Positions 1 through 41,125 of a DNA stretch of 41,125 nucleotides are shown piece by piece (positions within the stretch are counted from its first letter, which is position 1; every line of letters starts with the position of its first letter). The DNA comes from Candidatus Omnitrophota bacterium (lineage in GTDB: Bacteria > Omnitrophota > Gorgyraeia > Duberdicusellales > Duberdicusellaceae): positions 1 to 41,125 of the forward strand of contig JAGGSQ010000039.1 of the NCBI GenBank assembly GCA_021159015.1, in the 5' to 3' direction. Made by a program: the position numbers and the translations under genes. Under the pieces are notes generated by a model. The model was not told the DNA's origin. It did not search any database and saw only the letters and a list, made by a program, of their open reading frames with translations.

Positions 1-1
1 A

Positions 2-415
2 GCTCAGGCTTTGAAAGAAGTAGAAGAACTTAAGCAGAAAGTGCAAAGTTTAACTGCGGAAAAGGAACACTTGACTGTTCAGCTCCAGAAGCTTACCGCA
101 AAAAAAGTAAGTCTTGGTTCAGTGGTTGTGGGCTCTTCTGGCAAACAGGAGCCTTCTAGCCGTAGAGTTGTTAATATAGAAGGAAAAGTCATCGCTGTGG
201 TTAAAGAGTATAGCTTCTGTGTTATTAGTGTAGGAAGTATTAATGGTGTACGAGAAGGAGATTTATTTTCTTTATATCATGGAAGTCGTTATTTAGGTGA
301 TATTAAAATAGATAAAGTAAGAAAATCACTAGCAGCAGGAGAATTCTTGTCTTCTTCTTTGCCGCGCCTCTTAAAAAAGGGTGACCGGGCAGTATATAAA
401 AGTCCTGCCAAATGA
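2..415 (+). CDS. 3' end of a coiled-coil protein with a C-terminal FlgT-C-like beta domain (partial)
   Basis: The reading frame is open through the left edge, so this is a 5'-truncated gene; TTG at 11 is not needed as a start. The visible N-terminal part (about 30 residues, rich in Glu, Lys, Leu and Gln) has a heptad pattern typical of a coiled coil. A Ser/Gly-rich linker follows, then about 75 residues with the pattern G-x-V-x-A-V ... I-S-V-G-x-x-N-G-V-x-x-G-D-x-F ... G-D-I-K-I-x-K-V ... K-K-G-D-x-A-V. That pattern resembles the small beta domain at the C-terminus of FlgT-like and other envelope proteins. The domain is inferred from pattern only. The role is unknown, but an extracytoplasmic structural or anchoring protein is plausible. 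Confidence 0.6.
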   Translation, partial: AQALKEVEELKQKVQSLTAEKEHLTVQLQKLTAKKVSLGSVVVGSSGKQEPSSRRVVNIEGKVIAVVKEYSFCVISVGSINGVREGDLFSLYHGSRYLGDIKIDKVRKSLAAGEFLSSSLPRLLKKGDRAVYKSPAK

Positions 416-442
416 GAAAATAGATTTAATTCTTATAAAGAA

Positions 443-1090
443 ATGGTACCAAAAGTAGTTCCGGCTCTTCTAACCGATAAAAAAGAGGAATTACACCATA
501 TGCTTTTACTCTGCCATCAATTTTGTTCTTATATACAGATTGACATTATGGATGGCCGTTTTGTTCCCTCTCTGAGCGTATCCGTCTCTGATTTGGAGGA
601 TATGGGTGCTGTTATAGATAACGAGCTGCACCTTATGGTTGAGGATCCGGAGGTTTGGATAGAAGCTGCTGCGAAACTAAAAAGCAAAAAAGTAATATTT
701 CATATTGAGGTAGAAAGAGATATTGAGAGAATCCTTAGTTTAGTAAGAAAGACAGGTATGAAGGCAGGCTTGGCCATTAATCCTCCCACGGACCTTCAGC
801 AGCTATATAATTTTGCGCCCGAGGTGAGCTCGGTGCTTTTTATGTCTGTAGAGCCAGGGTTTTATGGGTCTTCTTTTATACCGTCTGTATTAGGCAAAAT
901 AAAGGAATTTAGAAAGAGGTTTCCCCAGAAAGAAATAGGTATAGACGGAGGAATAAAGCTTGATAATTTGGAGATGGTTCTTGCTAGTGGCGTAGATTAT
1001 GTGTGTGTAGGGAGTGCAATCTTAAAATCTCCTGACCCTAAGCAATCTTTCATTTCTTTCAATGAGAAAATAACTTCTTACTATGCCTAA
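443..1090 (+). CDS. rpe: Ribulose-phosphate 3-epimerase family protein with altered metal site
   Basis: This is a 215-residue TIM-barrel protein of the Rpe family, which interconverts ribulose-5-phosphate and xylulose-5-phosphate. Recognisable motifs are MDGRFVP (36-42), HLM (63-65), FHIE (86-89), AINPPT (111-116), PGFYGSSF (138-145) and IDGG (167-170), so D34, H63 and D168 are in place. Two usual active-site positions differ. The conserved Ser of the first strand (P-S-I-L) is Ala8, and the first metal-binding His (H-x-D-x-M-D-G) is Gln32. The family is clear, but activity as a standard epimerase is uncertain. The start is the first ATG and has only a weak ribosome site. The stop overlaps the next gene by 8 bases. 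Confidence 0.8.
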   Translation: MVPKVVPALLTDKKEELHHMLLLCHQFCSYIQIDIMDGRFVPSLSVSVSDLEDMGAVIDNELHLMVEDPEVWIEAAAKLKSKKVIFHIEVERDIERILSLVRKTGMKAGLAINPPTDLQQLYNFAPEVSSVLFMSVEPGFYGSSFIPSVLGKIKEFRKRFPQKEIGIDGGIKLDNLEMVLASGVDYVCVGSAILKSPDPKQSFISFNEKITSYYA

Positions 1091-1631
1091 GGTTCTGCTC
1101 CATATTTGTTGCGCTGGGTGTGCGGCGGGTGCTATTGCAAGATTGAAAGAAGAGGGCTTTGAGGTTAGCGGCTTTTTTTACAATCCTAATATTCATCCTC
1201 TATCAGAATATCAAAAGCGACGTCAGAGTCTTGATGTAATTTCCCGTTATTACTCTGTAGCTATACAAGAAGGAGAGTATGATGTACAAAGATGGTTTAA
1301 GGAGATAAGAGGATATGAAAAAGAACCAGAGGGAGGCAAAAGATGCGCCATATGTTTTAGGTTAAGATTGGAAAAGACTTATCAGCTCTTCTGCCAGGAG
1401 CAAAAGTATGATTTTTTTACTACAACTCTTACTATAGGTCCTCAGAAGAAGTCTCAAATTATCAATCAGATAGGCACCTCCATTTCTTCTTACTTCCTTG
1501 TTAGGGATTTTAAGAAAAAGGATGGATTTAAACATGCCGTGGTGATCTCTAAACAACTAGGAATATATCGCCAAAATTATTGTGGATGCATATTTAGCAA
1601 GCAGGAACGCCAGAAGAGATTCAAATCTTGA
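1083..1631 (+). CDS. queH: Epoxyqueuosine reductase QueH
   Basis: This 182-residue protein of the QueH (DUF208) family reduces epoxyqueuosine to queuosine in tRNA, the last step of queuosine synthesis and an alternative to cobalamin-dependent QueG. The family's cysteine pairs are all present: H-I-C-C at 7-10 (C9, C10), C88/C91 in R-C-A-I-C-F-R-L-R, and C167/C169 in Y-C-G-C. These residues bind the Fe-S cluster and the adjacent metal in characterised members. The loop after C9-C10 reads AGC instead of the common APC. The gene overlaps the end of the epimerase gene by 8 bases and is followed after 6 bases by a radical SAM gene. No other queuosine gene is visible in the window. Confidence 0.9.
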   Translation: MPKVLLHICCAGCAAGAIARLKEEGFEVSGFFYNPNIHPLSEYQKRRQSLDVISRYYSVAIQEGEYDVQRWFKEIRGYEKEPEGGKRCAICFRLRLEKTYQLFCQEQKYDFFTTTLTIGPQKKSQIINQIGTSISSYFLVRDFKKKDGFKHAVVISKQLGIYRQNYCGCIFSKQERQKRFKS

Positions 1632-1637
1632 ATAGCA

Positions 1638-2546
1638 ATGGCAAGATTGTACTATTCTTTTAATAATTTCCTTAAAGAAAAATTTGGCGAGAGAGTCCAT
1701 AAACTTAGTTTAGATGGCGGATTCTCTTGTCCTAATCTGGATGGGACTTTTTCTCATGCGGGGTGTTTTTTTTGTAACAATAGAGCTTTCTCTCGTTTTA
1801 CCCGTCAGAACATACCTCTCTATCAGCAAATAAAGCTTTCTATGGAGTATGCTCGCCGTAGGTTCAAAGCCAATAAATTTATTGCTTACTTCCAGGCTTT
1901 TACTAGTACGTATGCAGATGTATCTGTTTTAAAAGAACGTTATCAGATTATAAAAGAATTTCCTGAAATAGTTGGTCTTGCTGTCTCTACCCGGCCTGAT
2001 TGTATAGACGATAAGAAACTTGGGCTTCTGGAAGAATTTACAGACCGTTATATGGTATGGCTGGAGTATGGCTTGCAGAGTGCAAACAATAGAAGCCTGC
2101 AAGCTATGAATCGTAATCATACTTACGAAGATTTTCTTAAAGCAGTAGAAGACGCGGAAAATCGCAATATCTATCTGGCTGCTCATATAATTTTAGGCCT
2201 TCCTTTCGAAACCAAAGAGGATATGCTTGATACAGCCAGAAAGATATCTCATCTTCCTTTATCAGGTATTAAATTTCATTGTCTCCATATTGTAGAAGGT
2301 TCCGTCTGGGCGGATGCCTTTAAGAAAAAGAAGATGAGACTTCTTAATCAGTCGGAATATATAGATATAGTAGTTTCTTTCTTAGAACTGGTTCCTTCTT
2401 ATTGGGTAGTCTTGCGTCTTATTTCTGATGCTTCTCCTCAATATCTTATGGCACCGACGTGGATAAACAATAAACAAGAAGTATTGAGGTCTATTGAGCA
2501 TGAATTGAGAAGGAGAAATAGCTGGCAGGGGAAGCTATGGTCTTAG
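1638..2546 (+). CDS. Radical SAM protein, YhcC/TIGR01212 type
   Basis: This 302-residue radical SAM protein has the unusual cluster motif C-x11-C-x2-C (C31, C43, C46, inside CPNLDGT ... GCFFC) that marks the YhcC/TIGR01212 family, instead of the usual C-x3-C-x2-C. Further family segments are VSTRPDCI, EYGLQSAN, HIILGLPFET and KFHCLHIV. The substrate of this family is not known to me. Members are cytoplasmic and SAM-dependent, and have been discussed as RNA- or cofactor-modifying enzymes. The gene lies between queH and dtd, both of which act on tRNA, so a tRNA-related substrate is a reasonable guess but no more. The last 10 bases overlap dtd. Confidence 0.88.
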   Translation: MARLYYSFNNFLKEKFGERVHKLSLDGGFSCPNLDGTFSHAGCFFCNNRAFSRFTRQNIPLYQQIKLSMEYARRRFKANKFIAYFQAFTSTYADVSVLKERYQIIKEFPEIVGLAVSTRPDCIDDKKLGLLEEFTDRYMVWLEYGLQSANNRSLQAMNRNHTYEDFLKAVEDAENRNIYLAAHIILGLPFETKEDMLDTARKISHLPLSGIKFHCLHIVEGSVWADAFKKKKMRLLNQSEYIDIVVSFLELVPSYWVVLRLISDASPQYLMAPTWINNKQEVLRSIEHELRRRNSWQGKLWS

Positions 2547-2965
2547 TTATAGAAAGAGTGAAAAAAGCCAGACTAGAGTCTGAACAGCAAAGGTGTGAGA
2601 TAGGAGAAGGCTTGGTTGTCTTTTTGGGAATAGAAAAGAATGACAAAAGTGTCCTGGCAGAGAAGGTTGCTGATAAGATAATGAATATTAAGATGTTTGA
2701 GAATAAAGAGAGGAGAATAAAACTCTCTCTTAAAGATATTAATGGTAGTCTAATTTTAATACCAAATTTTTCTTTAGCAGCAGAAGTTAGTGGCAATCGT
2801 TTATCATTTGATAAGGCTATGTCTGCTGCTTTGGCGAGAGAAATATATGAGGCGGTGGTAAGGGCCATAAAACAATATATAGCCTGCTGTAGCGGCCATT
2901 TTGGTTCTTTTATGAATATTGAAGTTGAACACAGTGGACCTTTGAATGTTATTTTGAGAATCTGA
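2537..2965 (+). CDS. dtd: D-aminoacyl-tRNA deacylase homologue, divergent
   Basis: The 142-residue protein has the length and layout of Dtd, which removes D-amino acids (and glycine) mischarged on tRNA. It shows E-R-V near the N-terminus, I-G-E-G-L-V-V-F-L-G-I, K-I-M-N-I-K-M-F, the S-F-D-K-A segment and the C-terminal G-P (134-135) that corresponds to the chirality-checking Gly-cisPro motif. The normally near-invariant S-Q-F-T motif is P-N-F-S here (76-79), and the residues after G-P are L-N where V-T is usual. The fold is clearly that of Dtd, but catalytic competence is doubtful. The gene overlaps the preceding radical SAM gene by 10 bases, which suggests coupled translation. Confidence 0.8.
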   Translation: MVLVIERVKKARLESEQQRCEIGEGLVVFLGIEKNDKSVLAEKVADKIMNIKMFENKERRIKLSLKDINGSLILIPNFSLAAEVSGNRLSFDKAMSAALAREIYEAVVRAIKQYIACCSGHFGSFMNIEVEHSGPLNVILRI

Positions 2966-2973
2966 CCGGCTAT

Positions 2974-5010
2974 ATGGATGTATCTTTACGCTATCTTGAA
3001 GGGATCGGCCCCCAAAAAGAAAAATTGTTCTGGAAGTTGGGTATTCGCTCCATAAGAGGCCTCCTTTATTATTTCCCTTTTAAGTATCAGGACCGGCGAA
3101 GGATAGCAAAGATTGGCTCTATAGGTAAGGAGGGATATTATGCGGTGCGGGCTGAAATAATATCAATATCCTCTCGCACTAACTTTGTTACTAGAAAGCA
3201 TATCCATGAAGCTGTATTACAAGATAGCAGTGGCAGAATTAAAGCAGTATGGTTTAATCAGCCTTATTTAAATAACTACTTACACAAAGGTGATAAATTA
3301 TTCATCTTTGGACCAGTACGTTTTTATCGGGGCAGCTTGAGGTTTATTGTGCCAGAATTTGATAAGGATTATGGAGAAAGCCTTTCTTCTGGCCGTATTG
3401 TCCCTTTTTATCGCCTAACTAAAAATGTCTCACAGCGTATGCTGCGGCGTATTATTTCCTTAGCTTTAGAAAAATATCAGTCTCGTATCGATGATTTTTT
3501 GCCTTTTTATCTAAGAAAGTCAGTAGGGCTTTTAAGTTTACCGTTGGCGCTGAAAATGATTCATTTCCCTTCCGATTTTTCTATATTGGAGCGAGCACGA
3601 GAAAGATTTATATTTGAGGAGTTTTTTCTTATGCAGATTCTGGTATATCAACGCAAAGCTATGTGGCGTCAACCTAAGCCTCACCACATAAGTGCCAATA
3701 GTAAGCTGATAGGAGAACTTAAAGCGCGCCTAAGTTTTAATTTAACTGTCTCTCAAGAGAAAGCTTTAGAAGATATAGTAAATGATATGGTTTCTATTTA
3801 TCCTATGCGTCGTCTTCTTCAGGGGGAGGTAGGCAGTGGTAAAACCGTAGTAGCTTTTATCGCCATGGCTTTAGCTGCTCTTAGTTCTTTACAGGTTGCT
3901 TTTATGGTGCCTACGGAAATATTGGCATGGCAACATTTCAATAATCTTAAAGCTTTTCTTTCTCATTTACCTATACGAGTTGAGATTCTAACTTCTTCTT
4001 CTCGTCATCATAGCATATTAGCTCGCTCTCGTAGTGGCAAGATAGATATCTTGGTAGGAACGCATGCCCTTCTTAATGAAAAATTGCAGTTTAAACATCT
4101 GGGGCTGGTTGTTATTGATGAACAGCATAGATTCGGGGTAGCTCAGAAAGTGCTTCTTTTTAGAAAAGCCCAAAGACCAGATATACTTATTATGAGTGCC
4201 ACGCCTATTCCGCGAAGCTTAGCCCTTACTATTTACGGTGATCTAGATATTTCTCTTATCAAGGAACTTCCTCCGGGAAGAAAAATCCCTCAGGTGTTGA
4301 TATTTAAAGAGGAGGAAAGAAACAAAGCCTACGAAATTGTCCAGCGAGAAGTAAAGAAAGGACGGCAAGCTTATATGATTTATCCTTTGATAGAAGAAGA
4401 TGGGTTGGAACAAGCAGTTATTTTTGTGTACGAAAAACTCAAAAAAGCCTTTAGCTCTTTCCGTCTGGGGCTTCTTCACGGGAAGCTTAAAGCGGAGAAG
4501 AAATATAAGGTTTTAAGTGATTTTCAGAAGGGGGAAATAGATATATTAGTATCTACTTCAGTAGTAGAAGTTGGTATAGATGTTCCCCAGGCGAGTGTTA
4601 TGGTTGTAGAAGGAGTGGATAAGTTTGGATTAAGCCAGCTACATCAGTTGCGCGGGAGAATCTCACGCAGCATATTTCAACCTTTTTTTATTATTATTGA
4701 GCCGCTGAATCTGCGCGAGGAAGGCCGCAAACGTCTGAGAATAATATCAAAAACAGCGGATGGCTTTAAAATAGCAGAGGAAGATATGAAGCTGCGAGGG
4801 CCAGGTGATCTTTTTGGCAATATGCAGACGGGATTTCTTTCTCCTTCGTTTGCCGACCCCTTAAAAGATATAGAATATCTAAGAAAAGCACGTTATTATG
4901 CTTACCAGATTGTTAAAAAAGACAAAGCATTAGCCCTTAGTCAGCATCGTTTTCTTAGGGAGAGAATAAGGAGTGATTTAGAAAAATGTTTGTTGTGGCA
5001 GGCAAGCTAA
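2974..5010 (+). CDS. recG: ATP-dependent DNA helicase RecG
   Basis: This 678-residue protein is slightly shorter than E. coli RecG (693). It remodels stalled replication forks and Holliday junctions. The N-terminal wedge/OB-fold region (about 60-150) includes I-K-A-V-W-F-N-Q-P-Y. Helicase motifs follow: Walker A G-E-V-G-S-G-K-T near residue 285, Walker B D-E-Q-H-R-F-G near 381, M-S-A-T-P-I-P-R-S-L-A-L-T, and motif VI Q-L-R-G-R-I-S-R-S near 557. The RecG-type C-terminal block D-x-x-L-R-G-P-G-D-L-F-G is present. Motif VI is usually Q-L-R-G-R-V-G-R-G, so two glycines are serines here. The gene begins 8 bases after dtd and its end overlaps rsmD by 25 bases. Confidence 0.96.
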   Translation: MDVSLRYLEGIGPQKEKLFWKLGIRSIRGLLYYFPFKYQDRRRIAKIGSIGKEGYYAVRAEIISISSRTNFVTRKHIHEAVLQDSSGRIKAVWFNQPYLNNYLHKGDKLFIFGPVRFYRGSLRFIVPEFDKDYGESLSSGRIVPFYRLTKNVSQRMLRRIISLALEKYQSRIDDFLPFYLRKSVGLLSLPLALKMIHFPSDFSILERARERFIFEEFFLMQILVYQRKAMWRQPKPHHISANSKLIGELKARLSFNLTVSQEKALEDIVNDMVSIYPMRRLLQGEVGSGKTVVAFIAMALAALSSLQVAFMVPTEILAWQHFNNLKAFLSHLPIRVEILTSSSRHHSILARSRSGKIDILVGTHALLNEKLQFKHLGLVVIDEQHRFGVAQKVLLFRKAQRPDILIMSATPIPRSLALTIYGDLDISLIKELPPGRKIPQVLIFKEEERNKAYEIVQREVKKGRQAYMIYPLIEEDGLEQAVIFVYEKLKKAFSSFRLGLLHGKLKAEKKYKVLSDFQKGEIDILVSTSVVEVGIDVPQASVMVVEGVDKFGLSQLHQLRGRISRSIFQPFFIIIEPLNLREEGRKRLRIISKTADGFKIAEEDMKLRGPGDLFGNMQTGFLSPSFADPLKDIEYLRKARYYAYQIVKKDKALALSQHRFLRERIRSDLEKCLLWQAS

Positions 5011-5534
5011 AAGGAAGGAAGTTTTTTGTCCCTCCGCATTTGAAAGTAACAGAGGCGAGGATAAAGCAGGCTATATTTAATATTGTGCCAGAGATATTTA
5101 AAAATAAGATTGTACTTGATCTTTTTGCTGGTAGCGGTGCTTTAGGAATAGAGAGTATTTCAGGAGGGGCAAGAGAGGCAATATTTGTGGATAAATCTCT
5201 TTACTGCATTAAGGTTGTGGAGAAGAATATTAAAGCTTTAGGACTAGAAGGAAGGAGCAAAGTGTATTGTAAGGATGCCTTCTTGTTTTTGAAGAAATGC
5301 GCGCAGGAGAAGAGGAAAGTGGATATAGTATTTCTTGATCCTCCTTATAGACAAAGAGTTACAACAAAGAGCTTGAAAGAGATATTGAAATGTGATATAT
5401 TAACTCCTTCCAGTTTGGTCATCGGCTTGAGCTTTTTCCGGGAGGATATTAGAGAGGAGGGATATTCTTGTTTATTTGAGCGACGTTATGGAGATAGAAT
5501 GATAAGAATTTTTAGACCCAGGCAGAAAAAATGA
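4986..5534 (+). CDS. rsmD: 16S rRNA (guanine-966-N2)-methyltransferase RsmD
   Basis: This 182-residue SAM-dependent methyltransferase modifies G966 of 16S rRNA in the small-subunit head. The SAM-binding motif is D-L-F-A-G-S-G-A-L-G-I-E (45-56), and the catalytic D-P-P-Y of N6/N2-type methylases is at 118-121. The N-terminal V-A-G-K-L-K-G-R and V-T-E-A-R-I-K-Q-A-I-F-N segments are typical of RsmD. The start lies inside the end of recG and the stop overlaps coaD in an AATGA arrangement. The recG-rsmD-coaD order is common in bacteria. Confidence 0.93.
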   Translation: MFVVAGKLKGRKFFVPPHLKVTEARIKQAIFNIVPEIFKNKIVLDLFAGSGALGIESISGGAREAIFVDKSLYCIKVVEKNIKALGLEGRSKVYCKDAFLFLKKCAQEKRKVDIVFLDPPYRQRVTTKSLKEILKCDILTPSSLVIGLSFFREDIREEGYSCLFERRYGDRMIRIFRPRQKK

Positions 5535-6010
5535 AGATAATTTATCCGGGAACTTTTGATCCTATAACTTACGGCCATATTGATTTAATCAGAAGGGCTT
5601 CTAAGGTCTTTAAACAGGTTATAGTGGCGGTGGCTGAGAGCTCTAATAAAGAGACTCTCTTTAGCTTCTCAGAGAGGATCTCTTTGGTAAAAGGCTCTTT
5701 GCGAGATATTAGTAATGTAGAAGTAGAAGGCTTTGCAGGATTAGTAGTAGAGTTTGCCAAGCAAAGAAAAAGTCGGCTTATCTTGCGAGGTTTGAGGATG
5801 GTTTCGGACTTTGAATATGAATTTCAGATGGCGCTCACTAATCGTAAGATAGAAAAGGAGGTAGAGACAGTATTTTTAATGCCCCATCCTGATTTTTCCT
5901 ATCTTTCTTCTCGTCTTATAAAGGAAGCCTTCTTTCTTGAGGCAGATATCAGCCCTTTTGTCCCTCCTTTAGTTCGGAAGGCTTTAGAGAGTAAAAAGAC
6001 TAAAATATGA
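5531..6010 (+). CDS. coaD: Phosphopantetheine adenylyltransferase
   Basis: CoaD transfers AMP from ATP to 4'-phosphopantetheine, the penultimate step of coenzyme A synthesis. The 159-residue protein has the nucleotidyltransferase motif G-T-F-D-P-I-T-x-G-H (7-16), R-G-L-R-M-x-S-D-F-E-Y-E-x-Q-M (86-100) and the C-terminal S-S-R-L-I-K-E (126-132) that is the ISSTxxK-like ATP-binding segment. It is full length for the family. Its stop forms an ATGA overlap with the following DUF177 gene. It leads into a lipid-synthesis block that needs phosphopantetheinylated acyl carrier protein. Confidence 0.96.
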   Translation: MKIIYPGTFDPITYGHIDLIRRASKVFKQVIVAVAESSNKETLFSFSERISLVKGSLRDISNVEVEGFAGLVVEFAKQRKSRLILRGLRMVSDFEYEFQMALTNRKIEKEVETVFLMPHPDFSYLSSRLIKEAFFLEADISPFVPPLVRKALESKKTKI

Positions 6011-6444
6011 AAGTAATTGTTAAAAAAATAGGAGAAAAAGCTTTAGAACTTGAAGAGTATATTACTGCAAGTCAGTGGGATATGGATAGTGAAGATATTC
6101 ATTTTTTAGATAATATTTTCATAAAATGTAGGTTTGTGAGAAAAAAAGGTGAGATAAACGTAGATGTATCTCTGCGTTTTGTACGGGATATAAGATGTAG
6201 CCGGTGTTTAGAGTGGAATAAAGTTGAGTCTCATGATAACTTCTTGCTTATTTATAAAGATAGCGAGATTAAACAAGGGGTTTTGGAGGTTGATGCCGAT
6301 ATAAGAGAAAAGATTCTTCTTGATTGGCCGCTTAAACCTTTATGTAAACCGGATTGTCGGGGGATATGTCCTGGTTGTGGACGTAATCTCAATAGGGAGA
6401 AATGTATTTGTAATAGTTCCTCAAGAGTATCTCTACTTAGGTAG
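6007..6444 (+). CDS. DUF177/YceD-family protein with C-terminal cysteine cluster
   Basis: This 145-residue protein of the DUF177 (YceD) family is found next to rpmF in most bacteria and is linked to 23S rRNA or ribosome maturation. Its central core (about 40-90) is followed by cysteines at 64 and 67 (R-C-S-R-C-L) and a dense group at 113, 117, 121, 124, 133 and 135 (C-K-P-D-C-R-G-I-C-P-G-C-G), which probably bind zinc. The gene overlaps coaD by 4 bases and lies 34 bases upstream of rpmF. Confidence 0.88.
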   Translation: MKVIVKKIGEKALELEEYITASQWDMDSEDIHFLDNIFIKCRFVRKKGEINVDVSLRFVRDIRCSRCLEWNKVESHDNFLLIYKDSEIKQGVLEVDADIREKILLDWPLKPLCKPDCRGICPGCGRNLNREKCICNSSSRVSLLR

Positions 6445-6478
6445 AGTAATTGGTTTGCAGAGAAAATAAGGAGGATTT

Positions 6479-6691
6479 ATGGCACATCCTAAAAGAAAAC
6501 ATTCCCATTCGCGCAGTCGTAAACGTCAAGGAAATATAAAGGTTGAGTCTCCGGTATTGGTTAGGTGTTCTCATTGCAAAAATCTTAAGCCGGCTTTTTC
6601 GGTTTGCCCTTTTTGTGGTTTTTACCGGGGTAAAAAAGTGTGGGACATAAAGGAAAAAGCAAAAGAGAAAAAAGGCGGTAATAAAAGATGA
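6479..6691 (+). CDS. rpmF: Ribosomal protein bL32, zinc-binding form
   Basis: This is a 70-residue large-subunit protein bL32. The basic N-terminus M-A-H-P-K-R-K-H-S-H-S-R-S-R-K-R and the zinc ribbon C30-x2-C33 ... C43-x2-C46 make it the cysteine-containing C+ form. A strong Shine-Dalgarno AAGGAGG at 6468-6474 fixes the start. The C-terminal tail is Lys-rich and longer than in many L32 proteins. The gene sits between DUF177 and plsX, as in many phyla, and its stop overlaps plsX as ATGA. Confidence 0.96.
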   Translation: MAHPKRKHSHSRSRKRQGNIKVESPVLVRCSHCKNLKPAFSVCPFCGFYRGKKVWDIKEKAKEKKGGNKR

Positions 6692-7680
6692 GGATAGCCA
6701 TTGACGCTATGGGGGGCGACTATGCCCCGCAAGAGGTACTTAAAGGGGTAAGCTTGGCTCTTAAGTCTGACCCTGGCCTGGAAATAGTATTAGTCGGTAA
6801 GAAAGAAACCATAGAGGCAATGGTTAGAGAGGAGGGGTTGAGCTTTAACTATTCTCTTCTTTCTGCTTCGGAGGAAATATCCATGGGAGAAAAAGCAGTT
6901 ATTTCTGTAAGAAGAAAAAAGGATTCTTCTATCGTAAAGGGGATTCAGTTGTTAAAAGAAGGGAGAGCAGATGCTTTTATCTCTTTCGGCAACACGGGAG
7001 CAGTAGTAGCAGCTTCTACTCTTTATCTGGGGCTTATTGAGGGAGTGGAGAGGGCAGGAATTGCTTTGGTTTATTCTGGTTTACATGGACCTTCTCTTAT
7101 CATTGATGTAGGAGCCAATATTGATGCTAAACCCCAGTATCTTTTCAAATATGGTATTATGGCTTCTATTTATGCCCAGGAAGTATTGGGGATAGAAAGG
7201 CCGCGGATTGGGCTTTTAAATATTGGAGAGGAAGAAAGTAAAGGGACGGGCTTTATTAAGGAGGTTCACACCCTTTTTGAACGGTCTTCTCTAAATTTTA
7301 TTGGTAATGTAGAGGGTAAAGATATTTTTCGTGATATATGCGATTGTATTATTTGTGATGGTTTTGTAGGAAATATTACGCTTAAGGTGGCAGAAGGCAC
7401 AATGGAAGCTATGGGCAGTTTTTTAGTTTCAGAATTGAAGAGCAGCCTCTGGGGCCGGCTCAGTTTGCTTTTAGGTAAGGGTTCTTTTGAGCGGCTCAAA
7501 CGTCTAGGTGATTATGCTGAGTATGGCGGAGCACCTCTTTTAGGAATAAATGGGTTAGTAATCATTGGTCACGGACGTTCGCGAGCTTTAGCCGTTAAAA
7601 ATGCCATTAGGGTTGCGAAGAAAGAAATAAAGCAGAATATCACTGAGAAAATTCAGGAAAAAATCAATGTTATCGGTTAA
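6688..7680 (+). CDS. plsX: Phosphate acyltransferase PlsX
   Basis: PlsX makes acyl-phosphate from acyl-ACP, which PlsY then uses to acylate glycerol-3-phosphate in phospholipid synthesis. The 330-residue protein starts with I-D-A-M-G-G-D-Y-A-P-Q-E (5-16) and contains S-F-G-N-T-G-A near residue 100, D-V-G-A-N-I-D, L-N-I-G-E-E-E-S-K-G and G-Y/F-V-G-N-I-T-L-K blocks, all typical of the family. It overlaps rpmF by 4 bases and fabH by 14 bases, consistent with co-translation of the fatty acid and phospholipid genes. Confidence 0.96.
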   Translation: MRIAIDAMGGDYAPQEVLKGVSLALKSDPGLEIVLVGKKETIEAMVREEGLSFNYSLLSASEEISMGEKAVISVRRKKDSSIVKGIQLLKEGRADAFISFGNTGAVVAASTLYLGLIEGVERAGIALVYSGLHGPSLIIDVGANIDAKPQYLFKYGIMASIYAQEVLGIERPRIGLLNIGEEESKGTGFIKEVHTLFERSSLNFIGNVEGKDIFRDICDCIICDGFVGNITLKVAEGTMEAMGSFLVSELKSSLWGRLSLLLGKGSFERLKRLGDYAEYGGAPLLGINGLVIIGHGRSRALAVKNAIRVAKKEIKQNITEKIQEKINVIG

Positions 7681-8647
7681 GATTGTTGGCTTAGGTAAAT
7701 ATCTTCCTAAGAAGATCCTTACTAATCATGACTTGGAAAGGATGGTAGATACTTCTGATGAATGGATTACTACGCGTACCGGAATTAAGCGCCGTCGTAT
7801 TGTAGAGGGAGAGTCAGCAAGTGACTTAGGTACTAAAGCGGCGCGGCGCGCTATTAAAGCCGCTGCTGTAAAGCCTGAAGATATTGAATTGATAATTGTA
7901 GCCACCATTACGCCGGATACGCAATTTCCCTCTACTGCTTGCTATATTCAGAAAAATATTGGGGCAAAAAAGGCAGCTGTGTTTGATGTGAGTGCTGCTT
8001 GTTCTGGTTTTGTTTATGCTTTGGCTGTAGCAAAAGGGATGATTAGTGCCGGCCTTTACAAGAATGCTTTGGTGGTAGGAAGCGAAATCTTGAGCAGTAT
8101 TACTGATTGGAATGACCGCTCAACATGTGTCTTGTTTGGTGACGGGGCGGGAGCAGCTGTGGTAGTGCCTACTACAGAAAGTAAAGGAATTTTAGGAATT
8201 CATTTAGGAGGAGATGGTAACTTAGCCGATCTTTTGATACTCCCGGCAGGAGGTTCGCGTCTGCCCGTTTCGAAGTCTACAGTGGAAAATAGACAACATT
8301 ATATAAAAATGCGTGGCAATGAAGTTTTTAAAATAGCTGTAAAGATAATGGTAGATACTGTAGTTAAGGCTCTGGCTAACAGTAAGTTACGTCCTCAGGA
8401 TATTGACCTCTTAGTACCCCATCAGGCAAATTTACGCATAATTAATGCTGTAGCTAAACGCCTGGGGTTAGAAGAGAATAGAGTTTTTGTTAATATTAAT
8501 AAATACGGAAATATGTCCTCTGCTTCCACTGCTGTAGCTCTCTGCGAGGCTTACGAAAGCGGCAGAATTAAAAAAGGTGACATAGTGGCCCTGGATACTT
8601 TTGGGGGAGGATTAGTTTGGGCCAGTTGTATTATTAGATGGGACTGA
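7667..8647 (+). CDS. fabH: 3-oxoacyl-ACP synthase III (FabH)
   Basis: FabH starts fatty acid chains by condensing acetyl-CoA (or another short acyl-CoA) with malonyl-ACP. The 326-residue protein carries the catalytic Cys112 in V-S-A-A-C-S-G-F, His252 in P-H-Q-A-N and the Asn near 282 in N-K-Y-G-N-M-S-S-A-S-T. W-I-T-T-R-T-G-I is the usual N-terminal signature. The start lies inside plsX. The stop TGA shares its last base with an ATG that is the likely start of fabD. Confidence 0.97.
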   Translation: MLSVKIVGLGKYLPKKILTNHDLERMVDTSDEWITTRTGIKRRRIVEGESASDLGTKAARRAIKAAAVKPEDIELIIVATITPDTQFPSTACYIQKNIGAKKAAVFDVSAACSGFVYALAVAKGMISAGLYKNALVVGSEILSSITDWNDRSTCVLFGDGAGAAVVVPTTESKGILGIHLGGDGNLADLLILPAGGSRLPVSKSTVENRQHYIKMRGNEVFKIAVKIMVDTVVKALANSKLRPQDIDLLVPHQANLRIINAVAKRLGLEENRVFVNINKYGNMSSASTAVALCEAYESGRIKKGDIVALDTFGGGLVWASCIIRWD

Positions 8648-9561
8648 TGGCAAGGAAAAAAGCAGTAATTTTTCCTGGTCAGGGCGCTCAATATCCGGGT
8701 ATGGGGAAAGATCTTTTTCAAGCGTTTGCTATAGCTAAAGAGCGGTTTCAGCAAGCTAATGAGATTTTAGGTATAGATATCAGCAATATCTGTTTCTCGG
8801 CAGGCGAAGAAGTTTTGCAAAATACCCTTTATCAACAGCTAGGTATTTTCTTAGTGAGTGTTATTTGTTGGGATATCCTGAAAGAAAGAGAAGATTTTCT
8901 TCCTGCTTTTGCCGCTGGCCTTAGCTTGGGAGAATATACTTCTCTTTATGCTGCGGGAGTAGTAGATTTCGAAAAGGGGCTCCTTTTAGTAAAGGAACGA
9001 GCTGAAGCAATGGAGGAAGCAGCAAGATTGAATCCTTCTTTTATGCTGGCTTTAATGGGAATAGGGAAAGAAGATCTGGAGAAGGAGCTTTCTCTCCCTT
9101 TTTTTATTGCCAATCTTAACTGCCCCACGCAGGTGGTAGTTTCGGTAGGGGAAGAACATCGTAAAGAGGCGGAAAAATTTATTAAAGGTTTGAATCTAAA
9201 AAGAGTGGTGGAGTTAAAAGTAAGCGGAGGGTTTCATTCTCCTTTTATGGAGCCGGCGCAGCAAAAACTGGCTGAGGCTTTAGCAAAAGTGTCATTTTCT
9301 CCTCCTCTCTTTCCTATAGTTACCAACGTAGATGCCCAGGCCCACCAGGATGTAGAAAAAATAAAGTTTAATCTTATTCAGCAGCTTACGCATCCTGTGC
9401 TGTGGCAGAAAAGCATAGAGTTTATGGCCTCTCGGGGCGTGGAGGAATATTATGAGGTTGGTCCTTCTAAAGTATTAAAAGGATTGCTGCGAAGGATAAA
9501 TAAAGAGTTGAAAGTATTCAATTTCTCACAAAGCAGCGATTTTAAGAAGGAGGCAGTATGA
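8647..9561 (+). CDS. fabD: Malonyl-CoA:ACP transacylase (FabD)
   Basis: FabD loads malonyl groups onto ACP. The catalytic Ser93 lies in G-L-S-L-G-E-Y and His197 in G-G-F-H-S-P-F (numbering from the ATG at 8647). F-P-G-Q-G-A-Q at 9-15 is the N-terminal signature. The nucleophile elbow is commonly G-H-S-L-G-E, so Leu replaces the His just before the catalytic Ser. I chose ATG 8647 because it forms a TGATG junction with fabH and gives the usual N-terminus; an in-frame ATG at 8638 would add three residues. The protein is 304 residues long. Confidence 0.95.
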   Translation: MARKKAVIFPGQGAQYPGMGKDLFQAFAIAKERFQQANEILGIDISNICFSAGEEVLQNTLYQQLGIFLVSVICWDILKEREDFLPAFAAGLSLGEYTSLYAAGVVDFEKGLLLVKERAEAMEEAARLNPSFMLALMGIGKEDLEKELSLPFFIANLNCPTQVVVSVGEEHRKEAEKFIKGLNLKRVVELKVSGGFHSPFMEPAQQKLAEALAKVSFSPPLFPIVTNVDAQAHQDVEKIKFNLIQQLTHPVLWQKSIEFMASRGVEEYYEVGPSKVLKGLLRRINKELKVFNFSQSSDFKKEAV

Positions 9562-10292
9562 ATTTTGAAGGCAAGGTAGTATTAGTTACAGGAGCGGCAC
9601 AGGGTATTGGCAGAGAGATAGCTCTAAGTTTTGCCAGAGAAAAAGCAAAAGTTGTCCTATTTGATTTGCAGGAGGAGAAGCTGGCCTCGGTTCAGAAAGA
9701 GCTGTCGTCGTATTCAGAGATAGTATATTTTGCTGTAGATGTGACTGATTTACCTAAAGTTGAGGAGGCAGTCAACAAAATTATTGACAAGTTTTCGCGG
9801 ATTGATATATTAGTTAACAATGCCGGTATTACCCGCGATAATTTAATATTGCGTCTAAAGGAAGAAGATTGGGATAAAGTAATTGCTATAAATTTAAAAG
9901 GAGTCTTTAACTGTTCAAAAGCAGTGGCGAAGTTTATGCTTAAACAGCGGGCGGGTAAAATTGTTAATATTTCTTCTGTTATTGGTATTATGGGCAATGC
10001 GGGCCAGACTAATTATGGGGCATCTAAGGCGGGTATTATTGGCTTTACCAAGTCCTTGGCCAAAGAGTTAGGGCCACGCGGAATTTGTGTTAATGCAGTT
10101 GCTCCTGGTTATATTCAAACGGCCATGACTGATAAACTTCCGGAAGAGGTGAAAAAGAAGATGTTAGCTATGATTCCTTTAGGTCGTTTTGGTAAGCCTG
10201 AGGATATAGCGGCAGCGGTGCTTTTTCTTGCCTCGGAAGCTTCTAGCTATATTACTGGTAAAGTGTTGACAGTAGATGGTGGTATGCTATAG
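9558..10292 (+). CDS. fabG: 3-oxoacyl-ACP reductase (FabG)
   Basis: This 244-residue short-chain dehydrogenase catalyses the NADPH-dependent first reduction of each fatty acid elongation cycle. It has the nucleotide-binding T-G-A-A-Q-G-I-G (11-18), N-N-A-G-I-T-R-D, the catalytic Ser140, Tyr153 and Lys157 (N-Y-G-A-S-K), and the C-terminal L-T-V-D-G-G that is diagnostic of FabG. A strong AAGGAGG site precedes the ATG, which overlaps the fabD stop by 4 bases. Confidence 0.97.
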   Translation: MNFEGKVVLVTGAAQGIGREIALSFAREKAKVVLFDLQEEKLASVQKELSSYSEIVYFAVDVTDLPKVEEAVNKIIDKFSRIDILVNNAGITRDNLILRLKEEDWDKVIAINLKGVFNCSKAVAKFMLKQRAGKIVNISSVIGIMGNAGQTNYGASKAGIIGFTKSLAKELGPRGICVNAVAPGYIQTAMTDKLPEEVKKKMLAMIPLGRFGKPEDIAAAVLFLASEASSYITGKVLTVDGGML

Positions 10293-10293
10293 A
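10266..10293 (+). promoter_or_regulatory. Possible internal promoter for acpP
   Basis: TTGACA at 10266-10271 and TATAGA at 10288-10293 are 16 bases apart, with an expected start near 10300, about 35 bases before the acpP ATG. The TTGACA lies in codons for the conserved Leu-Thr of FabG's C-terminus, so it may be a coincidence. An extra promoter for abundant ACP is plausible, but only the sequence pattern supports it. Confidence 0.35.
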
Positions 10294-10334
10294 TAGACAA
10301 GAGCGATGAATGAAAGCCAAAAAAGGAGGTTATA

Positions 10335-10580
10335 ATGGCAGTAGAAGAGAAAGTAAAATCTATCATCGCCGAGCAATTAGGAGTGAAAGTGGAAGAGATT
10401 AAACCCGAATCTTCCTTTGTGGATGATTTAGGAGCTGACTCTCTAGATACAGTAGAGTTGGTTATGGCTTTAGAAGAAGAGTTTGGGATAGAAATTCCTG
10501 ACGAAGACGCCGAGAAAATGACAACGGTCGGTGATGCTTTGAAGTATATAGAGGAAAAAGTAAAGGAAAAACAGGCCTGA
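10335..10580 (+). CDS. acpP: Acyl carrier protein
   Basis: This is an 81-residue acidic ACP. The phosphopantetheine attachment Ser36 lies in [11 protein letters not shown], and the [13 protein letters not shown] helix follows. It carries the growing acyl chain for FabD, FabH, FabG and FabF encoded on both sides. An excellent ribosome site (AAAGGAGG, about 7 bases before ATG) fits the high expression expected of ACP. The 42-base gap to fabG is the widest in this block and may hold a promoter. Confidence 0.98.
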
Positions 10581-10589
10581 TTCATATAT

Positions 10590-11831
10590 ATGCCAAGGAG
10601 AGTTGTAGTTTCAGGCTGTGGAGTAATATCACCGCTGGGATTAGGCAAAGAAAATAACTGGGACAATCTAATTCGGGGAAAATCAGGTATTACGAAGATT
10701 ACCCAGTTTGACGCTTCCAAGTTTACTTCTCAGATTGCAGGAGAAGTAAAAGATTTCCGGCCGGAGGATTTCTTTTCTTCCAAAGAGGCAAAAAAGACAG
10801 CGCGCTTTGTACAATTTGCGATTACGGCTGCTAAAGAGGCTGTAGAAGATAGTGGTATCGATTTTTCTAAAGAAGACCCTTACCGTTTGGGGGCTATAAT
10901 TGGTTCAGGAATTGGCAGTCTTAGAAGTATTGAAGAGCAATATGATGTGTTTATAAAAAAAGGCCCTAGCCGCATCTCTCCTTTTCTTATCCCTCTTTTG
11001 ATTACTAATGAAGCTGCGGGGCAGGTGGCAATGACTTTTGGTCTTAAAGGCGTTAATTTCTGTACGGTGACGGCTTGTGCTTCGGGAGGGCATGCTATTG
11101 GGGAAGCGTTTAGAGCGATAAAGTATGGCAGTGCTGATATGGTTCTCGCAGGGGGAGCAGAAGCCTGTCTTACACCTTTAGGAGTGGGGGGATTTTGTGC
11201 TCTAAAAGCTTTATCGAGACGGAACGATGCACCTGAAAAAGCCTCGCGTCCTTTTGATGCGGAAAGAGACGGTTTTATTATGGCTGAAGGTGCAGGGATT
11301 GTGGTTCTGGAGGAGTTGGAACACGCGAAAAAAAGAGGAGCCGAGATCCTGGCAGAGGTTGTAGGCTATGGCGCCAGTTGCGATGCTTATCACATAACTG
11401 CTCCTGATCCTACAGGTGAGCCAGGAGCTAAAGCTATGGAGTTAGCTTTAGCAGAGGCAGGAGCGCCGAAAGAAGATGTTGACTATATAAACGCTCATGG
11501 TACCTCCACTTTTCTTAATGACCAGACAGAGACGCGTGCTATTAAATTGGCCCTGGGTCCTTATGCCTACAAGGTAGCAGTAAGTTCCACCAAATCTATG
11601 ACTGGTCATATGTTAGGGGCAGCAGGCGCCTTTGAGCTTATTGTATGTTGCCTGGCTATAAAAAGAGGCATTGTCCCTCCTACCATAAATCAGGAGTATC
11701 CTGATCCAGAATGTGATTTAGATTATATTCCTAATGAGTCCCGCGCTAAAAAAGTCAGACTGGCTCTTTCCAATTCCTTGGGTTTCGGGGGACATAATGT
11801 AACTTTAGCCTTGAAGGAATTTAGAGGTTAG
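10590..11831 (+). CDS. fabF: 3-oxoacyl-ACP synthase II (FabF)
   Basis: FabF elongates acyl-ACP with malonyl-ACP. The 413-residue protein has the condensing-enzyme triad at the same numbering as E. coli FabF: Cys163 (T-A-C-A-S-G), His303 (N-A-H-G-T-S-T) and His340 (T-G-H-M-L-G-A-A-G). The start is ATG 10590, 9 bases after acpP, with no clear Shine-Dalgarno. Together with the preceding genes this covers chain initiation and elongation, but the dehydratase (FabZ/FabA) and enoyl reductase are not in this window. Confidence 0.97.
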   Translation: MPRRVVVSGCGVISPLGLGKENNWDNLIRGKSGITKITQFDASKFTSQIAGEVKDFRPEDFFSSKEAKKTARFVQFAITAAKEAVEDSGIDFSKEDPYRLGAIIGSGIGSLRSIEEQYDVFIKKGPSRISPFLIPLLITNEAAGQVAMTFGLKGVNFCTVTACASGGHAIGEAFRAIKYGSADMVLAGGAEACLTPLGVGGFCALKALSRRNDAPEKASRPFDAERDGFIMAEGAGIVVLEELEHAKKRGAEILAEVVGYGASCDAYHITAPDPTGEPGAKAMELALAEAGAPKEDVDYINAHGTSTFLNDQTETRAIKLALGPYAYKVAVSSTKSMTGHMLGAAGAFELIVCCLAIKRGIVPPTINQEYPDPECDLDYIPNESRAKKVRLALSNSLGFGGHNVTLALKEFRG

Positions 11832-11838
11832 TATTTAT

Positions 11839-13122
11839 ATGCCTAAGACACTCATAGAAAAGATACTGGAGGCGCATGCTATAAAGAAAGAGGGGAATTT
11901 TATTTACGCTCGGGTTGACTTTATGTTTTCAAATGATATTACGGGACCTCTGGCCGTGAGAAAATTTGAGGAAGCAGAATTTGATAAAGTGAAATGTCCC
12001 CAAAAAATCTGCTTTATTTGTGATCATTTTACTCCCGCCCGCGATAAAACAGCCGCTAATAATGTCAAATTGCTGAAAGAATTCTGCCGTCGTTTTAAGA
12101 TTAAAAATTTTTTCGATATAGACAGAGCGGGAATTGAACATGCTTTCTTGCCACAAGCAGGTTTTGTTTTTCCGGGAGAGCTTCTGATAGGGGCTGATTC
12201 TCATACTTGTACTCACGGAGCTTTGGGGGCAGCGGCTTTTGGGGTAGGCTCTACAGACTTAGCCGTAGCTATGTATAATGGCTGTAGTTGGTTTCGTATT
12301 CCTTCTACGTTAAAATTTGTTTATAAAGGTAGGCTTAAACCATACGTATCGGCCAAAGATATTATCCTCTATACTATCGGCCAGATTGGGGTAGACGGAG
12401 CCTTATATAAAGTTATGGAGTTTGCCGGCCCTATAATTAGAAAGATGAATATGGACGGGCGTTTTACTCTTTGTAATATGGCGGTAGAAGGGGGAGCTAA
12501 AACCGGTCTTATTGCTCCTGATAAGATAAGCTTGCGGTATTTATCTAAGATAGATAGCCTTAAAAGCAAAATGAGGAAGATAGCTAAAGTAGTAGAAAAT
12601 TTCGCAGAGGATAAAAGGGCAAATTACGAGAGAATTTACGAGTGGGATCTAACTAAGTTGGAGCCTCAAGTATCTGTACCTCATTTGCCCAGTAAAACAA
12701 AAAATGTTTCAGAACTCTCAAGAGTGAAGATTGATCAGGTAGTGATTGGTTCTTGCACTAACGGTCGTCTTTCTGATCTTAAAGAGGCGGCTTTGATTCT
12801 GGCAGGGAAAAAGGTGAAGAAAGGGGTAAGAGCTATAGTTTTCCCTGCTACTTCAGATATTTATCAAGAAGCCCTTCGCCGCGGTATAATAAAAGTATTT
12901 TTAGATAGCGGATTTATTATTTCCCCTCCTACCTGCGGGCCTTGTTTAGGGGGGCATATGGGAGTTCTCACAGAGGGAGAGATAGCTGTTTCTACTACCA
13001 ACCGGAATTTTGTAGGGAGAATGGGTAGTCCTGAAAGCTTGGTATACCTTGCTTCGCCTGCTGTTGCCGCTGCTAGTGCGATTAAAGGCAGAATCGCTCA
13101 TCCTCGCGAGGTAAAGAGATGA
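11839..13122 (+). CDS. leuC: 3-isopropylmalate dehydratase / homoaconitase large subunit
   Basis: This 427-residue aconitase-family large subunit is of the short type seen in archaea and many deep-branching bacteria. The three [4Fe-4S] ligands are visible: Cys306 in G-S-C-T-N-G-R, and Cys366 and Cys369 in C-G-P-C-L-G-G. G-A-D-S-H-T-C-T-H-G-A and R-N-F-x-G-R-M-G also match. It pairs with the small subunit that follows (ATGA overlap) to isomerise isopropylmalate in leucine synthesis. The short LeuC clade also includes homoaconitases and related enzymes, so the substrate is not certain from sequence alone. Confidence 0.9.
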   Translation: MPKTLIEKILEAHAIKKEGNFIYARVDFMFSNDITGPLAVRKFEEAEFDKVKCPQKICFICDHFTPARDKTAANNVKLLKEFCRRFKIKNFFDIDRAGIEHAFLPQAGFVFPGELLIGADSHTCTHGALGAAAFGVGSTDLAVAMYNGCSWFRIPSTLKFVYKGRLKPYVSAKDIILYTIGQIGVDGALYKVMEFAGPIIRKMNMDGRFTLCNMAVEGGAKTGLIAPDKISLRYLSKIDSLKSKMRKIAKVVENFAEDKRANYERIYEWDLTKLEPQVSVPHLPSKTKNVSELSRVKIDQVVIGSCTNGRLSDLKEAALILAGKKVKKGVRAIVFPATSDIYQEALRRGIIKVFLDSGFIISPPTCGPCLGGHMGVLTEGEIAVSTTNRNFVGRMGSPESLVYLASPAVAAASAIKGRIAHPREVKR

Positions 13123-13610
13123 TTATAAAAGGAAAAGTTCACAAGTTTGGCAATGATATTAATACCGATGATATTATTGCCGCTAAATACCTCGATTCTC
13201 AAGATGAGGCTTTTTTGGGAAGCAGGTGTATGGAGAATATCCGTCCTCATTTTTCTCAAGAGGTAAAAAGGGGTGATATTATTGTAGGAGGTAAAAATTT
13301 TGGCTGTGGCTCTTCCCGCGAGCATGCTCCTTTAAGCATAAAGGGAGCAGGCATCTCGTTAGTTATTGCTAAGAGTTTCGCCAGGATTTTTTACCGTAAC
13401 AGTATCAATATAGGCTTGCCTATATTGATATGCCCTGAGGCAGACTCAATAAAAGAGGGGGATGTTCTGGAGGTTAATTTAGAAAAAGGGTTAATCAGAG
13501 ATATTACTCAAAAGAGACAGTATGAAGCCGAGATTTTTCCTTTGTTTTTGCAGAAGTTAATAAAGGCAGGAGGAATTGGCAATTGGGTTAAACGAGGAGG
13601 AGCTATATGA
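13119..13610 (+). CDS. leuD: 3-isopropylmalate dehydratase / homoaconitase small subunit
   Basis: This 163-residue swivel-domain partner of the upstream large subunit has the active-site loop [12 protein letters not shown] (60-71). N-T-D-D-I-I (15-20) and G-D-I-I-V-G-G-K are also typical. The substrate-recognition loop after I-I-A-A-K reads Y-L-D-S (24-27), which differs from the Y-L-R-T common in dedicated bacterial isopropylmalate isomerases. The start overlaps the leuC stop, and the stop overlaps the next ORF as ATGA. Confidence 0.9.
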
Positions 13611-13846
13611 AAGCGAGCGTTAAAAAGAGGGTTTCTCTTATTATGGGTATAGACGGCCAGGCGGAAGGAGAGCTTTCTCTACCTCAGGGAAGGCGCATTT
13701 CTGACTTTTTAAACAGGAAAGAAAAAGGCAATTTTATTGTAGTAACAAATGCTAAAATTCACCGCAGGGATGGCTCGCAAGAAAAAGCCGAATTTTTAGC
13801 TGTGAATAAAAATCATATTGTTTATTTAAAAGAAATTAAACTTTAA
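13607..13846 (+). CDS. Small conserved-looking protein between leuD and leuB-like genes
   Basis: This 79-residue ORF has a strong GAGGAGG ribosome site and an ATGA overlap with leuD, so it is very probably translated. It contains V-S-L-I-M-G, a central R-I-S-D-F-L-N and F-I-V-V-T-N-A-K-I, and ends L-A-V-N-K-N-H-I-V-Y-L-K-E, a short beta-rich layout without signal peptide, cysteines or membrane segment. The RISDFLN ... FIVVTNA pattern resembles a small family of unknown function (possibly DUF6812). No function can be assigned. Its place inside an amino-acid operon may be incidental. Confidence 0.75.
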   Translation: MKASVKKRVSLIMGIDGQAEGELSLPQGRRISDFLNRKEKGNFIVVTNAKIHRRDGSQEKAEFLAVNKNHIVYLKEIKL

Positions 13847-13854
13847 CTCTCGCC

Positions 13855-14913
13855 ATGTATAAAATAGCCGTTATCCCTGGAGATGGTACAGGACCAGAAG
13901 TAATTCAAGAAGGTCTAAAGGTATTAAAGGTTACAGCAGAGAAGTTTTCTTTTGAATATCAGACTACGTTCTTTGATTATGGCGCGAAATATTACCTGCA
14001 GACAGGTAAGACTTTAGAGGATGAAGATATTGAGAAACTTAAAAATTTTGATGCGATTTATCTGGGAGCAATTGGTTCACCGGAGGTCAGGCCGGGAATT
14101 TTAGAAAAAGGAGTTCTGCTTAAACTGCGTTTTTCTCTTGATCAATACATAAACTTGCGTCCCATAAAGCTTTATGATGAGAGATTTTGTCCCATAAAAG
14201 GAAAAGTTAAAGAAGATATAGATTTTGTGGTAATACGCGAGAACTCTGAAGGCTTGTATAAGGGTATGGGGGAATTTCGCCAGAAAGGAACTCCGGAAGA
14301 AATTGCTATCCAAATTTCTTACAATACGCGCAAGGGAGTGGAGAGATGTATAAGATATGCTTTTGAGTATACGCGCCGGCGTAATAGGAGAAAGACACTT
14401 ACTCTTTGTGGCAAAACTAATGTTCTTACCTTCGCCTGGGATTTATGGCAGAGGGTATTTGATGAGGTGGCCAGGGAATATCCTGATATTCAAACCAATT
14501 ATGCTCATATAGATGCTACCTGTATGTGGTTTGTAAAAAGCCCGGAATGGTTTGATGTTATTGTTACCGATAATATGTTTGGCGATATAATTACTGATTT
14601 GGGCGCGATTTTACAGGGAGGAATGGGGATAGCGGCAGGTGGGAATATTAACCCTCAAGGTGTAAGTATGTTTGAGCCGATTGGAGGTAGTGCTCCCAAG
14701 TATACGGGTAAAGGAGCAATAAATCCCCTGGCAGCAATAAACGCCTTGGGGATGATGCTGGAGGAGTTAGGAGAAAGTTCAGCTGCGAAAGCTGTAGAAG
14801 AAGCAGTGATAAAAGTAGTCAGAAAAAAGCTTAAAAGTTTGTCTGCAGGGAAGATGGGATATTCTACTTTTCAAGTAGGAGATTTAGTAGCAGAGGAAAT
14901 AAATAACTCTTGA
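13855..14913 (+). CDS. leuB: Isopropylmalate/isocitrate dehydrogenase family (LeuB-like)
   Basis: This 352-residue beta-decarboxylating dehydrogenase has [10 protein letters not shown] near the N-terminus, [23 protein letters not shown] and [13 protein letters not shown] with the metal-binding aspartates. The cofactor segment is [15 protein letters not shown], which departs from the G-S-A-P-D-I-A-G of standard LeuB and marks a separate clade of the family. With LeuC and LeuD encoded just upstream, the likely role is oxidation of 3-isopropylmalate. A homoisocitrate or related substrate remains possible. No good ribosome site precedes the ATG. Confidence 0.85.
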
Positions 14914-14919
14914 ACTGTT

Positions 14920-15951
14920 ATGAAAAAACCAAACGTGGCCGTAGTAGGTGTAGGGGCAGTCGGGATAGAGATGGTACGTATGCTTAAGGAGCGTAAATTT
15001 CCTTTCTCTAGTTTGCGTCTTTTTGCGCGGAGCCAACGTCAGATGAATATAGAGGGGGAAAACTATCAAGTTGAAGTTATATCGCCCCAGGTTTTTTCTA
15101 ATATAGACATAGCCTTATTTGCCGGCACGGAAGGAGAGAAAGGAGCAGCAGTTACCTATGCGCCTGCAGCCGTAAAAGCGGGAGCAGTGGTGATTGATAA
15201 CGGGGCTGATTTTCGTCTGCAAGACAATGTGCCCTTAATTGTTCCTGAGGTAAACAAAGATAAAATCATTACTCACCGAGGAATTATTGCTAATCCCAAC
15301 TGTACTACTATTCAAATGGTTGTGGCACTAGGAGAAATTTACCGGCGTTTTGGCTTGAAAAAGGTAGTTCTTACCAGTTTTCAGGCTGCTTCTGGTGCAG
15401 GTAGAAGAGCTATACAGGAGCTTCGACAGGAGGCCCTGTCATTTTGTCAAGGTTCCGAAGAGAAGGGAGAATTTTCTCCTTTGATGGCGAAGGTTGATTT
15501 CAACCAGGAGATATTTAGTCGCCAGTTGCTATTCAATGTTGTACCACAAATAGGCAGTTTTAAAGAAGAAGGATTTACTACGGAAGAGATAAAGGTAGTT
15601 AGGGAGACACATAAAATATTCTCTGATGAGTCTATCAAGATAGCTGCTACTTGTGTGAGAGTACCGGTATTTGTTTCTCATTCTGAGGCTATATATTTTT
15701 CTACTAAAACTTCTACTACGATAGAAGATATAGAAAACGCGTTAGCTCAGACAGCAGGAGTAAAGTTTTTCCCGGCTGCCGAGGATTTTCCTACCGCCTT
15801 AGATGCCGCACAAAGAGAAGAAGTGTTTGCAGGGCGCCTGCGGAGAGGAGCAGAGGAGTCTACTTATTGGATATGGGTAGTGGCTGACAATCTTCTTAAA
15901 GGCGCCGCTCTTAATGCTGTCCAGATTGCAGAAGAGCTCTTAAAAAATTAA
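14920..15951 (+). CDS. asd: Aspartate-semialdehyde dehydrogenase
   Basis: Asd reduces aspartyl phosphate to aspartate semialdehyde, the branch point for lysine, diaminopimelate, threonine and methionine. The 343-residue protein has an N-terminal Rossmann motif (V-G-V-G-A-V-G), I-D-N-G-A-D-F-R, the catalytic Cys128 in N-P-N-C-T-T and the active-site His254 in V-P-V-F-V-S-H-S-E. It is full length. The ATG lies 6 bases after the LeuB-like gene, so amino-acid genes of two pathways share one transcription unit. Confidence 0.95.
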   Translation: MKKPNVAVVGVGAVGIEMVRMLKERKFPFSSLRLFARSQRQMNIEGENYQVEVISPQVFSNIDIALFAGTEGEKGAAVTYAPAAVKAGAVVIDNGADFRLQDNVPLIVPEVNKDKIITHRGIIANPNCTTIQMVVALGEIYRRFGLKKVVLTSFQAASGAGRRAIQELRQEALSFCQGSEEKGEFSPLMAKVDFNQEIFSRQLLFNVVPQIGSFKEEGFTTEEIKVVRETHKIFSDESIKIAATCVRVPVFVSHSEAIYFSTKTSTTIEDIENALAQTAGVKFFPAAEDFPTALDAAQREEVFAGRLRRGAEESTYWIWVVADNLLKGAALNAVQIAEELLKN

Positions 15952-15965
15952 TCCTTCATTTTTTA

Positions 15966-16709
15966 ATGAAACAAAATATTTTGGCAGAAATAACTTACGA
16001 TGGAACTTTGTTCTACGGCTGGCAGAGACAAAAGGCAGATATTCCTACTGTTCAGGAAATTCTGGAGGAGGCCCTCTTTAAACTGTTTGGTCAACCTATA
16101 AAAACTTATGCTTCCGGCCGCACGGATAGAGGCGTCCATGCTTGCCGGCAAGTAGTAAATTTTTTTATTCCGCGCTCTTTTCCCCTGGTTAATATTAAAA
16201 AAGCACTTAATTCTTTTCTTCCGGCGGCGGTAAAAATCATAAAGGTAAAAAAGGCAGGATATGATTTTCATGCCCGTTTTTCCGCTCATAATAAAACCTA
16301 CCGTTATATTATTCTCAATTCTGCTCGACCCGACGTTTTCTGGCGCAATTATGCTTGGTTCATACCTCAGAAGCTGGATGTGGCAGGTATGGCGGAAGCT
16401 GCCCAGATTCTTAAGGGGGAGAGGGATTTTTCTTCTTTTGTCAAAGGTGCTTCAAGGAAAGATTGCCGCCGTAAGGTTTATAATGTAAAAGTAAAAAAGC
16501 GAGGACGTTTTGTCTACATTGACATCGAAGCAAATGGTTTTCTGTACGGTATGGCACGGGCTATGGTGCGGGCCTTAGTTGATGTGGGGCAGAGAAAGCT
16601 TTCTCTGTTAGGTTTGAGAAAGGCAATAGCAGCACGGCAAAGAAAATTTATAGGAAAAGATGCTCCCGCTTGCGGGCTTTACCTTATGAAGGTTGATTAT
16701 AATGGATAA
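15966..16709 (+). CDS. truA: tRNA pseudouridine(38-40) synthase TruA
   Basis: This 247-residue pseudouridine synthase acts on the tRNA anticodon stem-loop. The catalytic Asp54 lies in A-S-G-R-T-D-R-G-V-H-A, and E-I-T-Y-D-G-T-x-F-Y-G-W-Q-R-Q (8-22) is the family's N-terminal signature. F-H-A-R-F-S-A, K-T-Y-R-Y and A-N-G-F-L-Y-G-M-A-R-A-M-V follow. The region before the ATG is T-rich with no Shine-Dalgarno. The stop overlaps the start of the membrane-protein gene. Confidence 0.96.
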   Translation: MKQNILAEITYDGTLFYGWQRQKADIPTVQEILEEALFKLFGQPIKTYASGRTDRGVHACRQVVNFFIPRSFPLVNIKKALNSFLPAAVKIIKVKKAGYDFHARFSAHNKTYRYIILNSARPDVFWRNYAWFIPQKLDVAGMAEAAQILKGERDFSSFVKGASRKDCRRKVYNVKVKKRGRFVYIDIEANGFLYGMARAMVRALVDVGQRKLSLLGLRKAIAARQRKFIGKDAPACGLYLMKVDYNG

Positions 16710-18174
16710 TAAAGACAAATATTATGATTTGTTTTCGGGGGGGATTATTCTTTTTATAGCAGTAGTACAGCTAGCCCGTTGGGGGATGCTGCCTCAGTTT
16801 ATTGATGACTATTTTCATCTTCATCAGGCTTTGGGGTTTATCAAAGCAGGAGGGTGGAGCGGAATTGCTTTCTGGGATTATGCTCCTTTTGGTCGGCCTA
16901 ATCTTTATCCTCCTTTTTACCATATACTAATTGCTTTTTTGCTAAAACTAGGCTGGGGGAAAATATTTGTTCTCAAGATTATCAATATTTTAATAAGTAT
17001 AAGTTTTTTTACAGTAGTCTGGTATGTTTTAAGAAAAGTCTTTAGCAGCTTCTTTGGCTTTCTTAATCTCTTGATTCTTTTTAGTACTTTCTCCTTCTAT
17101 GAGTCAGTTTGTGCCAATTCTCCTGCTACCTTAGCTCTTATCTTTGTTTTTGTGAGCTTTTTTTTCCTGAAGCAGCAGAGATTAAAAAAATCTTTAGTAT
17201 TTGCCGTATTGGCTTTTTATACCCATGCAGGTATCTCTTGGGCTTTCTTTCTCAGCCTTCTCTTTGCTTCTTTTTACCAGCGGCAGTACCTTAAGGTGGC
17301 TACGGGGGCGTTTTTATTCTATCTTCCTCTCCTGTGGCATCAGCTTAAATATATTGGCTATTTTCACCAAGGCATTCTTTTCGAAAACTTCTTTATTCAT
17401 TTTAATCCTACTCTTCTTATTTTATCTTTAGTAGGAATTATGGTGGCTTTTAAGAGAAGAGAGAGATATGCCTGGCTGCTTTTATTTTCATTCTCACTCT
17501 TTATGGTATTTTTTAGATATCCTTTCCGTATTTTGTCTGCCCAGGGAGTAGTAGGATTGTCTTTGCTCAGTACTCTGGCGTTAGAATACTTATATGGTCT
17601 TATAAGAGAAAGATATCGAGGGGTTTATATGGCGTTTATACTCATTTTTTTCCTTTTTTTTAATTGCAGTATTGTACGCCATAAGGATAAATTTTATTTC
17701 TATCCTCTTTATGCCAGTCTTTCCCAATTCATTAGTGGTAATTTTTCCTCTTTTTTAGAATTTAGAAACATAGCTTCTTCGCGTTACTTTCGTAAAGTAG
17801 TAAAATTAATAAAGAGAAATACTGCTTCTTCAGATATAGTAGGCTCTAATATACCTATAGCCAGTGAAATCTTAGGGGCTCTATGTAACCGGAGTGTTTC
17901 TTCTTCTATGTTGACAGAAGTGTCTCCTTTTCGTCGCCCTAATCCTTTACGGGCAAATCTTATAGTCTGGTTTCGTCAATTGAACCAAAGAGCGACAATC
18001 TTTCCTCAGAAAGAGAAAGAACTTTGTCGTGATGTATTATATGAAGATGATATATCTTTTGTCTGCCGCACAGATTCTCTCTATAAAGAAAAAGTAATTA
18101 AAACAAAATTTCACTTTATCTATATATACATTCTCTTAGTTTCTTTATTGGCTTTTCTGGCTTTTTCGGACTAA
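16702..18174 (+). CDS. Polytopic membrane protein, possible GT-C-type glycosyltransferase
   Basis: This roughly 490-residue protein has about ten hydrophobic membrane segments and a soluble C-terminal part, and ends with another hydrophobic segment near 472-487. After the first membrane segment comes F-I-D-D-Y-F-H-L-H-Q-A, then W-D-Y-A-P-F-G-R-P-N-L-Y-P-P-F-Y-H. An acidic-His loop followed by a G-R-x-x-x-Y-P-P motif resembles GT-C-fold membrane glycosyltransferases that use lipid-phosphate sugars. The assignment to that fold is by topology and loop pattern only. I chose ATG 16702 over an in-frame TTG at 16693. The gene is probably the last of the run that precedes the lysS promoter. Confidence 0.7.
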   Translation: MDNKDKYYDLFSGGIILFIAVVQLARWGMLPQFIDDYFHLHQALGFIKAGGWSGIAFWDYAPFGRPNLYPPFYHILIAFLLKLGWGKIFVLKIINILISISFFTVVWYVLRKVFSSFFGFLNLLILFSTFSFYESVCANSPATLALIFVFVSFFFLKQQRLKKSLVFAVLAFYTHAGISWAFFLSLLFASFYQRQYLKVATGAFLFYLPLLWHQLKYIGYFHQGILFENFFIHFNPTLLILSLVGIMVAFKRRERYAWLLLFSFSLFMVFFRYPFRILSAQGVVGLSLLSTLALEYLYGLIRERYRGVYMAFILIFFLFFNCSIVRHKDKFYFYPLYASLSQFISGNFSSFLEFRNIASSRYFRKVVKLIKRNTASSDIVGSNIPIASEILGALCNRSVSSSMLTEVSPFRRPNPLRANLIVWFRQLNQRATIFPQKEKELCRDVLYEDDISFVCRTDSLYKEKVIKTKFHFIYIYILLVSLLAFLAFSD

Positions 18175-18184
18175 GAGCAATAAA

Positions 18185-18213
18185 TTGACACTCTCTTTAT
18201 AATCCTATATAAT
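18185..18213 (+). promoter_or_regulatory. Consensus sigma70-type promoter for lysS
   Basis: TTGACA (18185-18190), 17 bases, TATAAT (18208-18213): a perfect match to both hexamers with ideal spacing, in the 47-base gap between the membrane-protein gene and lysS. The expected transcription start, 6-9 bases after the -10 box, is 18219-18222, and the lysS ATG begins at 18222. The transcript would therefore have no room for a Shine-Dalgarno. Confidence 0.85.
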
Positions 18214-18221
18214 CTTAATTT

Positions 18222-19649
18222 ATGGAGGAGAAAATTAAGAAGCTGGAGGAATTTAGGCAGAGATATTATAATCCCTATAGTTTTACCTCTTTCTCTAAGG
18301 ATTCTTCCTTAGCTGAGATTAAAAAAGAATTTTCGCCGCAGCGAGCTGTGTCAACGGCAGGGCGTTTGATTTCGTTGAGAGAACATGGTAAAAGCGCTTT
18401 CTTTGATATTGCTGACGCTACGGGCAAAATTCAATGTTATATAAAATATAATCTTGCCGGCCAGGAACAATTTGAGCTTTTCAGCCAGCTTGATTTAGGA
18501 GATATTGTGGGGGTAGAAGGAAATCTCTTTCTTACTCACAGTGGTGAAAAAACTATCTTAACTAAGAAGATAACCCTTCTTTCTAAATGTCTACATACTC
18601 TGCCGGAAAAATGGCACGGGCTTAAAGATGTAGAGTTGAGGTATCGTGAGAGATATTTGGATTTGATAGCCAATGTCCAAAGTACGGAAATATTTAGTAA
18701 GCGGGTAGAAATTGTAAAACGAATAAGAGAATTTTTTGAGAAAGAAGGATTTTTAGAGGTAGAGACCCCTATGCTTCATTCCTTAGCAGGAGGAGCGACG
18801 GGGCGTCCTTTCGTTACTCACCACAACGCTCTTAATATAGACCTTTATTTACGTATTGCTCCTGAGCTTTATTTGAAGCGAATTCTGGTAGGAGGATTTG
18901 ACCGTATTTACGAAATAAATCGCTCTTTTCGTAACGAAGGAATATCAGTGAAGCACAATCCTGAGTTTACGATGCTGGAAGCCTATGCCTGTTATCAGGA
19001 TTATACCTATATGATGAAACTCACCCAGGATTTAATCTGCCGCTTAGCGGAGGCTATGTACGGATCTTTAGAGATCGAATATGGGGGCAAGCGTATAGAT
19101 TTTAAGCCTCCCTGGCGGCGTATTTCCTTAGCTAATTTGCTCAAAGAAGAATTTGGACTAGGCTATTCTGTTACAGAAGAAGAGTTCGTTAAAAAGATGT
19201 CTCAAGAGATAGAAATTAAAGAGGGTTTGAGCCGTTCCCAAATAATAAATTTAATTGAAGATTTAATAGAAAGCCGTTTCTTTGGCGAGCAGCCGGTATT
19301 TGTAACAGATTTCTATACCTGGATGTCTCCCCTGGCTAAAAGAAAAAAGGAGGAGCCTAACCTTGTAGAGAGGTTTGAATTATTTTGCGCGGGAATGGAA
19401 CTAGCCAATGCTTATTCTGAGTTAAACGATCCTCAAGAGCAAAGAAAGCGCTTTCTGGAAAAAGCTAAAAGTGACGAATATTCAGAGGGGAAGATAGACT
19501 ATGATTTTCTTAAAGCTTTAGAATACGCTATGCCGCCGGCCGCCGGCCTGGGTATTGGCATAGACCGTTTATGCATGGTTCTCTTAAACCAGCCCTCCAT
19601 TAAAGACGTGATATTTTTCCCTTTGCTTAAGCCCAAAAATGAAACTTGA
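18222..19649 (+). CDS. lysS: Lysyl-tRNA synthetase, class II
   Basis: This 475-residue class II LysRS has the anticodon-binding OB domain (about 55-150) with S-L-R-E-H-G-K-S-A-F-F-D-I. The catalytic core follows, with motif 1 F-L-E-V-E-T-P-M-L, motif 2 R-S-F-R-N-E-G-I-S-V-K-H-N-P-E-F-T and motif 3 G-L-G-I-G-I-D-R-L. The N-terminus (L-E-E-F-R-Q-R-Y-Y-N-P-Y) fits the family, so the ATG at 18222 is well supported although no ribosome site precedes it. The mRNA is probably leaderless. The stop overlaps the lolC/E gene. Confidence 0.96.
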   Translation: MEEKIKKLEEFRQRYYNPYSFTSFSKDSSLAEIKKEFSPQRAVSTAGRLISLREHGKSAFFDIADATGKIQCYIKYNLAGQEQFELFSQLDLGDIVGVEGNLFLTHSGEKTILTKKITLLSKCLHTLPEKWHGLKDVELRYRERYLDLIANVQSTEIFSKRVEIVKRIREFFEKEGFLEVETPMLHSLAGGATGRPFVTHHNALNIDLYLRIAPELYLKRILVGGFDRIYEINRSFRNEGISVKHNPEFTMLEAYACYQDYTYMMKLTQDLICRLAEAMYGSLEIEYGGKRIDFKPPWRRISLANLLKEEFGLGYSVTEEEFVKKMSQEIEIKEGLSRSQIINLIEDLIESRFFGEQPVFVTDFYTWMSPLAKRKKEEPNLVERFELFCAGMELANAYSELNDPQEQRKRFLEKAKSDEYSEGKIDYDFLKALEYAMPPAAGLGIGIDRLCMVLLNQPSIKDVIFFPLLKPKNET

Positions 19650-20811
19650 GGCCTGGCTTGCCTTTCGGTATGTCTTCCGTAACCGCAGTCGTCATATATC
19701 ATTTATAAGTTTGGTATCTCTGGCCGCCGTAAGTTTAGGGGTTGCGGCGCTTGTAATTGTAATTGCCGTAATGAGTGGTTTTGATGAAGACTTAAAGTCT
19801 AAGCTTCTCAGTCTTAATTTTCCTTTAGTAGTTACGCTGGAGAAAGAAAATTGTTCGCTAGTTAAAGATATTAGTAAGATAGAGGGAGTAAAGAATGTAG
19901 TGCTTTTTTCTCAGAATCAAGTAGCTATCAGAAGAGGTAAGAGTGTATACCCGGTAATGCTGGAAGCGGTTAGTTTTGGTTCTTATTCTTTGCCACGTTG
20001 GCAGAAATATCTTAAGGAAGGTAGCTTTCAAAAGGGATTGGCGGTAGGGAAAGGAATTGCACAGCGTTTTTTTCTGGGAGAAGGAGAAGAAATTCAGATT
20101 CTTTCTCTTAGTGGTAAGAAACTTAAATCATATACTTTCAGAATAGGAGGAATATTTAGTGTAGGCATGTATGATTTTGATAATACGCTGATAGTAGGAA
20201 GCTTTTCTTGTCTGGAGAATTTTCTCCTGGAGAACCATCCTCGTTATTACCTGGGAGTTGAGGTTACAAGAAGCAGGCTGTATAACTTAGAAGAGATAAA
20301 ACGTAGAATAGCTTCTTTAGATTTAGCCGGAATTATTGCTATAACTACATGGCAGGAACAAAATCAAGCTTTGTTCTCTGCCCTCAAACTTGAGAAAATA
20401 ACTATGTTTATTATCTTAAGTTTAATTGTGTTAGTTGGCTCTTTTAATATATTTTCTACCTTAACCGTGAAAGTAGTAGAGAAAACAAAAGATATAGGAA
20501 TAATGAAAAGCCTTGGCTTAAGTCCTTTAAGAGTTAGCGCGGTTTTCACTCTGCAAGGGATAATAATTGCTTTTTTGGGAGTTTTTATGGGAGTAGTGTT
20601 AGGAGTGGGGGTATGTTTCCTCCTTAAAGAATATCATTTTATTCATCTTCCTTCTCAAATATATTATATAGATTATCTGCCGGTTCTTATTAATCCTAGA
20701 GATATACTTACAATATCATTGGCAAGCATAGGTCTGTGTATCTTTTCTAGTTTGATTCCTTCTTTATGGACACGAAAGATTAGCGAGTCTGAAGCTTTAA
20801 GGTATGAGTAA
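19639..20811 (+). CDS. lolC: LolC/LolE-family lipoprotein-releasing ABC permease
   Basis: This 390-residue inner-membrane permease has one N-terminal transmembrane segment (about 22-45) and three at the C-terminus (about 253-280, 300-335, 350-375), with a periplasmic domain between them, which is the FtsX/MacB topology. The N-terminus (W-L-A-F-R-Y-V-F-R-N-R-S) and the V-A-V-M-S-G-F-type motif match LolC/LolE. With LolD next door it would release lipoproteins from the inner membrane for sorting to the outer membrane. Only one permease gene is present, so the transporter is likely a homodimer of this subunit. Confidence 0.9.
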   Translation: MKLEAWLAFRYVFRNRSRHISFISLVSLAAVSLGVAALVIVIAVMSGFDEDLKSKLLSLNFPLVVTLEKENCSLVKDISKIEGVKNVVLFSQNQVAIRRGKSVYPVMLEAVSFGSYSLPRWQKYLKEGSFQKGLAVGKGIAQRFFLGEGEEIQILSLSGKKLKSYTFRIGGIFSVGMYDFDNTLIVGSFSCLENFLLENHPRYYLGVEVTRSRLYNLEEIKRRIASLDLAGIIAITTWQEQNQALFSALKLEKITMFIILSLIVLVGSFNIFSTLTVKVVEKTKDIGIMKSLGLSPLRVSAVFTLQGIIIAFLGVFMGVVLGVGVCFLLKEYHFIHLPSQIYYIDYLPVLINPRDILTISLASIGLCIFSSLIPSLWTRKISESEALRYE

Positions 20812-21496
20812 TATGATTATTGAGGCTAAATTAGTGAGTAAAGTCTACCTTGATGTTCATGCAGTGGTTAAGGCGTTGGAGAAGGTTAGTATAGGAGTGA
20901 GGGAGGCGGAATATGTAGCTATAGTGGGGCCTTCGGGGGCAGGGAAATCTACTCTTTTGCATATTTTGGGCGGATTGGAGAGGCCTACAGAAGGGAAAGT
21001 CTTCTTTCGCAAGAAAGATATCTCACGTATGAAAGCAAGTAGTATATATCGTTTGCGCAATGAACATTTAGGGTTTGTTTTTCAGTTTTATTATTTGATA
21101 TCGGAATTAAATGTCTGGGAAAATATACTTTTGCCGGCTTCTATAAAACTGCACTATCTTCCTCAGAAGACACGAGACTATGCAGAAGAGCTAGCTGAAA
21201 TGTTAGGGCTAAAGGAGAGAATTCACGCTTTTCCCCATCAACTTTCCGGCGGCGAGAGACAGAGAGTTGCTTTAGCCAGAGCCTTAATAAATCGCCCGCA
21301 AATTTTGTTTTGCGATGAGCCAACCGGCAATCTTGATACGGAAGCAGCTGCTATTATCAAACAAGTTCTTCGAGATATAAATTGTAAAAACTCTACTACG
21401 ATAGTTTTAGTAACCCATAATCTTGATTTAGCCAGAGAAGCCGAAAGGATAATCTATCTCAATAATGGCCGGATTGAGAATGAATCTTCTGCCTAA
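20804..21496 (+). CDS. lolD: LolD-family ABC transporter ATPase
   Basis: This is a 230-residue ATPase with Walker A G-P-S-G-A-G-K-S-T (42-50), the signature L-S-G-G-E-R-Q-R-V-A near 147 and Walker B L-F-C-D-E-P-T-G-N-L-D. The sequence is of the MacB/LolD/FtsE subgroup and the gene lies directly after the LolC/E permease, so lipoprotein release is the likely job. The ATG at 20804 overlaps the upstream stop. An in-frame ATG at 20813 has better spacing from the upstream AAGG and could be the real start. Confidence 0.9.
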   Translation: MSNMIIEAKLVSKVYLDVHAVVKALEKVSIGVREAEYVAIVGPSGAGKSTLLHILGGLERPTEGKVFFRKKDISRMKASSIYRLRNEHLGFVFQFYYLISELNVWENILLPASIKLHYLPQKTRDYAEELAEMLGLKERIHAFPHQLSGGERQRVALARALINRPQILFCDEPTGNLDTEAAAIIKQVLRDINCKNSTTIVLVTHNLDLAREAERIIYLNNGRIENESSA

Positions 21497-21562
21497 AGAG
21501 GAGATTAAAAAACATTTATTTTTTTCCTAAAGAGAGTATAATTTTTAGCAAAAGGGGGAAGC
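21497..21562 (+). promoter_or_regulatory. Intergenic region with -10 element and ribosome site for ilvE
   Basis: The 66-base gap contains a T-rich run (21516-21525), a TATAAT at 21537-21542 with no good -35 box, and AGGGGGAAG just before the ATG. If the TATAAT is used, the transcript would start near 21549 with a short leader that includes the ribosome site. The 9-base string CCTAAAGAG occurs twice (21492-21500 and 21526-21534). No strong hairpin precedes the T-run, so I do not call a terminator. Confidence 0.45.
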
Positions 21563-22438
21563 ATGAAGGTATTTATGAATGGCAAGATAGTCAAAAAGGA
21601 AGACGCTAAAATATCGGTTTTTGACCACGGACTTTTGTATGGAGATGGAGTATTTGAAGGAATCCGGGCCTATAATTGTTTAGTATTTAAATTGAAAGAG
21701 CACATAGATAGGCTTTTCGAATCTGCCCATACCATTATGCTTAGCGTTCCTTACAGCAAAAAATACATTATGGATGCTACCATAAGAACACTTCAGGCTA
21801 ACCGTCTGCGCAATGCTTACATAAGACTTTTAGTTACGAGGGGAGAAGGAGATCTCGGATTGGATATCAGAAAATGTCAAGGAAATGCTAAGCTTATTAT
21901 TATTACAGATAAAATTGCTCTTTATCCCCGCCGTTTGTACGAACAGGGCTTAAAGATTATTACTGTGCCTACCATTCGCAATCTTCCCGAGGCTCTTAAC
22001 CCTCAGATAAAGTCGCTTAATTATTTAAATAATATTTTGGCTAAGATAGAAGCTATTAATGCGGGATATGAAGAGGCAATTATGCTTGATTCTTTAGGAT
22101 ATGTAGCAGAATGTACCGGAGATAATATCTTCATCGTAAAAAACAAAAAACTTTATACTCCTCCCCAGTGTATGGGAACTTTGCGGGGCATTACGCGGGA
22201 TACAATATTGGAGATTGCCCGCCAGAAAGATATTTCTACTAACGAGCATGTTATTACCCGGCATGAGATGTATAATAGCGACGAGTGCTTTCTCACCGGA
22301 ACAGCAGCAGAGATTGTGCCAGTAGTAAATATAGATGGGCGTAAAATTGGCAGAGGTAAGCCAGGGCCCGTTACTAAGATGTTGCTTGAAGAATTCAGGA
22401 AGGTAACAAAGAAAGATGGTGTAAAGTATAAATTGTAG
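21563..22438 (+). CDS. ilvE: Branched-chain amino acid aminotransferase (class IV)
   Basis: This 291-residue class IV PLP aminotransferase has F-D-H-G-L-L-Y-G-D-G-V-F-E-G-I-R near the N-terminus, the PLP-binding Lys150 in P-Q-I-K-S-L-N-Y-L-N-N, A-E-C-T-G-D-N-I-F and T-G-T-A-A-E-I-V-P-V. These match IlvE, the last step of leucine, isoleucine and valine synthesis. D-amino-acid aminotransferases share the fold, but the Y-G-D-G-V-F-E-G-I-R motif favours IlvE. It fits functionally with the LeuCD/LeuB-like genes elsewhere in the window but is not adjacent to them. Confidence 0.9.
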   Translation: MKVFMNGKIVKKEDAKISVFDHGLLYGDGVFEGIRAYNCLVFKLKEHIDRLFESAHTIMLSVPYSKKYIMDATIRTLQANRLRNAYIRLLVTRGEGDLGLDIRKCQGNAKLIIITDKIALYPRRLYEQGLKIITVPTIRNLPEALNPQIKSLNYLNNILAKIEAINAGYEEAIMLDSLGYVAECTGDNIFIVKNKKLYTPPQCMGTLRGITRDTILEIARQKDISTNEHVITRHEMYNSDECFLTGTAAEIVPVVNIDGRKIGRGKPGPVTKMLLEEFRKVTKKDGVKYKL

Positions 22439-22441
22439 CCT

Positions 22442-22954
22442 ATGCTCTGCGATATTTGTGGGAAGAGGCCCGCTACAGTCCATTTAACAGAAATTATTAA
22501 TGGCAAAGTAAAAGAAGTACATTTGTGTGAGGAATGTGCGCGCAAAAAATCTGAACAGCTCCAAGTGCAGTTTAATATTGCTGACTTCCTTTACGACTTT
22601 GTCAACGCCTCCTCTTTAGAGGCAGAGAAGCAAGAAAAAGAGATTTGTCCTAATTGTGGCCTTAGCTATCTTGGTTTTAAAAAGCAGGGAAAATTTGGAT
22701 GTAGTCGCTGTTATGATGTTTTCAAGCCTAAAATTCTGCCTCTTTTGCAGAAAATTCATGGGTCTATTCAGCACCGGGGCAAGTATCCCTCTGTTAAAGA
22801 ATACCGCCATCTGTCGCTTCGCCAGAAAATAGAAAATCTGAAAGAATATTTAGCCCGAGCCATAAAATTAGAAGAGTATGAGGAAGCCGCACGTCTGAGA
22901 GACCAAATTAGAGAACTAGAAAAGAAAATACAGAAGGACAAAGGTAATGTTTGA
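22442..22954 (+). CDS. mcsA: McsA, activator of protein arginine kinase
   Basis: This is a 170-residue zinc protein with two pairs of C-x2-C at 3/6 with 29/32 and at 69/72 with 87/90, followed by a C-terminal UVR motif (about 137-165, Y-E-E-A-A-R-L-R-D-Q-I-R-E-L). This is the layout of McsA, which binds and activates the McsB kinase. The gene starts 3 bases after ilvE and overlaps mcsB by 8 bases. In Bacillus the operon is ctsR-mcsA-mcsB-clpC; here the CtsR repressor gene is absent. Confidence 0.92.
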   Translation: MLCDICGKRPATVHLTEIINGKVKEVHLCEECARKKSEQLQVQFNIADFLYDFVNASSLEAEKQEKEICPNCGLSYLGFKKQGKFGCSRCYDVFKPKILPLLQKIHGSIQHRGKYPSVKEYRHLSLRQKIENLKEYLARAIKLEEYEEAARLRDQIRELEKKIQKDKGNV

Positions 22955-24002
22955 GGAGTTGTTGCAGGGAGTAGGGGAGTGGCTTAAAGGTCGAGGGCCA
23001 GACTCGGATATAGTAATATCTACCCGGATAAGAATTGCCCGCAATCTAGACATATTTCCCTTTCCTAATAGAATCTCGACCTCTGAAGCTGATAAACTTT
23101 TCCGCAATTTGCAGGAGGCTGCCGGGAAAAGTAAAACGCTTAAGCAGTTAAAGTTTTTCCGTATGGAAGATATAGAACCGCTGGACAGAGAATTTCTTGT
23201 GGAACGTCATTTGATAAGCCAGGAGCATGCTTTGTGGCCTAAAAATAAAGCGGTAATGCTGAGCGAAGATGAAATTATTTCTATTATGGTTAACGAAGAA
23301 GACCATCTCAGGATTCAAGTTATAAAGTCGGGTTTTGATTTTGTTACCGGATACCGTCTCGCTTCTAAAGTGGAAGATGAAATTGCGCGTAAAGTAAAGT
23401 TTGCTTTTCATTCAGACATTGGTTTTCTTACCGCCTGTCCTACTAATGTAGGCACAGGCTTGCGCGTTTCAGCTATGGTACATCTGCCGGCTTTAATCAT
23501 TACCAAAAGGGTAAATAAAATACTGGAATTTGTCTCTAAACTTTCTTTTGCCGCCCGGGGATTTCTGGGAGAAGGCACACAGGCCATAGGCAATTTTTTT
23601 CAGATATCTAACCAGGTTACTTTGGGACTGGGGGAAGAAGAAATAATTGATAATCTTTCGAGTGTGATTCGCCAATTGAGAAGGCAGGAGATTGAGGCGC
23701 GCCGTTATATGATGACAAAATTTAGGTATTCTTTGGAAGACCGCATCTGGCGAGCTTTAGGTATTTTGAAGACGGCACGTATAATCTCTAGCCAGGAAAC
23801 TCTGCAACATCTTTCTTTATTGCGTTTAGGCATGGATTTGGGTATAATTAAAGGTCTAAGTAAGGAACTACTCAATAATATTTATATCTCAATACAGCCA
23901 GCTCATTTGCAGAAGTTACAAGAGAGAAAACTTTCGCATGCGGAAAGAGATATTATTAGAGGGAATTTGTTAAGAGAAAAGTTAGGAGGCATAAGTGTTT
24001 AA
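22947..24002 (+). CDS. mcsB: McsB, protein arginine kinase
   Basis: This 351-residue phosphagen-kinase-fold protein phosphorylates arginines of proteins and so marks them for ClpCP degradation in Bacillus. S-T-R-I-R-I-A-R-N (25-33), N-E-E-D-H-L-R-I-Q and the loop R-G-F-L-G-E-G-T-Q-A-I-G-N-F-F-Q-I-S-N-Q (nucleotide and catalytic region) are present. The C-terminus has R-D-I-I-R-G (334-339), close to the R-D-x-x-R-A motif through which Bacillus McsB senses phosphoarginine. The gene is flanked by its partners mcsA and clpC. Confidence 0.94.
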   Translation: MFEELLQGVGEWLKGRGPDSDIVISTRIRIARNLDIFPFPNRISTSEADKLFRNLQEAAGKSKTLKQLKFFRMEDIEPLDREFLVERHLISQEHALWPKNKAVMLSEDEIISIMVNEEDHLRIQVIKSGFDFVTGYRLASKVEDEIARKVKFAFHSDIGFLTACPTNVGTGLRVSAMVHLPALIITKRVNKILEFVSKLSFAARGFLGEGTQAIGNFFQISNQVTLGLGEEEIIDNLSSVIRQLRRQEIEARRYMMTKFRYSLEDRIWRALGILKTARIISSQETLQHLSLLRLGMDLGIIKGLSKELLNNIYISIQPAHLQKLQERKLSHAERDIIRGNLLREKLGGISV

Positions 24003-26430
24003 TCGTTTTACAGAAAGAGCGCGAAAAGTTTTACTGCTGGCGAAGGAAGAAGCGCGTCGTTTTAATCACGATTATATCGGAACCGAACATATTCTGCTCG
24101 CTCTTGTTTCAGAACGAGAGGGCGTTGCCGCGACGGTTATTCAGAATTTAGGGGTAGATTTGGAGAATATCCGCCAGGAGATAGAGAAATTTATGCATCC
24201 AGGTCCTCCTACACAAGTTCTGGGAGAACTGCCCTTTACGCCACGTGCTAAGAAATCTTTAGAGCTGGCGGCAGAAGAAGCGCGCAGTTTAGGGCATAAC
24301 TATATTGGTACCGAACATATTCTTTTAGGATTAATCAAAGAGTCGGAGGGCTTAGCTTCGCAGGTCCTGGTTCTTTTAGGGTTAGAATTGGAGAAGGTTA
24401 GGACGCAGATTATGGAATTGCTGGGGGAAGCACGGGGTACCAATTTCTCTTCTTCCCATCAGAGCAAGAAAAAGACGCCGGCATTAGACTCTTTTGGGCG
24501 TGACCTTACCGCTTTAGCGCGCCAGGGGGCTTTAGATCCTGTTATTGGCCGCGAGAAGGAAATAGAAAGGGTAATTCAGGTTCTCTCTCGCCGTACTAAA
24601 AATAATCCTGTACTTTTAGGTGAAGCAGGAGTGGGAAAAACTTCTATTGTAGAAGGTTTAGCTCATGCCATAATTGCTGCCAATGTACCAGAGATATTGA
24701 GAGAAAAAAGAATAATCTCTTTAGATTTAGCGTTAATGATTGCTGGTACTAAATACCGCGGCCAATTTGAAGAAAGGATAAAAGCAGTAATGGATGAGAT
24801 ACGTCGTTCTAAAGACGTGATAATTTTCATTGACGAATTGCATACATTGGTAGGAGCCGGGGCAGCAGAAGGAGCAATTGATGCTTCTAATATTCTTAAG
24901 CCGGCCCTCTCCCGCGGTGAAATTCAATGTATTGGAGCTACAACTCTAGATGAGTATCGCCGTCATATAGAAAAAGATGCGGCATTAGAGAGGCGTTTTC
25001 AGCCGATTTTTGTTGATCCACCGAGTGTAGAAGAAACCATAGAGATACTGAGAGGTTTAAGGGATAGATACGAAGCACACCATCGTGTAAAGTTCAGCGA
25101 CAAGGCTTTAGAAGCAGCCGCTTCGCTTTCTGACCGTTATATTTCTGGGCGTTATCTTCCTGATAAATCTATTGATCTAATAGATGAAGCAGGTGCCCGT
25201 GCTCGCCTTAATGCTTTGACTGTGCCGCAGGAGGTTAAAGAACTAGAGAAAAAACTGGAAAATATTACGCGGGAAAAAGAAGCATACATAAAACAACAGA
25301 ATTTTGAAGAGGCCGCGAAACTGAGAGATCAGGAAAGAGAACTAAAACTAGCCTTAGAACAAAAACGCAGAAAGTGGGCCAAAGAACGTGATAAGATATT
25401 GCCACAAGTTGATGAAGAAGATATAGCTAAGCTTGTTTCTCAGTGGACGGGTATCCCTGTTTTTCGCTTGGAAGAGGCAGAATCGGAGAAATTGTTAAAG
25501 ATTGAGGAGGAGCTTTCTAAAAGAGTAGTAGGACAAACGGAGGCAATAAAAGCTATTGCTAAGGCTCTACGCCGTTCGCGGGCAGGCATTAAAGATCCGA
25601 AACGCCCCATTGGCTCTTTTGTTTTTATGGGGCCTACCGGGGTAGGTAAGACTCTTTTAGCTAGGGCTTTGGCCGAATTTATCTTTGGAGACGAAGAGGC
25701 ATTAATTCAACTGGATATGTCGGAGTATATGGAAAAGTTTAATGTTTCTCGTCTTATTGGCGCACCTCCGGGTTATGTAGGTTATGAAGAAGGAGGCCAG
25801 CTTACAGAAAGAGTAAGACGGAGACCCTATTCGGTGGTATTGTTAGACGAGATAGAGAAAGCACATTCAGATGTATTTAATCTGCTGCTTCAGATTTTGG
25901 AAGACGGCCGTCTCACAGACAGTTTTGGTCGGCGGGTTGATTTTCGCAATACCATACTCATTATGACTTCTAATGTAGGGGCTGGCATTCTCAAGAAGAA
26001 AGGATCGCTAGGTTTTAAGGTAATTAGTGAAGAGGTAGAATACGAAGATATGAAAAATATGCTTATGGAAGAAATGAAAAAAACCTTTAAACCCGAATTT
26101 CTTAATCGTTTAGATGAAGTAATAGTATTTCGTCCCTTAAGCAAAGACAACTTAGGTGAGATCGTCGATATAGAAATTGGCTACGTAAACCAGAGGCTTA
26201 AAGAACAGCATCTTCAAGTAGAGTTAGACCAGAAAGCAAAGGATTTTCTCATTGAGAAAGGATTTGATGAAGTATTTGGCGCGCGTCCTCTAAAGCGAGT
26301 TATCCAGCGGTTTTTAGAAGACCCTCTAGCTGAAGATATTATTGCCGGAAAGTTAGATAAAACCAGGAGTCCTGATAAGGAACTGGTCGTTAAAGTAAGC
26401 GAGAAGAATGGCAGTTTGTATTTTGGATGA
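23995..26430 (+). CDS. clpC: ClpC, AAA+ unfoldase
   Basis: This 811-residue class I Clp ATPase feeds substrates to ClpP. Two N-terminal Clp-N repeats (about 1-150, each with Y-I-G-T-E-H-I-L-L) can bind phosphoarginine. AAA1 has G-E-A-G-V-G-K-T near 210 and F-I-D-E-L-H, and the middle domain has a UVR motif near 436 (F-E-E-A-A-K-L-R-D-Q). AAA2 has G-P-T-G-V-G-K-T near 546 and the L-N-R-L-D-E block. The middle domain and the mcsAB linkage make it ClpC, not ClpA or ClpB. The start is GTG, with GGAGG 5 bases upstream and an 8-base overlap with mcsB. Confidence 0.97.
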   Translation: MFNRFTERARKVLLLAKEEARRFNHDYIGTEHILLALVSEREGVAATVIQNLGVDLENIRQEIEKFMHPGPPTQVLGELPFTPRAKKSLELAAEEARSLGHNYIGTEHILLGLIKESEGLASQVLVLLGLELEKVRTQIMELLGEARGTNFSSSHQSKKKTPALDSFGRDLTALARQGALDPVIGREKEIERVIQVLSRRTKNNPVLLGEAGVGKTSIVEGLAHAIIAANVPEILREKRIISLDLALMIAGTKYRGQFEERIKAVMDEIRRSKDVIIFIDELHTLVGAGAAEGAIDASNILKPALSRGEIQCIGATTLDEYRRHIEKDAALERRFQPIFVDPPSVEETIEILRGLRDRYEAHHRVKFSDKALEAAASLSDRYISGRYLPDKSIDLIDEAGARARLNALTVPQEVKELEKKLENITREKEAYIKQQNFEEAAKLRDQERELKLALEQKRRKWAKERDKILPQVDEEDIAKLVSQWTGIPVFRLEEAESEKLLKIEEELSKRVVGQTEAIKAIAKALRRSRAGIKDPKRPIGSFVFMGPTGVGKTLLARALAEFIFGDEEALIQLDMSEYMEKFNVSRLIGAPPGYVGYEEGGQLTERVRRRPYSVVLLDEIEKAHSDVFNLLLQILEDGRLTDSFGRRVDFRNTILIMTSNVGAGILKKKGSLGFKVISEEVEYEDMKNMLMEEMKKTFKPEFLNRLDEVIVFRPLSKDNLGEIVDIEIGYVNQRLKEQHLQVELDQKAKDFLIEKGFDEVFGARPLKRVIQRFLEDPLAEDIIAGKLDKTRSPDKELVVKVSEKNGSLYFG

Positions 26431-26433
26431 TTA

Positions 26434-27315
26434 ATGAAAATTATTCCTCTCGCCGTAGCTCCCTTTTTTATTTTTTTCTTTATCTGCTCCGCTGCATGTT
26501 TGGCTCTTCCAGGTTTTAGGTGCCATTTAGATTTAGGAAGTGTTAATTCTGAGGGAAAAGAATCTATATTTCTAACTTTTGAGGGTATAATGAGAGATAT
26601 AGAAGAAGGGTGGCGGTTTGATGCTAAATCTGATTTAGTTGACAAACCTCTTCAGTCATTAGGCGATCTCTCCTTGCATGTGGTAATTGCCCCCTTAGTT
26701 AACAGCATACTTATAAGCCGCTCCTTTTATATAAAGACAGAGATAGACACTATCAAGAAAAGCTTCCGTATGGATCTAAACATAAAGGGAGTAGACTTTC
26801 AGCTTCTGCGCCATATATTTGTGCCTCAGCTTAATATAAAGGCTGCCACACGCGGAGAGATAAATGTGGCGGGAGATGAAAACAGAATATTTTGCCGTGG
26901 TGTGCTCTATTTATATAACGGTAATCTGGAGAATTTGTATTATTTCCGGGAAGCAATGGTCAAATTTTATGGAGATTACCCTTATATAGAAATAGTAAAT
27001 TCATATGTGATTGTGCCTACGCAGGGACGGGTAATGTTAGGAGGTATTCTTAATTTAGAAGAGCTTAGTTCTTCACCAGACTATAAAAAAAATTATCTCA
27101 AGTTCAATGAGGCTGATTCATATAGGGTTGAACAGAGAAAAATAGAGGATTATCATAGGCAAGAGTATTCTTTTCTTTCTTTTTTAAACAAAGACTATTC
27201 TCTTAAAGATAATTTTTGCCGTAGTTATCGTGTGAGTCCTCATAGTTTCTTTATTTTTAGCAAGAAACCATTTGATAGCGGTAAGCGTATAAAGTTAAAG
27301 GCAGACTATGAGTAG
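26434..27315 (+). CDS. Exported protein of unknown function upstream of mlaEFD
   Basis: This 293-residue protein has an N-terminal hydrophobic segment (residues 3-17) ending C-S-A-A-C-L-A-L-P, so it is exported. Cys22 after S-A-A could be a lipoprotein site, or cleavage could follow A-C-L-A. The rest is beta-rich with alternating hydrophobic residues, for example V-V-I-A-P-L-V-N-S-I-L-I and Y-I-E-I-V-N-S-Y-V-I-V. G-E-I-N-V-A-G and G-R-V-M-L-G-G-I-L-N-L are reminiscent of the repeating strands in AsmA/TamB-type periplasmic proteins. That resemblance is by eye. The gene starts 3 bases after clpC and overlaps mlaE by 8 bases, so a role with the Mla-type transporter is the best guess. Confidence 0.7.
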   Translation: MKIIPLAVAPFFIFFFICSAACLALPGFRCHLDLGSVNSEGKESIFLTFEGIMRDIEEGWRFDAKSDLVDKPLQSLGDLSLHVVIAPLVNSILISRSFYIKTEIDTIKKSFRMDLNIKGVDFQLLRHIFVPQLNIKAATRGEINVAGDENRIFCRGVLYLYNGNLENLYYFREAMVKFYGDYPYIEIVNSYVIVPTQGRVMLGGILNLEELSSSPDYKKNYLKFNEADSYRVEQRKIEDYHRQEYSFLSFLNKDYSLKDNFCRSYRVSPHSFFIFSKKPFDSGKRIKLKADYE

Positions 27316-28069
27316 ACTAATTAAACTGGCTTATTATTTGGGTTCATTGGTGTTTTTGCTGGGGGAAATTATTTCAAGCTTTTTTAGCCGTCAAAAGAAA
27401 AACCTGCTGGATATTATAAACCAGATGATATTCCTGGGGCTTGATTCGCTGGGTTTAGTCTCTGTGGTTGCTCTTTTCACCGGTATTATTATTGCTTTTC
27501 AGAGCGCTTACCAATTACAACGACTTTCTTCTGAGATATACATTGCTTCTCTGGTAGTTCTGTCTTTAACACGGGAATTAGGACCTGTTTTGGCCTCTTT
27601 GATTGTAGCAGGACGCAGTGGAGCAGCAATTACGGCCCAAATAAGCAGTATGAAAGCTACAGAGCAGTTAGATGCTCTGAAGACATTGGGGGCAGAACCT
27701 GTAGAATATTTGATTATGCCGCGTTTTATTGCCCTGGTAGTTACACTTCCTCTTCTAATAGTATATGCTGATTTTTTAGGAATTCTGGGTGGCTATATTG
27801 TAGGCGGCAGCAAATTCGGCATGAGTTTTGGGCTCTATTTCCGTATGAGTTTAGAGGCTCTGCAGTTTAAAGACATCCTGGCCGGTTTAATCAAGTCTTT
27901 CGTATTTGCAATTATTATCGGCCTGATATCAGCCAGGGAAGCTTTTGATGCTTCCGGGGCTTCGGAGGGTGTAGGCATTGCCGTAAATAAAGAGATAGTG
28001 AGATCTTTTATTATGATTATAATCGCTGATTGCTTTCTTACGACTCTTTTTTATTCCATATTGCGATGA
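27308..28069 (+). CDS. mlaE: MlaE-family ABC permease
   Basis: This 253-residue MlaE/TTG2B-type permease has about five or six membrane segments. Typical family blocks are L-T-R-E-L-G-P-V-L-A-S-L-I-V-A-G-R-S-G-A-A-I, E-Q-L-D-A-L-K-T-L-G near 118-127 and a C-terminal region with S-R/A-x-G-A-S-x-G-V-G. In the Mla system it forms the inner-membrane core that moves phospholipids between the membranes. It overlaps the exported unknown upstream and mlaF downstream (ATGA), so the genes are coupled. Confidence 0.93.
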   Translation: MSRLIKLAYYLGSLVFLLGEIISSFFSRQKKNLLDIINQMIFLGLDSLGLVSVVALFTGIIIAFQSAYQLQRLSSEIYIASLVVLSLTRELGPVLASLIVAGRSGAAITAQISSMKATEQLDALKTLGAEPVEYLIMPRFIALVVTLPLLIVYADFLGILGGYIVGGSKFGMSFGLYFRMSLEALQFKDILAGLIKSFVFAIIIGLISAREAFDASGASEGVGIAVNKEIVRSFIMIIIADCFLTTLFYSILR

Positions 28070-28818
28070 TAGAAATACATAATCTTTATAAGAAGTTTGG
28101 CTCTCAAGAAGTTCTGCGTGGTGTGGAACTTAATATAGAGAGAAGCTCCACCCACGCTATTATAGGACGTTCTGGTTGCGGCAAAAGTGTTCTTCTAAAA
28201 CACATAATTGGTTTGCTCCAGCCCGATAGAGGTGATATATTTATAGGAGGGGTGAATATTGTCGGGATAGGCGAGAAAGAGAAAAAAGATATCAGGCTAA
28301 AAATCAGTATGGTTTTTCAAGAATCAGCCCTTTTTGATTTTTTGAATGTGGAAGAAAATGTAGGTTTTGTACTTCAGAGGTATTTCCCCTGGGATAGAAA
28401 AGAGATAAAAGAAAGGGTAAGAGAAAGCCTGGAGATGGTAGGCCTTTATCATATAGAGAAGAAATATCCCAAAGAACTTTCGGGGGGTATGAAAAAGCGG
28501 GTAGCAATTGCGCGTGCCATTGCTTTCCGTCCTCGCGTTATTCTCTATGATGAGCCTACTGCTGGCATTGACCCTATTGGTGCGGATGTTATAAATTCTT
28601 TAATAGTAAGGCTTCATGACCAGTTGGCGATAACCTCAGTGGTGGTAAGTCATGATCTGGAAAACGTGAGGAAAGTAGCTGATACTATTTCTATGATGTT
28701 GGGAGGCAGGATTATTTACAGCGGCAGGAAGGATGATTTGTCTCTCTGCCACGACGAGAGAGTTAAACAGTTTGTTTCGGGTAGTCGCCAGGGTCCTATT
28801 AGTGCTCAGGAAGTGTAA
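28066..28818 (+). CDS. mlaF: MlaF-family ABC ATPase
   Basis: This roughly 250-residue ATPase has Walker A G-R-S-G-C-G-K-S-V (34-42), signature L-S-G-G-M-K-K-R-V-A-I-A-R-A and Walker B L-Y-D-E-P-T-A-G-I-D-P-I. The L-S-G-G-M-x-K-R-V-A form and the A-G-I-D-P-I are diagnostic of MlaF within the ABC family. I chose ATG 28066, which makes an ATGA junction with mlaE; a longer frame from TTG 28030 adds a hydrophobic stretch that is really the mlaE tail in another frame. Confidence 0.94.
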   Translation: MIEIHNLYKKFGSQEVLRGVELNIERSSTHAIIGRSGCGKSVLLKHIIGLLQPDRGDIFIGGVNIVGIGEKEKKDIRLKISMVFQESALFDFLNVEENVGFVLQRYFPWDRKEIKERVRESLEMVGLYHIEKKYPKELSGGMKKRVAIARAIAFRPRVILYDEPTAGIDPIGADVINSLIVRLHDQLAITSVVVSHDLENVRKVADTISMMLGGRIIYSGRKDDLSLCHDERVKQFVSGSRQGPISAQEV

Positions 28819-29546
28819 TGAAAAGTAAAGAAATAGCCCTGGGGTTTTTTATTCTAGGAGCGTTGATTCTGTTAACGGCAGGATTTATTCTGGTTAAAGA
28901 CCTCAGGATTTTTAATTCTGCCTATACCATAAAGGCTTCTTTTGATTTTGGCGATGGGATAAAAGCTTTCTCGCCCGTAAGAATTGCTGGCGTAGATATA
29001 GGAGAGGTAGAGAAAGTTGAGTTACAACGTAAGGGAGGCGAGACAAAGGTTTTAGTTTATGCTTCTATAAAGAAGGAAGTAAGGATTCCGGTAGGCAGTG
29101 AAGTATTTATAAATAACCTGGGAGTGCTGGGAGAGAAATATTTAGAGATTATTCCGGCTCGCAATTCTACTCAGTATCTAAAACCGGGGGCGATTATTAG
29201 AGGCGAGAATTCAGTGCCTTTATACAAGATGGGCCGTCTGGCTAAGAGCATTATGGATGATTTTTCTTTGACTATGGCTCAACTAAAAATCTTTATTTCT
29301 GATGAACAATTTCGCAGTTCTTTGTACGACTTAGTTTTTAATTTAGATAAAGCTTCCGTAAGAATCAATAAGATACTCGACAATTTACAGACGGCACACG
29401 GTTCTTTGGGCAGGCTATTGTATAGTGAGGAGTTATATGAAGAAGCAAAGGGTTTTCTTACAGATATCAAAGAGCACCCCTGGAAGCTTCTTTATATTCC
29501 TCGCGAAGATAGAATACGTTTGCGCCAGAAGAGCCATAAACGTTAG
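28818..29546 (+). CDS. mlaD: MlaD-family MCE-domain protein
   Basis: This 242-residue protein has one N-terminal membrane anchor (about 7-25) and a single MCE domain (about 36-115) with F-G-D-G-I-K-A-F-S-P-V-R-I-A-G-V-D-I-G and L-G-V-L-G-E-K-Y-L-E-I. A helical tail with I-L-D-N-L-Q-T-A-H-G-S-L-G-R-L-L follows. MCE proteins form the periplasmic hexamer that passes lipid to or from MlaE. The first base overlaps the mlaF stop. mlaA, mlaB and mlaC homologues are not in the window; the exported protein upstream may replace one of them. Confidence 0.93.
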   Translation: MKSKEIALGFFILGALILLTAGFILVKDLRIFNSAYTIKASFDFGDGIKAFSPVRIAGVDIGEVEKVELQRKGGETKVLVYASIKKEVRIPVGSEVFINNLGVLGEKYLEIIPARNSTQYLKPGAIIRGENSVPLYKMGRLAKSIMDDFSLTMAQLKIFISDEQFRSSLYDLVFNLDKASVRINKILDNLQTAHGSLGRLLYSEELYEEAKGFLTDIKEHPWKLLYIPREDRIRLRQKSHKR

Positions 29547-29557
29547 GTATTAGGGTG

Positions 29558-30889
29558 ATGTATAGTTGTAGTAATTGCGGCTATCAATCTGTGAAGTGGC
29601 TGGGGAGATGTCCCGAGTGTGGAGAGTGGGACAGCTTCCAGGAAATTAGAGTTGCTTCGGCTCGTAAAGATGAGCCTCTCCTTAGACCAGTAACTCTTTC
29701 TCAACTGGAGAATCTGTCTTTAGAGCGGATATCCACAGGACTCTCTGAGTTCGATAATGTTCTGGGAGGAGGAATCTTAGAAGGAGAAGCAGTTCTCCTA
29801 GGAGGAGAGCCTGGCATTGGTAAGTCTACCCTTCTTTTAGAAGTTGCGGCATATCTCTCAAAAAGGAACAAAGTCTTCTACGTTAGTGCCGAAGAGGCAT
29901 CTTCTCATATTGGGATGAGGGCTAAGAGGTTAAAATTGGACGATATTAATAATATCTATGTGGCAGAAGCGATAGATGTAGATTCTATTGTGGAGTTGGC
30001 GAAGAAAGAACAATTCAAAGTAGTAATTGTAGATTCAATTCAGGCAGTAAAGACTTCTCGTGTCGGAGCTGCCGCAGGAAGCTTAGGGCAGATAAGGGAG
30101 TCGGCTAGCGTATTGATACAGGCAGCAAAAACAATGAAGTTTTCACTTTTTCTTATAGGGCATATTACCAAAGAGGGGATGCTGGCAGGGCCTAAAGTAT
30201 TAGAGCATATGGTAGACTGTGTGATTTATTTCGAAGGAGAGAGGAACTCAGAATTAAGAGTCCTGCGGGCAGTGAAAAATCGTTTTGGTTCAGTAGGAGA
30301 AATTGGTGTGTTTAAGATGTCTGCCGCGGGGATATATCCCGCAGAAGATGCTTCAGCCTTTTTTATATCTTCTGAACGGACGCCCGCTTCAGGTTGTTGC
30401 CTTACTTGTGTAACAGAAGGGTGCCGTTCTATTTTTCTGGAAATTCAGTCTTTAGTTACGCGGGCCGATTTTACTATTGCCAAACGTAAGGTATCCGGTG
30501 TTGACTTTAATCGGTTTTCTGTGCTTTTAGCTATGTTAGAGAAACAGCTGCATTTAAACTTGTCTCACAAAGACATTTTTGTTAATATCTCAGGAGGTAT
30601 AAAAATTAAAGATGCGGCAGCTGATCTGGCTCTGGCTGTGGCTATTGTGTCTGCTTACCGTGATAAGCCGGTGTCGTCTGACTATGTTTTTTTAGGAGAG
30701 CTGGGATTGGGAGGAGAATTGCGTCGCATCAGTCATATTGAGGCCAGAATCAGGGCAGCACAAAAATTGGGTTTTAAGAAGGTTTTTATCCCTCAGGCAA
30801 ATGGGGTTCTTTTAGATAGGTATTCAGGGGCAATAGAGGTTCAACCAGAAAGCAGTTTTATCTCAGTAATAAAGAATTTAGGGTTGTAG
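29558..30889 (+). CDS. radA: DNA repair protein RadA
   Basis: This roughly 443-residue RadA/Sms protein helps process recombination intermediates. The N-terminal zinc finger has C4, C7, C18 and C21 (Y-S-C-S-N-C-G ... G-R-C-P-E-C-G-E-W). The RecA-like core has Walker A G-G-E-P-G-I-G-K-S-T (about 83-92), the RadA-specific K-N-R-F-G-S near 240, and a C-terminal Lon-protease-like domain (F-V-N-I-S-G-G-I-K-I-K-D-A-A-A-D-L). I chose ATG 29558; GTG 29555 would add one residue. Confidence 0.96.
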   Translation: MYSCSNCGYQSVKWLGRCPECGEWDSFQEIRVASARKDEPLLRPVTLSQLENLSLERISTGLSEFDNVLGGGILEGEAVLLGGEPGIGKSTLLLEVAAYLSKRNKVFYVSAEEASSHIGMRAKRLKLDDINNIYVAEAIDVDSIVELAKKEQFKVVIVDSIQAVKTSRVGAAAGSLGQIRESASVLIQAAKTMKFSLFLIGHITKEGMLAGPKVLEHMVDCVIYFEGERNSELRVLRAVKNRFGSVGEIGVFKMSAAGIYPAEDASAFFISSERTPASGCCLTCVTEGCRSIFLEIQSLVTRADFTIAKRKVSGVDFNRFSVLLAMLEKQLHLNLSHKDIFVNISGGIKIKDAAADLALAVAIVSAYRDKPVSSDYVFLGELGLGGELRRISHIEARIRAAQKLGFKKVFIPQANGVLLDRYSGAIEVQPESSFISVIKNLGL

Positions 30890-30937
30890 AATCTCCAGGA
30901 TTCAATAATATATTTCTCTACTTTAAGGAGGTGAGTA

Positions 30938-31918
30938 ATGAGTTTGTGGATAGTACGATTATTTTTTGTGGCAGCTTTTTCCGTTATTGGCTACCAAAGT
31001 GGCTGCCAATTTAATAACGCTTTGTTAGGAGTTGCTGTTGCGTTTGTTTTTTCTTCTTTTATTGTTTTCTTTGAAACTTTAACACGTAAGATATCTTTGC
31101 GTGGTCTTTCTTCGGCTGTATTTGGACTTATCTTTGGCTTACTTTTCGCTAAAATTCTCAGCGATATAATATCCCTTTTCCCTCTGGACCAACAAATTCT
31201 ACTAATAATAAAGACCGCTTTAATTTTGACTTTTTCCTATATCGGTATGGTTTTAGGTCTGCGCGGCAGGGATGAGTTTCATTTAATTATACCCTATGTA
31301 AAATTTAAACGTCAGTCTCAATCGGCAGATATCGTTCTCGTTGATACGAGTGCGATTATCGATGGAAGAATCCTGGACATAATAAAGACAGGTTTTGTAG
31401 ATGCTAGACTACTTGTGCCACGGTTTATATTAAAAGAGCTTCAGCTTATTTCTGATTCTACTGACCCTATAAAACGACAGAGAGGCCAGAGAGGATTGGA
31501 AATATTGAGGAATCTTCAAAGTATACCTGGCATTGAAGTAAGAATTCACGAGCAGGAGCCAGAAGGCAAAATGGATACGGATGCGAAATTAGTGAGGCTG
31601 GCCCAGTTGATGGATGCCAAAGTCATGACTACGGATTTTAATCTTAATCGCGTAGCCGAAATTGAAGGAATTAAAGTGTTAAATATAAATGAGTTGGCGC
31701 GGGCACTTAAACCCGTGTTTTTGCCGGGAGAGGAAATGTCTATAAAGTTGGTAAGAGAAGGAAAGGAGCATTCCCAGGCAGTGGGTTATCTGGAAGACGG
31801 TACGATGGTAGTAGTAGAGAGTGCGCGTTGGCTTATAGGCAAGACAGTTAAAGTGCAGGTTACCTCAGTGTTACAGAATCCTAGTGGGAGAATTATCTTT
31901 GCCCGGCTTGTTTCATGA
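30938..31918 (+). CDS. PIN and TRAM domain membrane protein (YacL type)
   Basis: This 326-residue protein begins with about four membrane segments (residues 1-110). A PIN nuclease-fold domain follows (about 132-245), with acidic residues in L-V-D-T-S-A-I-I-D-G-R, the E of L-K-E-L and D-T-D-A-K / T-T-D-F-N-L. A C-terminal TRAM domain (about 262-326, G-K-T-V-K-V-Q-V-T-S) probably binds RNA. This is the YacL architecture of Firmicutes and other phyla. The cellular role is not established to my knowledge, but a membrane-bound RNase is the usual inference. TTTAAGGAGG upstream is a strong ribosome site. The 48-base gap after radA holds no clear promoter. Confidence 0.93.
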   Translation: MSLWIVRLFFVAAFSVIGYQSGCQFNNALLGVAVAFVFSSFIVFFETLTRKISLRGLSSAVFGLIFGLLFAKILSDIISLFPLDQQILLIIKTALILTFSYIGMVLGLRGRDEFHLIIPYVKFKRQSQSADIVLVDTSAIIDGRILDIIKTGFVDARLLVPRFILKELQLISDSTDPIKRQRGQRGLEILRNLQSIPGIEVRIHEQEPEGKMDTDAKLVRLAQLMDAKVMTTDFNLNRVAEIEGIKVLNINELARALKPVFLPGEEMSIKLVREGKEHSQAVGYLEDGTMVVVESARWLIGKTVKVQVTSVLQNPSGRIIFARLVS

Positions 31919-32610
31919 AAACAGAGGCAGTAATTGTAGCAGCAGGCTCCTCTCGCCGCGCCGGTTGTGATAAACTTACTTATGAAATTGGCGGTAAGAT
32001 GATCTTAGAGTATTCTCTGGATGCTTTTCAAAGCAGCCCTTTCATAGACAGGATAATTCTGGTAGGATCAAGCAGGAATTTGGGTTATTTCCGCCGCCAT
32101 TTTACCAGGAGATTTTCTAAGTTAAAGACCGTAGCAAAAGGAGGGCGGTGGAGAGGAGAGTCTGTTTTACAAGGCCTCAAGCAGTTAGATAAGGATACTC
32201 AGGCTGTCTTAATCCATGATGGAGCGCGTCCTTTTATCTCGCTTTCTTTAATAGAGAAGATTTTTGCGGCCCTTAAAAGATATAAAGCGGTTATTCCTGT
32301 CTTGCGGTTAAGAGATACGCTAAAACTTTGTCAAGGTGGGAGAGTGCTTAGAACTCTGGGCGAGAGGAGAAGATTATTTTTGGCGCATACGCCTCAGGCT
32401 TTTAGAAGAGAAATAATCGAAGAGGCATACAGAGGAAGAATTAAATGGCCTTTAGTCTACGACGATGCTTTTTTGGTAGAAAGAAAGAAACTGGCGGCGG
32501 TAAAAATTATAGAAAGTAGTATGTTTGACTTTAAGATAACTTTTGCTGAGGACTTAGTTTTAGCTAAAGCTATAGTTAAAGGATATGTTGAGGGTAGGGC
32601 TCGGTTTTGA
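31915..32610 (+). CDS. ispD: 2-C-methyl-D-erythritol 4-phosphate cytidylyltransferase (IspD)
   Basis: IspD activates methylerythritol phosphate with CTP in the non-mevalonate isoprenoid pathway. The 231-residue protein has the glycine-rich N-terminal loop V-A-A-G-S-S-R-R-A-G-C-D-K-L. G-G-R-W-R-G-E-S-V, I-H-D-G-A-R-P-F, H-T-P-Q-A-F, Y-D-D-A-F and F-K-I-T-F-A-E-D-L follow. The common R-D-S/Q-D-S-V segment reads R-G-E-S-V. The gene overlaps the PIN/TRAM gene by 4 bases and ispF by 26 bases. Confidence 0.94.
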   Translation: MKTEAVIVAAGSSRRAGCDKLTYEIGGKMILEYSLDAFQSSPFIDRIILVGSSRNLGYFRRHFTRRFSKLKTVAKGGRWRGESVLQGLKQLDKDTQAVLIHDGARPFISLSLIEKIFAALKRYKAVIPVLRLRDTLKLCQGGRVLRTLGERRRLFLAHTPQAFRREIIEEAYRGRIKWPLVYDDAFLVERKKLAAVKIIESSMFDFKITFAEDLVLAKAIVKGYVEGRARF

Positions 32611-33076
32611 TATCCATCGTTTGGTGAAAGGAAGAAAGCTTGTTCTGGGAGGAGTACATATTCCTTTTTCTCAGGGGCTTTGGGGTAATTCTGATGCCGA
32701 TGTAATATTACATGCTGTTAGCGATTCTTTACTCGGAGCGTTAGGCAAGGGGGATATCGGCGATTATTTTAAAGATAATGTTTTTAAACGTAAAAAAACC
32801 AAACTCACCAGTCAAAGAATAGTCAAAGAGGTTTTAAGACTCCTAAAGAAGGAAAAGGCTAATATAGTAAATATAGATGCAGTAATTATTCTGGATAAAC
32901 CACGCCTTCTACGCTATAAGAGAAAATTAACTAAAAGCTTGAGCCGCATTTTGGATACGGAAGAGAAAAAAGTTAATCTTAAGATAAAATCCCAGGAAGG
33001 TATTTGGCAATCTAACCCTGCTAATATTATGTGCCTTGCTACAGTCCTGATAGATGTAAGAAATGCAGATTTATAA
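32585..33076 (+). CDS. ispF: 2-C-methyl-D-erythritol 2,4-cyclodiphosphate synthase (IspF)
   Basis: IspF forms the cyclic diphosphate in the same isoprenoid pathway as IspD. The 163-residue protein has zinc ligands Asp9, His11 (G-F-D-I-H-R) and His43 (L-H-A-V-S-D-S-L-L-G-A), D-I-G-D-Y-F and the C-terminal segment K-I-K-S-Q-E-G-I, which replaces the usual K-A-T-T-x-E-x-L. The 26-base overlap with ispD is unusual in length but keeps both reading frames complete. Confidence 0.94.
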   Translation: MLRVGLGFDIHRLVKGRKLVLGGVHIPFSQGLWGNSDADVILHAVSDSLLGALGKGDIGDYFKDNVFKRKKTKLTSQRIVKEVLRLLKKEKANIVNIDAVIILDKPRLLRYKRKLTKSLSRILDTEEKKVNLKIKSQEGIWQSNPANIMCLATVLIDVRNADL

Positions 33077-34466
33077 TACCCTTACGAGAAAAAAAGAAGA
33101 GTTTTTGTCTGCAGACAAAGAAATAAATATCTACGTTTGCGGCGTAACTGTTTATGATGATTGTCATATTGGCCACGGAAGGTCTTTATATTTGTTTGAT
33201 GTAATTAGAAGGTATCTTAAATTGCGAGGCTACAGGGTCAAATTCGTTCGCAATATTACTGATATAGATGATAAAATAATCAGAAAGGCCCAGGCTGAAA
33301 GAGGGAAAAGTACTATAGAGGAGGCCTGGAAGAAAGTAGCGGAGCGTTATATTGAAAGTTATGAGCAGGATTTGAAGGCTTTAGGTGTGGAGAAAGGCGA
33401 CTTTGAGCCGCGGGCTACTGCATATATACCCCGGATGGTTGATTTTATTAAAGTTTTGCTGGATAAGGGATTTGCTTACGAGTCGCAGGGTTCAGTTTAT
33501 TTTCGGGTAAGAAAATACCATCAAAAGTTTGGTGATTACGGGAAGCTTTCTGGCCGGGATATAGAAGAGCTAAAGAAGGCGGTGCGGATAGAGAAAGATG
33601 AGAATAAGGAAGATCTATTGGATTTTGCTTTATGGAAGAAGAAAAAGGAGAATGAGCCGGCCTGGAGTTCTCCTTGGTCAGACGGTAGACCCGGCTGGCA
33701 TATAGAATGTTCCGTAATGGCTAATACCCTTCTGGGGGAGACTCTAGATATACACGGAGGAGGAAAAGATTTGATTTTTCCTCATCACGAGAACGAAATT
33801 GCTCAGTCTCAGGCTTATTCAGAAAAGCCTTTCTCGCGTTTCTGGGTACATAATGGCCTTCTGAATATTAACTCTCAAAAGATGTCTAAATCAGTAGGGA
33901 ATTTCTTGAAGCTTTCTCAGGCCATAGAAGAGTATTCTGCCGACAGCCTCAAACTGTTTTATCTCTCTACCACTTACAGTGCCCCTTTAGATTTTACCTT
34001 ATCTAAAATGAGAGAGGTAGAACGAGTAAGAGAAAGACTGTCTTCTTTTCTCCAGCAGCTTGATAAAGTTGAAGGAGTAAGTTTTGAGTTTACCAATAAA
34101 AAGATATCTTCTTTATGGGATAAATTTGTTAGTTTTATGGATGATAATTTTAATCTGCCCCGTGCTCTCTCAGTCCTATTTGAACTCATAGAAGTTGTTA
34201 ATACCAGTAAACAGGAAAGCAAAAATTTCTTTTTACAGGCCAAAGGGCTTCTCCGTCAAATCCTGGATGTTTTTTCTCTGTTTAAAGAAAAAAAAGAGTT
34301 ACCGCCTGATTTTATAAAGTATATAGAAGAGAAAATTAAGCTGCGCCAAAGTCTCAGACAGGCCAAAGAATTTGCTGCGGCTGATGTTATAAGGGAAGAG
34401 TTAGCTAATAAAGGCATAATTCTGGAGGATAAACCGGATGGTACTACTGATTGGAGGATTAAATGA
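33063..34466 (+). CDS. cysS: Cysteinyl-tRNA synthetase
   Basis: This is a 467-residue class I CysRS. Cys26 (V-C-G-V-T-V-Y-D) is the first zinc ligand, followed by H-I-G-H at 35-38, W-H-I-E-C-S-V-M-A and F-P-H-H-E-N-E-I-A-Q-S with the other ligands, and K-M-S-K-S near 273-277. A DALR-type helical C-terminal domain ends the protein. The gene overlaps ispF by 14 bases and tmk by 4 bases. The ispD-ispF-cysS neighbourhood is like that of Bacillus, without gltX and cysE in between. Confidence 0.97.
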   Translation: MQIYNTLTRKKEEFLSADKEINIYVCGVTVYDDCHIGHGRSLYLFDVIRRYLKLRGYRVKFVRNITDIDDKIIRKAQAERGKSTIEEAWKKVAERYIESYEQDLKALGVEKGDFEPRATAYIPRMVDFIKVLLDKGFAYESQGSVYFRVRKYHQKFGDYGKLSGRDIEELKKAVRIEKDENKEDLLDFALWKKKKENEPAWSSPWSDGRPGWHIECSVMANTLLGETLDIHGGGKDLIFPHHENEIAQSQAYSEKPFSRFWVHNGLLNINSQKMSKSVGNFLKLSQAIEEYSADSLKLFYLSTTYSAPLDFTLSKMREVERVRERLSSFLQQLDKVEGVSFEFTNKKISSLWDKFVSFMDDNFNLPRALSVLFELIEVVNTSKQESKNFFLQAKGLLRQILDVFSLFKEKKELPPDFIKYIEEKIKLRQSLRQAKEFAAADVIREELANKGIILEDKPDGTTDWRIK

Positions 34467-35071
34467 AAAGGAGACACTTATTTATAACCTTCGAGGGGGT
34501 TGAGAAAAGCGGCAAAAGTACTCATATTAAAAACGTGGAAAAGTTTCTCCTGCAGCGCAACCTTAAAGTTAAATCTTTTCGTGAGCCGGGTTCCACTAAG
34601 ATTGGCGAAAAGATTAGACGTCTTCTGCTTACACCTGAGAACGATATGCATCCCTTTACTGAGTTTCTTCTTTACGCTGCGGCTCGCGCCCAATTTGTAA
34701 AAGAAGTACTGAGTAAAGCGTTAAAGACGTATGATGTTGTGCTTTCTGACCGTTTTTACGACTCAACCTTGGTTTATCAAGGTTATGCTTTAGGGTTGGG
34801 TCTTAAAGAGATAAAGCCTATAGTGGAATTTTTGTCTTTTTATATTAAGCCGGATTTGACTTTTATATTGGACAGTAGACCTGAAGAAACTTTAGCGGGA
34901 GCAAGAAAAAAAGACAGGATAGAAAGGCGCTCCTTAGAATTTCATCGCCGCGTTCGAAAAGGCTATCTGCTTTTAGCTAAGATGGAGCCTGAGAGGATAA
35001 AAATCATCCGCCGCCGCAGTAAAGAAGAAGTGGAGAAAGAAATTATCTCTTACATAGAGCGACTTATATGA
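34463..35071 (+). CDS. tmk: Thymidylate kinase
   Basis: Tmk converts dTMP to dTDP. The 202-residue protein has the P-loop F-E-G-V-E-K-S-G-K-S-T (10-20), R-E-P-G-S-T (the DRE/R-E-P-G-G-T-like motif), S-D-R-F-Y-D-S-T-L-V-Y-Q-G and a lid region A-R-K-K-D-R-I-E. The P-loop is commonly G-x-D-G-x-G-K-S-T/S, so Glu-Lys-Ser here is a small variation. Tmk next to holB is a widely conserved pair. Confidence 0.95.
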   Translation: MKRRHLFITFEGVEKSGKSTHIKNVEKFLLQRNLKVKSFREPGSTKIGEKIRRLLLTPENDMHPFTEFLLYAAARAQFVKEVLSKALKTYDVVLSDRFYDSTLVYQGYALGLGLKEIKPIVEFLSFYIKPDLTFILDSRPEETLAGARKKDRIERRSLEFHRRVRKGYLLLAKMEPERIKIIRRRSKEEVEKEIISYIERLI

Positions 35072-36000
35072 GAATAGGTTCTCTTTCTAAAATAGAAGAG
35101 TATTTTAAGATTGTCTTTGAGAGGGGGAGGCTTGTTTCTTCCTATATATTTACAGGAGGAGGGGATAAATTTAGAATAGAAGAAGCTAAATTTCTCGCTA
35201 AGTTAGTTAATTGTACGGGAAATCCAAAGCCTTGTGGTTATTGCTCAGTTTGCCAAAAAATAGATGAAGGAATATACGGAGATGTTTTATTTATAGAGAG
35301 CGAAAAGAGGATAAGTATAGGAACTATAAGATATATACAAAAATTTGCATCTTTGAAGTCATTTTCTTCCCCCTATAAAGTAATTATAATAAATGAAGCC
35401 CAATATTTGACGCCGGAAGCTGCTAACGCTTTCCTCAAAATCCTGGAAGAGCCACCTTCTCATGTGATATTTATACTTTTAACCTCAGAATTGAGAAACA
35501 TCTTGCCGACTATAATCTCACGTTGTCAGGTGGTCCGTCTTAAAATTAGACGAAGCGATAAGGAAAAATTTCTTAGTACCAGAGTAAACTTGTCCCTGGA
35601 CCAAATAAGAGCATTGGCCACTTTAAGCGCATTAAAGTTGAAAGAAAGTGAGAAAATAGTAAAAAGCAGTTTATGGGCGAGAAGGAAGAGTATATTTGAG
35701 AAGCAAAAGTTTATTCGCCAGCTTTCTCCTAAAGGAAACGAAAAAAGAAAAGAGTTTTCTTTCTTATTACAGAGTGTGTTGTATTTTCTGCGCGATGTGC
35801 TTATAATTAAGCTTACAGGAGATGAAGAAAAAATAATCAGTCAGGATCTAAAAACTTATATTCGTGATTATTCTCGTCATTATGATGAAGAAGATTTAAT
35901 TGAGAAACTGCAGCTTTTATTTGAAGTTTACAGTGAGCGAGAAAATATTAACCTCAATGTAGCGTATAATTTAGTAGGAGGACTTTTATGGAGAAGATAG
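35068..36000 (+). CDS. holB: DNA polymerase III delta-prime-like subunit (HolB)
   Basis: This 310-residue clamp-loader AAA+ protein has a zinc module of Cys49, Cys56, Cys59 and Cys62 (N-C-T-G-N-P-K-P-C-G-Y-C-S-V-C). It also has I-I-N-E-A-Q-Y-L-T-P-E-A-A-N-A-F-L-K-I-L-E-E-P-P and the I-I-S-R-C-Q sensor region. The P-loop position reads T-G-G-G-D-K-F-R and lacks a proper G-K-S/T, as expected for delta-prime, which does not hydrolyse ATP. It overlaps tmk by 4 bases and ricT by 13 bases. Confidence 0.93.
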   Translation: MRIGSLSKIEEYFKIVFERGRLVSSYIFTGGGDKFRIEEAKFLAKLVNCTGNPKPCGYCSVCQKIDEGIYGDVLFIESEKRISIGTIRYIQKFASLKSFSSPYKVIIINEAQYLTPEAANAFLKILEEPPSHVIFILLTSELRNILPTIISRCQVVRLKIRRSDKEKFLSTRVNLSLDQIRALATLSALKLKESEKIVKSSLWARRKSIFEKQKFIRQLSPKGNEKRKEFSFLLQSVLYFLRDVLIIKLTGDEEKIISQDLKTYIRDYSRHYDEEDLIEKLQLLFEVYSERENINLNVAYNLVGGLLWRR

Positions 36001-36776
36001 CTTCGGTAAAGTTACGCGAGAGTGGTTCTATATATCACTTCCTTGTGAGTAACCAGGAGTTGAATGTGGGGGATTATGTATTGGTAGAGGCAGATCGGGG
36101 GATAGATTATGGTCAAATAGTTTCTTTAGACGAAAAAGATGCTGCTTCTACTCTTACTTCCGAGAGTCTTAAAAAGGTTATTCGCATAATGAGTACTGCG
36201 GATATGGCGCAAGTTAAAGAGAACAAAGCAAGGGCTAAGAGGGCTTTCAAGATTTGTGCGCGGAAAATAAAACAGTCTAATCTCAACATGAAGCTTATTG
36301 AGGCTGAATATACTTTTGACCGGGCTAAGATTATCTTTTATTTTACTTCTGCCAGCCGCGTAGATTTCCGTAATCTGGTAAAGGATCTAGCGCGCATCTT
36401 TAAAGTAAGAATTGAGATGCGTCAGATTGGGGCTAGAGACGAGACTAAGCTTTTTGGCGGTATAGGGCCTTGCGGGCGTCCTCTTTGCTGTACCTCTTTC
36501 CTGCATAAGTTTGAGCCGGTAAGCATAAAGATGGCTAAAGAGCAAAAGCTACCCCTTAATCCAGATAAAATCTCGGGGATGTGCGGACGATTTATGTGTT
36601 GTTTAGGGTATGAATATAAAATATATAAAGAGCTTAAAAAACTCTTTCCCCGCCGCGGACAATTTATTGATACACCGCAGGGAAAAGCAAAAGTCCTGAA
36701 GGTGGATGTGATTATGTCTCAGATTAAAGTAGAATACGAAGACGGTCGGACCGAAGCTATAAAATACGATGTCTAG
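35988..36776 (+). CDS. ricT: RicT/YaaT, PSP1-domain protein
   Basis: This 262-residue PSP1 C-terminal domain protein is the homologue of Bacillus RicT (YaaT). There it forms a [4Fe-4S]-containing complex with RicA and RicF that affects RNase Y and RNA maturation. Cysteines are clustered at 162, 167, 168 (G-P-C-G-R-P-L-C-C) and 199, 204, 205 (G-M-C-G-R-F-M-C-C), the conserved metal-binding motifs. No ricA or ricF is in the window. The gene lies between holB and metG, as in Firmicutes. The start has TAGGAGG upstream. Confidence 0.93.
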   Translation: MEKIASVKLRESGSIYHFLVSNQELNVGDYVLVEADRGIDYGQIVSLDEKDAASTLTSESLKKVIRIMSTADMAQVKENKARAKRAFKICARKIKQSNLNMKLIEAEYTFDRAKIIFYFTSASRVDFRNLVKDLARIFKVRIEMRQIGARDETKLFGGIGPCGRPLCCTSFLHKFEPVSIKMAKEQKLPLNPDKISGMCGRFMCCLGYEYKIYKELKKLFPRRGQFIDTPQGKAKVLKVDVIMSQIKVEYEDGRTEAIKYDV

Positions 36777-38313
36777 GGGAGTTTATATTACTACACCTCT
36801 TTATTATGTAAATGCTTCTCCCCATATCGGCCATGCTTATACTAATGTCATATCTGATACTTTAGCCCGCTATTTCAGACTGGAAGGAGAGGAGGTCTTT
36901 TTTCTCACCGGCACGGACGAACACGGCCAGAAGGTGAAAAATGCTGCCTTGGCCGAGGGCAAAGAAGTAAAAGAGTTTACAGATAATATTGTTGATAATT
37001 TCATTGCTCTCTGGAGAAAGCTAAATATAAGTTATGACGATTTTATTCGTACTACTCAAGCCCGCCACGTAAAAGTAGTGAAAGAAGCACTGATACGCCT
37101 TCATAAGAGAGGTGATATTTACCTGTCTGTCTATAAGGGATTTTATTGTATGCCCTGTGAGTCATTCTGGCTTGCTTCTCAGCTGAAGGAGGGCAAGTTT
37201 TGTCCCGACTGCGGCAGAGAAGTGGAAGAGGTAGAAGAAAAAAACTATTTTTTTCGCCTCTCTCGTTACCAGGACTGGCTGCAGAGATTTCTTAAGTCTA
37301 ATCCCGGTTTTATCTTTCCTGATTACCGTTATAATGAAGTGCTAAGTTTTGTAGAAAATAGCAGACTTTCTGATTTATGTATTAGCCGCCCCAAGTCCCG
37401 CGTTGACTGGGGGATTGAAATTCCTTTCGACAAAAACTATGTTACCTATGTATGGTTTGATGCTTTGCTGAATTATATAAGTGCCGCCGGCGCTTTTTTT
37501 GACGAAGAACGTTTTTCTCGCTTATGGCCGGCAGAGGTGCATTTTATTGGTAAAGATATTCTGCGCCAGCATGCAGTTTATTGGCCGATAATGCTGAAAG
37601 CTTTGGGTCTGGAGATGCCTAAGAGAGTTGTTGCTCACGGCTGGTGGCTGGCAGGAGAAGAGGGGAAAGATAAAATATCAAAATCCAAAGGTAATGTAGT
37701 GGGTCCGGATGAGCTGATAGATGAATTTGGTTCGGATGCGTTGAGGTTTTTCCTCTTGCGCGAGGTGCCATTGGGATTAGACGGTAAATTTTCCCGCCGC
37801 GCTCTTATTCTGCGTATTAATTCTGACCTGTCCAACGACTGGGGGAATTTGGTTTTTAGAAGCCTGAATATGCTGGCTAAATATTTTCACTCCCGCCTGC
37901 CGGAAGCTAAAAAGAGCATGCCTTCCCGCTATATATCTATCCATCAGAATCTTTATTCTCAATACCAGAAGAATATGAAAAGAGCAAATTTTACCCGCGC
38001 CTTAGAAGAAGTCTGGAAGTTAATTACTGCCGCCAATAAATCTATCGAGGAAGAAAAACCCTGGCAGTTATATAAAGATAAAAAAACAGATGAGCTTAGT
38101 TATTTTATTTACCATCTCTTTGAGGCAATCAGAGTAGCTTGTTTATTTTTATATCCTTTCCTGCCTTCTTCTTGTAGAGATATCTACCGGCGTTTTACCG
38201 GAAAGGATATACTCACCCGTCCCCTTAAGGAAGCTATTGAATGGGGCAGTCTTGAGGCAGGCCAGCTTATAGACAAAGGTAACCCTTTATTCCCGCGCTT
38301 TGATGTTGATTGA
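36769..38313 (+). CDS. metG: Methionyl-tRNA synthetase
   Basis: This is a 514-residue class I MetRS. T-T-P-L-Y-Y-V-N-A-S-P-H-I-G-H-A-Y holds the HIGH motif, Cys127, Cys130, Cys145 and Cys148 form one zinc knuckle, and K-I-S-K-S near 302-306 is the KMSKS motif. The helical anticodon-binding domain is complete. The protein stops without the EMAP/Trbp-like C-terminal dimerisation domain found in longer forms, so it is probably monomeric. It overlaps ricT by 8 bases and tatD by 11 bases. Confidence 0.97.
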   Translation: MSRGVYITTPLYYVNASPHIGHAYTNVISDTLARYFRLEGEEVFFLTGTDEHGQKVKNAALAEGKEVKEFTDNIVDNFIALWRKLNISYDDFIRTTQARHVKVVKEALIRLHKRGDIYLSVYKGFYCMPCESFWLASQLKEGKFCPDCGREVEEVEEKNYFFRLSRYQDWLQRFLKSNPGFIFPDYRYNEVLSFVENSRLSDLCISRPKSRVDWGIEIPFDKNYVTYVWFDALLNYISAAGAFFDEERFSRLWPAEVHFIGKDILRQHAVYWPIMLKALGLEMPKRVVAHGWWLAGEEGKDKISKSKGNVVGPDELIDEFGSDALRFFLLREVPLGLDGKFSRRALILRINSDLSNDWGNLVFRSLNMLAKYFHSRLPEAKKSMPSRYISIHQNLYSQYQKNMKRANFTRALEEVWKLITAANKSIEEEKPWQLYKDKKTDELSYFIYHLFEAIRVACLFLYPFLPSSCRDIYRRFTGKDILTRPLKEAIEWGSLEAGQLIDKGNPLFPRFDVD

Positions 38314-39067
38314 TGTTCATACCCATCTAAATAATGTGCGTTTCTCTCGTGATTTATCTGCTGTGGCAGAGCGCCTAAAAGAGTCTGAAGTATTTGCAGT
38401 GGTTGATTCTTCTACTAATCTGGAGGAGAGCAAAATATCCCTGGAACTGAGCCACCGCTACCCTTTTATTTTTTCCAGTCTCGGTTTTCACCCCTTTTAC
38501 GCCGCAGACTTTGATTTTTCTCTTATTGAGACCTACCGCGGCTTTATTAAGTCGTCTCCTAAAGTAATTGCTATAGGAGAAATTGGATTAGACGTGAAAG
38601 CCGCTGTGCCTTTAGCTCGCCAAATGGATGTATTTAAGAGCTTTTTGCAGTTAGCAAAGGAATTTAACCTTACCGCCGTTATCCATAACCGCGGCTTTAA
38701 AGATACTATTTTAGATGTTATTTCTGAAATAGGGCCCCAAAGAGTTGTCTTTCACTGCTTTTCTCAGGATAAGGAGTTCTTGGAGAAGGTAACAGCTAAG
38801 GGCTATTTTGTTTCCTTTGCCGGAAATATTACGTTTAAGAATGCTATTTTGATAAAAGAAGCAGCTATGGCTGCCCCTTTAGATAAGCTGTTGGTTGAGA
38901 CAGATGCGCCTTTTTTGGCTCCCCAGATTATCCGCGGCAAGAGAAATGAGCCTGTATATGTAAAAGAGGTAATAAAGGAAATAGCCTCGCTTAAAAAAAC
39001 AGAAAGAGATTATTTAGAAAAAGTGCTGGAGGATAATTTCCGCAAAGCTTTTGCTTATGAAGGTTAA
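38303..39067 (+). CDS. tatD: TatD-family metal-dependent hydrolase
   Basis: This 254-residue TIM-barrel hydrolase of the TatD/YabD family has DNase or exonuclease activity in characterised members. All metal ligands are present: His6 and His8 (D-V-H-T-H), Glu93 (I-G-E-I-G-L-D), His128 (V-I-H-N-R), His151 (F-H-C-F-S) and Asp201 (E-T-D-A-P-F-L-A-P). I chose ATG 38303; an in-frame TTG at 38300 adds one residue. It follows metG directly, as in Bacillus. Confidence 0.95.
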   Translation: MLIDVHTHLNNVRFSRDLSAVAERLKESEVFAVVDSSTNLEESKISLELSHRYPFIFSSLGFHPFYAADFDFSLIETYRGFIKSSPKVIAIGEIGLDVKAAVPLARQMDVFKSFLQLAKEFNLTAVIHNRGFKDTILDVISEIGPQRVVFHCFSQDKEFLEKVTAKGYFVSFAGNITFKNAILIKEAAMAAPLDKLLVETDAPFLAPQIIRGKRNEPVYVKEVIKEIASLKKTERDYLEKVLEDNFRKAFAYEG

Positions 39068-40100
39068 ATCTATTCTTTTTGCCAGAAACAGACTTTTTAT
39101 TTTAGACCAGACTTCTCTTCCTCAAAAAGAAAAATTCGTGGAGATTACCTCTATCAAAGAGGCCTATTCAGCCCTTAAAAAACTGAAAGTAAGAGGGGCT
39201 CCTTTAATCGGTGTCTTTGCCGCTTATGCTCTTTATGTATCGGTAAAAAACATTGCTGATTCTAAAAAGCTCTTGAAAAAACTAAAAAGCAATGCCTCTC
39301 TTTTAAAAGCGGCCCGCCCGACAGCCGTAAACCTCTTTTGGGCAATAGAGAGAATGCTTGAGACTGCAACTAAAGTTTCCGGCTCGGCTCCTGAAATTAA
39401 AAAAGCCCTTCTTCAGGAAGCAAAAAGCATTCACCTCCAGGACCAGAAGCTTTGTGAAAATATTGCCCGCTTTGGAGTGCGGCTTATAAGTAAGAAAGAC
39501 GCAATTCTTACTCACTGCAATACCGGCTTTTTAGCCACTGCGGGCATAGGCACAGCTTTGGGGGTAATTTACCGCGCTTTTGACAAATATGGCGATATTA
39601 AGGTCTATGTCGATGAGACGCGGCCGCTTCTGCAGGGAGCGCGTCTTACCGCCTGGGAGCTTAAAAAATACGGAGTGCCGGCAGTTTTAATTTCTGACAA
39701 TATGGCAGGCTTTCTTATGCAGAAGAAAAAAATAAACAAAATTATCGTAGGAGCTGACCGCATAACTAAGAAGGGGGATGTGGCCAATAAAATCGGCACC
39801 TATTCTTTAGCAGTACTGGCTCGTTACCACCGCATCCCTTTTTATGTAGCCGCGCCTTTTTCCAGTTTTGATTTGAATTTAAAAAAGGGAGAAGATATTC
39901 CCATTGAGCAAAGAAAAGAGGAAGAGGTAAAGATGGTCTTGGGAAAATGCCCTCTGGCGCCCTCCGGAATAGAGGTGTGGAATCCCGCTTTTGATGTAAC
40001 GCCGGCTTCTCTTATCAGCGCTATAATTACTGACAGAGGCATAATTTATCCGCCTTTGGGGAGGAATATCAGAAAAATTATAAATCCTCACACCTCGTAG
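39057..40100 (+). CDS. mtnA: Methylthioribose-1-phosphate isomerase
   Basis: This is a 347-residue protein of the MtnA/eIF2B-like family, which converts methylthioribose-1-phosphate to the ribulose form in methionine salvage. R-G-A-P-L-I-G (46-52), the catalytic Cys154 (T-H-C-N-T-G), D-E-T-R-P-L-L-Q-G-A-R-L-T, the catalytic Asp234 (G-A-D-R-I) and N-K-I-G-T-Y are present. F-D-V-T-P ends the core. Related R15P isomerases have the same fold, but D-E-T-R-P-x-x-Q-G-x-R-L-T fits MtnA. I chose ATG 39057 over TTG 39051. The stop codon falls in the loop of a perfect hairpin. Confidence 0.93.
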   Translation: MKVKSILFARNRLFILDQTSLPQKEKFVEITSIKEAYSALKKLKVRGAPLIGVFAAYALYVSVKNIADSKKLLKKLKSNASLLKAARPTAVNLFWAIERMLETATKVSGSAPEIKKALLQEAKSIHLQDQKLCENIARFGVRLISKKDAILTHCNTGFLATAGIGTALGVIYRAFDKYGDIKVYVDETRPLLQGARLTAWELKKYGVPAVLISDNMAGFLMQKKKINKIIVGADRITKKGDVANKIGTYSLAVLARYHRIPFYVAAPFSSFDLNLKKGEDIPIEQRKEEEVKMVLGKCPLAPSGIEVWNPAFDVTPASLISAIITDRGIIYPPLGRNIRKIINPHTS

Positions 40101-40107
40101 GTGTGAG
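40087..40107 (+). repeat. Perfect hairpin spanning the mtnA stop codon
   Basis: Nine-base arms CTCACACCT (40087-40095) and AGGTGTGAG (40099-40107) flank the loop CGT. The mtnA stop TAG (40098-40100) uses the last loop base and the first bases of the right arm. There is no T-run after the stem, so it is not a standard intrinsic terminator. Confidence 0.8.
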
Positions 40108-40124
40108 AGATAGGTGTGAGAGAG
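40099..40124 (+). repeat. Tandem 13-base repeat after mtnA
   Basis: AGGTGTGAGAGAT (40099-40111) is followed at once by AGGTGTGAGAGAG (40112-40124), identical in 12 of 13 bases. The first unit contains the right arm of the hairpin at 40087-40107, so the left arm CTCACACCT could pair with either copy. Confidence 0.85.
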
Positions 40125-40204
40125 ATATAATTATGTTATTATGTCAGGATGTCTCTATCGTTTAATTTTGATAAAAACTTATGCTTCTGATTGAGAGCGG
40201 GAGA

Positions 40205-40220
40205 GTGAGAATAATTTGCT
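40205..40220 (+). repeat. Left copy of an inverted repeat flanking the toxin-antitoxin pair
   Basis: GTGAGAATAATTTGCT on the + strand matches GTGAGAATAATATTGCT on the - strand at 40857-40841, with one base inserted. The pair encloses the whole toxin-antitoxin unit (about 650 bases end to end). Confidence 0.55.
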
Positions 40221-40236
40221 GAGCCGCTGTATAAAT

Positions 40237-40509
40237 TTAATGTGTTCTTTCAGTAAGGCTGCCTGTAATAAATTTATGCAGGAGGCTGGAGATAAAAGTC
40301 TGGTAGGGCAAACCTTCTTCGACAGCTTTCTTCTGTATATGGATAAGGTCTCGTTCGGAGATGCGAATATTTATACGTTTATTTTTTTGCAGTGTGGATT
40401 TAGCATATTCGCGGTATTTAGCAACTTCTTTTTTTATGTTTGGAATAGAGGAAAAACGGCCTTTTTCGTAAGCATTTAGAATCTCTTTCTCTTCTCTGTT
40501 GAGTTTCAT
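40237..40509 (-). CDS. Ribbon-helix-helix antitoxin (CopG/BrnA-like)
   Basis: This 90-residue protein has a charged N-terminal helix region and a C-terminal ribbon-helix-helix DNA-binding unit (about 43-80). The beta strand is K-R-I-N-I-R-I-S, followed by E-R-D-L-I-H-I-Q-K-K-A and E-E-G-L-P-Y-Q-T-F-I-S-S-L-L-H-K. It is the expected antitoxin and autorepressor of the toxin gene just upstream, and the 18-base palindrome at 40823-40840 is its likely operator. Its ribosome site AAGGAGG (40524-40518) lies in the last toxin codons, 8 bases from the ATG, so the two genes are translationally coupled. It is convergent with mtnA. Confidence 0.88.
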   Translation of the reverse strand: MKLNREEKEILNAYEKGRFSSIPNIKKEVAKYREYAKSTLQKNKRINIRISERDLIHIQKKAVEEGLPYQTFISSLLHKFITGSLTERTH

Positions 40510-40511
40510 AT

Positions 40512-40787
40512 TTATCGCCTCCTTAAATATTTTTTAGTAGCCTTGCGGCTAGGTATGATTGTTTTTAGATAAATTATTTCATTGTTTTCAATAAAAGGCA
40601 CTAGATAGGCGTAATTATCAATATTAACTATAAACATTTTCTGATTCGGATATTTGTTTTGATTGGGATGAAGGACAATATCAAGCACGAAGCCATTAGC
40701 GATATAGAAAACCACTTCTTCGAAAGAAATACCCCTGTCGCGTTTCAGCCTTTTATTCTTTTCCTCATCCCAATCAAATAATTTCAT
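40512..40787 (-). CDS. BrnT-family toxin
   Basis: This 91-residue toxin starts M-K-L-F-D-W-D-E-E-K-N and contains R-G-I-S-F-E-E-V (18-25). P-N-Q-N-K-Y-P-N-Q-K (41-50), Y-L-V-P-F-I (61-66) and I-I-P-S-R-K-A-T-K-K-Y-L (77-88) follow. The F-D-W-D-x-x-K ... G-I-S-F-E-E and S-R-K-A frame is that of BrnT, a RelE-fold ribonuclease toxin; RNase activity here is inferred from the family. I chose ATG 40787 because it gives the usual N-terminus; GTG 40793 is in frame but lies only 4 bases after the -10 box. Toxin-first order and the RHH partner also fit brnTA. Confidence 0.88.
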   Translation of the reverse strand: MKLFDWDEEKNKRLKRDRGISFEEVVFYIANGFVLDIVLHPNQNKYPNQKMFIVNIDNYAYLVPFIENNEIIYLKTIIPSRKATKKYLRRR

Positions 40788-40796
40788 GTGCACTAA

Positions 40797-40825
40797 ACTA
40801 TACCATATTGTATGCCTTTTGTCAA
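40797..40825 (-). promoter_or_regulatory. Promoter of the toxin-antitoxin operon
   Basis: On the - strand TTGACA (40825-40820), 17 bases, TATAGT (40802-40797). The -35 box is perfect, the -10 box has one mismatch and spacing is ideal. The expected start (40791-40789) is 2-4 bases before the toxin ATG at 40787, so the mRNA would be leaderless or nearly so. A small dyad CATA-TTG-TATG lies in the spacer (40804-40814). Confidence 0.85.
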
Positions 40826-40840
40826 CACTTTAAAATGTTG
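40823..40840 (-). promoter_or_regulatory. Palindromic operator candidate overlapping the -35 box
   Basis: CAACACTTTAAAATGTTG is an 18-base palindrome with 8 of 9 positions matching. It overlaps the upstream half of the TTGACA box of the toxin promoter, which is where an RHH antitoxin would block RNA polymerase. It is the best candidate for autoregulation of this operon. Confidence 0.6.
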
Positions 40841-40857
40841 AGCAATATTATTCTCAC
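40841..40857 (-). repeat. Right copy of an inverted repeat flanking the toxin-antitoxin pair
   Basis: Read on the - strand this is GTGAGAATAATATTGCT, matching the + strand copy at 40205-40220 apart from one extra A. It lies between the operator palindrome and the hairpin at 40850-40877, sharing bases 40850-40857 with the latter. Confidence 0.55.
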
Positions 40858-40877
40858 ATTCGCACGAATGAGAGAAT
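40850..40877. repeat. Hairpin upstream of the toxin promoter
   Basis: ATTCTCACATTCG (40850-40862), loop CA, CGAATGAGAGAAT (40865-40877): 13-base arms with one mismatch. No T-run follows on either strand. It resembles the CTCACA/TGTGAG hairpin after mtnA in its CTCACA core. Confidence 0.75.
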
Positions 40878-40968
40878 AAGGTTTAGTAGTAATAATAAGT
40901 TTTGTTTTTTGGGATTCTTCTTGCCCAAAGTATCCTAGCCTTACCGGATTAAGAAACAAGTTGAGAAA

Positions 40969-41125
40969 TTAGATAGACTCTCCTTCTAATGCAACATTTA
41001 AGGACAGTCCTATTTGGTTGCCGGCCCAAATCGTAACCGTGTGTCCATTCCTGAACTGGATTTTGATGTCAGACCATCTTGTTCCGTCAGGCGTTGGGAA
41101 ATGCACCATGCCGCCGGAACCAGGC
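40969..41125 (-). CDS. C-terminal end of an unidentified gene (partial)
   Basis: On the - strand an open frame enters from the right edge (codons counted from 41124) and ends at TAA 40971-40969, giving 51 residues. It contains R-W-S-D-I-K-I-Q-F-R-N-G-H-T-V-T-I-W-A-G, with alternating hydrophobic residues typical of beta strands, and ends L-E-G-E-S-I. The stretch is richer in GC than its AT-rich surroundings and codes sensibly, so I believe it is a real gene end. No family can be named. It is encoded in the same direction as the toxin-antitoxin pair, about 180 bases upstream of it. Confidence 0.6.
   Translation of the reverse strand, partial: PGSGGMVHFPTPDGTRWSDIKIQFRNGHTVTIWAGNQIGLSLNVALEGESI

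Follow-up and report, generated by a model that had tools for sequence, protein, structure and literature searches.

In a 41,125-nucleotide stretch of DNA from a Candidatus Omnitrophota bacterium (hereafter the window), we find that the gene lying directly upstream of mlaEFD, here called X, encodes an exported, beta-rich protein that appears from its homologues to be a shortened descendant of the AsmA/TamB superfamily. We consider it probable, with a likelihood of roughly 0.55, that X is a periplasmic lipid-groove protein, which is co-encoded with MlaEFD and shares with it one phospholipid-trafficking module between the inner and outer membranes. This reading starts from the ancestry of X, its export signal, its predicted beta-rich fold and its gene order; from these we infer a trough and a function joint with MlaEFD.

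X is present as a single copy in its own genome. It stands in a row of genes that reads class II tRNA synthetase (lysS-type), lolC/E-like, lolD-like, ilvE, mcsA, mcsB, clpC, X, mlaE, mlaF, mlaD and radA (central features in Table 1), and Pfam and NCBIfam matches in the neighbouring genes indicate that the MlaE permease, the MlaF ATPase and the MlaD MCE protein are all present. Taken from the ATG at 28066, mlaF shares 4 bp with mlaE; the ORF list gives it a start farther upstream, the TTG at 28030. X starts 3 bp past the clpC stop, and its 3' end overlaps mlaE (27308) by 8 bp. A preliminary description of this DNA had pointed to the latter overlap. The overlap is indeed present, but we rejected it as a sign of X-mlaE coupling and give it little weight, because overlap is the rule in the window, affecting 26 of the 41 pairs of adjacent genes.

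Further features of the neighbourhood were observed. Positions 19639-20811 encode a lolC/E-like permease (FtsX/MacB-type) and 20804-21496 a lolD-like ABC ATPase, the pair standing upstream of ilvE; an ATPase gene resembling the lolD-like one is also found upstream of ilvE in many relatives. The mcsA and mcsB (arginine kinase-type) genes, at 22442-24002, lie directly 5' of clpC in most of the inspected relatives, and mcsA/mcsB before clpC is the arrangement of Firmicutes heat-shock operons. Positions 16693-18174 encode a hydrophobic, multi-span protein of 493 aa, whose ORF starts with TTG and which had no Pfam match.

Table 1. Features of the clpC-mlaD region, numbered by position in the window.
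Feature	Coordinates	Strand	Evidence or remark
clpC	23995..26430	+	Upstream neighbour of X, constant across relatives
Gene X	26434..27315	+	ORF, 293 aa; exported beta-rich protein, apparent short-form AsmA/TamB-superfamily descendant; no Pfam/NCBIfam match alone
Probable signal sequence of X (residues 1-24)	26434..26505	+	Sequence; modelled helix 8-22; hydrophobic N-terminus common to close homologues
Core of repeated beta strands predicted in X (residues 28-207; 12 of 14 strands)	26515..27054	+	AlphaFold2, DSSP; alternation test
Divergent C-terminal part of X	27055..27312	+	Family alignment; pLDDT of the window protein mostly <60
mlaE, lipid ABC permease	27308..28069	+	PF02405 9.9e-71; TIGR00056 221 bits (cut-off 212)
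mlaF, lipid ABC ATPase	28066..28818	+	Closest in NCBIfam: PRK11831 MlaF, 1.5e-55 (under the cut-off)
mlaD, 242 aa	28818..29546	+	PF02470 1.6e-17; single MCE domain plus ~110-residue C-terminal extension

That the 293-residue product of the ORF at 26434-27315 is exported and beta-rich, as first described, was borne out. An N-terminal signal sequence is readable in the protein (MKIIPLAVAPFFIFFFICSAACLALPG), and AlphaFold2 (mean pLDDT 75) predicted a helix at residues 8-22 followed by an almost all-strand structure of 14 strands. Residues 28-207 were modelled mostly with confidence (pLDDT ~90 over much of 50-210) and the last 80 residues poorly; in the family alignment, the sister taxon family shows a conserved C-terminal ending, 'ELRYxL...LKLRM...LGxExRKEF'. 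The TamB/AsmA-like alternation of inward and outward hydrophobic residues that had been ascribed to X is real but weak in the protein itself, where 29 of 2000 shuffles reached the observed value, and in its close family, whose average was reached by 70 of 5000 shuffles. In the long relatives it is strong (z=6.9, 0 of 5000 shuffles).

For a 487-aa long form, AlphaFold2 (pLDDT 83) predicted one long N-terminal helix and then ~28 strands. By our own estimate at ~4.8 A per strand, the predicted trough would measure roughly 7 nm in X and 13 nm in the long form. The strands of X may form an open trough that is lined with hydrophobic residues and could hold phospholipid acyl chains. Foldseek searches of the PDB with the X model and the 487-aa long-form model gave no significant match for either. 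TamB in 9xdc (Foldseek rank 5, E=0.76) was set aside as evidence, and a PDB match to 3rwx, obtained by sequence search with the family profile at E=6e-4, covered only 32 residues and was too short for interpretation.

The ancestry of X was traced through longer homologues. X alone had no family match in Pfam or NCBIfam, a Pfam search found no TamB C-terminal domain (PF04357) in X itself, and 3 of 27 close relatives matched the TamB profile, with a best E of 0.0026. Elsewhere in the phylum, homologues are often long (423-641 aa), and they share with the AsmA/TamB superfamily (TamB PF04357, AsmA PF05170, YhdP PF13116, DUF748 PF05359) an N-terminal hydrophobic TM helix, a Chorein-N/AsmA-like start, many repeated beta strands and profile matches. 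When 20 of these long homologues were compared with Pfam, TamB PF04357 was matched by seven (best 5.4e-6, above cut-off), DUF748 by five, YhdP by three and AsmA by two. With hhalign, the X family aligned to the long forms with a probability of 99.8% (E=5e-30 over 259 columns; reversed control 15.6%), and the long forms aligned in their N-terminal part to an Omnitrophota TamB profile with a probability of 95.4% (E=1.7e-8); alignment of the short forms with the Omnitrophota TamB profile, including the C-terminal profile comparison, was not significant. Because X aligns with long forms that match TamB, DUF748, YhdP and AsmA, we place its ancestry in the AsmA/TamB superfamily, and in this sense the earlier hunch was right, by way of the long homologues.

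The anchored N-terminus and Chorein-N domain of the long homologues are absent from X, in which a signal-type helix is followed by strands. X appears to have arisen from an AsmA/TamB-superfamily protein by N-terminal trimming, with loss of the membrane anchor and Chorein-N-like start. It differs from the superfamily in its length of 293 aa, in the secretion signal that replaces the anchored start, in having no profile match and in its eroded C-terminus, and since the anchored Chorein-N start is a defining feature, X is best filed as a trimmed derivative and not as a full member. The direction of change was presumably trimming, not extension, because the long form is widespread outside the order to which the window belongs. 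Within the superfamily, E. coli TamB is a rod of ~16 nm, and Chorein-N and beta-taco modules have been proposed to form hydrophobic half-tubes for phospholipids (PMC6791001); AsmA-like proteins have been proposed to supply the outer membrane with phospholipid (PMC10665443, PMC12436622).

A protein reduced in this way could also be a decayed AsmA-like remnant, a structural leftover or scaffold without lipid-conduit function. Such decay would be consistent with the missing N-terminal anchor and Chorein-N region, with the erosion of the C-terminus in the window's taxon family, and with an identity of only 11-23% between X and its relatives in the family alignment. However, X is an intact ORF whose length is nearly constant across the order (about 286-317 aa) and in which G/F/P positions are conserved; of the listed order genomes, just one (G041) has an internal stop. 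We therefore regard a remnant as very improbable.

X is found well beyond the window and is usually accompanied by mlaE. A scan of genome contigs with X as a single protein gave no matches, and a search of genome contigs with a narrower family alignment yielded eight Omnitrophota loci; a profile of 27 relatives detected X in 34 of 42 order genomes and, across the phylum Omnitrophota, in 142 of the 285 genomes sampled. The clpC-X-mlaEFD slot was present in 29 of the 30 order genomes with readable context, the exception being G030. Elsewhere in the phylum, mlaE is directly 3' of X in 106 of 124 X-bearing genomes (27/36 with order members removed, 71/79, and 8/9 read directly). Phylum-wide, this holds for 135 of 158 X-bearing genomes, a denominator that still counts genomes whose contig stops at X. 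Linkage to mlaEFD, for which co-occurrence had been suggested as a check, is therefore non-random, and the homologues are far from being never linked with it.

Each partner is nevertheless also kept without the other. In nine directly inspected genomes (G030, G085, G147, G167, G171, G175, G201, G219 and G281), X follows clpC and precedes radA or pilT without adjacent mlaEFD, and other mlaE copies sit elsewhere; a MlaE was found somewhere in nearly all of the checked X-bearing genomes. Conversely, clpC is followed by mlaE and X is absent in seven order genomes. On the MlaE tree, these seven require three changes, at least two of which are forced by well-supported branches, corresponding to at least two separate losses. 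Because adjacency holds in 135 of 158 genomes, yet X and mlaEFD are each retained without the other (nine and seven genomes, respectively), we conclude that the link is strong and is obligatory in neither direction. The word 'dedicated', which the preliminary description had used for X as a partner of MlaEFD, is weakened for the same reason. Among the individual loci, those with X between clpC and radA or pilT and adjacent mlaEFD missing were L113, L143, L147, L152 and L163-L167.

Part of the X-mlaEFD linkage may come from conservation of the whole neighbourhood (lolCD-like, ilvE, mcsAB, clpC, radA). X could then be an AsmA-superfamily factor for lipid or envelope assembly that works independently of MlaEFD, its adjacency deriving from an old neighbourhood of envelope genes (lolC/E, lolD, clpC, mlaEFD). 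The nine genomes that keep X at clpC|radA or clpC|pilT and the separate losses of X beside a retained mlaEFD argue for such a factor, as do the contact of X with clpC on its other side, the prevalence of gene overlaps in the window and the lolC/E plus lolD-like pair upstream. The predominance of mlaE as the next gene downstream and the near-universal possession of a MlaE by X-bearing genomes argue against it. We take independence from MlaEFD to be possible but doubtful, and we continue to prefer a module that X shares with MlaEFD.

MlaA, MlaB and MlaC are absent from the locus, as had been noted. MlaA (PF04333) and MlaC (PF05494) were found in 0 of 38 genomes (the own genome and 37 relatives) in searches whose E. 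coli controls matched, the own-genome result referring to an assembly rated 93% complete, and no MlaB-like STAS gene is present in the X locus. Compared with E. coli Mla (MlaFEDB-MlaC-MlaA), the X locus thus has homologues of MlaE, MlaF and MlaD and is without MlaA, MlaC and MlaB, a STAS gene instead accompanying the second mlaEFD set of the genome. No TamB was found in the own genome (93% complete), and 11 of the 38 genomes encode a TamB-type protein, roughly 390-510 aa in length. From the lack of MlaA, MlaB and MlaC, no new variant of the Mla pathway follows, because outside Proteobacteria MlaEFD usually stands as a bare core and MlaABC are the exception (PMC10665443).

The second mlaEFD set of the own genome lies on another contig (L057:4033-6399, G000 contig C19) and is without X. 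Its STAS (MlaB-like) gene stands directly before mlaE (L057:4458-4796), and an anti-sigma-factor (RsbW-type) kinase-like gene, recognised by eye, also precedes this set; a comparable arrangement is seen in L046. In other Omnitrophota mlaEFD paralogue loci, a small lipoprotein-like gene (~104-113 aa, 'WIRNGEPI' motif) lies between mlaE and mlaF (L169:4441-4782, L171:5293-5607, L173:5264-5578 and L179:5663-6004), and its product is a possible extra subunit, unseen in the window.

An operon with some of the same parts, mlaEFD-tolC-tamB, is known in Veillonella parvula (PMC10665443). There, as here, a bare MlaEFD without MlaA and MlaC shares an operon with an AsmA/TamB-type protein. In Veillonella, tamB and mla interact genetically and act antagonistically, loss of tamB partly suppressing an mlaD deletion (PMC10665443). 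The Veillonella tamB, however, is full-length (mutations mapped up to residue 1329) and downstream, whereas the Omnitrophota AsmA-like gene is short and upstream, and the Veillonella MlaD has 419 aa with an outer-membrane barrel, compared to 242 aa for the MlaD here. Brucella Mpc (mpcEFDA; PMC12436622) likewise combines MlaEF with an MCE protein in a simplified system that lacks part of the Mla set, but its MCE protein is predicted to be ~250 A long and its operon has no AsmA-like gene; deletion of asmA in Brucella gave no rescue of the mpc mutant (PMC12436622).

X might alternatively be, in line with the preliminary description, a dedicated periplasmic partner that sits on the MlaD ring and passes lipid to the outer membrane, replacing MlaC and MlaA. 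The lack of MlaA and MlaC among the 38 genomes and the conserved gene order are consistent with this, as is the length of MlaD in X-bearing loci (207-259 aa), which is well under the mean of 374 residues for long MlaD (PMC10665443). On the other hand, X and mlaEFD are lost independently, X would be too short to cross the periplasm, and the Veillonella MlaEFD, whose MlaD has an outer-membrane barrel, functions in the absence of MlaA, MlaC and any such partner. We consider a dedicated partner decidedly unlikely. Also unlikely is that X, as a soluble truncated AsmA-type groove, docks the MlaD hexamer and replaces the MlaC/MlaA hand-off, with the longer anchored forms found elsewhere being parallel conduits of the same machine.

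MlaEFD is a pump that runs on ATP and contains an MCE ring. In the module that we favour, X would be a secreted beta-groove protein, encoded between clpC and mlaEFD and derived from an inner-membrane AsmA/TamB-superfamily lipid conduit, the anchor and Chorein-N-like start having presumably been lost on the way from the long form. X and MlaEFD would be co-expressed as a single phospholipid-trafficking module in which MlaEFD, at the inner membrane, supplies the power for transport and X, in the periplasm, serves as a hydrophobic path or hand-off that is itself passive; X might act beside MlaEFD (compare TamB, opposite MlaEFD in Veillonella) or touch the MlaD ring. Their shared coding locus suggests that the expression of the passive conduit is matched to that of the pump. 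Because X alone, with a predicted ~7 nm and 14 strands, is too short for spanning the periplasm, a bridge would need the C-terminal extension of MlaD or another protein. The link from MCE rings to the outer membrane that the preliminary description envisaged would thus exceed the reach of X by itself.

We found no description of the X gene or of the clpC-X-mlaEFD order in the open-licence papers searched, and the main Omnitrophota genome survey makes no mention of Mla (PMC10066038). Proteins of this kind, and the idea that they pair with MlaEFD, have precedents; what is new is the variant seen in Omnitrophota, a short secreted form fixed 5' of mlaEFD. Phospholipid movement between the two membranes continues to be debated, with AsmA-like conduits and MCE/Mla pumps both involved, and Veillonella suppressor genetics ties the conduits to the pumps. 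The presence in Omnitrophota of an AsmA-superfamily gene that is usually directly 5' of mlaEFD makes this link testable by comparison, given the long anchored forms, the short secreted forms and the loss of either partner, and an AsmA-like protein cut to fewer than 300 residues is a natural test of how much conduit is needed.
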